The notes under the pieces: model-generated
Told to the model about the DNA's origin: nothing
The model's input: only the letters and a program-made list of their open reading frames with translations
Databases searched by the model: none
In this document: piece after piece, positions 1-42,083 of the stretch
Numbering within the stretch: position 1 is the first letter of the stretch
Layout: each line of letters starts with the position of its first letter
NCBI GenBank assembly: GCA_002030015.1
Contig: LQBH01000008.1
Coordinates: forward strand, 1-42,083
Reading direction: 5' to 3'
DNA length: 42,083 nt
Source of the DNA: a delta proteobacterium MLS_D
Lineage (GTDB): Bacteria > Desulfobacterota > Syntrophia > Syntrophales > UBA2210
Translations under genes and position numbers: made by a program

Positions 1-1
1 T

Positions 2-286
2 GTCAAAAGTTCACATCAGTCTTTTTTACTACGACATACGATTGAGATGGAATTGAAGGGTTCTGCATTATTAACTTGGCCACTCGTAATTCGACCTCTG
101 CACGATGCATTGCTCGAAGACGCCCTATCCACTGCTCAGGCATCACTTGGAATGGCTCCTCAAATGAGGCCGTGGTCGCCATGGGTTAAAATAGTCCGAT
201 GGATAATGTCTGGCGGCAAAGCACAAACACAAATAATGCCCAACAAGGCTAATGCAGCCGACGCAAAAAGTCGCGCCGCTGATTAG
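2..286 (+). CDS. Partial CDS, unrecognised protein C-terminus
   Basis: The frame is open from the left edge to a TAG at 284-286, so the gene begins outside the window. The visible part contains HTIEMELKG, TWPLVIRPLHDALLEDAL and WSPWVKIVRWI, which reads like real protein: amphipathic and Trp-rich, not low complexity. I do not recognise the family with confidence; the pattern faintly recalls the last helix of START/SRPBCC-type proteins. The last 16 or so residues (from MPNKANAAD) are encoded by the attC-like hairpin that begins at 238, so they are probably an accidental extension. Base composition is more AT-rich than in the core genes to the right. An internal ATG at 47 could also be the start of a shorter protein. 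Confidence 0.4.
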   Translation, partial: VKSSHQSFLLRHTIEMELKGSALLTWPLVIRPLHDALLEDALSTAQASLGMAPQMRPWSPWVKIVRWIMSGGKAQTQIMPNKANAADAKSRAAD

Positions 287-303
287 CAGCCCGTTCGGAG
301 CGA
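238..303 (+). other. attC-like bulged hairpin (possible degenerate integron site)
   Basis: GCCCAAC at 238-244 fits the RYYYAAC R'' box. A bulged stem follows: GCTAAT 248-253 pairs with ATTAGC 282-287, CAGC 255-258 pairs with GCTG 278-281 (leaving G254 unpaired), and CGC 262-264 pairs with GCG 273-275. At 293-302 a degraded box (GTTCGGAGC) stands where GTTGGGC would be expected. An unpaired base in an imperfect stem is typical of attC. No integrase gene is visible. Confidence 0.35.
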
Positions 304-346
304 ATATCATATTGATTATAATCAGTTAAAATGTTAATTTTGAAAT

Positions 347-544
347 ATGAATATGGATCGTAAACATACAGAAACATATAAAATGACCGACAATCGTAAT
401 GTAGATTATGTCGTCGGTAACGCTGAAGACCGCATTCTTCTTGTCTGGCCGTTAACAAAAGAAATCGCCTCTCTAAGCATAAAGCATGATGTTGAACGAA
501 GACTACAGAGACATATTACAAGCCTTATCCGACGAAAAGGTTAA
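347..544 (+). CDS. Small hypothetical protein upstream of nucleotidyltransferase
   Basis: This 65-residue ORF ends in a basic segment with WPLTKEIASLSIKHDVERRL and QRHITSLIRRKG. It overlaps the next gene by 59 nt in another frame. ATGs at 347, 353 and 383 are all possible starts, and none has a clear Shine-Dalgarno site. Small proteins with a W-x-L-T core and an RLQRH tail are, from memory, often encoded just upstream of DUF6036-type nucleotidyltransferase-fold genes, which suggests a two-gene unit, possibly toxin-antitoxin-like. That role is inference. The long overlap and missing ribosome site keep confidence moderate. Confidence 0.45.
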   Translation: MNMDRKHTETYKMTDNRNVDYVVGNAEDRILLVWPLTKEIASLSIKHDVERRLQRHITSLIRRKG

Positions 545-944
545 GTTTATCCTTGTCGGAGCATATGCGCTTGCTGCCCACGGATATCCCAGAGCTACCA
601 TGGATATTGATATATGGGTCATGCCATCTTCTGATAATGCCGAAGCGGTCCTCCGAGCTTTGCGCAGTTTCGGCACACCACTGCATAATATTACTAAAAA
701 GGATCTGGAGGAAGATGGGACCGTTTTCCAGATTGGAGTCGCTCCGAGGCGAATTGATATCATTACAGAGGCAACAGGGCTAAAATTTGAACAGACCTAT
801 CAAAATTCAATTTTAGTAAACATTGATGGTATTGACGTCCACATCCCTTCAATCGATGATCTTATTATCAATAAAAAAGCCACAGGAAGAACGAAAGATC
901 TTGCTGATGCGGAAGCCTTAGTAAGTACTAAGGGACGTAGTTAA
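486..944 (+). CDS. Nucleotidyltransferase-fold protein (DUF6036/AbiEii-like)
   Basis: The 152-residue protein has the start of a minimal nucleotidyltransferase fold: FILVGAYALAAHGYPRAT followed by MDIDIWV. These give the G-x-Y-A-x-x-x-H-G helix and the D-x-D metal-binding pair at about residues 38-40. The C-terminus (IPSIDDLIINKKATGRTKD, then LADAEAL) is typical of DUF6036/AbiEii-like proteins. Members act as putative nucleotidyltransferase toxins or antitoxin partners; here the substrate is unknown. Two adjacent ATGs (486 and 489) are equally good starts. The gene follows an overlapping 65-residue ORF, and both lie between two attC-like hairpins, consistent with a mobile cassette. Its base composition is AT-rich compared with the core genes. 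Confidence 0.75.
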   Translation: MMLNEDYRDILQALSDEKVKFILVGAYALAAHGYPRATMDIDIWVMPSSDNAEAVLRALRSFGTPLHNITKKDLEEDGTVFQIGVAPRRIDIITEATGLKFEQTYQNSILVNIDGIDVHIPSIDDLIINKKATGRTKDLADAEALVSTKGRS

Positions 945-957
945 CTTATTAACTTAT

Positions 958-987
958 GGGGGAATTCGAGGGGCATAATACTTAATT
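958..987 (+). repeat. Copy of GGGG(A)CATAA-ACTTAATT dispersed repeat
   Basis: GGGGGAATTCGAGGGG followed by CATAATACTTAATT matches, with a few changes, the arms of the inverted repeat at 3917-3995 (GGGGACATAACACTTAATT, and CCCCCGAATT read on the other strand). Only one arm is evident here. It lies just after the nucleotidyltransferase gene. It is probably a degenerate member of a transposase-associated REP family. Confidence 0.5.
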
Positions 988-1040
988 TTTCAGAGTGATT
1001 GTGTGACCTTATGTCCGTAGGTATTTAATAGTATTAATTC

Positions 1041-1087
1041 GCCTAACCAGTTACTCCAGCTGACCGCGTACTGCGGCTGGTGAGTGA
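1041..1087 (+). other. Second attC-like half-site (weak)
   Basis: GCCTAAC at 1041-1047 is a canonical R'' box. A bulged hairpin follows: TTACT 1051-1055 with AGTGA 1083-1087, CCAG 1056-1059 with CTGG 1077-1080, and CCGC 1064-1067 with GCGG 1073-1076, with an extrahelical CTGA at 1060-1063. No GTTRRRY partner box is visible downstream, so this is at best a decayed site. The rest of the gap 945-1250 holds only this and the repeat at 958-987. Confidence 0.25.
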
Positions 1088-1250
1088 ACAAAATAATTAA
1101 GCAGACAACTATGAACGATGCAGTGACAATAGCGGTGCCGTCATCTTTCAGGGGGATTGCGATGGCAGGTGGTAATCTGTAGCCGAGAAAGTCGACGTGG
1201 GGAGCAGAACATCCGAATTATGGAAACAACTCAGGCAGGGAGGGCAGGCA

Positions 1251-1739
1251 ATGAAAAAGTGCATGGTTACTTTGTCAATATTCATTCTCATGGCAGCCGT
1301 GTTCGGATGCTCGTTGCCGAGGCTTCCTGATGGACATGTCCACATGCGCCAGGGCAAGATGATCTCTCTTTCCGATGGTTCAGAAATGACGATAGAGGTG
1401 CAAGGAACCAGAGGTGCGATTTATCCCGAAGGTGTCATGCTGGCGGTCCACCCCACAAGCGGCGAGACGTTTCGAGGCAAGTATTACCTTGTATCAGAAA
1501 GTTCTACGTCGACTGGAGTCGTTCAGAATAAGTGGGGGACGAAAACCGGCAAAATAACGACAACGAGTGAAAATAAATATCTGAAAGGTGTACTGAAAGG
1601 CAACCAGGGTTCTGTGCTTCATGTTGATATAGCGGTTGGAAAACAAAACAGCAATTTTTACGGCGAAGCAACTGACGCGAAGGGTGGAAAATATCAAATC
1701 ATACTGAGTCCACAGTATATCTCTCGAAAAGTACAGTAA
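1251..1739 (+). CDS. Hypothetical lipoprotein
   Basis: The 162-residue protein begins MKKCMVTLSIFILMAAVFGC. It has two basic residues, a hydrophobic stretch and a lipobox (VFGC, Cys at residue 20), so it is a predicted lipoprotein cleaved by signal peptidase II. The mature part is hydrophilic with many Gly, Ser and Thr and includes a basic KGVLKGNQGSVLHVDIAVGK segment; I recognise no domain. ATG 1251 was chosen because a purine-rich GGGAGGG ribosome site precedes it and the signal peptide starts there; an upstream in-frame ATG at 1197 would bury the signal. It stands alone, with about 300 nt before it and 195 nt after it. Confidence 0.7.
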   Translation: MKKCMVTLSIFILMAAVFGCSLPRLPDGHVHMRQGKMISLSDGSEMTIEVQGTRGAIYPEGVMLAVHPTSGETFRGKYYLVSESSTSTGVVQNKWGTKTGKITTTSENKYLKGVLKGNQGSVLHVDIAVGKQNSNFYGEATDAKGGKYQIILSPQYISRKVQ

Positions 1740-1934
1740 ACAATGAACGCCCAACATGGCAGTCCAAGGGGAACAGCAGGGGCCGGGCAAATAGTAAATT
1801 GGCTTGTTCTCCAAGCTTAATATCATTTGCAAGGGTCATATGATGTGCGATTCAGCCTTCGCCGATAGGGGCTGCTGATCAACGGTGCGCGGTTCGGCGC
1901 GACATTTGCCGCCGCGAGCCGTCTTTATTGTATC

Positions 1935-2855
1935 ATGAAAAAACGAGATCACATGGTGGGTGCGGGCACAGTTTTCGTAGCGCTGGCGGCTTTTTGCTGG
2001 GGCTTATCAGGCGGGATCGGCGGTATTCTGATGGCCGATGGCTGGGATGCGTTCGTGGTTTCATTCTACCGGGGCGCGATTGGACTGCTGTTCGTCCTCG
2101 TCTGGCTGGCGCTGCGCCCGCGCGGCAGCGGACTGGCGAGTCGCCGGTTATGGTTCTGGTCGGCGATCGCCGGTTTCGGAGTAGCCGGCAACTTCGCGTT
2201 CTATTTCATCAGCATATCGCAGGGAAGTGTCGCGGTTGCGGCTACGTTGATGTACTGCGCGCCGGTGTTCGTGTATCTCATTTCATTCGCCCTGAAGCTT
2301 GAAAGCCCATCCCCGCTGAAGTGGACTGCGATCGCGGTGGTGATGATTGGTATCGTGTTGCTCACGCAGATTTACGATATCGGTGCGAGCGGTGTCACGT
2401 TTATCGGTGTGATCGCCGGGCTGCTTGCCGGACTGTCCTACGCGATATTCATCTTCGGATTTAAGTATGCGGCGCCGCACGGAAGCCCGCAGGCGATTCT
2501 CTCAATAGCGTTCGCGGTACTTGTCATCATCCTTGTCTGGCCGGGTGATGCCGATCAGATCGCTGCAGTCCTGAGTACAGCGGACTGGCCGCTGTTCGCG
2601 GGACTGGGTGTGTTCGGCGCGGGGTTGTCGTTTGTTCTTTATATCATCGGTCTGAATCATACTGCGCCGTCCGTGGCCTCAATTGTGGCAATGGTTGAAC
2701 CGGTCACCGCTTCGCTGTTCGGCGTTGTGGTTTTAAACGAACACCTGGCCGGCTCGCAGATTTTGGGCATGGGGCTGATAGTGGTCACAGTAACCGCGTT
2801 GAGCGTATATTCGAGCGCCGGACGGCCATCGTCAGATTTAAGACCAGCTGATTAG
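1935..2855 (+). CDS. EamA/DMT-family transporter
   Basis: This 306-residue, very hydrophobic protein has about ten predicted membrane helices in two similar halves, the usual size and architecture of EamA drug/metabolite transporters. The first half opens with VFVALAAFCWGLSGGIGGIL and contains the SFYRGAIGLL stretch. The second half contains YAIFIFGFKYAAPHGSP and ends with SIVAMVEPVTASLFGVVVLN, the family's conserved penultimate helices (E-P in the MVEPVTAS motif). Members export or import small metabolites across the inner membrane; the substrate cannot be told from sequence. The gene is not in an operon: 195 nt precede it and 198 nt follow it. The ribosome site is weak. Confidence 0.88.
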   Translation: MKKRDHMVGAGTVFVALAAFCWGLSGGIGGILMADGWDAFVVSFYRGAIGLLFVLVWLALRPRGSGLASRRLWFWSAIAGFGVAGNFAFYFISISQGSVAVAATLMYCAPVFVYLISFALKLESPSPLKWTAIAVVMIGIVLLTQIYDIGASGVTFIGVIAGLLAGLSYAIFIFGFKYAAPHGSPQAILSIAFAVLVIILVWPGDADQIAAVLSTADWPLFAGLGVFGAGLSFVLYIIGLNHTAPSVASIVAMVEPVTASLFGVVVLNEHLAGSQILGMGLIVVTVTALSVYSSAGRPSSDLRPAD

Positions 2856-3053
2856 CGTTCGCATCTGGAATCATCCGTTAGAATTACTGTTATCGGAATG
2901 TTGTGATGACTTGCTGAGAATTGAACGAAAAAAGGCGACAGATTTATTCCCCGGCTTATTTTGACAGTAGCCTGAACAAAGCTTACAGTGGCCGCGGCGA
3001 AGACGAACCGCTGAAGCTGTCGGTCTCATGGATTTTGATTGGAGTAAATTATA

Positions 3054-3887
3054 ATGATTTTGGCATCACTATCAGGCTCTTTTCTGGGGTTTGCGACGAT
3101 ATTTATCTGCATCGGCTTTGGCATGTTGTTTTTGCGAAATGCCGCGGGTGGAGAAGTCGGTCCCGGATACTGGTCAATGAGTTTTTTCTTAAACAGTGCG
3201 GGGTTTTTGTTCTGGGCGGGTACGGCTGCGGATAGCCCCTGGTTGTTCTTCACTGTCGGCGAAGTTTTACACATGATGGGCTTCATTACACTGGTGTACG
3301 GCGCCTGCAGGTTCACCGGGAGAAACATACAGCGCCGGACTATTTATGCCCTGTGTGTTTTTGTCGCTGTCTGGCTGGGGGCGATGATCATGATGCCGCA
3401 CCATCGATTCGGAGCGATGTTCCTGCTCATGGTACTTCGGGCCGTTCTTTTTCTGTGGGCAGGCAGTATGATTTTGAGGCACGTTCCCGCGAAGTCGTCG
3501 GCGGGACGCAGGCTGGCCGGTTGGGGTTTGCTGGCCTGGGGAGTGTATATACTTTTATTTCCTTTATTATGGCGAGAATCGTGGGTGCTTCCCCTGGCGT
3601 TTGGCCTCCTGGTGGGGTTTCATATACTGGCGGCGTTGGGCATGATGGTTCTGGTTGTGGATCGTATGCGGATGCGTGCCGAGGCAAGCGAGATCCGTAC
3701 TGAGAAACTTGAGGGGCTGCTTCCCATCTGTTCCTACTGTAAAAAAATTCGAGATGATAATGGGCACTGGCATCAAATAGAATCATATGTTCGTGATCGT
3801 TCCAATACTGAATTCAGTCATGGCATATGTCCCGAATGCCTGAAAGAACATTTTCCGGATTTTGATATGTCTGATGAAAGCGAGTAA
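3054..3887 (+). CDS. Multi-pass membrane protein with C-terminal CxxC...CxxC module
   Basis: The 277-residue protein has about seven predicted membrane helices (residues ~5-205), starting SGSFLGFATIFICIGFGMLF. A short linker, VVDRMRMRAEASEIRTEKLE, looks like the helical stalk that leads from a sensor to an output domain. The C-terminal ~55 residues begin LEGLLPICSYCKKIRDDNG and include HWHQIESYV and GICPECLKEHFPDF. Two CxxC pairs plus His suggest a zinc-binding module. I recall this GLLPIC-x2-C-KKIRDD module at the ends of PAS and response-regulator proteins of deltaproteobacteria. No kinase or diguanylate cyclase domain is present. GGAG upstream of ATG 3054 supports the start. Confidence 0.65.
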   Translation: MILASLSGSFLGFATIFICIGFGMLFLRNAAGGEVGPGYWSMSFFLNSAGFLFWAGTAADSPWLFFTVGEVLHMMGFITLVYGACRFTGRNIQRRTIYALCVFVAVWLGAMIMMPHHRFGAMFLLMVLRAVLFLWAGSMILRHVPAKSSAGRRLAGWGLLAWGVYILLFPLLWRESWVLPLAFGLLVGFHILAALGMMVLVVDRMRMRAEASEIRTEKLEGLLPICSYCKKIRDDNGHWHQIESYVRDRSNTEFSHGICPECLKEHFPDFDMSDESE

Positions 3888-3917
3888 AAGCGTCGGGGAG
3901 TATTCGGGGAGTATTCC

Positions 3918-3993
3918 GGGGACATAACACTTAATTATTTGTGATGCTGCCTGACCCCTTTCCACGATCACGACAATTAAGTGTTATGTCCCC
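3918..3993. repeat. 19-bp inverted repeat, REP/MITE-like
   Basis: GGGGACATAACACTTAATT (3918-3936) and its exact reverse complement (3975-3993) are separated by 38 nt. Just upstream is a short tandem, GGGGAGTATTC twice (about 3896-3917). The element fills the gap between two convergent genes, and the kinase-like gene's TAA lies directly beside its right arm. A related single arm is at 958-987. From memory, near-identical motifs flank Y1 (REP-associated) transposase genes in deltaproteobacteria; no transposase is present here. Confidence 0.7.
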
Positions 3994-3997
3994 CGAA

Positions 3998-4567
3998 TTA
4001 GGGAATAAATCCAAGGAGGTTTTTCTCACGCACCAGGTGGTCGATGGCTTCGTGAAGATCGGCCAGAGTTCCGTTGTTGAGGATGGTGAAATCAGCCATG
4101 TCTTGCGCTTCTTCTATGTGAAACAGTTCTTCTTCCCGTTGTTCCTGTTCCAGAAATTGTTCAAAACTGTCGGGATCCCTTTCTTCCCCCCGCGCCACCA
4201 TGCGCTCGAAGCGGCGCCGGGAATCCGATACTTCCACGTTGATCAGGACACAGTCTCCGCCGAATACTGACTTGAGAACAGTAACGTCGGCCAGTGACCG
4301 TACGCCGCTGATTCCAACGGCCGGGAGTTTTTCATCCCTGATTTTGTCGGCCAGAAGACGGACGAAGCATCCTTCTCCCATGTCGTTAAAACAGCGTCTC
4401 GATATGGCGCCCAGATTTTCGCGGGTCGGCTCAATGCCTTCACGGGCGGCCATTTCACGTACCAGATCACCAGTTGAATAAAAGGGAATGCCGAATGCCG
4501 TTTTTATGTGCTTCAGTACTTCGTCTTTGCCTGAACCGTTTTTACCGACGGCGCCGATGATTCTCAT
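3998..4567 (-). CDS. P-loop kinase, dephospho-CoA kinase/UPF0200-like
   Basis: The 189-residue protein begins MRIIGAVGKNGSGKDEVLKH, with a Walker A (GKNGSGKD, residues ~8-15). It continues with STGDLVREMAAREGIEPT and RENLGAISRR, then GISGVRSLADVTVLK and a lid-like RFERMVARGEERDPDSFEQF. This order matches the archaeal UPF0200 / dephospho-CoA-kinase-like P-loop family. It is related to, but not clearly the same as, CoaE. The exact substrate is unknown; a nucleotide or CoA precursor is likely. Start 4567 was chosen because AGGAAAGGATCAGGATC precedes it and residue 1 falls just before the first beta strand; an upstream in-frame ATG at 4657 would add 30 unlikely residues. It is single and convergent with the membrane protein gene. 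Confidence 0.75.
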   Translation of the reverse strand: MRIIGAVGKNGSGKDEVLKHIKTAFGIPFYSTGDLVREMAAREGIEPTRENLGAISRRCFNDMGEGCFVRLLADKIRDEKLPAVGISGVRSLADVTVLKSVFGGDCVLINVEVSDSRRRFERMVARGEERDPDSFEQFLEQEQREEELFHIEEAQDMADFTILNNGTLADLHEAIDHLVREKNLLGFIP

Positions 4568-4706
4568 GATCCTGATCCTTTCCTGGAACAATGCAGGTCC
4601 AGTGAGTGTATTTCCAGCTGCAATGTAAGGTACCGGAGGAGGCCTGTCAAGTCTCATGCAATGCTATGTCAACAAAGACATAATAAGTTAATATTATTTA
4701 TTTTTT

Positions 4707-4750
4707 TCAAGTCAATTATACTTGACTTTGATTTGTCGCGTTGCTATGAA
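4707..4750 (+). promoter_or_regulatory. Predicted sigma70 promoter with overlapping palindrome
   Basis: TTGACT (4722-4727), a 17-nt spacer and TATGAA (4745-4750) form a good sigma70-type promoter about 100 nt before fdnG. AAGTCAA (4709-4715) and TTGACTT (4722-4728) are a perfect inverted repeat with a 6-nt centre covering the -35 box, so a regulator could bind there. The regulator is unknown. The rest of the 4568-4853 gap is AT-rich and otherwise plain. Confidence 0.5.
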
Positions 4751-4853
4751 CGACTGATGTATGACCGGCGGTCACTAACCGCGGCGCGGGGTTTCCCGCC
4801 GTTGAAAACAGCCGATAGTGTAGATCATAGATAGTGAGAAAGGAGCGATCAGT

Positions 4854-7800
4854 ATGAATGTCAGCAGGCGAGGTTTCTTGAAGATCTCGGGCGCCGTCCT
4901 GGCGAGCAGCGGCCTCGGCGTAAGCCTGAAGCCGGTTTCCGCCTACGCGGAACCGCTTAAGATAGCCTACGCGAAAGAGACCACTACGATTTGTCCTTAC
5001 TGTTCGGTGGGCTGTGGCATTATCGTATCCACACGGGGCGGTAAAGTGATTAACACGGAGGGCGATCCTGATCATCCTATCAACCGGGGTGCATTGTGCA
5101 CCAAGGGCGGATCGGTGTATCAGATGTCGGTAAACAAGAATCGCCTCGACAAGCCGTTATATCGGGCTCCTTATTCGACGGAATGGAAAGAGGTGAGCTG
5201 GGACTGGGCCCTCGACAAGATCGCCGATAATGTAAAAAAATCCCGCGACGAGACTTTCGTGGAGCGGAACAGCAAGGGCCAGGTGGTTAACCGTACGGAG
5301 GGCGTCGCTTCCATCGGCAGCGCGGCGCTGGACAACGAAGAGTTGTTCATATATCAAAAATTCCTGAGGGGGTTGGGTCTGGTGTATATTGAGCACCAGG
5401 CCCGTATCTGACACTCCGCCACTGTTGCGGCTCTGGCAGAGTCGTTCGGACGCGGCGCGATGACCAATCACTGGAACGATATCGAAAACAGTGATTGCGT
5501 TTTGGCGATGGGGAGCAATCCCGCATCGAATCACCCGATATCATTCAAGTATGTAACGAAGGCCATGGAGAAGGGGGCGCCCCTGATCAGCGTGGATCCG
5601 CGGTTCACCCAGACCTCGGCGCGGGCCGATATTTACGCTCCACTCCGGTCGGGAACGGATATCGCTTTCCTCGGCGGCATGATCAAGTACATACTTGATA
5701 ACAATCTGATCCACGAAAAGTATGTGAAGGCTTACACCAACGCCTCCTTCCTGGTGAACCCCGATTTCAAAATGCCCGGCGAGAACAACGGCGTTTTCTC
5801 GGGTCTCGTTGAAAGCAAGTACGACAAGAGCACCTGGTCGTATCAGACCGATGGGGACGGCGTGATTCTGAAGGATCCGACCCTTTCCGATCCTAATTGC
5901 GTCTACCGGCTTCTTAAAAAGCATTACGAAAGATATACGCCGGAGGTCGTGTCGAACATCACCGGGACACCTGAGGACAAGCTGCTTGCCGTGTACAGGG
6001 AATATGCAAAAACGGGGAAACCCGGCAAGGCGGGTACGATCATGTACGCCATGGGGTGGACGCAGCACACGGTGGGCGTCCAGAATATCCGGGCCATGAG
6101 TATCATCCAGCTTCTGCTCGGCAACATGGGTGTGGCCGGCGGCGGCGTGAACGCGCTGCGTGGTGAGTCAAACGTCCAGGGCTCGACGGACATGGCGCTC
6201 CTGTTCCACATTCTTCCGGGATATCTCAAAACCCCTGTGGCGTCGTGGCAGACGCTGGAAGAGTACAACAGGAAAAACACCCCTGCCACGAACGAGCCCA
6301 AGAGTCTGAACTGGTGGAAAAATTATTCCAAGTACATGGCAAGTCTTCTGCGGGCGCATTACGGGATGAACGTCACCCTGGAAGAAGCTTACAATTACCT
6401 GCCGAAGCGCGACGACGGTCAGGACTGCTCCTGGCTGACGCTTTTCGACAGCATGTACAAGGGCAAGTTCTCCGGCCTGTTCGCCTGGGGGATGAATCCG
6501 GCATGCAGCGGGGCCAGTTCGCACAAGGTTCGCACGGCGCTGACCCAGCTTGACTGGATGGTGAACGTCAATGTGTACGACAACGAGACGGGTTCCTTCT
6601 GGAGAGAACCGGGGCTCGATCCGTCCAAGATCAAGACGGAAGTATTCATGCTGCCCTGTTCCGCCTTCATGGAAAAAGAAGGAAGTATAACCAACAGCGG
6701 CCGCTGGATGCAGTGGCGTTATAAAGCCGTTGATTCGCCCGGTGTGGCGATGCCCGACGGCGATATCATGACGGAACTGTTTTATCGCGTCAAAGAGCGC
6801 TATGAAAAAGACGGCGGTCCGATGTCAGACGCAATCACCAGGCTGACATGGGACTACGGCGTCAAGGACGGTACCGGCCGGGTCCGTCATTTTGATCCCG
6901 ATTACGTCGCCAGGGAAGTGAACGGCTATTTTCTGGAAGACAAGGTCATCGGCGGCGTGCTGTACAAGAAAGGCACCCTTGTTCCGAGTTTCGGCCTGCT
7001 GCAGGATGATGGTTCAACCTCTTCGGGAAACTGGCTGTACTGTAATTCCTACACCGAGAAGGGAAACATGGCGAAGAGACGGGGCAACGAGGACCGATCG
7101 CTTATAGGTCTTTACTCTGATTGGGCCTGGTGCTGGCCTCTGAACCGAAGGATCATCTATAATGGTGCCTCGGTTGATCCCGACACAGGCCTGCCCTGGG
7201 ACAAGAAAAATCCCGTCATTCGCTGGAACGGTTCGACGTGGACGGGCGACGTACCCGACGGTGTGGCGGCGCCCGGCTCGGGGAGACCTCCCTTCATCAT
7301 GAAACCGGACGGCTATGGGAATATTTTCGGGCCCGGGCTGGCTGACGGTCCTTTCCCGGAACATTACGAGCCGCTCGAATGTCCCATCGAGGCGAACCTG
7401 CTGTCACCGCAGTTCATCAATCCCACCATCGTCAGGTGGGACGAGGTCGGAACGGGAACCAGCGTTGACGCGAGGGCAACCTGTGATCCCCGGTTCCCCT
7501 TCGTCTGTTCCACCTACCGGGTGTCCGAGCACTGGCAGACGGGCGTCCTGACACGGTGGGCACCCTGGCTGGCCGAAATGCAGCCGGAACTGTTCGTGGA
7601 AATAGGCAGTGAACTGGCGCGCCTCAAGGGTTTTAAAAACGGCGAACACGTGATGGTCAAGTCGGTCCGCGGCGAAGTCGAGGCCGTGGCCATCGTGACG
7701 GACCGCTATAAACCCATGAAGGTAGCCGGAATGACGGTCCATCAGGTCGGCATTCCCTGGCACTACGGATGGGTGACGACCAACATGAGAAAATACGTCC

Positions 7801-7934
7801 ATGGAGACAAGGTTCCCGAAGTTTTCACCGGTGGTGATTCGGCGAATCTCCTGACGCCCTTTATCGGGGATCCGAATACGGGCATCCCCGAAAGCAAGGC
7901 CTTCATGGTCAACGTTGAAAGGAAGGGGGTGTAA
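4854..7934 (+). CDS. fdnG: Formate dehydrogenase alpha subunit, selenocysteine-containing
   Basis: One 1026-residue protein is read through an in-frame TGA at 5409-5411 (residue 186), decoded as selenocysteine. It oxidises formate to CO2 at a molybdenum or tungsten bis-pterin centre. A twin-arginine signal (SRRGFLK, residues 4-10) sends it to the outer face of the inner membrane. Cys 47, 50, 54 and 82 bind the proximal 4Fe-4S cluster. Sec is followed directly by His, as in formate dehydrogenases, then SATVAALAESFGRGAMTNHW. The frame, spacing and homology continue unbroken to the stop. The molybdopterin dinucleotide-binding C-terminal region starts near residue 850. AAGGAG precedes the ATG. 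It is the first gene of an operon with the Fe-S and cytochrome subunits. Translation needs SelA/B/C/D, none of which is in the window. Confidence 0.96.
5409..5440 (+). promoter_or_regulatory. Sec UGA codon and putative bacterial SECIS hairpin
   Basis: TGA at 5409-5411 is followed, 10 nt later, by CTGTTG (5422-5427) and TGGCAG (5434-5439), which can pair (with G-U pairs) around a CGGCTC loop. Bacterial SECIS elements lie in the same place directly after the UGA and carry a G/U-rich loop read by SelB. The stem is modest, so the exact fold is inference; the coding evidence for Sec is stronger. Confidence 0.65.
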
Positions 7935-7937
7935 GCC

Positions 7938-8732
7938 ATGGCGGAAAAGATCAAACTCTACGATACAAGTAAGTGCACCGGGTGTCGTGCCTGCCAGCTG
8001 GCCTGTAAACAGTGGAACGCCCTGCCGGCGGGGCAGACATACAACACCGGCACCTACCAGAATCCCCCCGACCTTCAGTCGAATACATGGATGCTGATAC
8101 GTTTCCAGGAGATGTCCAACGGTAACGGAGACGTCAAATGGCTTTTCAGAAAAGACGCCTGCATGCATTGCACCGACGCGGCCTGTATCAAGGTGTGTCC
8201 CAGCGGGGCCCTCTTCCGGACGAAGTACGGTTCGGTTGCCCTGGACAGGGACAAGTGCATCGGTTGCAAGGAATGTATCTCCGCCTGTCCCTTCGATGTC
8301 CCCCGCTATGATCCGGTAACGGACAAGATAGCCAAGTGCGATCTCTGCTTTTCGAGAATCGACCGGGGTATGGAGCCGGCCTGCGTGAAGGCCTGTCCCA
8401 CGGGCGCCCTGAGTTTCGGCGACAAGGACGAAATGATCGCCAGGGCCCACGCCCGGGTCAAGGAGCTGGGCGGCGACGCCAACGTGTACGGCGACCAGTT
8501 CGTCGGCGGGACGCACATGCTTTACGTGCTTACTGAAAAGCCCGATGTTTACGATGAGCTTCCCGAGCGGCCGCGCGTGCCTCTCACCGTGATTGCCTGG
8601 AAAGACTGGTTCAAGCCGTTGACGCTCCTGGCAGCGGGCGGCGTGCTGGCGGGTTCTTTCATTCACTACCTCACGCACGGACCGAAGGACACCAGCGGTG
8701 ATGACCAGGCCGGCGGGGAAGGAGGAGAATAA
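7938..8732 (+). CDS. fdnH: Formate dehydrogenase Fe-S (beta) subunit
   Basis: The 264-residue protein carries four ferredoxin-type cysteine sets. The first is C-x2-C-x2-C-x3-C at residues 13-23. The others are in CMHCTDAACIKVCP, CIGCKECISACPFDVP and CDLCF...ACVKACPTG. They make a chain of 4Fe-4S clusters carrying electrons from the alpha subunit to the cytochrome b subunit. A single hydrophobic helix near the C-terminus (LTLLAAGGVLAGSFIHYL) anchors it in the inner membrane, as in FdnH. It starts 3 nt after the alpha stop codon and ends 2 nt before the gamma start, so the three are translated as a unit. The Gly/Asp/Glu-rich tail is ordinary. Confidence 0.95.
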   Translation: MAEKIKLYDTSKCTGCRACQLACKQWNALPAGQTYNTGTYQNPPDLQSNTWMLIRFQEMSNGNGDVKWLFRKDACMHCTDAACIKVCPSGALFRTKYGSVALDRDKCIGCKECISACPFDVPRYDPVTDKIAKCDLCFSRIDRGMEPACVKACPTGALSFGDKDEMIARAHARVKELGGDANVYGDQFVGGTHMLYVLTEKPDVYDELPERPRVPLTVIAWKDWFKPLTLLAAGGVLAGSFIHYLTHGPKDTSGDDQAGGEGGE

Positions 8733-8734
8733 CC

Positions 8735-9406
8735 ATGATTCCGAAAAAGGGCATGATCAAGTCGACTGACGCGTTTGAACGACTCGTGCACTGGTGGCTT
8801 GCCATCACCTGTATTATTCTTATTCTCACGGGGCTGGGCATGATGTTTCACTCGTTTAATTTTCTCGGGACACCCCTGGGAGGGTTGAAGAACCTGAAGC
8901 TGGTGCATAACTTCACGGGTCTTCTGTTCGCCCCGGCGCTCTTCTTCGCCATTCTGATCTGGTGGCGCGAGGCGGGCGTTTTCAAGATGCCGGAGGACCT
9001 TGAATGGATAAAGGTCGCCGGCGGGTACCTGTGGCACGTGGACGATGTTCCCGAAACGGGCAAGTACAATCCCGGTCAGAAGGCCTTTTTTCTTGCCGTG
9101 GCGATATTCGGGATTCTCATGGTCGTAAGCGGTCTGATCATGTGGTTCCCCCTGTCGCTTCCGAACGGGCTGGTGCAGTGGATGTATCCCCTGCACGCCC
9201 TGGGAATGCTGGCGATTTTCCCCTTCGTGCTGGTGCACATCTACCTCGGCACGATTGGTGTTCCCGGTTCTGCCCGGGCCATTTTCACGGGTTACGTGAC
9301 CCGGTCATGGGCGGAGAAGCAGTGCCCCGGCTGGTTGAAGGAAATGGAAGCAGAAGGCAAACTGGAAATCTACGGGGAAGAAAAAGAGGAAGCGGCCCAC
9401 GGCTAG
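8735..9406 (+). CDS. fdnI: Formate dehydrogenase cytochrome b556 (gamma) subunit
   Basis: The 223-residue membrane protein has four predicted helices. Histidines suited to two b hemes and quinone contact sit in DAFERLVHWWLAI, NLKLVHNFTGL, YPLHALGML and VLVHIYLGTIG. The KYNPGQKAFF segment is a family hallmark of the FdnI/FdoI type. It passes electrons from the Fe-S subunit to the quinone pool, or in reverse for CO2 reduction or syntrophic formate production. It is the last gene of the operon; a strong terminator follows 26 nt after its stop. The acidic, basic-mixed C-terminal tail (KLEIYGEEKEEAAHG) is cytoplasmic. Confidence 0.95.
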   Translation: MIPKKGMIKSTDAFERLVHWWLAITCIILILTGLGMMFHSFNFLGTPLGGLKNLKLVHNFTGLLFAPALFFAILIWWREAGVFKMPEDLEWIKVAGGYLWHVDDVPETGKYNPGQKAFFLAVAIFGILMVVSGLIMWFPLSLPNGLVQWMYPLHALGMLAIFPFVLVHIYLGTIGVPGSARAIFTGYVTRSWAEKQCPGWLKEMEAEGKLEIYGEEKEEAAHG

Positions 9407-9432
9407 GCGCAATACAGAGAGACAATAACCGA

Positions 9433-9464
9433 AAAAGGTCCGGCCCGTCGGGGTCGGACCTTTT
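9433..9464 (+). terminator. Rho-independent terminator after the fdn operon
   Basis: A 14-bp stem (9433-9446 with 9451-9464, one G-T pair) around a GTCG tetraloop is followed by TTTTG and TTTC. The A-run on the left and T-run on the right allow termination in both directions. Confidence 0.9.
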
Positions 9465-9561
9465 GTTTCTCGGGTCTGTTCGCTTTGACGAATTGCTTGA
9501 AATCGGGTAGTAAAAAATATATACAGCACGGGACGTGAAAAACCCCTGCAGAGGTGGAAAA

Positions 9562-10404
9562 ATGGCACAAAAATTAAAAGATTCGCTCAAAATGATCGAA
9601 AGTTATAAGCACGCGAGTCCGCATTACGAAGAATTACTCGATATACTCGGCGACATTCTGATTCTGCGGGAAGAATACCGTCGAAAGATAGAGCGGGACA
9701 TATACACGGTTGAAGAATCTCTCACAGAAACAAAACTGAAAGGCGGCATGCCCCTGGTTGATTTTATGGATGGTGAGATCGACTTTGAGGAACCGAAAAA
9801 ATATTTTCTCGCCTTGCTTGATCTTGCGGAGAAGCGTGATCTTGGAGAGGCGCAGCAAATACGACAGGATCTCGAATCGGGTGTCATCGATTTCACTGAA
9901 ATGGTGCGAGCTTCTTTCGACGGGAGAGGTGCTGATGAGGCCGGCGATTTAGAAGATGCCGATGATGAGGATCTTTTTGATCTTCTCGGTTTTCTGGTGG
10001 AAGAAAGCATGCGACCGTCCCTCGAAATTTTCGCCGATCGGTATGCCGAAATCGTGAACGCGGCAAACTGGGGCGAGGGATATTGTCCAATCTGCGGCAG
10101 GGAACCGAAAATAGCCCAGTTGAAAAACGACGAGGGAGAAAAATATCTCTTCTGCGGCCAGTGCGGTTTTGAATGGCGTTACCCCCGCCTCAAGTGCCCT
10201 TTCTGCGAGAACGAGGACCAGCAGACGCTTGCCTTTTTCACCGTGGAGGACGATGAACGTTACCGCGTGGATGTCTGCAACGTGTGCAACCGGTACATAA
10301 AAACAATTGATTTCAGGAACATGAAGGAGAAGCCCAACCTCGACGTCGAGGATATCGCCACGTTGCACCTCGATATTCTGGCAAGTGACGAGGGCTACGA
10401 CTGA
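9562..10404 (+). CDS. fdhE: Formate dehydrogenase accessory protein FdhE
   Basis: The 280-residue protein has an alpha-helical N-terminal half. The C-terminal half is rubredoxin-like, with CxxC pairs in YCPICGREP, FCGQCGFEWRYP, KCPFCENED and VCNVCNRYIKTID. FdhE binds the catalytic subunit of Tat-exported formate dehydrogenases and is needed for their activity, perhaps at the Fe-S or Sec stage. ATG 9562 was chosen because AGAGGTGG lies just before it; a GTG at 9535 in frame adds nine residues without a good ribosome site. It lies just beyond the terminator of the fdn operon, so it may have its own promoter. FdhD is absent from the window. Confidence 0.92.
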   Translation: MAQKLKDSLKMIESYKHASPHYEELLDILGDILILREEYRRKIERDIYTVEESLTETKLKGGMPLVDFMDGEIDFEEPKKYFLALLDLAEKRDLGEAQQIRQDLESGVIDFTEMVRASFDGRGADEAGDLEDADDEDLFDLLGFLVEESMRPSLEIFADRYAEIVNAANWGEGYCPICGREPKIAQLKNDEGEKYLFCGQCGFEWRYPRLKCPFCENEDQQTLAFFTVEDDERYRVDVCNVCNRYIKTIDFRNMKEKPNLDVEDIATLHLDILASDEGYD

Positions 10405-10445
10405 TATTTCCTCTCCGGGAGGAGAATATTACGGAGTGGCCGTCT

Positions 10446-11102
10446 ATGCGCGACCGGGATATCGCCAAAGTAATCGCCCTTATTAAGAGCGCCATCAGGG
10501 TTGAACGCTTGCCCATGATCGACGCCGCGTCCGTGGGACGAACAGATCCGTATCGCATTCTCATTTCCACACTGCTCAGCCTTCGCACGAAGGACGAAGT
10601 AACCTGCCTCGCCGACGGGCGACTTTTCGCCCTGGCATCAACGCCGGAAGAAATGGTCAGTCTCTCCGAGAAAGTGATCAGTGACGCGATTTACCCTGTC
10701 GGGTTTTACCGTAAAAAGGCCGAGACGATTCGGTATGTTTCACGGGAATTGATCGAAAGATTCGGTTCTCAGGTTCCTCGCAGCGTCGAGGAGCTGGTCG
10801 GCATTCGGGGCGTGGGAAGAAAGACGGCCAATCTTGTCGTTTCGGCCGGTTACGGCCTTCCGGCCCTGTGCGTGGACACGCACGTGCATCGCGTGTCCAA
10901 CAGGCTCGGGTATGTCAGTGAAACCACGCCGGATAAAACGGAATCGGCGCTGCGTCGGAAATTGCCGAAGCGGTTCTGGATAGAATTCAACAGCCTGATA
11001 GTGGCCTTCGGGAAAACCATCTGCCGGCCCGTGTCTCCGAAGTGCAGTTCCTGTCCCGTAATCTCGTATTGCGAACGCGTCGGCGTGACGACCAGCCGCT
11101 GA
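10446..11102 (+). CDS. nth: Endonuclease III (DNA glycosylase/AP lyase)
   Basis: The 218-residue HhH-GPD protein removes oxidised pyrimidines and nicks AP sites. The helix-hairpin-helix ELVGIRGVGRKTANLVV carries the catalytic Lys 126, and VDTHVHRVSNRLG carries catalytic Asp 144. Cys 193, 200, 203 and 209 (C-x6-C-x2-C-x5-C) bind the 4Fe-4S cluster. Length and order are normal for Nth. The N-terminal STLLSLRTKDE replaces the usual LLSAQATD, which I remember as common in some delta groups. GGAG precedes the ATG. It follows fdhE by 41 nt and is 47 nt before a split-barrel protein. A hairpin-like ATATT..AATAT stretch lies between fdhE and nth. Confidence 0.95.
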   Translation: MRDRDIAKVIALIKSAIRVERLPMIDAASVGRTDPYRILISTLLSLRTKDEVTCLADGRLFALASTPEEMVSLSEKVISDAIYPVGFYRKKAETIRYVSRELIERFGSQVPRSVEELVGIRGVGRKTANLVVSAGYGLPALCVDTHVHRVSNRLGYVSETTPDKTESALRRKLPKRFWIEFNSLIVAFGKTICRPVSPKCSSCPVISYCERVGVTTSR

Positions 11103-11149
11103 CAACAACCCCGTATTCGAAAACAAATAAAACGGTCTGGGGGTGGAAC

Positions 11150-11605
11150 ATGGCGGACACAAAGGTGGATTTGAAGAAGGTTCTGGAACGGCTTTTCGTG
11201 ACGGAGCGGCTGGCCGTACTCGCCACGGGCGGTGATTCCGGCCCGTACACGAGCCTCATGTCGGTGGCGGTGACGCCGGACCTGGCTCAAATCTTTTTCG
11301 TGACCGACCGATCGTCGAGAAAATATTTAAATATCATTAAAAATACCGAGGTCGCCCTTCTTTTCGACAACCGGTGCGAGAGCGGTGGAGACCTTCAGCG
11401 GACGATCGCCGTAACAGTCCTCGGCCGGGCCGAGCAGGTCATGGAACAGGAGAAGGCCGCCTTTCTCGAAACGTTTCTCGCGGTCCATCCCCATCTGGAC
11501 TCTGTCGTCCGGTCGCCTTCCACGGTTCTCGTCGTGGTGGCTGTTTCGTCGTACCTGGTGGTGCGAGGTTTTGACGACGTGCGTGAACTGATTCTTCAGG
11601 AATAA
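11150..11605 (+). CDS. Pyridoxamine 5'-phosphate oxidase-family (split-barrel FMN) protein
   Basis: The 151-residue protein follows the split beta-barrel pattern of PPOX/flavin-reductase-like proteins: FVTERLAVLATGGDSGPYTS, then IFFVTDRSSRKYLNIIKNT, EVALLFDNR and TVLGRAEQV. These segments normally bind FMN or F420-like cofactors, or heme. No reaction can be assigned. ATG 11150 was chosen for its GGGGGTGG ribosome site and because the fold begins shortly after; an upstream in-frame ATG at 11042 lies inside nth. It may be cotranscribed with nth. Its stop is 14 nt from the convergent cobalamin adenosyltransferase stop at 11619, and I see no clear terminator between. Confidence 0.78.
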   Translation: MADTKVDLKKVLERLFVTERLAVLATGGDSGPYTSLMSVAVTPDLAQIFFVTDRSSRKYLNIIKNTEVALLFDNRCESGGDLQRTIAVTVLGRAEQVMEQEKAAFLETFLAVHPHLDSVVRSPSTVLVVVAVSSYLVVRGFDDVRELILQE

Positions 11606-11618
11606 AAAACGGCGTGAA

Positions 11619-12161
11619 TCAGGCTCCCGTATCGTCGTCGCCGGTACCGGCGACCCTGTTCAGGTGACGCGCCAGCACGAAGAGGTAATCGGACAGCCGG
11701 TTCAGAAAAGCCGCCGGCCCGCGAGGAATCTCTTTATTATTTTTCTTTTCGAGTTCAACAAGTTCGGCCACGCGTCGCTCCGCCCTGCGGCAGACGGTCC
11801 GTGTCAGGTGGGCCGTCGCAGCGGCGGCGTTTCCTCCCGGAAGAATGAAATGCCTGAGCGGCGGCAGCTTCTCTTCCATGCGGTCGATGGCGTTCTCCAG
11901 GGCAGCGGGTGAATCATCATGCTCGGTCACCGGGGAGCCGCACAGCGCGGACGAAATCCTGAGGAGCGTTTCCTGGACGGCGCGCAGTTCACCCGCCGAA
12001 GATGTTTCGGAATCGGGGAGAAAAGAACGGAGAAGGCCGATGCAGGAATTGAGTTCGTCAATGGCGCCCAGCGCTTCAAGGAACGAATGACTTTTTGAGA
12101 CCCTCTTTCCTCCGGGAAGGTCCGTCATTCCGCCGTCTCCCCGTTTCGTGTATATCTTCAT
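11619..12161 (-). CDS. ATP:cob(I)alamin adenosyltransferase, PduO type
   Basis: The 180-residue protein begins KIYTKRGDGGMTDLPGGKRV, the ATP-binding start of PduO-type enzymes. It continues with EALGAIDELNSCIGLL and the C-terminal helix ending FLNRLSDYLFVLARHLN. It transfers the 5'-deoxyadenosyl group of ATP to cob(I)alamin and forms a trimer of helical bundles. Start ATG overlaps the mutY-like stop (ATGA at 12158-12161), so translation is coupled. The product would serve B12-dependent mutases or other AdoCbl enzymes, not encoded here. It is the last gene of the minus-strand operon. Confidence 0.92.
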   Translation of the reverse strand: MKIYTKRGDGGMTDLPGGKRVSKSHSFLEALGAIDELNSCIGLLRSFLPDSETSSAGELRAVQETLLRISSALCGSPVTEHDDSPAALENAIDRMEEKLPPLRHFILPGGNAAAATAHLTRTVCRRAERRVAELVELEKKNNKEIPRGPAAFLNRLSDYLFVLARHLNRVAGTGDDDTGA

Positions 12162-13045
12162 CGATTTTTCTCCTTGCTTCGAGACGGTGTTTCCGGTTCG
12201 CAGACCGGCCGCGCACGGTCGACAGAAACGCGGGATCCCCGCCTCGTTACGAGTCCGTCCGCCTCGAGTCCGCGGAGTGCTTCATCGACGCGGCCTGCTT
12301 CGAAAGGCAGTTCTTCCGCCAGTTGCCGGTACGGTAAGGGCTCACTGTTCAAAAGGCGGCGAAGGATCGCGCCGCGCACCTGCCGGACTGACCCTTCAAA
12401 GGGAGACTGTTTCGTATAATGGTAACTCGCGCGGGAGGGGTTGCCCTGATTTTGCTTGAGGGAGACACCGTAATCCATGAGTGCGTTGTACCACCGCCGT
12501 GGGGTTTCCCGGTCCAGTGTCTGTTCCACGAGAGGTTCCAGTTCTCGATCCGGCACCCGCTCCCGGCCCTTGAAAAAATGGAAGAGATACACGGTCCTGA
12601 TGTTCGTTTCAATAAAAACGACGGGCTTGTTAAAGGCGAAGGCCTGCACCGCGCGGGCCGTCGCGGTTCCGATACCCGGTAGTTCGACCAGCGCGGCTTC
12701 TTCGTCGGGCACCTTCCCCTGGTGCCGTTCCAGTATCAGTTCCGCCGATTCTTTCAGCGAACGGGCTCTCCTGTTGTAGCCCAGTCCCTGCCAGCTTGCG
12801 AGAACGTCGTGCAGGGACGCCCCTGAAAGAGCTCGTACGTCGGGAAACCGTTCGATGAATTCCGTGAATTTGTCCCGCACTCTTTGTACCTGCGTCTGCT
12901 GAAGCATGATTTCCGAAACCAGTATGTGATAGGGGTCGGTGGTTTCTCTCCAGGGAAGACGCCGTCCCTGAAGTCGGTAATGATCGTCGACGATTTGCCT
13001 GAATGTCTGAATGCGGCTGCTATCGAGTTTAATGTCGGTCGTCAT
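12158..13045 (-). CDS. MutY-like HhH-GPD DNA glycosylase lacking the Fe-S cluster
   Basis: This 295-residue protein has a MutY-like core: LPWRETTDPYHILVSEIMLQ (Glu 45 matches the MutY catalytic Glu), then QTQVQRV and the HhH loop LPGIGTATARAV (122-133). At the usual catalytic Asp position it has Glu 146 in VFIETNIRTVYL. The four-cysteine 4Fe-4S loop is missing; KQNQGNPSRASYHYTKQSPF lies there instead. The C-terminal ~220-275 looks like a winged helix (RQLAEELPFEAGRVDEAL), not the MutT-like domain. I recall related FIETNIR proteins annotated as A/G-specific glycosylases. The likely role is adenine or other base excision; the true target is open. It lies 48 nt after the split-barrel gene and overlaps the adenosyltransferase by 4 nt. 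Confidence 0.8.
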   Translation of the reverse strand: MTTDIKLDSSRIQTFRQIVDDHYRLQGRRLPWRETTDPYHILVSEIMLQQTQVQRVRDKFTEFIERFPDVRALSGASLHDVLASWQGLGYNRRARSLKESAELILERHQGKVPDEEAALVELPGIGTATARAVQAFAFNKPVVFIETNIRTVYLFHFFKGRERVPDRELEPLVEQTLDRETPRRWYNALMDYGVSLKQNQGNPSRASYHYTKQSPFEGSVRQVRGAILRRLLNSEPLPYRQLAEELPFEAGRVDEALRGLEADGLVTRRGSRVSVDRARPVCEPETPSRSKEKNR

Positions 13046-13093
13046 GGGCTGATCGGCTGCATAGTGCGGAAAGAAACGTGTCGGCGGCGATTA

Positions 13094-13486
13094 TTATTCC
13101 GGTTCCGGCCCGCTGCCGACAAGCGGCAACACCCTGTCAACGCGGAAGTAAACGAGACGGGACGTTCCTTCTTGCCCGTCGTTTTGATCGTCGTGGTGGG
13201 TTCGGCGGCGCAAAGCCGCGATCGTTTCTTGATCACTCTCTTCACCTGTTTTTGTCAGGTAGAGCCGTTTCCCCCGGTAACCGGTCCCCGTTTCCCGGAA
13301 CAGGTAGCAGGCGGATGGATTGGATTCCAGGTTACGGCGACTGAGCCGGTCCGCCATGATGAAAGCGACGGTGTCGCCTTCGATGGAGTGGGGTTTCCCG
13401 TACAGTGCGGCGTTGACCTTTCCCGAGGCGTCAGCCGTGGCGAGCACTCCCGTTCCCGTTACGTCTTCGAAATAATTTTTCAGCAT
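13094..13486 (-). CDS. Pyridoxamine 5'-phosphate oxidase-family (split-barrel) protein
   Basis: The 130-residue protein runs GTGVLATADASGKVNAALYG, KPHSIEGDTVAFIMADRLSR and RNLESNPSACYLFRE, a short PPOX-type split barrel that probably binds FMN. The C-terminal LVYFRVDRVLPLVG closes the barrel. It is not a close copy of the split-barrel protein at 11150-11605, so the two are not a recent duplication. The start ATG at 13486 lies 45 nt after the CysK-CysS stop. It is third in the minus-strand operon and just upstream of the MutY-like gene. I assign no reaction. Confidence 0.78.
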   Translation of the reverse strand: MLKNYFEDVTGTGVLATADASGKVNAALYGKPHSIEGDTVAFIMADRLSRRNLESNPSACYLFRETGTGYRGKRLYLTKTGEESDQETIAALRRRTHHDDQNDGQEGTSRLVYFRVDRVLPLVGSGPEPE

Positions 13487-13531
13487 AGACTTTGATCTCC
13501 GGTTTTATTCGCGCGTCGTCTGACGAGACGT

Positions 13532-15868
13532 TTATTTCCGCGATGTCCAGACGGTTCCTTCCGGCGTGTCCTGTACCATGATACCCCGTTTTGATAACTC
13601 TTCGCGGATCCGGTCAGATTCCTTCCAGTCCTTCCGGTCTCTCGCGCGGTTCCGGTCTTCCAGCAGCCGTTCGACATCTTTATCGAGATGCCGCTCTTCG
13701 AAATTCATGACGCCGAGGACATCGTCGATGGTTCGCATGACATCAAGGATGGCCCGTTGCTCCCGTTCATCGGGACGGTGTTCCGAAAGGGCGGGGTTGA
13801 CGGCCTTCACGAAGGCAAAAACGGCTGCCAGGGCGCCCGACACATTCAGGTCATCATCCATGGACGTCATGAATCCCTGTTTGAGATCGTAGATCAACTG
13901 GTCTATTTCGTCGCCGGTGCCCGCTCCCGGAACATATTTGATCAACCGCTGAATAAAATTATCCAGCCGTTTTACTGTGTTTGCCGCCGTGTCCAGGGCG
14001 GCGAAGGAAAAGTTCAGGGGTTTCCGGTAATGCGAACTGAGCAGGAAGTAGCGGATTTCCCGCCCCGTGTATCCCTTCGCGGCAAGTTCTTCCATAGTGA
14101 ACGTGTTTGACAGTGACCGGGACATTTTCTTGCCGTCCCTCATGACCAGCTCGGCGTTAAGCCAGAAACGGGCGGGATTGTTTTCGCAGGCCGCCGTTCC
14201 GATGGCCATGACGTTTTCACAGTGGGGGAAAATGATATCCGAGCCGGAAAGATGAATATCGTAGGTATCGCCCAGGTTTTTCCAGGCCACGGCCGCGCAT
14301 TCAAGATGCCAGCTCGGACGGACATTCCCCCAGCGCGTCTTGTAGAAGATGCCCCGCTTCAATTCTTCCAGCGTGGCGCGCTTGAAAAGGGTGAAATCAA
14401 CAGGGCTGTCTTTTTCGTAATCGTCCTGGTCGACGGTTTTTCTGTGCCGGACGCGGCTCAGGTCGATATTGGAGAGGCTCCCGTAGTTGTCGAGCCGGGA
14501 AATGTCGAAGTATACGGACCGTAATTTCTCATAGGCGTATCCCTTTTCGACGAGTTTCTGCGCGAGGTCGATCATGGCTTCCACGTGCCGGCTTGCACGG
14601 GGGTAATGAATATCTTCGCTCATGTTCAGGGTTTCCATGTCCCTGAGAAAGGCCTCTATGTATTGCCTGGTGTAGTGTTCCACGTCGAGGCCGGCGCGGG
14701 TCGCTCCCTTGACCGAATTGTCCGCCATGTCGATTATGTTGATTTCATGGACGATGGTAAAACCTTTCAGTTTTAAATAGCGCATGATCATGTCGGCCAG
14801 GACGAACCGGCGGTGCGTCCCGATATGGGGCACGTCGTGAACGGAGGGCCCGCAGGAATGCATCAGCACGCGGTCGGTCCTGAGCGGCTTGAAGGGCTCC
14901 TTGTTCCGGGTCATGGTATTGTACAGCTCGAGGGTCATCAGTTTTTCGTCGGTGAACAGTTCCGTGCTGAGGTAGCGTTCGGCATTATCGGGCAGAATGA
15001 CGACCATGACGCCCTCACTCATGGTTTTTGCCTGCTCCAGGGCAACGTGCATTGCGGCGCCGGAACTCATGCCGACCATGATTCCCTCGACCCTGGCCAG
15101 TCTGCGTGCCATGGCCAGAGCGTCTTCATCCGCCACGTTCACTTTTTTGTCGAGCACGCTTCGGTCAAAAATGCCCGGCCGGTAGGATTCCTTCATATTT
15201 TTCAGACCCTGGATTCGATGACCCAGGTAGGGTTCCACGCCGATAACGAGGATGTCCGGGTTATACTCCTTCAGCCGCTTGCCGATTCCCATGATCGTTC
15301 CCGTCGTTCCGAGGGCCGCGACCACCGCCGTTACGGTTCCTTCCGTCTGGCGCCAGATTTCCTCAGCCGTTCCGTGATAGTGGGCGAGTACGTTGTTCTC
15401 GTTGTTGAACTGATCGGGGGCGAAATAGTTATCCGGAGATTGCCGGACCGTTTCGTACACCTTCTCTATGGCGCCGTCCGTGCCCAGGCGGGCGGGCGTG
15501 AGAAGCAGTTCGGCGCCCAGCGCCTTGAGAATCTTCTTACGTTCGTTGCTCACGGCTTCGGACATGGCTAGAATGATACGATATCCCTTTGCTGCGGCCA
15601 CGAGGGCCAGGCCGATGCCCGTGTTTCCGCTGGTGGCCTCGATGATCGTTTTCTCCGGCGTCAGTATGCCGTCTTTTTCAGCCGCTTCGATCATGACGAG
15701 GGCGATACGGTCTTTCACGGATCCGCCGGGGTTCATGCCCTCGAGTTTTCCGTAGACGATCATCCCTTTCGACGGATTCAATGTGTCGATTCTTACGAGC
15801 GGGGTGTTACCGACAAGATCGAGGATCGTTCCCCGGTGCTTCACGGCAGGTCGATTGGTTTTGTTCAT
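13532..15868 (-). CDS. cysS: Cysteine synthase-cysteinyl-tRNA synthetase fusion
   Basis: One 778-residue frame joins two enzymes. Residues ~10-310 are an O-acetylserine sulfhydrylase (CysK): the PLP lysine K52 lies in MNPGGSVKDRIA, EATSGNTGIGLAL binds substrate, and ILPDNAERYLSTELF ends the domain. Residues ~330-778 are a class I cysteinyl-tRNA synthetase with C339 (SCGPSVHD), HIGT (348-351, HIGH in most), C524 (WHLEC), H549 (FPHCENV) and KMSRS (581-585). The C-terminal anticodon region is present (DRIREELSKRGIMVQDTPEG). The fusion would make cysteine and charge tRNA-Cys in one protein. ATG 15868 is the more conservative start; an upstream TTG at 15922 overlaps the DUF1178 stop. Neither has a strong ribosome site. 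Confidence 0.93.
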   Translation of the reverse strand: MNKTNRPAVKHRGTILDLVGNTPLVRIDTLNPSKGMIVYGKLEGMNPGGSVKDRIALVMIEAAEKDGILTPEKTIIEATSGNTGIGLALVAAAKGYRIILAMSEAVSNERKKILKALGAELLLTPARLGTDGAIEKVYETVRQSPDNYFAPDQFNNENNVLAHYHGTAEEIWRQTEGTVTAVVAALGTTGTIMGIGKRLKEYNPDILVIGVEPYLGHRIQGLKNMKESYRPGIFDRSVLDKKVNVADEDALAMARRLARVEGIMVGMSSGAAMHVALEQAKTMSEGVMVVILPDNAERYLSTELFTDEKLMTLELYNTMTRNKEPFKPLRTDRVLMHSCGPSVHDVPHIGTHRRFVLADMIMRYLKLKGFTIVHEINIIDMADNSVKGATRAGLDVEHYTRQYIEAFLRDMETLNMSEDIHYPRASRHVEAMIDLAQKLVEKGYAYEKLRSVYFDISRLDNYGSLSNIDLSRVRHRKTVDQDDYEKDSPVDFTLFKRATLEELKRGIFYKTRWGNVRPSWHLECAAVAWKNLGDTYDIHLSGSDIIFPHCENVMAIGTAACENNPARFWLNAELVMRDGKKMSRSLSNTFTMEELAAKGYTGREIRYFLLSSHYRKPLNFSFAALDTAANTVKRLDNFIQRLIKYVPGAGTGDEIDQLIYDLKQGFMTSMDDDLNVSGALAAVFAFVKAVNPALSEHRPDEREQRAILDVMRTIDDVLGVMNFEERHLDKDVERLLEDRNRARDRKDWKESDRIREELSKRGIMVQDTPEGTVWTSRK

Positions 15869-15911
15869 GGTTGCAGGATACTTTCGCGATTGCGCCGCCG
15901 GTTCGAAAGCG

Positions 15912-16334
15912 TCAACTGTCAAGTTCAGGAGGAGGCGGTATTCGTAAAAATTCGATTCCCTCTTCTTCGAGCGTTTCCTGTTCTTCCGTCGTTGTTACTC
16001 CCCTGATATTCCGCTTCGGCTCCTCGCCGTGGTGCATCTTGATAGCTATCTCGGCAAAGCGGTCGCCCACGTCGTCGAAGTTTTTGTCTATGAAGTCGTT
16101 CAGCATCTTGAGCATGGAGGGCACGGAGACATTCTGTCCCTCCCCCCGGTCCCGCTCAGCCGACGCTTTCCGCCCGCCGATCGAAATCGACGACGGGACC
16201 ATTTCGACCAAAACGCTTCCGCACACGGGACATTCAATGCATTTCCGCCTTTTCTGATCTTCGAAGGACGCCCGGTCCTTGAACCAGCCTTCGAATTTGT
16301 GTTCATTGTCGCATACGAGATCGTAGATTATCAC
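15912..16334 (-). CDS. DUF1178 family protein
   Basis: The 140-residue protein begins MIIYDLVCDNEHKFEGWFKD, the conserved start of DUF1178. It also has a CxxC pair in KCIECPVCGS that with Cys 8 may hold zinc. The middle (VPSMLKMLNDFIDKNFDDVG, then RFAEIAIKMHHGEEPKRNIR) and the end (GIEFLRIPPPPEL) match the family as I recall it. Function is unknown. It is the first gene of the minus-strand operon, with its stop 43 nt before the ATG of the CysK-CysS fusion. The region upstream (16335-16483) holds no gene on this strand; the tRNA lies on the other. Confidence 0.85.
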   Translation of the reverse strand: MIIYDLVCDNEHKFEGWFKDRASFEDQKRRKCIECPVCGSVLVEMVPSSISIGGRKASAERDRGEGQNVSVPSMLKMLNDFIDKNFDDVGDRFAEIAIKMHHGEEPKRNIRGVTTTEEQETLEEEGIEFLRIPPPPELDS

Positions 16335-16428
16335 CGCTCGGCTCCTTGCTGTCCGCTTATGATACCTATGTGCATACCATGAATCCGGCGGTGTGGCAAC
16401 GCGGTCCCGGAGCCGTTCACGCCAGCGC

Positions 16429-16448
16429 TGTCCATTTTTTTATGGACA
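16429..16448. promoter_or_regulatory. Perfect hairpin with T-loop before tRNA-Pro
   Basis: TGTCCAT (16429-16435) and ATGGACA (16442-16448) pair around a TTTTTT loop. TGGACA on the plus strand (16443-16448) with TATAAG (16464-16469) might be a tRNA promoter with a short 15-nt spacer. The function is uncertain. Confidence 0.3.
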
Positions 16449-16483
16449 AATTCCGTTGAATTATATAAGGGGTAGTGCCGAGT

Positions 16484-16560
16484 CGGGATGTGGCCCAGTC
16501 TGGTAGGGCACTGCGTTCGGGACGCAGGGGTCGCGCGTTCAAATCGCGCCATCCCGACCA
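16484..16560 (+). tRNA. tRNA-Pro (CGG anticodon)
   Basis: The 77-nt gene folds as a standard cloverleaf. The acceptor CGGGATG (16484-16490) pairs with CATCCCG (16550-16556), followed by A and an encoded CCA (16558-16560). The anticodon stem CTGCG/CGCAG encloses TTCGGGA, giving CGG and proline. The T-arm GCGCG-TTCAAAT-CGCGC is canonical. A T-run (16561-16567) follows and may end transcription. The gene is alone on the plus strand between two minus-strand operons. Confidence 0.97.
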
Positions 16561-16597
16561 TTTTTTTATTCACCTCACGAAACAGCGATGCGCGCAC

Positions 16598-17806
16598 TCA
16601 TCCCACGGCGCCGGCCATGGAGAAAATGGGGAGGTACAGCGCGATCAGCATGCCTCCCACCACGCCTCCCAGGAACACCATCATGAAGGGCTCAAGAAGC
16701 GATGTCAGTGCTTCAACGGCGGCATCCACCTCATCGTCATAGAAATCGGCGATTTTGGCGAGCATCTCGTCAAGGGCGCCCGTGTTTTCTCCCACACCGA
16801 TCATGGAAACCACCATGGAGGGGAAAATGCCGGCGCTACTCAGCGGCTCCGCGATGGTCTTGCCTTCGCTTATACTTTTCCTGGTATTCATGAGCGCGTT
16901 TTCCACGACTTTGTTTCCTGCGGTCTTGCTTACAATTTCCAGTCCCTGGAGGATGGGAACGCCGCTGCTGATCATGGTTGCCAGCGTCCGTGAGAATTTC
17001 GCCACGGCGACTTTCTTCATAAGCATGCCGAAAACGGGAGATTTGAGAATCAGGGCATCGATTTGAAGCCGCCCCCGTTCAGTTTTATAATAACGTCTGA
17101 AGGCGATCACAAGCACGGCGAATATAACCACCATGTAAATGATGTAACTTTGAACGAACTCGCTCGCGTCCACCAGAAACTGTGTCGGTGCGGGCAGGGC
17201 CGACCCCATACCGGAAAACATGTCTTCAAACACGGGAACGACCTTATACAGTAAAAGTACCACGACGGCTATGGATATGACCAGGACGCTTGCCGGGTAG
17301 GTCATGGCGCCCTTGACTTTGGCTTTCAGTTTCATGGCTTTCTCCATGTAGTTGGAAAGCCGATTTAAAATGATGTCAAGGATACCACCCGCTTCTCCGG
17401 CGGCGACAAGGTTGACGAAAAGGTCATCAAAAATGTCGGGATACTTCGCTATGGCATCGGACAGCGAAATGCCGCCCTCGATGTCCGACTTGACCGTTTC
17501 GATGATTTTTTTGAATTTTTTGTTCGGTTCCTCCACTGAGAGCAGTTCAAGGCACTGAATGATGGGAAGTCCCGCGTTGATCATGGTGGCGAACTGGCGG
17601 GCGAAGATGACAACCTCCTTTTCCTTGACCTTCTGCTGAAACATCGGAATGTTTTCCAGTAGGTCTTTGGGTTTCTTCTTGATGCTGGAGGGGGTGATTC
17701 CCTGTCGTCTGAGCGCCATCCGCACGGCCGCTTCGTCGTCAGCTTCCATTTCGCCCTTCCGGGGTTCCTTCTTTCTCGTCAGTCCTTCCCAGATGTACTC
17801 GGGCAT
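16598..17806 (-). CDS. pilC: Type IV pilus/type II secretion inner-membrane protein (PilC/GspF)
   Basis: The 402-residue protein has the family's two GspF domains. Each starts near FARQFATMINAGLPIIQCLE and FSRTLATMISSGVPILQGLE, and each ends in AAGEAGG or GVGENTGALDEML. Three membrane helices are predicted: ASVLVISIAVVVLLLYKVVP, IIYMVVIFAVLVIAF and the C-terminal MMVFLGGVVGGMLIALYLPI. It is the platform protein that transmits pilus-motor movement. The N-terminal MPEYIWEGLTRKKEPRKGEM is typical. A GAGGAGGT site precedes the ATG. It lies alone at the end of the minus-strand series, 93 nt after rlmB; no pilB or pilT is nearby, so the other pilus genes are elsewhere. Confidence 0.93.
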   Translation of the reverse strand: MPEYIWEGLTRKKEPRKGEMEADDEAAVRMALRRQGITPSSIKKKPKDLLENIPMFQQKVKEKEVVIFARQFATMINAGLPIIQCLELLSVEEPNKKFKKIIETVKSDIEGGISLSDAIAKYPDIFDDLFVNLVAAGEAGGILDIILNRLSNYMEKAMKLKAKVKGAMTYPASVLVISIAVVVLLLYKVVPVFEDMFSGMGSALPAPTQFLVDASEFVQSYIIYMVVIFAVLVIAFRRYYKTERGRLQIDALILKSPVFGMLMKKVAVAKFSRTLATMISSGVPILQGLEIVSKTAGNKVVENALMNTRKSISEGKTIAEPLSSAGIFPSMVVSMIGVGENTGALDEMLAKIADFYDDEVDAAVEALTSLLEPFMMVFLGGVVGGMLIALYLPIFSMAGAVG

Positions 17807-17899
17807 GATTTACCTCCTCACCTTTGCTTCTTTCGGACAAGAATTTGAATACGTCGGCATTCGCCCCTCTTCAAAAACATCATCCCGTGGTCGAACCGA

Positions 17900-18667
17900 T
17901 CAGGATTTTCTTGCGGATCCGGTTTCCGACGGATTCTTCCATGCGGCGCGCGTCATTTCGTAAAGAAGTATACCGCCCGCTACGGCGACATTCAGGGAAT
18001 CAACAACGCCTGCCATGGGAATGCGTATCAGGTAATCGCATTTCCGTCGAACGAGAGATCTCAATCCCGTTCCTTCGCTTCCCAGTACGAGGGCCGACGG
18101 AGGTTCATATGTGAGTTTCCGGCAATCGTTCTCGGCGGACGCGTCGGCGCCGAAGATCCAGTAACCGGCCTTTTTCAACTGCTCGATGGTGCGGGCGATG
18201 TTCACCACGCGGCAGATCGGCGTATGAAGCACGCTTCCCGCCGATGCCTTGATTACCACTGGAGTCACCCCGGCCGCCCTGTCCTTGGGGATTATGACGG
18301 CACGAATACCGAAGCAGTGGGCGCTTCGAATGAGGGACCCGAGGTTCTGCGGATCTGTTATGGAATCGAGAACGAGCAGCGGCCCGCCGGAAAAGTCGGT
18401 CTCGCCGTTTTGAATGATTGAATCCAGTGAATGATATGCGAAATCTCCTGAAAGTGCGACTACTCCCTGGTGTCTGTTCCCGCCGGCGAGGCGGTCCATG
18501 AACACCCCCTCCCGGTAGGTTACCGGAATCCCCCGCTCGCGGGCGAGCCGTGCTATTTCCTCTGCCCGCGGGGCTTGCCCACCGGAAGAAAGAAAGATTG
18601 TCGTAATAACCCCGGTGCCCGACCTGAGGCCTTCAAGAACGGGATTGAGGCCGTAGATTACCTGCAT
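17900..18667 (-). CDS. rlmB: 23S rRNA (guanosine-2'-O-)-methyltransferase RlmB
   Basis: The 255-residue SPOUT enzyme methylates the 2'-O of G2251 in 23S rRNA. The N-terminal substrate domain begins MQVIYGLNPVLEGLRSGTGV. The knotted C-terminal domain has DSITDPQNLGSLIRSAHCFG, LVLGSEGTGLRSLVRRKCDY and RIPMAGVVDSLNVAVAGGIL, the three SPOUT motifs that bind AdoMet. The length is normal. The start is 21 nt after the pyrF stop, which suggests cotranscription with pyrF and the genes above it. The related TrmH cannot be ruled out from motifs alone, but the N-terminal domain favours RlmB. Confidence 0.9.
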   Translation of the reverse strand: MQVIYGLNPVLEGLRSGTGVITTIFLSSGGQAPRAEEIARLARERGIPVTYREGVFMDRLAGGNRHQGVVALSGDFAYHSLDSIIQNGETDFSGGPLLVLDSITDPQNLGSLIRSAHCFGIRAVIIPKDRAAGVTPVVIKASAGSVLHTPICRVVNIARTIEQLKKAGYWIFGADASAENDCRKLTYEPPSALVLGSEGTGLRSLVRRKCDYLIRIPMAGVVDSLNVAVAGGILLYEMTRAAWKNPSETGSARKS

Positions 18668-18688
18668 TGGTGCCCTCGAGCCCGCTAA

Positions 18689-19447
18689 TCAGTGTACGCC
18701 GGTTCGACCGGCCAGTCCCTTGCTAATTTCGTCTGTTATGCGTCGGGCGGCTGCAACGGGGTCGGGAGCCGTTCGTATGGGGCGTCCCACGACAAGGTAA
18801 TCAGCGCCCGCGGCTGCGGCTTCTTCGGCGGTCAACGTTCTCTTCTGGTCATCCCCGGTAATGTCGTCCACACGCCGGATACCGGGAGTGACAACGACAA
18901 AATCATCACCGCAGGTCTGCTTGATCGCCCTGATGTCGCCGGGAGACGCCACTACACCGTGGACACCGGCTTCCCGGGCCATCAGGGCAAGCCTGGGCAC
19001 GAGGTCTTTTGCTTTCAGAGAAAAACCGAGAGATGCGACATCGTCGTCGCCCAGGCTTGTCAACACGGTTACGGCAAGTATCAAAGGTGTTTCGTTGGTT
19101 CCCTCAGACGGCGACCGGCGCGCCGCGGCGGCGGCTTCGCGCATCATGGCCGTTCCCCCCGTGGCGTGAATAGTAAGCATCGAAACGGGCATTTTCAGGG
19201 CGGCCTCAGTGGCGCGGGCGACCGTGTTGGGAATGTCGTGAAACTTGAGATCGAGAAACACGCGGGTTCCATGCCCGGCCACAGCTTCGACGATCGCGGG
19301 ACCGAAGCGGGTGAACGCTTCCTTGCCGATCTTGAACATACCCACGTGATCCTTGAGAAGATCGACCAGCGCCAGCGCTTCGTCGAGGTCATCTCCCACA
19401 TCGAGAGCGAAGATAAGGCGTTCTTTCGCCGTCTTATTCGATTTCAT
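18689..19447 (-). CDS. pyrF: Orotidine 5'-phosphate decarboxylase
   Basis: The 252-residue TIM barrel converts OMP to UMP. Key features are LIFALDVGDDLDEAL at the start, the catalytic Asp-Lys-Asp array in FLDLKFHDIPNTVAR, FVVVTPGIR and VVGRPIRTAPDPVAAARRIT, which closes the phosphate site. ATG 19447 was chosen because it overlaps the rpoZ stop by 14 nt and starts immediately before the first strand; a longer frame from 19510 would put 21 odd residues in front. It is followed 21 nt later by rlmB. Confidence 0.95.
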   Translation of the reverse strand: MKSNKTAKERLIFALDVGDDLDEALALVDLLKDHVGMFKIGKEAFTRFGPAIVEAVAGHGTRVFLDLKFHDIPNTVARATEAALKMPVSMLTIHATGGTAMMREAAAAARRSPSEGTNETPLILAVTVLTSLGDDDVASLGFSLKAKDLVPRLALMAREAGVHGVVASPGDIRAIKQTCGDDFVVVTPGIRRVDDITGDDQKRTLTAEEAAAAGADYLVVGRPIRTAPDPVAAARRITDEISKGLAGRTGVH

Positions 19448-19706
19448 CTTCGCTGCCGATGAATTCCTGTTCGTTGGGGAGCATCTTGAAAGTATCATCG
19501 AGCTGGTCAAGGTATTCGGGATGGGCGTAAACGACCTTTCCCCCGGCGATTTCGCGCAAGGCGGTGACCACTTCCCGGTTGTTCTTTTTCTCTGAAAGCG
19601 GTTTTGAACCCTTGCACAGCTGCTTGGCCCGCTGAACCGTCAGAATGGTTAATGCGAACCTGTTTCGTGCCTGTTTCAGTGAGTCTTCAACGGTAATTCT
19701 TGCCAT
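19434..19706 (-). CDS. rpoZ: RNA polymerase omega subunit
   Basis: The 90-residue protein begins MARITVEDSLKQARNRFALT and continues ILTVQRAKQLCKGSKPL, then EVVTALREIAGGKVVYAH, the omega-subunit core that holds beta-prime. The acidic C-terminus (EFIGSEDEIE) is normal. ATG 19706 was chosen over the in-frame start at 19784 because AAGGAGG lies just before it. It overlaps the gmk end by 20 nt and the pyrF start by 14 nt, so all three are translationally coupled. Confidence 0.94.
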   Translation of the reverse strand: MARITVEDSLKQARNRFALTILTVQRAKQLCKGSKPLSEKKNNREVVTALREIAGGKVVYAHPEYLDQLDDTFKMLPNEQEFIGSEDEIE

Positions 19707-20337
19707 CGGTTCTGCCTGCCTCCTTGGAACGAATGACTTCCGCCACCTTGTCCAGTTGCCGGATTCTCCTGTTTTTCTCCGCAACGTATATTGATTGAAG
19801 GACCGATACGGAAGTTTTCACTCTATCATTAAAAATAATATAATCATACCAGTAATTGTCGTTTATTTCATCAACGGCACGTTCGAGACGCCGGATCATC
19901 GACGGTTCGTCTTCCGATCCGCGCCTCTTCAGGCGTTCCTCGAGGGCCTGCAGGGAGGGCGGCAGTATAAAGACGTAAATGCCTTCGTTCAGGGCCTGTT
20001 TCAGGTTTTTCGCTCCCCTGGTATCGACGTCGAGCAGCACGTCGTCGCCGCTGGCGAGCATGCTGTCTATGTTTTTTCGGGATGTCCCGTAGAGGTTCCC
20101 GAAGATTTCCTCCCGTTCGATGAATTCCCCCCGGCGCTCCATTCTCTCGAATTCTTCCGGGGAGACAAAAAAATAATCCTTACCGTTTTTTTCACGGTGC
20201 CGTGGCGGCCGCGTGGTATAGGACACGGAAAAACGGAGTGCTGGAACGATCTTCAGCAATTCTCTGCAGAGTGTTGTTTTTCCGGCGCCCGACGGCGCCG
20301 AAACAATTATCATGACTCCCCGTTTCGGCCTGGTCAT
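19687..20337 (-). CDS. gmk: Guanylate kinase
   Basis: The 216-residue kinase converts GMP to GDP. The P-loop VSAPSGAGKTTLCRELL is followed by SVSYTTRPPRHREKNGKDYF, the GMP-binding region. VDTRGAKNLKQAL then stands where the usual VDXQGA is found, and RLKRRGSEDEPSMIRRLE makes the lid. ATG 20337 was chosen because AAAGGTG lies before it; a GTG at 20364 in frame would add nine residues. It overlaps rpoZ by 20 nt at its end, and is 57 nt after yicC, the usual arrangement in this lineage. Confidence 0.95.
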   Translation of the reverse strand: MTRPKRGVMIIVSAPSGAGKTTLCRELLKIVPALRFSVSYTTRPPRHREKNGKDYFFVSPEEFERMERRGEFIEREEIFGNLYGTSRKNIDSMLASGDDVLLDVDTRGAKNLKQALNEGIYVFILPPSLQALEERLKRRGSEDEPSMIRRLERAVDEINDNYWYDYIIFNDRVKTSVSVLQSIYVAEKNRRIRQLDKVAEVIRSKEAGRTDGKNYR

Positions 20338-20394
20338 GGTTGCACCTTTTCTCGAAACGTTCACCGGTGATCACGGCTTCTGAACGATTCTTTT

Positions 20395-21279
20395 TTATTC
20401 GATATTCTGAGCCTGTTCGCGCAGCTTGGCAAGTTCCGTTTTTACGTCGATGACGGTACGTGATATATCGAGATCGCTGCTCTTCGAACCGATCGTGTTG
20501 ATTTCACGGTGCATTTCCTGAATGAGAAAATCGATCCTCCTGCCCGCGGGTTCCGTGCCGTCCAGCAGGTCCCTGAACTGGGTGATGTGACTGTCAAGAC
20601 GAACCAGTTCTTCGGTGATGTCTGTTTTCTCGGCCATCAGGGCTATTTCCTGTGAAATGCGTGTTTCATCCAGTTCGAGCCCTGTGGTGAGGTCCTTTAA
20701 ACGGTCCGTCAGGCGCTGGCGGTATTCCACTATCACTCGTGGTGAACGGGAATCAAGAAAATCCCGCCATCGCTTGATCGAATCTATCCGGTCCAGGAAA
20801 TCCCGGTACAGCAGGGCGCCTTCACGCTCCTTCATGTCCGTCAGGGCCGACAGGGCATTGTCCACGCCCTGCTCAATGGCGGGCCTGACGCTCTCGTTGG
20901 TGTATTCGGGTTCCGCGGCGTATATCCCGTTTTTAACCGAGCTGACGAGCTCGAGTGTTACAGGATCCTGCAAGTTCAACTCTTTCCGTATCTGTTCGAG
21001 AACGGCATAGTAATCGCGGATGAGCGGCATATTAAGCTGCAGGACGGAAGACTCTGCAGCCCCCTGGCCCGTCTCGAACCTGAGAACTGCTTCGACCCGC
21101 CCCCGGGAAACCCGTTCGGCTATTTTCTTTTTTATCATGATTTCAAGTTCACCGAGACCGTTCGGAATCCGCACGCTCATTTCAAGGTTCCGGTGATTGA
21201 GCGACTTGATTTCGACGATCAGTGATTTATCTCCACATGCCGTTTCCGACCGTCCATATCCCGTCATGCTTCGTATCAT
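20395..21279 (-). CDS. YicC-family endoribonuclease
   Basis: The 294-residue protein begins MIRSMTGYGRSETACGDKSL, the strict N-terminus of the YicC family, with SLNHRNLEMSVRIP next. The C-terminal block, RIDFLIQEMHREINTIGSKS and SDLDISRTVIDVKTELAK, is the most conserved part. E. coli YicC is a hexameric endoribonuclease that helps small-RNA decay. Length is as usual. Its ATG overlaps the DUF4416 stop (ATGA), and it precedes gmk, a widely conserved pair. Confidence 0.93.
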   Translation of the reverse strand: MIRSMTGYGRSETACGDKSLIVEIKSLNHRNLEMSVRIPNGLGELEIMIKKKIAERVSRGRVEAVLRFETGQGAAESSVLQLNMPLIRDYYAVLEQIRKELNLQDPVTLELVSSVKNGIYAAEPEYTNESVRPAIEQGVDNALSALTDMKEREGALLYRDFLDRIDSIKRWRDFLDSRSPRVIVEYRQRLTDRLKDLTTGLELDETRISQEIALMAEKTDITEELVRLDSHITQFRDLLDGTEPAGRRIDFLIQEMHREINTIGSKSSDLDISRTVIDVKTELAKLREQAQNIE

Positions 21280-21833
21280 TCAGCCGTCTCCGTTTCTTTT
21301 TCTTTCCTGGCCGCCGCCAGCTGTTTAAGGTATTTTTTCCGTATTCCTGAAAGCATGTCGATCATCGATTGATCCCGGTAATCGGGGTAGGTCCATTCCT
21401 GCGGTCTGAAAGACAGGTCCCGGTAAATCAGCGTGACGTCGGCGTAGACGCCGTTCCGCAGGTACGGCCTGTGCGCGTAAGGTTTGCCCGTTGCCAGGAG
21501 CAGGTGTCCGACGGCGATATAGCCGGGATCAATGTTGATCCGCCTCTTCGTCCCCGCGGCGGATTGCTGCTCCAGTTCTGCAGCGAACATTTTTATATCG
21601 GGAAGATCGGCCGGGTGAATCAGCGTTTCAAAAGCGATAAACCGCCGTACCAGGCCAGGACCCATTTCTTTCCTGTAATACTCCGTAAAAGCGAAAGGGA
21701 GTAACGCGCTGACATAATCCGTTTTGCCGTATCGTTCCGCCAGGAAGCCTGTGACCGCTGAAATAAGGCCTCTCTCCGTTGAGAGCAGGCTTGCCACCAG
21801 TTTGACCGGGTCTGGTTGTTGAAGAATACTCAT
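21276..21833 (-). CDS. DUF4416 family protein
   Basis: The 185-residue protein has PDPVKLVASLLSTERGLISA, YVSALLPFAFTEYYRKEMG and RRINIDPGYIAVGHLLLATG, then TYPDYRDQSMIDMLSGIRKK. I recognise this pattern as DUF4416, which is often next to yicC in deltaproteobacteria. No reaction is known. It is coupled to yicC by a 4-nt overlap and lies 86 nt after the heptose kinase gene. The C-terminal KEKETETAE is a charged tail. Confidence 0.85.
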   Translation of the reverse strand: MSILQQPDPVKLVASLLSTERGLISAVTGFLAERYGKTDYVSALLPFAFTEYYRKEMGPGLVRRFIAFETLIHPADLPDIKMFAAELEQQSAAGTKRRINIDPGYIAVGHLLLATGKPYAHRPYLRNGVYADVTLIYRDLSFRPQEWTYPDYRDQSMIDMLSGIRKKYLKQLAAARKEKETETAE

Positions 21834-21919
21834 GAATTTCGTGCTTGATTTTTCGGAGATCCTGTCTTTCGGTACCTGGAGCGATCACGGTCAAACCGGT
21901 ATGTCAGCCCGCCGATGTG

Positions 21920-22903
21920 CTACAGAACGCTGAGCAGTTCCTCGGGCTTCACCGTCGCCGTTCCCACTTTTCCCACGGCGACGCCGGCGGCGCGGTTCGC
22001 CAGCACCGCCGCTTCCTGTGACGATGCCCCGGCGGCGACGGCCAGGGCGAATATCCCGATCACCGTGTCACCCGCCCCGGTAACATCATACACTTCCTTG
22101 GCCACGGCGGGAATATCTGTGATGTTGCCGTTTTCTTCGAACAACGTCATCCCCTCCTCCCCGCGAGTGATGAGCAACGAAGCAAAACCGTAATCCCCTG
22201 TCAGCCGAAGGCCGCCCTGCACCAGCTCGTCATGCGACTGCATTTCTTCGCCCAGGGCCAGGGACGCTTCGGTCAGGTTCGGAGTAATGAGGTCGCATCC
22301 CCGGTAGAGCGAGAAACCATTCTGTTTCGGATCGACAAAGATCGGTATACCCGACTGTTTCGCGACGGCGGTGATTTCTTCCAGGAGCTCGGCGTTTACT
22401 ATTCCCTTGTTGTAATCTGAAACGACGATCACCCCGATATCGTCACGCAGCGATTGCAGGTAACGGATTATTTTGCGCCTGTCTTTCTGCAGAAGCGGGT
22501 CGCGGTTCTCCCGGTCGAACCGCACCACCTGCTGGTTATGAGCTATGACCCGTGTTTTGACGCTTGTAGGCCGGTTCTCCTTGACGATGATGCCGCCCGC
22601 GTCTACCTTCATTTCCTCCAGGCATTTCCGCAACCAGCCTCCCATTTCGTCCCGGCCGGTCACGCCGGCTATAAAGGCCGCTCCGCCCAGGGAATAAATA
22701 TTGTTCAGGACATTGGCGGCGCCCCCCAGGAGCAGGCTTTCCGACGTCACGCGGACGACCGGTACCGGTGCTTCGGGAGATATGCGGGAAACCTTTCCCC
22801 AGATGAATTGGTCGACGATGATATCGCCTACGACGAAAACCCGCGCTGAAGGGAAACGGTCGATGATTTCAACGGCCCGTTTTCTGGAAAGAATTTTTTT
22901 CAT
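21920..22903 (-). CDS. rfaE1: D-glycero-beta-D-manno-heptose-7-phosphate kinase
   Basis: The 327-residue PfkB-family kinase makes heptose 1,7-bisphosphate for inner-core LPS. It has VFVVGDIIVDQFIWGKVSRI, SLLLGGAANVLNNIYSLGG and the C-terminal YDVTGAGDTVIGIFALAVAA, with the GAGD catalytic Asp. It is only the kinase half of E. coli HldE; the nucleotidyltransferase (RfaE2) is not fused and not seen here. ATG 22903 was chosen over a GTG at 22972 because the kinase fold begins there. A strong promoter lies at 23038-23066. It leads the minus-strand series, and its partner GmhB is in the plus-strand cluster at 38310. Confidence 0.93.
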   Translation of the reverse strand: MKKILSRKRAVEIIDRFPSARVFVVGDIIVDQFIWGKVSRISPEAPVPVVRVTSESLLLGGAANVLNNIYSLGGAAFIAGVTGRDEMGGWLRKCLEEMKVDAGGIIVKENRPTSVKTRVIAHNQQVVRFDRENRDPLLQKDRRKIIRYLQSLRDDIGVIVVSDYNKGIVNAELLEEITAVAKQSGIPIFVDPKQNGFSLYRGCDLITPNLTEASLALGEEMQSHDELVQGGLRLTGDYGFASLLITRGEEGMTLFEENGNITDIPAVAKEVYDVTGAGDTVIGIFALAVAAGASSQEAAVLANRAAGVAVGKVGTATVKPEELLSVL

Positions 22904-23037
22904 GATATCCGTGGCACGGCGCCCATCTTCTTTTCCCGGGCGGATACTCCCCGTCCCCGGTAGGTGGTTCAATCGGCATCGTCGACGGTGGACGGTGGAA
23001 ACAAGAGGGTTTTTCTCCGCTTCGATGCCGGCAAGGC

Positions 23038-23066
23038 ATGCTAGTATCGGCGTTCGTTTTTGTCAA
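23038..23066 (-). promoter_or_regulatory. Predicted sigma70 promoter for the heptose kinase operon
   Basis: On the minus strand TTGACA (23066-23061), a 17-nt spacer and TAGCAT (23043-23038) form a good promoter, directed toward the heptose kinase start at 22903. Confidence 0.6.
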
Positions 23067-23092
23067 TGCTTTTCTCAAGATTATCAAATATC

Positions 23093-23121
23093 TTGACTAA
23101 AATCATCAAAACATATAGGTA
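23093..23121 (+). promoter_or_regulatory. Possible promoter for lysS and the envelope cluster
   Basis: TTGACT (23093-23098), a 17-nt AT-rich spacer and TAGGTA (23116-23121) lie about 75 nt before lysS. The -10 is weak. Together with 23038-23066 this makes a divergent promoter region. Confidence 0.35.
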
Positions 23122-23197
23122 TGCGACCTTACTGTCACCATGAATGTTTTTTGCCGTGGAGACATGACGATACCCGCAGACCGCCGATTGGACAAAC

Positions 23198-24688
23198 ATG
23201 GAAGATACAAGTGAACTGCTGAGAAAGAAAAGGGAAAAGGCCGAGCAGTTGAGGGCGGCAGGAATCGACCTGTATCCCAATGATGTCCGGGTGGATCATA
23301 CATCCAAAGAGCTGCTGGACCGTTTCGGCGATGCCGGCGACGAAACGCTGCAGCAACTGGAAGAACGGTTCACACTTGCCGGAAGGATCATGGCGCAGCG
23401 CTTTTTCGGCAAGGCCTCATTTATAAATATTCAGGATCGAAAAGGCCGGATCCAGGTTTTTGTGAGAAAAGAGCGGGTCGGTGATGATTGCTACGCGCTG
23501 TTCAAGAAGTTCGACGTGGGCGACATCGTGTTCGTCGCCGGAGGACTCTTCAGAACGAAAACAGGTGAACTGACCATCGACGCTGACGGAATCCGCCTTC
23601 TTTCCAAGGCCATGCGGCCGTTTCCAGAGAAATGGCATGGGCTTACCGACGTGGAGACACGGTACCGGCAGCGCTACCTCGATTTGATCATGAATCCGGC
23701 GGTACGGGACACGTTCATGGTCCGAAGCAGGATCATTCGTCTTGTCAGGGAATTCATGACCGACCGCGACTTTCTCGAAGTGGAAACACCCATGATGCAT
23801 CCCATCGCGGGCGGAGCGACGGCACGACCCTTCAAAACACACCACAACACCCTGGACATGGATCTCTATCTCCGCATAGCTCCCGAGCTTTATTTGAAGC
23901 GCCTGGTGGTGGGAGGTCTGGAGCGTGTTTTCGAGATCAACCGCTGTTTCAGGAATGAAGGGATTTCAGTTCTTCATAATCCCGAGTTCACTATGATGGA
24001 ATTTTACCAGGCTTACGCCGATTACGAAGATCTCATGATCTTCACGGAGGAGCTACTGACCTTCGTGGCCGACCGTGTTCTCGAATCGCGCAGTTTTTCC
24101 TACCAGGGGGCGCCTGTCGATCTCACGCCTCCCTGGCCGCGCCTGTCGGTTACCGAGGCCATCGAACAGTACGCGGGTATTCCGGCGAAGCGCCTTGGTT
24201 CGAGAGAAACAGCCGCGGCCGCGGCTGAAGAGCTGAATATTCACGTGGACGAAACCGATTCCAGGGGCAGGATCATCATGGAGATTTTCGACGAAGCCGT
24301 GGAGCACAAGCTGGTGCGGCCGACGTTCATAACCCGGTATCCCGTTGAGGTGTCGCCCTTGTCCAGGCGGAACGCGGCCGACGGAGATTACGTGGATCGG
24401 TTTGAGCTTTTTATCTGCGGACGGGAAATAGCGAATGCCTTCTCCGAGCTGAACGATCCCGATGATCAGCGGGAACGATTCCAGGAACAACTGCGGGAAA
24501 AAGAGGCCGGCGACGAGGAAGCCCATGATTTCGACGAGGATTACATCACCGCCCTTGAATACGGCATGCCGCCCACGGCGGGCGAGGGGATCGGAATCGA
24601 CAGGCTTGTCATGCTGTTTACTGATTCGCCGTCGATCAGGGACGTTATTCTTTTTCCCCATATGCGATCCAGAACCAGGCAGTCCTGA
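23198..24688 (+). CDS. lysS: Lysyl-tRNA synthetase, class II
   Basis: The 496-residue enzyme has the OB-fold anticodon domain at the N-terminus (FTLAGRIMAQRFFGKASFIN, residues ~55-150) and the class II catalytic core. Motif 1 is near FLEVETPMMHPIAGGATARP, motif 2 in FEINRCFRNEGISVLHNPEF and motif 3 in GIGIDRLVMLFTDSPSIRDV. The extended acidic loop (EKEAGDEEAHDFDEDYITAL) is normal for bacterial LysRS. Its length is typical. No overlapping gene precedes it; a divergent promoter region lies upstream. It opens the plus-strand cluster with lolC/E 114 nt downstream, a common pairing in deltaproteobacteria. Confidence 0.96.
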   Translation: MEDTSELLRKKREKAEQLRAAGIDLYPNDVRVDHTSKELLDRFGDAGDETLQQLEERFTLAGRIMAQRFFGKASFINIQDRKGRIQVFVRKERVGDDCYALFKKFDVGDIVFVAGGLFRTKTGELTIDADGIRLLSKAMRPFPEKWHGLTDVETRYRQRYLDLIMNPAVRDTFMVRSRIIRLVREFMTDRDFLEVETPMMHPIAGGATARPFKTHHNTLDMDLYLRIAPELYLKRLVVGGLERVFEINRCFRNEGISVLHNPEFTMMEFYQAYADYEDLMIFTEELLTFVADRVLESRSFSYQGAPVDLTPPWPRLSVTEAIEQYAGIPAKRLGSRETAAAAAEELNIHVDETDSRGRIIMEIFDEAVEHKLVRPTFITRYPVEVSPLSRRNAADGDYVDRFELFICGREIANAFSELNDPDDQRERFQEQLREKEAGDEEAHDFDEDYITALEYGMPPTAGEGIGIDRLVMLFTDSPSIRDVILFPHMRSRTRQS

Positions 24689-24802
24689 GCGGAGAGCTTT
24701 CGTGAGTTTTAATGGTCGGCACGAAAACCTGCAGGATGGAATTTTTTTGAGCGCCGGTTCTGTCCGTTTTTATGCGAATGAACGCCGGTGGTGAGATTGC
24801 CC

Positions 24803-26059
24803 ATGGGTTATGAACTGTTTGTCGGCACACGCTATCTCCGGGCGAAAAGAAAACAGACCTTCATTTCCGTCAATACCGTGATTTCAACGGCGGGAATCTT
24901 TCTCGGCGTCGCCGCTCTTATTATTGTCCTGGCCGTCATGAACGGTTTCGAGGCGGAACTCCGGAACAAGATCCTGGGAATAAACGCCCACATCCTTCTT
25001 ACCCGAATCGATGGAAACATGGAGAAATACCAGGACGTTATGCGTGATATCGCCGGTATCGACCGTGTCGAGGCGGCAACCCCCTTCCTGTACGGGCAGG
25101 CCATGTTGAAAAAGGGCAACCGGGTCACGGGCGTGGTGCTTCGAGGCATGGATCCCAAGAGCGCGCCCGAAGTCATCAACGTGGGCACGATGGTGGAGGG
25201 CGAGCTTTCTTCCCTGTCCGAGGTCCGCGACCGGGAAGAAGATCTTCCGCCGATTATCGTGGGCAGGGAACTGGCAGGTACCCTGGGAACACGATACGGG
25301 GACACAATAGAAGTTCTGCTTCCGATGGGAGTTTCGACTCCCATGGGAACGATGCCCCGTCTCAAGATCTTCCGTGTTTCCGGTGTTTTCGAATCGGGAT
25401 TCTATGAATATGACTCCACGCTGGCCTTTCTATCCCTGTCGGACATGAGGCAATTCCTCAATACCGGTGACACCGTCACCGGCATCGAAATCAAGATAGA
25501 TTCCATCTATCACGCGAAGGAAGTGGCGGACGTCATCGAGGAGAATCTCGGTCCGTCCTACTGGGCAAGAACCTGGATGGAACTGAACCGGAACCTGTTC
25601 TCGGCGCTCAAGCTGGAACGGACAGTCATGTTCATTATTTTAAGTCTTATTGTTCTGGTGGCGGCCTTCAACATTGTTATTACGCTCATCATGTCGGTTA
25701 TGGAGAAAACAGGCGATATCGCCATACTGAAGTCTATGGGCGCCACGGGTCGCAGCATCATGAAAATATTCATGGTACAGGGACTTATTATAGGTCTCGT
25801 CGGCACCGCCCTCGGCTGTATCGCCGGTATTACGACGGCTCTCAACCTTGAATCCATTGTCGGTTTCATCGAGGATCTGTTCGGCTTTACGGTCTTGCCC
25901 CGCGACGTTTATTATCTGAGTACCCTGCCTTCCGAGGTGAATTATCCTGATGTGGCGCTTATTGTCCTGGTAACCCTGACGGTCTGTTTCGTGGCGTCCA
26001 TTTACCCGGCCTGGACGGCGTCCCGGCTGGATCCGGCGGAAGCACTGCGATACGAATAA
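24803..26059 (+). CDS. lolC: Lipoprotein-releasing ABC transporter permease (LolC/LolE)
   Basis: The 418-residue permease has the MacB/FtsX layout: one N-terminal helix (VISTAGIFLGVAALIIVLAV), a periplasmic domain (~50-260), and three C-terminal helices. Those helices include TVMFIILSLIVLVAAFNIVI, MSVMEKTGDIAILKSMGA (the coupling region) and VALIVLVTLTVCFVASIYPA. It ends WTASRLDPAEALRYE, the family hallmark. With LolD it releases lipoproteins from the inner membrane to LolA. It is one gene here, so it may act as a homodimer (LolF type) instead of a LolC-LolE pair. ATG 24803 is preferred over the GTG at 24788. A weak promoter-like TTGAGC...TATGCG precedes it. Confidence 0.93.
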   Translation: MGYELFVGTRYLRAKRKQTFISVNTVISTAGIFLGVAALIIVLAVMNGFEAELRNKILGINAHILLTRIDGNMEKYQDVMRDIAGIDRVEAATPFLYGQAMLKKGNRVTGVVLRGMDPKSAPEVINVGTMVEGELSSLSEVRDREEDLPPIIVGRELAGTLGTRYGDTIEVLLPMGVSTPMGTMPRLKIFRVSGVFESGFYEYDSTLAFLSLSDMRQFLNTGDTVTGIEIKIDSIYHAKEVADVIEENLGPSYWARTWMELNRNLFSALKLERTVMFIILSLIVLVAAFNIVITLIMSVMEKTGDIAILKSMGATGRSIMKIFMVQGLIIGLVGTALGCIAGITTALNLESIVGFIEDLFGFTVLPRDVYYLSTLPSEVNYPDVALIVLVTLTVCFVASIYPAWTASRLDPAEALRYE

Positions 26060-26071
26060 GAGGTTTGGTTC

Positions 26072-26740
26072 ATGATCACCCTGAAAAACCTGACTAAGAC
26101 CTTCATAAAGGATGGCAATACCGTGGGCGTGCTGAAGGGGATCGATCTCGAGATAGTCTCCGGGAAGACCGTGGCGGTTCTCGGCGTGTCCGGATCGGGG
26201 AAAACAACACTCCTGCAGATCATGGGGCTGCTCGATCATCCGACCGGCGGTTCCGTCTTGTACGACGGCGTCGATGTATTCACGGGTGACGAGCGTACAA
26301 GGGCGGCCTTCCGGAACCGCCGTATCGGATTTGTTTTTCAGTTTCATCATTTGCTTCCGGAATTCACGGCGTTGGAGAACACCATGATGCCGGCACTGAT
26401 CGGCGGCGTACCTCGCCGGGAGGCGCTTGAAATGGCCGAGGCAGTCTTGACTGAGGTTGGACTTGGTGATAGGTTACCCCACAAACCGGGTGAGCTTTCC
26501 GGGGGGGAACAACAGCGGGTCGCCGTGGCGAGAGCCATGATCATGAAACCGGCCGTTCTTCTTGCCGATGAACCCACGGGAAACCTGGATGAGGCGACAG
26601 GGCGGAAAATCGAAAAATTGCTGCTGGAGTTGAACGGAGCGCGGGAGACGACGCTCGTGGTCGTTACCCACAATAATCAGCTGGCCCGGCGTATGTCGAG
26701 GACGTTAGGCCTGAAGGACGGTACGCTGCATGAATTATAA
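26072..26740 (+). CDS. lolD: Lipoprotein-releasing ABC ATPase LolD
   Basis: The 222-residue ATPase has Walker A (GVSGSGKTTLLQ), the Q-loop in GFVFQFHHLLPEFTALENTM, the signature LSGGEQQRVAVARAMIM and Walker B (AVLLADEPTGNLDEATG). It powers the LolC/E permease just upstream (12 nt). Its last codons overlap bamA by 11 nt. The size is normal. Confidence 0.95.
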   Translation: MITLKNLTKTFIKDGNTVGVLKGIDLEIVSGKTVAVLGVSGSGKTTLLQIMGLLDHPTGGSVLYDGVDVFTGDERTRAAFRNRRIGFVFQFHHLLPEFTALENTMMPALIGGVPRREALEMAEAVLTEVGLGDRLPHKPGELSGGEQQRVAVARAMIMKPAVLLADEPTGNLDEATGRKIEKLLLELNGARETTLVVVTHNNQLARRMSRTLGLKDGTLHEL

Positions 26741-29375
26741 CCACCTTACAAAGCTGGTGATGGTCATACTGACGCTGCTTCTCGTTGCTCCTCAGATTTC
26801 CGCGGCCGAAGAGACCAGAAAAATAGCCCTCTTTCCGTTCAGCATTAACAGCGAAACCGATGTGTCGTTTCTCAGGGAACGCATTGCCGGGAGTATCAGG
26901 GCGGAAATTCTGAAACAACCATACATCCAGGTCATTGACCGGGAAGTCCTGCGAGGCCTTGTTGGCGATGACCCCCCGACGGAGCGGTCCGCGGTTGAAG
27001 CGGGCCGACAGGTGGGCGCCGACTACGTAGTCACGGGGAGCCTGACTAAGCTCGGGGAGCTGATCAGCGCCGACGTGCGGGTCGTGGAGCTCGAACGGGG
27101 AGTTGTCCTGCGGGATCTGTTCGCCCAGGGACGGGGCATCGAGAGCGTTGACACCATAGCGGCTGACCTGGTGAATGAAATGCTCGTCAGGCTTTTCGCC
27201 CGCCTTCGAATCGCCGAGGTTCGCTTTGAGGGCAATCAACTTGTGGAGGATGACGCCCTGTATAACGCGATCGAGGGAACCAGGGGAACCCTCTTCTCCC
27301 GGCATGTTCTGTCAGAGGATATAAGGTCTCTCTACCAGATGGGTCATTTCAGCGATGTCAAGGCCGAGGTTGCCGAGTCTCCCGAAGGGCGGATAATAAC
27401 CTTTACCCTTAAAGAACGGCCCCGCATCGCGGAGATCCGCATTGAGGGAAACCGGAAAGTCAATGAACGGGATATCAGGGACATACTCACCATAAAACCG
27501 CGGCAACTGTATGACCCCGACGAAACCAACAACGACGCCGAAAATATCAGGATGCTGTACAAGGAACGGGGATATCTTAATTCCCGCGTGTCGTTCGTTG
27601 CGGAGGGCGAAAAAGAGGGGCGTGACGTCACAGTGGTATTCACTGTGGAAGAGCATCGAAAACCGTCGATCAAGAGCATTTCATTTGAAGGGAACAAGGT
27701 TTATACCGACAAGGAATTAAGAAAAATGATGGAAGTGTCCGAGTGGGGCATATTCCATTTTCTCACCGATGCGGGGCTGTTCAACCGGTCTGAGTTGGAG
27801 AGGGATGTCGAGCGGCTCACCGTTTTTTACCACAACAACGGTTTCATTGACGCACAGATCGGCGAGCCCGAGATTAAGACCGATGAACGGTGGATATATA
27901 TTACCATCCCCGTGCATGAAGGCCGACAGTACCAGGTGGGCAGGATTGACATCACCGGCGACACGCTGGATGTTTCATATGATGAATTGCTTTCGAATCT
28001 CGAGATCACGCAAAAAGACTATTTCGACCGGGAATCGGTCGTCAATGATATCGATTACCTCACCGGTGCCTGCAACAATGAGGGATACGCCTATGCGAAC
28101 GTGATTCCCCACACCGAGATCGACAAGGAAAAGCAGACAATAAGCGTGACCTTCGAACTGCAGAAGGGCAACAAGGTGTACATCGACAAGATCACTGTTT
28201 CCGGGAATACGAGGACCAGAGACAAGGTGATCAGGAGACAGCTCCGGATCGTCGAAGGTGAACTCTATAACAGAGACAAGTTGACAAACAGTTACGAATC
28301 CCTGGAAGGGCTCGAATATTTTGAGGAGGTCAATTTTCAGACTGAGCAGGGAAGCGATGAATCTCTTATGGACGTGGACGTTCACGTCAGCGAAAAGGCC
28401 ACGGGGCTTTTCAGCGTCGGCGCCGGTTACAGCGCCCAGGAGAAAGCCCTTTTCATGGCCCAGATAGCGGAACGGAATCTTTTCGGTCGCGGACAGACTG
28501 TCAGTGTCAGCGCTCACGTGGGATCGTCGACCACTAATTACGAATTAGCCTTTGTCGAGCCCTGGCTATTCGATATACCCCTCTGGAGCAAGGCCGAGGC
28601 CTGGAACATGGAAATTGACCGAGATTTCTACGATGTTAAGACCAAGGGAGTGGCGGGAACGCTCGGCTATCGCCTCTTCGAATACGTGGATGGTTATGTC
28701 CGGTACCGGTACGCCGAAAACGATGTAACAAATATTTCTCCCTTCGCTTCCTGGTATACTCGGCAGCAGGAGGGCAGCACCAGTTCAAGCGGCGTGAGAC
28801 TGACCCTGCTTCGGGATACGAAAAGGCCGTTCATGTTTCCTTCCAGCGGTTCGCGCAACTCGGTGTACCTGGAATACACGGGCGGTATTTTTCAGGGCGA
28901 CACAAGTTTCATCCGCTATGGTGCCGAAACACGCTGGTATTTCCCGCTTCCCCTGGATAATGTTTTCAGCGTTAAGGCTGAGGTAGGCGCCATCAGCGGA
29001 CAGAACGACAAGGAAGTTCCCATTTATGAACGGTTTTACATGGGCGGCATCAATTCGCTGAGGGGGCTCCGTGATGTCGGTCCCCGGCATCCCGTTTCGG
29101 GAGAAGTCATCGGCGGTAAAACCATGATGCTCTACACCGCTGAATGGCTCTTCCCGCTTCTCAAGGACGCGGGAGTCAGGGGCGTTGTTTTCTATGATAC
29201 CGGGAACGCGTGGGAAAGCGGTCTGCACCTGGACGATATGCGTCAAACGGCCGGCGCGGGTATCCGGTGGAACTCACCGATCGGCCCATTCAGGCTCGAA
29301 TGGGGATACGTGCTCGACAGAAAAGACGGCGAGTCCCCCCATCGATGGGAGTTTACCATCGGCATGTCTCTGTAG
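26730..29375 (+). CDS. bamA: BamA outer-membrane assembly protein with extra N-terminal domain
   Basis: The 881-residue protein has a signal peptide (to about residue 26, LLLVAPQISAAEE). An extra domain (~30-155) includes KIALFPFSINSETDVSFLRE and VGADYVVTGSLTKLGELISA, which resembles TolB-N/CsgG/FlgO-type folds. Five POTRA repeats follow, beginning about 160, 232, 313, 402 and 484, each with an I-x-x-x-x-G-N/D core. The 16-strand barrel runs from ~560 to the end, with INSLRGLRDVGP in place of the VRGF loop. It inserts beta-barrels into the outer membrane. Typical BamA is about 800 residues, so the extra domain accounts for the difference. It overlaps lolD by 11 nt, and skp follows after 59 nt. 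Confidence 0.94.
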   Translation: MNYNHLTKLVMVILTLLLVAPQISAAEETRKIALFPFSINSETDVSFLRERIAGSIRAEILKQPYIQVIDREVLRGLVGDDPPTERSAVEAGRQVGADYVVTGSLTKLGELISADVRVVELERGVVLRDLFAQGRGIESVDTIAADLVNEMLVRLFARLRIAEVRFEGNQLVEDDALYNAIEGTRGTLFSRHVLSEDIRSLYQMGHFSDVKAEVAESPEGRIITFTLKERPRIAEIRIEGNRKVNERDIRDILTIKPRQLYDPDETNNDAENIRMLYKERGYLNSRVSFVAEGEKEGRDVTVVFTVEEHRKPSIKSISFEGNKVYTDKELRKMMEVSEWGIFHFLTDAGLFNRSELERDVERLTVFYHNNGFIDAQIGEPEIKTDERWIYITIPVHEGRQYQVGRIDITGDTLDVSYDELLSNLEITQKDYFDRESVVNDIDYLTGACNNEGYAYANVIPHTEIDKEKQTISVTFELQKGNKVYIDKITVSGNTRTRDKVIRRQLRIVEGELYNRDKLTNSYESLEGLEYFEEVNFQTEQGSDESLMDVDVHVSEKATGLFSVGAGYSAQEKALFMAQIAERNLFGRGQTVSVSAHVGSSTTNYELAFVEPWLFDIPLWSKAEAWNMEIDRDFYDVKTKGVAGTLGYRLFEYVDGYVRYRYAENDVTNISPFASWYTRQQEGSTSSSGVRLTLLRDTKRPFMFPSSGSRNSVYLEYTGGIFQGDTSFIRYGAETRWYFPLPLDNVFSVKAEVGAISGQNDKEVPIYERFYMGGINSLRGLRDVGPRHPVSGEVIGGKTMMLYTAEWLFPLLKDAGVRGVVFYDTGNAWESGLHLDDMRQTAGAGIRWNSPIGPFRLEWGYVLDRKDGESPHRWEFTIGMSL

Positions 29376-29434
29376 CGGTCCGCCGCGGGCAACCCGGGTC
29401 GATCAACAAAGAAAAATATGGAGAGGAAAGTTCT

Positions 29435-29959
29435 ATGAGAAAATGTCTTATTGTAGCAAGTATCATTGCGGCATTCATCCTGGTCGGTACTACAGTTCAG
29501 GCCGCGGATAAGATCGGTTTTGTCGATATCAAGAAGATATTGTCGGAATCGGAAGCGGGCAAAGAGGCGACCCGGCAGATCATGCAGCACGTGGAGAAGA
29601 AACAAGGCGAGATCGAGGCGATGGAAGCCGAATTACAGAAGCGGAAGGATGAACTGGAAAAGCAGCGGTCTGTGCTGACCGATGCGGCGTACCGGGAAAA
29701 AGAAATCGATTACCGACAGCGAACGCGGGATTACCAGCGTTTTGTTGAAGACGCGAACGAAGAAGTAAAAATGAGGGAACAACGGATGACGCAGGCTCTC
29801 ATTCCCGATATTCAGAAAGTAATTAATGACATAGGAGACAAGGAAGGCTACACCGCTATTTTCGACGTGGGCACCATGGGTCTTCTTTTCAATTCCGACA
29901 AGTATGAAATTACAGGCAAGGTTATAGAGCAGTACAACAAGATGTCCCGTTCGAAATAG
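29435..29959 (+). CDS. skp: OmpH/Skp-family periplasmic chaperone
   Basis: The 174-residue protein has a signal peptide (CLIVASIIAAFILVGTTVQA) and then DKIGFVDIKKILSESEAGKE, the family start. A long charged coiled coil (MEAELQKRKDELEKQRSVLT) forms the chaperone arms, and the end is TAIFDVGTMGLLFNSDKYEI. It holds unfolded outer-membrane proteins for BamA, whose gene is just upstream. ATG 29435 was chosen because GAGAGGAAAG lies before it and the signal peptide starts there. lpxD follows after 193 nt, in which I see no gene. Confidence 0.92.
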   Translation: MRKCLIVASIIAAFILVGTTVQAADKIGFVDIKKILSESEAGKEATRQIMQHVEKKQGEIEAMEAELQKRKDELEKQRSVLTDAAYREKEIDYRQRTRDYQRFVEDANEEVKMREQRMTQALIPDIQKVINDIGDKEGYTAIFDVGTMGLLFNSDKYEITGKVIEQYNKMSRSK

Positions 29960-30152
29960 TAAAGAATGGCGTCGGCTTTTTGCCACAGTCGACCTGCCTG
30001 CCGCTTTTCGTTCGGACTTTTCTCGAAATTTTTCTGCAATGGCGCCGTTCCGGTGTGCGTTAACCTGTCTACCGGCGGCGCTTCTGTGCTGGATCCGTTC
30101 GTGATCGTTATTCCCGCTGTTACGGCGGAAAAATCGAGTGTCGGAGCCGATC

Positions 30153-31193
30153 ATGGCTATGAAACTTGCTGACATAGCTTCCCTTCTGGGAGGAACGGTC
30201 ATTGGTGACGGCGGTGTTGAAATCAGCGCCGTTGCCGGAATCGACGAGGCCACAGACGGCGACCTGACCTTCGTGGCGAATCCGAGATATCGGGCGAAGA
30301 TCGCCGAGACGGGAGCTTCTGCGATACTGGTGCCGCCGGACATCACTGCCGCCTCGAAACCGCTGGTCGTTGTCGCTGATCCTTACGTCTCGCTGGCGAA
30401 AGTTCTTGCGATTCTCTATCCGGAAGAAAAGCCCGTCCCCGGCGTGAGCGAAAAGGCCTTTATTGCCCGTGATGCGGTAATCGCCGATGACGTAACGATT
30501 TATCCCGGTGTCTTCGTGGGATCAAAGGCGAGGCTGGAAAAAGGCGCGGTTCTTCATCCCGGCGTTTTCGTGGGTCCGGGAGCCATGATCGGTGAGGATT
30601 CCGTCCTCCATGCCAATGTCGTCGTGTACCGCCGTTGCGTCGTCGGCAGGAAGGTCGTTCTTCATGCCGGTGTCGTGATCGGCGGCGACGGATTCGGATT
30701 TGCGAATCCCGGCGGGTCCAACGTGAAGGTACCTCAGGTCGGAATCGTTCAGATAGACGACGATTGCGAGATAGGGGCGAACACCACTATCGACCGGGGC
30801 ACCCTGGGGAAAACCTGGATCAAGCGGGGTGTGAAAATAGACAACCTGGTACAGATCGGCCACAATGTGGTCGTCGGTGAAAACTCGATCATCGTGGCCC
30901 AGGTGGGCGTATCCGGGAGCACGAAAATAGGCGATGCCGTTCTGGTTGGCGGCCAGGCGGGCCTTGTGGGACACATCACGGTCGGAAACGGTGCCATGAT
31001 CGCCGCGAAAACGGGCGTTCACAAGAATGTTCCGCCGGGGGCCGTCGTGTCCGGCGCTCCCCAGATGCCGCACGGCGAATGGTTGCGGGTGCAGAGCACG
31101 CTTCCCCGTCTTCCGGATATGCGGAAAGAGCTGACGCGGCTGGGCGGGCGAATCGAAGGGCTTGAGAAAAAAATACAAAACAACGAGGAGTAA
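30153..31193 (+). CDS. lpxD: UDP-3-O-acylglucosamine N-acyltransferase LpxD
   Basis: The 346-residue enzyme adds the N-linked acyl chain in lipid A synthesis. The N-terminal uridine-binding domain ends near [18 protein letters not shown]. The hexapeptide left-handed helix fills ~100-310 with V-I-x-x-D-x-T repeats, and [20 protein letters not shown] carries the catalytic His. ATG 30153 was preferred to an in-frame GTG at 30138 because GGAG at 30143-30146 fits it best; ATG 30159 is also possible. lpxA follows after 7 nt. No fabZ lies between them, unlike in many genomes. Confidence 0.95.
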
Positions 31194-31200
31194 TACCAGG

Positions 31201-31974
31201 ATGAATATTCACTCAACCGCCGTGGTGTCACGTGATGCGACCGTCGGAAGTGACGTGACTATAGGACCCTACAGCATCGTGGGGCCCGAAGTTTCCATCG
31301 GCGACGGGACCGTCATCGGTCCCCACGTGGTTATCGAAGGTCCCACGGATATAGGGAAGGGAAACCGCGTGTTCCAGTTTGCTTCGATCGGGGCCGAACC
31401 ACAGGATCTCAAGTTCCGCGGGGAACGATGCAAGGTCGTCATCGGCGACAACAACACGATCCGGGAATTCGTGACCATTCACCGTGGAACGGCCGCCGAC
31501 ATCGGCATGACCGCGATTGGCGACGGTAACCTTATCATGGCTTATTGTCACGTTGCTCATAATTGCAGTCTGGGAAGCAATATCGTTATGGCCAACGCCG
31601 CCAACCTGGCGGGGCACATCACCGTTGAAGACCACGTAACCATCGGCGGCATGACGGGCGTACACCAGTTCTGTTCCATCGGCTGTTACGCCATGATCGG
31701 CGGGGCGTCGGCGGTTACCGCGGATGTGCCGCCGTACGTGATTGCCTCGGGAAACCGGGCGAAACTTTACGGCCTCAACCTGATCGGTCTGGAACGAAAG
31801 GGGTTCCCGGCGGATACGGTCAAGGCGCTGAAAGAGTCATATCGGTTGCTCTTCCGCTCGTCGCTTTTGATGAAAGAAGCGGTGGAAAAAATAAAAAACG
31901 AGATGCCATCCATTCCCGAGGTGAACCACCTGGTCGCGTTCATCGAAAAATCGGAACGGGGCGTCTGCCGATGA
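31201..31974 (+). CDS. lpxA: UDP-N-acetylglucosamine acyltransferase LpxA
   Basis: The 257-residue enzyme acylates UDP-GlcNAc (or UDP-GlcNAc3N), the first step of lipid A synthesis. Hexapeptide repeats fill residues ~5-190, with the catalytic His in [20 protein letters not shown]. The helical C-terminus includes [23 protein letters not shown] 31201 follows the lpxD stop by 7 nt; an upstream start at 31162 would lie inside lpxD. The Gfo/Idh gene follows after 34 nt. Confidence 0.95.
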
Positions 31975-32008
31975 CAATCCCGCGGGACGGCGAATCAGGG
32001 AATAGGAC

Positions 32009-32956
32009 ATGAAAGAAATGAAAGTCGGGGTTGTGGGGATCGGTCACCTGGGAACCTACCACCTCGAAAAATATAATAAAATAAAAAATTGTAAAATCGG
32101 CGGCGTGGTCGATATCGACCCGGCACGGGCGGAAAGCGCCGCCATGCGGTTCGGCTGCGAAGCGTTCACGGATCACAGGGATCTTGTCGGTGTCGTTGAT
32201 GCCGTCAGCGTTACGACGCCGACAGTGTCGCACCACGCCGTTGCGCTGGATTTGCTCGACGCCGGCATCGACGTTCTTGTCGAAAAACCCATGACATTGA
32301 CACTCAAAGAGGCTGACGATCTCGTGACCGCCGCGAAGAAGGGCGGGCGTGTGCTCCAGGTCGGGTTCGTGGAGCGGTTCAACCCCGCTGTCGTGGCCCT
32401 GCAGGAAATCATGGGCCCGCCGCTTTTTATCGAGGCCCACCGGCTTCACCCTTTTCACAGCCGGGGAACCGACGTGGACGTGATCCTGGATCTCATGATA
32501 CACGATCTTGACCTGATCCTCGCCTCCGTGAAATCGCCTGTTGAAACCATCGACGCCGTCGGTGTTTCAGTATTGTCCGACAAGGTGGACATCGCCAACG
32601 TGCGGATAGCCTTCGAAAGCGGGTGTGTTGCCAACATCACGGCGAGCAGAATTACAGGCAAGAAAATGCAGAAAATACGGTTTTTCGGTCTTGACGGTTA
32701 TCATTCCCTCGATTACGCCAGGCGGGAACTGGTGTCGCTGGAAAAAGTAGCCGGTCCGAACGGTGAAATGGATATCGGCATGAGGGACGTGACCTTGAAA
32801 CAACACGATCCTCTCGAAGCGGAAATACGACACTTCGTCGATTCGGTCGCCGCGAGAACTGTTCCTCTCGTCTCGGGCGAGGAGGGAATGAAATCCCTGG
32901 ATTTGGCGCTTCGCGTGATACAGTGCATGAAACAAGGAAGAAGCCCCGGCGAGTGA
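32009..32956 (+). CDS. Gfo/Idh/MocA-family oxidoreductase in the lipid A cluster
   Basis: The 315-residue protein has a Rossmann start (VGVVGIGHLGTYHLEKYNKI) and the conserved EKP (DVLVEKPMTLTLKEADDLV). Later segments include VLQVGFVERFNPAVVALQEI and DVILDLMIHDLDLILASVKS, with His-Asp residues suited to catalysis. It is NAD(P)-dependent; substrate unknown. In Acidithiobacillus ferrooxidans, gnnA (oxidoreductase) and gnnB (aminotransferase) lie between lpxA and lpxB and make UDP-GlcNAc3N. This gene has the same place and family, but no gnnB is adjacent. A gap of 131 nt separates it from lpxB. Confidence 0.85.
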   Translation: MKEMKVGVVGIGHLGTYHLEKYNKIKNCKIGGVVDIDPARAESAAMRFGCEAFTDHRDLVGVVDAVSVTTPTVSHHAVALDLLDAGIDVLVEKPMTLTLKEADDLVTAAKKGGRVLQVGFVERFNPAVVALQEIMGPPLFIEAHRLHPFHSRGTDVDVILDLMIHDLDLILASVKSPVETIDAVGVSVLSDKVDIANVRIAFESGCVANITASRITGKKMQKIRFFGLDGYHSLDYARRELVSLEKVAGPNGEMDIGMRDVTLKQHDPLEAEIRHFVDSVAARTVPLVSGEEGMKSLDLALRVIQCMKQGRSPGE

Positions 32957-33087
32957 GTGTCATGATAGAGCATTTCCCCCAGATACCGAAGGTGACACAA
33001 CGACCGGTCGCTTGCTTCACGCCGTGGAATTTTCGGCGGAATACCGGCGGTGTGCCTGTCCTTGTACGGGCGGAAGAGTGAGTTGTA

Positions 33088-34329
33088 ATGGAAACCGACG
33101 CGATTCTGCCGACCGGTTCCGGAAAAAAAATTGTCATCGTGGCCGGTGAAACATCAGGCGATCTTCACGGGTCGATGCTGGTGACCGAGATGGTACGGCT
33201 CGACCCGGGCGCCCGTTTTTTCGGCATCGGCGGCGACCGGATGAAAAAGGCCGGAGTCGAGCTGACCGCGAACGCTTCCGATCTCGCGGTGGTGGGAGTG
33301 ACGGAAGTGATCCCGAAACTGGCGGCTATTCTCGCGAGCCGTCGAGCCCTCAAGGATCGTATTCGCCGGGACCGTCCCGATCTTCTGATCCTGATAGATT
33401 TTCCCGATTTCAACATGCCGCTGGCCAAATTCGCCCACAAACAGGGCATTCCCGTATTCTACTACATCAGTCCCCAGGTCTGGGCATGGCGGAAAAACCG
33501 TATTTATTTCCTTGAAAAATATGTTGATACGATGGCCGTCATTCTTCCATTCGAGGAGGAATTTTACCGTTCCACGAGTCTCCCCGTGCGTTTTGTGGGG
33601 CATCCGCTCCTGGACCGGGTGTTCCAGCGGGAGACCCGGGAAAAAGCAGCGAAACGCCTCGGTCTCGAACCGGGCAGGACAACTGTCGCCCTTCTTCCGG
33701 GAAGCCGCCGGAAGGAAGTGTCGTCACTCCTGCCGGTTATGTTCGACACGGCCCGCATTATTGCCGACCTGGTTCCTGGCGTGCAGTTCGTTCTTCCCCT
33801 GGCAGAGGGAATACCGGCCGAGATCCTCGACGAGGCGGGCCGCGGACGAGCGCCGGAGGTGACCGTTGTCAGGGACAGCTTTTACGAGGCGCTGGGAGTG
33901 GCCGACGGCGCCATCGTGGCGTCGGGAACGTCGACGCTGGAGGCGGCGCTTCTTGAAGTCCCCATGGTTATCATATATAAGGTGTCTGGTCTTTCGTATC
34001 TTCTGGGAAGGATATTCATAAACGTGGATCATATCGGGCTCGTCAACATAATAGCAGGATGCCGGGTGGTTCCGGAATATATACAGGGAGACGTGAAGCC
34101 GGCGGCCATCGCGGGCGAACTGGCCGATATGATCACCAACGGAAACCGGCGATCCAGGGTGTTATCCGACCTCAGGGAACTGAGGACCAGACTGGGAGAG
34201 CCGGGAGCGGCGGCACGGGCGGCCGCAATGGCCTTCGAGTTAATAAACCGTGATCCGGCGACGCGTGCCGGAAACAAATCCGCGGGTCATATTCCGACGT
34301 CGCCGTTTTCCGGGGGAGGCGCATTATGA
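33088..34329 (+). CDS. lpxB: Lipid-A-disaccharide synthase LpxB
   Basis: The 413-residue GT19 enzyme joins UDP-2,3-diacylglucosamine and lipid X. The N-terminus reads KKIVIVAGETSGDLHGSMLV, followed by LLILIDFPDFNMPLAKFAHK and YYISPQVWAWRKNRI. The UDP-binding half has TTVALLPGSRRKEVSSLLPV and ASGTSTLEAALLEVPMVIIY. About 30 residues beyond the usual end (GNKSAGHIPTSPFSGGGAL) are low in conserved features. Its stop overlaps the msbA start (4 nt). A purine-rich stretch precedes ATG 33088. Confidence 0.95.
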   Translation: METDAILPTGSGKKIVIVAGETSGDLHGSMLVTEMVRLDPGARFFGIGGDRMKKAGVELTANASDLAVVGVTEVIPKLAAILASRRALKDRIRRDRPDLLILIDFPDFNMPLAKFAHKQGIPVFYYISPQVWAWRKNRIYFLEKYVDTMAVILPFEEEFYRSTSLPVRFVGHPLLDRVFQRETREKAAKRLGLEPGRTTVALLPGSRRKEVSSLLPVMFDTARIIADLVPGVQFVLPLAEGIPAEILDEAGRGRAPEVTVVRDSFYEALGVADGAIVASGTSTLEAALLEVPMVIIYKVSGLSYLLGRIFINVDHIGLVNIIAGCRVVPEYIQGDVKPAAIAGELADMITNGNRRSRVLSDLRELRTRLGEPGAAARAAAMAFELINRDPATRAGNKSAGHIPTSPFSGGGAL

Positions 34330-36068
34330 AAATATACCTGCGTCTTCTTGCAATGGCCAGGGATCACGTGGGTAAATTTCTGCTCGCCCTCCTGTGCATG
34401 GGTGGTTTCAGCATCGCCACGGCGGCGATGGCCTACCTGGTGAAGCCCATAATCGACGATATTTTTGTAAACCGTGACCCTTCTATGCTTACCGTCGTCG
34501 CCCTGACGATTCTCGCCGTCGCGTTCGTGAAAGGCATCTGCAGCTACGGCCAGATGGTGCTCATGAGCTTCATAGGTCAGCGGATCGTCACGGACCTGCG
34601 GAACAACCTGTACAATCACATTCAACGGCAATCTCTTTCCTTTTTTTACCTTAATCCAACGGGAACACTCATGTCCCGCATAACCAACGACGTCAATTTC
34701 ATTCAGCAGGCCGTATCGGAAGCGGTTACCAGCCTTCTGAAAGATTCTCTGATGATTCTGGCGCTGGCCTGCGTTATCGTGTACATGAACTGGAAACTGG
34801 CCCTGGTGGCGCTATTTGTTTTCCCGCTGGCCGTGTATCCCATCGTCAAGTTCGGGGAGAAAATGCGACGCGTCGCGACGGATAGTCAGGTAACCATGGG
34901 AACCCTGTCGAGTCTGTTGCAGGAAACCATAGCGGGCACACGCATCGTCAAGGCCTTCGGTATGGAGGCCCATGAAGGGAATCGATTCTCCCGGGAAAAT
35001 GAAAACCTTTTCCATCTATTCATGAAATCCGTTTCCATTCGGGCGCTTTCCAGTCCTTTCATGGAGTTTCTCGGACACCTGGGAGTTGCCGCCATTGTGC
35101 TCTACGGCGGGTACCAGGTCATCCAGGGAGAATCGACGCCCGGAACGTTTTTTTCCTTCATGACGGCCCTCATAATGCTTTATGAGCCGGTGAAGCGCCT
35201 CAGCAACGTGAACAACACTATTCAGCAGGGAATCGCTGCGGCACAGCGCGTTTTCGACGTCATGGACAGCAGGCCTGATATCGAGGACCGGGAAGGCGCG
35301 GTTGACCTGCCGCCGATACGACGTTCCATCGAAATCAATAATATGACCTTCGGATACGGAGAGGAACCGGTGCTGAAAAACATCAACCTCACCATCAGAA
35401 CCGGGGAAGTGGTTGCCTTCGTGGGGATGAGCGGCGTGGGCAAGACCAGCCTGGTAAATCTGATTCCCCGGTTTTACGATGTGTCGGACGGTTCGATCCG
35501 CATCGACGGTCGTGACATACGGGATGTGACACTCCGGTCGCTTCGAGGCCAGATCGGAATCGTCACGCAGCAGGTGATTCTCTTCAATGACACCGTGCGG
35601 AACAACATTGCTTACGGGGATATAACGAAAAGCGACGAAGACATTGTCAGGGCGGCCGTGGCGGCGCGGGCACACGATTTCATCATGAAGTTGCCGAAAG
35701 GATACGATACGGTTATCGGCGAACAGGGCGTCAGGCTTTCCGGGGGTGAGCGCCAGCGCATCTCCATTGCCCGTTCGTTGCTGAAAGACGCCCCGATTCT
35801 TATTCTCGACGAGGCCACATCGTCCCTGGACACGGATTCCGAAAAAGAGGTCCAGGAAGCGCTGGAAAACCTCATGCGGGGCAGAACGACGCTGGTCGTG
35901 GCTCACCGGCTTTCGACCATACGCAATGCCGACCGGATCATCGTACTCTATGACGGGGCCATCGTTGAGGAGGGATCGCACGACCTGCTCATGGAAAAAC
36001 GGGGAGAATACCACCGCCTGTTTACCATGCAGTTCGAAAACAATGGGACTCCTCTCGCGGTGGAATGA
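34326..36068 (+). CDS. msbA: Lipid A export ABC transporter MsbA
   Basis: The 580-residue half-transporter has six membrane helices (~15-320) in the first part. The ATPase follows, with Walker A (VGMSGVGKTSLVNLIPRFYD), signature (LSGGERQRISIARSLLKDAP) and Walker B (ILILDEATSSLDTDSEKEVQ). It flips core-lipid A to the outer leaflet of the inner membrane. Its size and motifs are standard for MsbA. The ATG overlaps the lpxB stop; lpxK follows after 15 nt. Confidence 0.95.
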   Translation: MKIYLRLLAMARDHVGKFLLALLCMGGFSIATAAMAYLVKPIIDDIFVNRDPSMLTVVALTILAVAFVKGICSYGQMVLMSFIGQRIVTDLRNNLYNHIQRQSLSFFYLNPTGTLMSRITNDVNFIQQAVSEAVTSLLKDSLMILALACVIVYMNWKLALVALFVFPLAVYPIVKFGEKMRRVATDSQVTMGTLSSLLQETIAGTRIVKAFGMEAHEGNRFSRENENLFHLFMKSVSIRALSSPFMEFLGHLGVAAIVLYGGYQVIQGESTPGTFFSFMTALIMLYEPVKRLSNVNNTIQQGIAAAQRVFDVMDSRPDIEDREGAVDLPPIRRSIEINNMTFGYGEEPVLKNINLTIRTGEVVAFVGMSGVGKTSLVNLIPRFYDVSDGSIRIDGRDIRDVTLRSLRGQIGIVTQQVILFNDTVRNNIAYGDITKSDEDIVRAAVAARAHDFIMKLPKGYDTVIGEQGVRLSGGERQRISIARSLLKDAPILILDEATSSLDTDSEKEVQEALENLMRGRTTLVVAHRLSTIRNADRIIVLYDGAIVEEGSHDLLMEKRGEYHRLFTMQFENNGTPLAVE

Positions 36069-36083
36069 TAAGACGGCGCAATT

Positions 36084-37148
36084 ATGGCAAGATCGGCCGA
36101 CTACGTGAGAAATAAACTCGAAGGAACGGGCAGGGCGCTGCCGCTTGTTTCTTTTCCCCTGTCGCTCGGATATGAAGCGGTCGTCCGTTTGCGCAACAGC
36201 TGCTATGATAAAAAATTTCTCCACGCGCAGAAGCTTCCCCTTCCCGTTATCAGTGTAGGAAACCTGACTCTCGGCGGTACCGGAAAGACGCCGGCCGTGA
36301 TCATGCTGGCCCGACTTCTTAAAGAACGCGGTTACCGGCCGGCAGTCGTCAGCCGAGGTTACGGCGGGCGAAACCGCGGTGCCGTTACCGTTGTGTCGGA
36401 CGGCGGAAGAATAGGTGCGACATCGGAGGAAGCGGGCGACGAGCCCGTGCTGATAGCGGAATCACTCGAAAACATGCCCGTCGTAACAGCCCGGCGACGC
36501 GTCGACGCGGGTCAGGCTGTTCTGCGGAATTTAGAAGCGGACCTGCTGATTCTCGACGACGCGTTCCAGCATCGCAGCCTCTTCCGGGACGTGGATATCG
36601 TTCTCGTCGACGGGGATCGTCCCTTTGGAAACGGGTGCATTGTTCCGGGCGGCATGCTGCGGGAGCCACCCGCCGGGATCCGACGGGCCCACCTGATTAT
36701 CGTGACAGACGCGCCACCCGGCTTTGACGCCGGTGAAATCGAGCGGGTCGCCCCGGATATTCCCATCTTCATGGCGCAACGCCGGGTGGAGGATATTCTT
36801 GATTGTTCGGACGGAACGGCCCGGTCTCCGGAGTTCCTGCGGAATAAGCGGGTTGCCGCATTTGCAGGCATAGCGTTCCCGCGGCGTTTTCGCGATACTC
36901 TTCTTCCCTGGTGCGGCTCGCTGGAGGCATTTTTTTCATTTTCCGATCACCATGTTTATGATGAGCGGGATATACGAGAAATACGCGCCGCCGACGCCGA
37001 TGTCATAGTGACGACAGAAAAAGACGGTGTACGCCTGAGACGGTTCCCCGAATTTTACAGGTCTCTCCGGCTGCTCCGGATTGGAATGCACATTATTCCG
37101 TCACCGGAAGAGCTGATGACGACACTGTTCGAGAAGTTGCGACAGTGA
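36084..37148 (+). CDS. lpxK: Tetraacyldisaccharide 4'-kinase LpxK
   Basis: The 354-residue kinase phosphorylates lipid A disaccharide at the 4' position. The P-loop lies in PVISVGNLTLGGTGKTPAV, followed by RPAVVSRGYGGRN and DLLILDDAFQHRSLFRDVD, then VLVDGDRPFGNGCIVPGGML, all family hallmarks. An N-terminal membrane-associating helix includes PLVSFPLSLGYEAVVRLRNS. The enzyme is peripheral at the inner membrane. It follows msbA by 15 nt. kdtA (waaA), often next to it, is not in this window. Confidence 0.94.
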   Translation: MARSADYVRNKLEGTGRALPLVSFPLSLGYEAVVRLRNSCYDKKFLHAQKLPLPVISVGNLTLGGTGKTPAVIMLARLLKERGYRPAVVSRGYGGRNRGAVTVVSDGGRIGATSEEAGDEPVLIAESLENMPVVTARRRVDAGQAVLRNLEADLLILDDAFQHRSLFRDVDIVLVDGDRPFGNGCIVPGGMLREPPAGIRRAHLIIVTDAPPGFDAGEIERVAPDIPIFMAQRRVEDILDCSDGTARSPEFLRNKRVAAFAGIAFPRRFRDTLLPWCGSLEAFFSFSDHHVYDERDIREIRAADADVIVTTEKDGVRLRRFPEFYRSLRLLRIGMHIIPSPEELMTTLFEKLRQ

Positions 37149-37248
37149 AAGGCAGTAATAAGGACTGTGGTCTGAAAACTGTTCGAACGACGGTCGGCGG
37201 GACAAAAATAATGATTGCAGCAGCCGGTGAAGAAAGGAAACGGTAACA

Positions 37249-38313
37249 GTGGCTGATAACTCTGATCTTCTTAAGGCACAACATCTTCTTGTGCGTGGTA
37301 CAAACTGGATCGGCGATGTCATCATGAGTCTGCCGGCGCTGAAGGCCGTGAAAAAAAGTCTTCCCGACGCCAGAATCGAAGTGCTGGCCAAACCCTGGGT
37401 CGCCGATCTGTACAGGCTGTCTCCCTGTGTAGATGACGTGATTGTCTTTCGAAGTCCGGGAATGCATGACGGGGTCACGGGAAAATTCCGGTTGGCGGGC
37501 GAATTGAACTCCCGGGGCTTCGACGCGGCGCTCCTCCTGCAGAACGCGATCGAGGCGGCAATCATAACATTCCTGGCCAGAATACCTGTCCGGGCCGGTT
37601 ACAGCACCGATGGGCGTCGTTTCCTGCTGACTCATCCCGTCAAGAAGCGAAAAGGCGTGGAATCGCTGCACCAGATGTATTACTATCTTGAAATGGTTCA
37701 AGCTTTGGGGTTCAACGAGGATCCGGGGGAATTTCTGATCCAGCCGGATGCCAGGAGCCTTGAACGTGTTGAAACCATGCTTCGGGAGGAAGGTGTGGGG
37801 GAAGATGAGCGCCTCGTTGGCATAGCACCCGGCGCCGCCTATGGACCAGCCAAAATATGGTTCGCCGATCGTTTCGCCGCACTTGCTGACCGACTCATGG
37901 AGAACTTTTCAGTCCGAATCGTTCTTCTGGGAAGCGGCGCCGATGCCGACCACGCCGTCGCGGTAAGTGAGAACGCCCGTCATTCCTTTGTCAACCTGGC
38001 CGGCCGGACAAGCCTCGCCGAGGCGGTGGCACTGATCAGTCGGTGCAGCCTGTTCGTGTCCAACGATTCCGGATTGATGCACCTGGCAGGCGGTCTGGAT
38101 CGCCCGTTGATCGCCGTTTTCGGTTCGACCGATCCACGTGTCACGTCGCCGCTGGGTGCGCGGAGCCACGTCGTGTATCGCCAGGTATCGTGCAGTCCCT
38201 GTTTCAAGAAAGTCTGCCCCGGTGATTTCCGGTGCATGGATGCCGTCACGGTGGATGAGGTCTATGAACTGGCGGTTCATCTGCTGGCGGGCCGGGAGGT
38301 GTCGGAACTGTGA
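37249..38313 (+). CDS. waaF: ADP-heptose:LPS heptosyltransferase II
   Basis: The 354-residue GT9 enzyme has the family start HLLVRGTNWIGDVIMSLPAL, then IGIAPGAAYGPAKIWFADRF-type residues (VGIAPGAAYGPAKIWFADRF) and the ADP-heptose site NLAGRTSLAEAVALISRCSL with FVSNDSGLMHLAGGLDRPLI. It adds the second inner-core heptose. A GTG start at 37249 is preceded by GAAAGGAAA. Its stop overlaps the gmhB start (GTGA). A 100-nt gap without genes lies before it. Confidence 0.93.
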   Translation: MADNSDLLKAQHLLVRGTNWIGDVIMSLPALKAVKKSLPDARIEVLAKPWVADLYRLSPCVDDVIVFRSPGMHDGVTGKFRLAGELNSRGFDAALLLQNAIEAAIITFLARIPVRAGYSTDGRRFLLTHPVKKRKGVESLHQMYYYLEMVQALGFNEDPGEFLIQPDARSLERVETMLREEGVGEDERLVGIAPGAAYGPAKIWFADRFAALADRLMENFSVRIVLLGSGADADHAVAVSENARHSFVNLAGRTSLAEAVALISRCSLFVSNDSGLMHLAGGLDRPLIAVFGSTDPRVTSPLGARSHVVYRQVSCSPCFKKVCPGDFRCMDAVTVDEVYELAVHLLAGREVSEL

Positions 38314-38888
38314 AAAGCGGCGCCGTCTTTTTCGACCGTGACGGGACCATCAACGAGGAAGTGGGATACCTGGCCGATCTGGATCGGCTTGTCCTGTACC
38401 CGGAAGCCGCCCGCGCCATACGAATGGTCAACGAGAGCGGCATGAAGGCGGTCGTCGTTACCAACCAGTCGGGTGTCGCCCGGGGATATTTCGATGAGGC
38501 CTTTGTCACCGCCGTCCATCGGCGCATGGCGGAGTTGCTTCGGGCCGACGGCGCGAGGATCGACGGTTTTTATTATTGTCCACACCATCCTGATGAAGGT
38601 CTCGGTGAATATCGAAAAGACTGCTTTTGCCGGAAACCAAAACCCGGCATGCTGCTTGCGGCGGCACGGGACATGAATATCGATCTTGAGCGTTCCTACA
38701 TGGTGGGCGACATGATGAAGGACGTCGAGACCGCCGAAAACGCTGGTGTACGCGGCATACTGGTCAAAACGGGGTACGGCGGGGGCGGGACGCCGTCGAC
38801 GGCGAAGCCGGTTTACATGGCGTCGAATATTCTCGACGCAGTCGAGTGGATCATGAGGGACGACCGACGTGAACATACTGATCGTTAA
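38310..38888 (+). CDS. gmhB: D-glycero-beta-D-manno-heptose-1,7-bisphosphate 7-phosphatase
   Basis: The 192-residue HAD phosphatase begins GAVFFDRDGTINEEVGYLAD (catalytic Asp in DRDGT). It then has VVVTNQSGVARGYF, and a zinc site in YYCPHHPDEG and CFCRKPKPGML. YMVGDMMKDVETAENAGVRG binds Mg2+. It removes the 7-phosphate to give heptose 1-phosphate for ADP-heptose synthesis, complementing the rfaE1 kinase at 21920-22903. The start GTG overlaps waaF by 4 nt; its end overlaps waaC by 20 nt. Confidence 0.93.
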   Translation: MKSGAVFFDRDGTINEEVGYLADLDRLVLYPEAARAIRMVNESGMKAVVVTNQSGVARGYFDEAFVTAVHRRMAELLRADGARIDGFYYCPHHPDEGLGEYRKDCFCRKPKPGMLLAAARDMNIDLERSYMVGDMMKDVETAENAGVRGILVKTGYGGGGTPSTAKPVYMASNILDAVEWIMRDDRREHTDR

Positions 38889-39903
38889 GCTCAGCGCCGT
38901 GGGTGACGTGATTCACGTCCTTCCCTCACTGTCGGCGTTGCGGGAGGCCTTTCCCGATGCCCATATAAGCTGGGTGGTTGAGGAATCAGCGGCGGATCTT
39001 CTTCGGGGGCATCCCCAGTGCGACCGGGTCCTGATATCCGGTCGAAAACGTTGGATCGCCAACCTGCGCCACAACCGCCGGATCGGCGGGACTTTTACCG
39101 AAATTCGATCGTTTCTCGCCAATCTGCGGGACCGCCGCTACGACATTGCAATTGATTTCCACGGGCTTTTCAAGAGCGCCGTTATCATGGGATTCGCTAA
39201 GGCCGACCGTAAAATCGGGTATCGAAGCATGCAGGAGCTGAGCCAATTATTCTACAACGAAACAGTTCACGAAGACATGACGAAACATGCCGTTCTCAGA
39301 TATCTTGATTTTATCGCATACCTCGGGATCCCCGTCTCCGAACCCCGTTTCGTGATTCCCGGCGGTCCCGAAGAAAAAGCGCGAGTCGACCGGATGCTGG
39401 CCGAGGCCGGAATAAAGCGGGAGCAGAAGTTTGTCGCGGTAAGCCCGGTGGCGCTCTGGAAGACCAAGCTCTGGTACAATGATCGCTTCGCGCTCCTGGG
39501 TGACCGCATAACGGATGAACTGGCCCTGCCCGTCGTTTTCACGGGCGGTTCCGACGCGGCCGGCGTGGTGCACGATATCAGGCGACGCATGTCAGCAGGA
39601 TCAGTCGATCTCGCCGGAAAAACATCGCTCAGGGAACTTGCCCGCCTGTACGAGCGGGCCGCGCTGGTGATAAGTACTGATTCGGGTCCCATGCACCTGG
39701 CGGCGGCGGTGGGAACGCCCACGGTAGCGATTTTCGGGCCGACCGATCCCGCGAGGACGGGACCATTCGGTGACGGGCACCACGTTATTCGGACGGGCAT
39801 CGAGTGCAGCCCCTGTTTTCGAAAAGTGTGCGACTCCGGGGCCTGCATGGCGGGCATCACCATCGACGCCGTTTTTGACGCCGTTCGTGAACGGCTTGAG
39901 TGA
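38869..39903 (+). CDS. waaC: ADP-heptose:LPS heptosyltransferase I
   Basis: The 344-residue GT9 enzyme adds the first heptose to Kdo. It opens with NILIVKLSAVGDVIHVLPSL and AHISWVVEESAADLLRGHPQ. FVAVSPVALWKTKLWYNDRF follows, and LVISTDSGPMHLAAAVGTPT forms the nucleotide site. It starts with GTG, overlapping gmhB by 20 nt. The C-terminal Cys pattern (GIECSPCFRKVCDSGACMAG) is typical of delta heptosyltransferases. A Trm112-like gene follows 68 nt later. Confidence 0.93.
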   Translation: MNILIVKLSAVGDVIHVLPSLSALREAFPDAHISWVVEESAADLLRGHPQCDRVLISGRKRWIANLRHNRRIGGTFTEIRSFLANLRDRRYDIAIDFHGLFKSAVIMGFAKADRKIGYRSMQELSQLFYNETVHEDMTKHAVLRYLDFIAYLGIPVSEPRFVIPGGPEEKARVDRMLAEAGIKREQKFVAVSPVALWKTKLWYNDRFALLGDRITDELALPVVFTGGSDAAGVVHDIRRRMSAGSVDLAGKTSLRELARLYERAALVISTDSGPMHLAAAVGTPTVAIFGPTDPARTGPFGDGHHVIRTGIECSPCFRKVCDSGACMAGITIDAVFDAVRERLE

Positions 39904-39971
39904 AAACAAATGGTTGATCACGGGGGAGGCCCCGGTCATAAAGCGAAAAAGAAAGAGAGGACGCGGTAATC

Positions 39972-40154
39972 ATGGCTGTTTCCAGGGAGCTGCTTGACAT
40001 TCTCGTCTGTCCCGCCTGTAAGGGAAAACTGGAGATCAACGAAGACATGACCGGCCTGATCTGCCGGTCATGCCGGCTTGTGTATGAAATACATAACGAC
40101 ATTCCCGTAATGCTGGTCGACAAAGCGAAGTCGCTGGAAGAGAAAAAAAAGTAA
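39972..40154 (+). CDS. Trm112-family zinc-ribbon protein
   Basis: The 60-residue protein has [20 protein letters not shown] and [20 protein letters not shown]. The CxxC pairs bind zinc, with the I-P-V-M-L end of Trm112/YcaR. Such proteins activate methyltransferases, or have unclear roles in bacteria. They often sit next to lpxK or kdsB. A purine-rich GAGAGGA precedes the ATG. The charged Lys tail ([10 protein letters not shown]) is ordinary. Confidence 0.88.
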
Positions 40155-40244
40155 TCACCGGTGCGTTTGACATTGCGGTCGTTCGGGTCTACGCTCAACT
40201 CTTAAAAGGAAGGACGGAAGTCCCGCGGCAGGGAGGAACGTGCC

Positions 40245-40853
40245 ATGCGCGCGAATCGGTGTTTTGTAAAGCTGGTGTGCACAATTCTGTCACCGGTGGT
40301 TGTGTTCGTCATTCTGGCTTCCGCGTGTTGTGCGGCCGATGACCGACCGGGGGAACTCGAAAAACGGCTCCAGGTTTTTGTCGGGAACGTAGTGATGCTT
40401 CCGGAATCGGGGGCGGCGGTGGTCTTCCTGGTCACCATGGAGAATGACCGTTACCTGCCGATCACTATCGGGCAATTCGAGGCTTCGGCCATCCTTCGTT
40501 CGCTCGGTTCCATCGAGACGCCCCGCCCCATGACCCACGACCTCCTTCTTGATATCGCAAGACGTCTTGACGGTAAGATCATCGGCGTTACAGTCACGTC
40601 GCTCGACCGGAGCGGCACCTTCAAGGCGATGATCGAGGTGGAACGGAAAGACGGTTTAATAATAAGAATAGACGCTCGCCCGAGCGATTCCATCGCGCTT
40701 GCGGTAAAAACAGGCGCCGGGTTGTTCGTGGCGACATCTGTCATGGAACAGGCGGGGAAAGAGATACAGGAGGATTCTGATCGTGACCCGAAACGCTCCG
40801 AACCTCCGGAGCCACCGCCTTCTCGAAAAATTGTTCCCGAGACCATTCTGTGA
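40245..40853 (+). CDS. Bifunctional nuclease-family (DUF151) protein with signal peptide
   Basis: The 202-residue protein starts with a signal-like stretch (KLVCTILSPVVVFVILASAC) ending near CCAADD. The DUF151 domain then has VFLVTMENDRYLPITIGQFE, ASAILRSLG, RPMTHDLLLDIARRLDGKI and RIDARPSDSIALAVKTGAG. The family is called bifunctional nuclease from plant work, but the bacterial role is unclear. Most members I recall are cytosolic, so export here is notable. A Cys at the end of the hydrophobic stretch (SACC) could serve as a lipobox. It follows trm112 by 90 nt. Confidence 0.85.
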   Translation: MRANRCFVKLVCTILSPVVVFVILASACCAADDRPGELEKRLQVFVGNVVMLPESGAAVVFLVTMENDRYLPITIGQFEASAILRSLGSIETPRPMTHDLLLDIARRLDGKIIGVTVTSLDRSGTFKAMIEVERKDGLIIRIDARPSDSIALAVKTGAGLFVATSVMEQAGKEIQEDSDRDPKRSEPPEPPPSRKIVPETIL

Positions 40854-40932
40854 CGTTCCTTCTGGAACCCCGTCGCCATGATCGTGATCGTGTGAGGAAA
40901 TCGGTCGGACAACATGTGAAAAGGGATTGATA

Positions 40933-41781
40933 ATGACGATAATCGAAACCATACACGTACGAAAATCCTGTCGCACCTATGACGATAAAGCCGTGGAGAT
41001 CGAAAAACTCGAGGAATTGCAAAGCTACACGGAGTCGAGTGAATCACCGCTTTTCGGTGCCGCACCGCGGTTCCGCCTTGTCGGCGCGGGCGGGGAGCAC
41101 GCGGCCGCCCTGAACAAATCAGTTACCTACGGTCTGGTCAGCGGGGCTCGTCACTTCATCATCGGGGCCGTCGCGCCTGGGCCGAAAGCGATGGAAGATT
41201 TCGGCTATTGCCTCGAGAAGCGCATACTGCGGGCGACATCACTGGGGCTGGGAACCTGCATCATGGGAGGAACGTTCAGGCGGGGACCGTTTGCCGACGG
41301 AATAGGCCTCACTGAGGAAGAACTGCTGCCGGCGGTGAGCCCGGTCGGATATCCCCGTGCCAGGCAATCGATGAGAGACGGACTTTTTAAAACTATCGCC
41401 GGATCCGCCGGAAGAAAGCCCTGGAAAGATATGTTTTTCCTGGGCGACATGGGCGCCGCGCTCGAAAGAAACAATGCCGGCGCCTACGCGGAATGTCTTG
41501 AATGTGTCCGGCTGGCGCCGTCGGCGTTGAACCGGCAGCCCTGGCGTATTATCAAGGACAAAAGGCGGAATGATTTTCACTTTTATCTCAAGAGAACGCC
41601 CGGATACAGAATCGGATTCGGGAAAATCGAACTACAGAATGTCGACATGGGGATCGCCCTGTGTCATTTCGAGCTTGCAGCGCGGGAACTCGGTCTTGAG
41701 GGCGCGTGGGTGGCGGACGAACCGTCCGCGCGGCCGCGGGGGCTCGAGTATACAGCAACCTGGATCGACGGCGGCCGGTGA
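40933..41781 (+). CDS. Nitroreductase-family protein (TM1586-like)
   Basis: The 282-residue protein begins with HVRKSCRTYDDKAVEIEKLE, the FMN-binding start of nitroreductases. It continues with GLGTCIMGGTFRRGPFADGI and CVRLAPSALNRQPWRIIKDK, a second FMN-binding segment, so it has two half-domains in one chain. GKIELQNVDMGIALCHFELA and the LGLEGAWVADE end match the putative TM nitroreductases. Its substrate is unknown. ATG 40933 was preferred to an in-frame TTG at 40927. It is last of the plus-strand cluster and convergent with the partial barrel gene. Confidence 0.87.
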   Translation: MTIIETIHVRKSCRTYDDKAVEIEKLEELQSYTESSESPLFGAAPRFRLVGAGGEHAAALNKSVTYGLVSGARHFIIGAVAPGPKAMEDFGYCLEKRILRATSLGLGTCIMGGTFRRGPFADGIGLTEEELLPAVSPVGYPRARQSMRDGLFKTIAGSAGRKPWKDMFFLGDMGAALERNNAGAYAECLECVRLAPSALNRQPWRIIKDKRRNDFHFYLKRTPGYRIGFGKIELQNVDMGIALCHFELAARELGLEGAWVADEPSARPRGLEYTATWIDGGR

Positions 41782-41868
41782 CGTCATCTCGGAACATCCT
41801 GTTACGCCGCGATACGTTCGGACCGGGCATGATCGTAGAAGCATGCACAGCGAAGGCTGTTCCGGCAA

Positions 41869-42083
41869 TTAAAAAGTTTTTCGAACATGCAATCCCAGGA
41901 TGGGCGCCGTGCTGTAATGTTTTGAACGGATGCCGTTTCCCCCGCTGTCCTGCAATTCCAGTTCTCCGCCCAGAGTCGCGCCTCCGTATAGATCCAGGCG
42001 GAACGATGACTCGGGATTATAGCTGATGCGTGCATGCAACGGCCAGCCGGTGTTTTCTCCAATGCCCCCGGGTACGGATCCGT
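41869..42083 (-). CDS. Partial CDS, outer-membrane beta-barrel C-terminus
   Basis: A minus-strand frame is open from the right edge to a TAA at 41869-41871. The visible ~71 residues read WPLHARISYNPESSFRLDLY, GGATLGGELELQD and STAPILGLHVRKTF, with alternating polar and aromatic residues, as in the last two or three strands of an outer-membrane barrel. The final residue is Phe, the usual BamA recognition signal. I cannot name the family. It ends 87 nt from the convergent nitroreductase gene. That gap holds a CGGAACA/TGTTCCG inverted repeat (41790-41796 and 41858-41864) but no clear terminator. Confidence 0.65.
   Translation of the reverse strand, partial: GSVPGGIGENTGWPLHARISYNPESSFRLDLYGGATLGGELELQDSGGNGIRSKHYSTAPILGLHVRKTF

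Follow-up and report, generated by a model that had tools for sequence, protein, structure and literature searches.

Not every MutY carries an iron-sulfur cluster: lactic acid bacteria, among others, have clusterless MutYs in which the Cys loop has been lost and the MutT-like domain kept. The closest solved relative of the protein described here goes further, and is deposited as PDB 8uuc (released 2025-01-22) under the title 'Crystal structure of a bacterial clusterless MutYX bound to an Abasic site analog (THF) opposite d(8-oxo-G)'. A 2025 conference abstract announces a crystal structure, in press, for the MutYX of Eggerthella sp. YY7918 and gives it the same winged-helix fold as MutYA, the archaeal MutY-like enzymes with a winged helix-turn-helix C-terminus, representatives of which are reported to replace MutY in E. 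coli (PMC12585504). In canonical enzymes the catalytic groups are well described. For Gs MutY, excerpts of a mechanistic study name Glu43 as the acid/base catalyst and Asp144 as the carboxylate that forms a covalent intermediate seen in calculations (PMC12871665), and for human MUTYH, excerpts of a second study describe a bridge in which Arg241 and Asn238 link a cluster Cys to the catalytic Asp236 (PMC12000561). Excerpts of a survey of Lost City MutYs name 'clusterless' MutYs as well, and report that Glu replaces the catalytic Asp in five of 160 sequences (PMC11078426). Here, we analyze a gene in a stretch of 42,083 nucleotides from a delta proteobacterium (the window), which most likely adds a member to MutYX, a recently described cluster-free MutY variant, rather than being an enzyme of unsettled substrate.

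Results

The gene encodes a 295-aa protein reading RRLPWR...SEIMLQQTQV...WQGLGYNRR...LPGIGTATA...VVFIETNIRTV...WYNALMDYG...NPSRASYHYTKQSPFEGSVRQVRG, followed by a short helical and beta-hairpin domain (Table 1). A Pfam search matches residues 43-153 to HhH-GPD (PF00730, E 4.5e-13), and the curated mutY model TIGR01084 scores 159.3 bits against a cut-off of 286.5, with an alignment that covers only residues 15-195 of the protein and only positions 2-188 of the 277 in the profile. No Pfam match to a NUDIX domain was found in the protein at E 1, and the GntR, TrmB and MarR Pfam matches in the C-terminal part all lie under their cut-offs. The curated score, the MutT-like C-terminal domain and the [4Fe-4S] loop of a canonical MutY are missing; the catalytic Glu, the wedge Gln/Tyr and the Asn are in place, as in 99 of 99 rows of the family alignment described below. 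An earlier sequence-only reading had described this layout correctly: Glu (E146) occupies the MutY catalytic Asp site in ...VVFIETNIRTV..., the four-Cys loop is absent (the single Cys is residue 282, and the strict C-x6-C-x2-C-x5-C motif occurs in 0 of 98 family members versus 27 of the 27 high-scoring MutYs with extracted ORFs), and a predicted winged helix takes the place of the MutT-like domain, as judged from structure models and from the point at which the mutY profile match ends. Its description of the enzyme as lacking the catalytic Asp holds for that residue but does not amount to the loss of a catalytic acid, because the equivalent of Gs MutY E43 is present as E45.

Table 1 Features of the window, with the second MutY-like matches of two Spirochaetota genomes in the last row
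Feature	Position	Strand	Basis or note
Putative MutYX-type adenine DNA glycosylase gene	12158..13045	(-)	295 aa; homology to 8uuc_A
HhH-GPD catalytic domain, residues 9-200	12446..13021	(-)	PF00730, TIGR01084, structure model
E45, equivalent to Gs MutY E43 (acid/base catalyst), in SEIMLQQTQV	12911..12913	(-)	Alignment
E146, equivalent to Gs MutY D144 (catalytic carboxylate), in IETNIR	12608..12610	(-)	Alignment
R150 and T151 (T151 at the site of the MUTYH bridging Arg, cluster to Asp)	12593..12598	(-)	Alignment
Loop 201-219 at the place of the Fe-S loop, conserved NPxxxS...QSxFEGS	12389..12445	(-)	Alignment
Predicted winged-helix domain, residues 220-275, with invariant R221 and R224	12221..12388	(-)	Models, alignment, structure search
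Gene directly upstream	13094..13486	(-)	130 aa
Cobalamin adenosyltransferase gene	11619..12161		PF01923
Overlap of the cobalamin adenosyltransferase gene with the glycosylase gene	12158..12161		ATGA
PALP/cysteinyl-tRNA synthetase ORF	13532..15922	(-)	796 aa
Second HhH-GPD gene, endonuclease III-like	10446..11102	(+)	
Second MutY-like match	G306:C152:18721-19347; G294:C34:14550-15197		mutY model

Structure prediction supports the assignment of the C-terminal part. In the full-length AlphaFold2 model (58 sequences; mean pLDDT 91.2, pTM 0.87) this part is a winged helix, and residues 198-280 modeled alone also yield a winged helix (pLDDT 82.3); alignment A1 comprised the window protein and 57 of 80 family loci, and alignment A2 comprised 38 of 56 eligible rows. 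Among solved structures 8uuc_A is closest, with a phmmer E of 2.5e-68 for the single sequence and 6.9e-95 for the family profile, and the full-length model matches it at E 1.4e-23 and 46% identity in Foldseek, and at Z 32.1 and rmsd 1.9 over 264 residues with 47% identity in VIA. Canonical MutYs match the model at VIA Z 22.5-24.3 and Foldseek identities of 24-34%, MIG at Z 21.6 and Nth enzymes at Z 15.5-19.7. For the C-terminal part alone, which is short, Foldseek matches are weak, with none below E 0.001 and 8uuc first at E 1.6e-3. VIA matches this part to MarR-, IclR- and Zalpha-type domains, all of which we take to be winged helices, and to other winged-helix domains at Z 9.6-11.3, with 8uuc not among the 50 matches listed.

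We then compared the protein with its relatives in a family set of 80 loci (the best 80 of 102 confirmed in a scan of genome contigs), 18 members from a phylum search, the window protein and 8uuc. With L072 (broken frame) and L114 (the window itself) excluded, the set holds 98 family rows plus 8uuc, that is 99 rows, 95 of which are distinct in the tree columns. Taxa named among the best 80 of 102 loci are Deltaproteobacteria, Nitrospirae, Geobacter and relatives, Spirochaetes, methanogens, Omnitrophota, Auribacterota, Chitinivibrionales, candidate phyla and others. The MutY set consists of 27 high-scoring MutYs and Gs MutY (28 rows; L106, L111 and L112, whose ORF was not found by motif, were left out), and the remaining rows are one MIG and four Nth.

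R33, E45, L48, Q50, T51, Y90 and N148 are identical in all 99 family rows and all 28 MutYs, and site 191 is Asp throughout the family (99/99) and Glu (16) or Asp (12) in MutY. Site 146 is Glu in 83 and Asp in 16 of the 99 family rows, and Asp in 28/28 MutYs. The neighboring site of the bridging Arg, 151, is variable in the family (R 38, A 28, T 22, S 11 of 99) and is Arg in 28/28 MutY, in MIG and in 4/4 Nth, whereas position 150 is Arg in 99/99 family rows and mixed in MutY. All 16 Asp rows carry R151, compared with 22 of the 83 Glu rows. At the Gs Tyr126 site the family has Y 49, A 40, H 4, S 3 and G 3 (A128 in the window protein); this is the site of the catalytic Lys of Nth, which is found in 4/4 Nth and in none of the 99 family rows. 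MIG has Arg at the Q50 site and Leu at the Y90 site, two positions at which none of the 99 family rows differs from MutY. Conservation in the replacement loop and the beginning of the winged helix reaches 99/99 rows for S219, R221 and R224, 98/99 for Q213 and 97/99 for F216.

The sequence-only reading had proposed a phylogeny against MutY, MIG and Nth, which we built without sites 146 and 151. The 99 family rows form one clade (support 100/98) with 8uuc inside it, and family and MutY group together (100/97) to the exclusion of MIG (one sequence) and the four Nth; MutY as a single clade is weakly supported (69/86), and the branches to Nth are long. Asp at site 146 occurs in three basal rows, L129-L131, and in a Nitrospirae-rich clade of 13, so that the tree needs only two Asp/Glu changes. 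This is too few to judge whether Asp covaries with Arg151, and that idea was set aside.

In the genomes examined, the gene occurs in place of MutY, and none of them holds it together with a high-scoring MutY. The phylum sample comprised 148 genomes, requested at a completeness of at least 90%, and its mutY-model matches, listed from about 79 bits upward and hence from far under the classes used, fall into high-scoring MutYs (at least 233 bits), the MutYX family (156-184 bits) and a rest of at most 112 bits that is mostly Nth-like by length. High-scoring MutYs are present in 45 genomes (41 above the cut-off; some are cut by contig ends or short, for example in G039 and G082) and the MutYX family in 19, including the genome of the window; the family profile supports all 19 members with at least 244.8 bits, compared with at most 202 for MutYs. 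Both occur together in 0 of the 148 genomes, where 5.8 are expected (p 5.8e-4 by genome, a value inflated by shared ancestry), and by taxonomic family MutY is found in 23 and MutYX in 13 of 70 with none shared (p 0.003). In 120 Spirochaetota genomes, 39 have MutY (at least 195 bits; G304 matches only positions 4-174), 27 have the MutYX family (at least 316 bits with the family profile) and none has both, against 8.8 expected (p 4e-6 by genome, likewise inflated by shared ancestry). The 50 carrier genomes of 50 of the 80 loci, of unstated completeness and including at least two that are also in the phylum sample, each yield a single mutY-model match at E 1e-30, with scores of 148-188 bits, and none of the 50 has a match near the MutY score range.

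Some Spirochaetota genomes hold a second MutY-like match. In G306 and G294, two of the 27 carriers, it is a short gene present in addition to MutYX (open frames of 227 and 237 aa). Six genomes have such a match, at 116-168 bits with the mutY model and with a stop inside the matched stretch in G294 and G312, and in four of them (G316, G280, G312 and G308) it accompanies a high-scoring MutY. We also considered a link between MutYX and MutM in the phylum sample and rejected it: MutM is present in 12/19 genomes with MutYX, 24/45 with MutY and 39/84 with neither, which is no enrichment of MutYX over neither (p 0.21).

These results confirm the earlier suggestion of a different HhH-GPD subfamily, given that the 99 rows form one clade distinct from canonical MutY. 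The claim that the substrate is unsettled proved mostly wrong: the family groups with MutY and outside MIG and Nth, its member 8uuc was crystallized with 8-oxoG opposite an abasic analog according to the entry title, archaeal enzymes of the same layout are reported to stand in for MutY in E. coli (PMC12585504), and the gene is found in MutY's place in the genomes examined. A clear grouping with proven MutYs, one half of what the earlier reading had named as counting against it, is therefore observed.

The source genome (G000; 70 contigs, 96% complete) contains no second MutY, with only an Nth gene matching besides the MutYX gene itself, and has seven NUDIX matches. Neither MutM/Fpg nor OGG_N gave a match in it, and the usual enzyme for 8-oxoG:C was therefore not found among the families searched. 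The second HhH-GPD gene of the window lies approximately 1 kb from the MutYX gene on the opposite strand, and its Fe-S match (PF10576, 18.1 bits) is just under the cut-off of 20.5.

A functional partner was sought by gene order, and the attempt was abandoned: of ten window genes looked for beside the 80 loci, many of which have short flanks, none shows long synteny apart from the close relatives L003 and L004. The 130-aa gene directly upstream, which has no Pfam match at E 1e-5, also stands beside MutYX in L003-L006 and is the only one of the ten to adjoin it beyond L003 and L004. On the other side, the MutYX gene overlaps the cobalamin adenosyltransferase gene by four bases, and the two may therefore be co-transcribed. 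The 796-aa ORF is a single frame in which a cysteine synthase-type (PALP) domain is fused to a cysteinyl-tRNA synthetase that includes DALR and C-terminal domains; copies that are approximately 95% identical occur in L003 and, truncated at the end of the contig, in L004, and a narrow literature search on this fusion found nothing related.

Discussion

We put the probability at roughly 90% that the gene encodes a MutYX, that is a clusterless adenine DNA glycosylase that would remove A mispaired with 8-oxoG and serve as the organism's MutY. That it is the MutY of the source organism is very probable. We file the product under MutYX as a protein that is predicted to work like MutY and falls in the MutY clade, yet lacks the canonical cluster, the MutT-like domain and the curated score. 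Both its activity on 8-oxoG:A and the residues that would touch 8-oxoG are inferred. Against this reading count the identity to 8uuc of only 46-47%, with 8uuc known here from its title and sequence, the absence of MutM and OGG_N matches from the source genome, a MutM co-occurrence no higher than background, the inflation of the p-values by genome through shared ancestry, and the second, short MutY-like gene in two of the 27 Spirochaetota carriers.

By analogy with MutY, Q50 and Y90 would wedge into the helix and the A would be flipped into a pocket formed by L48, R33 and D191. E45 would protonate N7 and later activate water, and E146, held by N148, could do the job of MutY Asp144, either by stabilizing the sugar cation or by forming a covalent intermediate. 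The site of the Nth lyase Lys holds another residue, so the enzyme should be monofunctional. A conserved NPxxxS...FEGSxRQxR loop would replace the Fe-S loop and, together with the winged helix, the MutT-like 8-oxoG reader; from its conservation, the loop with the start of the winged helix may be a new DNA- or lesion-reading loop.

Loss of the MutT-like 8-oxoG reader could also have relaxed the choice of partner, leaving a MutY-derived adenine glycosylase with the full set of MutY catalytic residues that takes A opposite G or C besides 8-oxoG. We consider this unlikely, given that the title of 8uuc places the bound analog opposite 8-oxo-G, that S219, R221 and R224 do not vary across the 99 rows and the C-terminal part is therefore strongly constrained, and that MutYX replaces MutY in the genomes examined. 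Less probable still is a MIG-like glycosylase acting on thymine or uracil mismatches: among solved structures other than MutYs, MIG comes closest (Z 21.6; E 1e-34), but its one sequence falls outside the clade of MutY and the family (100/97), and its Arg for Q50 and Leu for Y90 differ from all 99 family rows, which agree with MutY. A MIG- or Nth-type enzyme was rejected on the tree, the wedge sites and the Lys site. The least credible alternative is a relic or regulator that binds DNA but is catalytically dead, made of a MutY core and a winged helix with Asp exchanged for Glu at the catalytic site; it was rejected on R33, E45, N148 and D191, unchanged in 99/99 rows, with Glu at the same site in five of the 160 Lost City MutYs (in excerpts of PMC11078426) and the reported function of MutYA in E. 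coli (PMC12585504) also speaking against it.

For MutYX, the alignment suggests that support of the catalytic carboxylate may have been rewired in the family, with the bridging Arg variable and R150 invariant. A fuller version of this idea, to which we would give somewhat less than even odds, is that the Cys-Arg-Asn-Asp relay of the MUTYH type was dismantled and rewired: the bridging Arg would be free to vary because the cluster is gone, Arg150 would have become invariant, and Asp would have been exchanged early for the longer Glu, with one return to Asp. If this is true, nature provides in MutYX a cluster-free control against which to judge whether the catalytic acid is positioned and activated by the cluster, as has been claimed.

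The family is easily overlooked. The curated mutY model scores it at 148-188 bits, far under the cut-off of 286.5, and the Lost City survey, as described in excerpts, retained MutYs only with a MutT-like 8-oxoG motif, 160 of 649 candidates (PMC11078426); such filters therefore miss MutYX. When it is counted, 64 of the 148 genomes in the phylum sample have a MutY-type enzyme, compared with 45 otherwise. MutYX is a large natural set in which 8-oxoG:A repair probably proceeds in the absence of an Fe-S cluster, a point of relevance to the role of the cluster in human MUTYH. The wide distribution, the clean pattern of MutY replacement and the apparently freed bridging Arg make an otherwise ordinary finding worth keeping.

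Compared with known systems, the MIG thymine glycosylase (1kea) and Nth share the HhH-GPD fold with the window protein but stand outside the MutY clade, with other wedge residues and, in Nth, a catalytic Lys. Canonical MutY and MUTYH (Gs MutY, TIGR01084) share the fold of the catalytic domain and the catalytic residues, and differ in having an Fe-S loop, a MutT-like C-terminal domain, Asp144 and an invariant bridging Arg149. Archaeal MutYA has the same combination of a MutY-like N-terminal domain and a winged-helix C-terminus (PMC12585504), and the archaeal rows of our family alignment are presumably MutYAs, which the abstract describes without sequences. The MutYX of Eggerthella sp. YY7918 (8uuc) comes from another organism and has a ten-residue insert in its winged helix, but shares the full-length fold without a Cys loop, the winged helix, the ETN motif with Thr at site 151 and the NPSRRS...FEGSxRQ loop.
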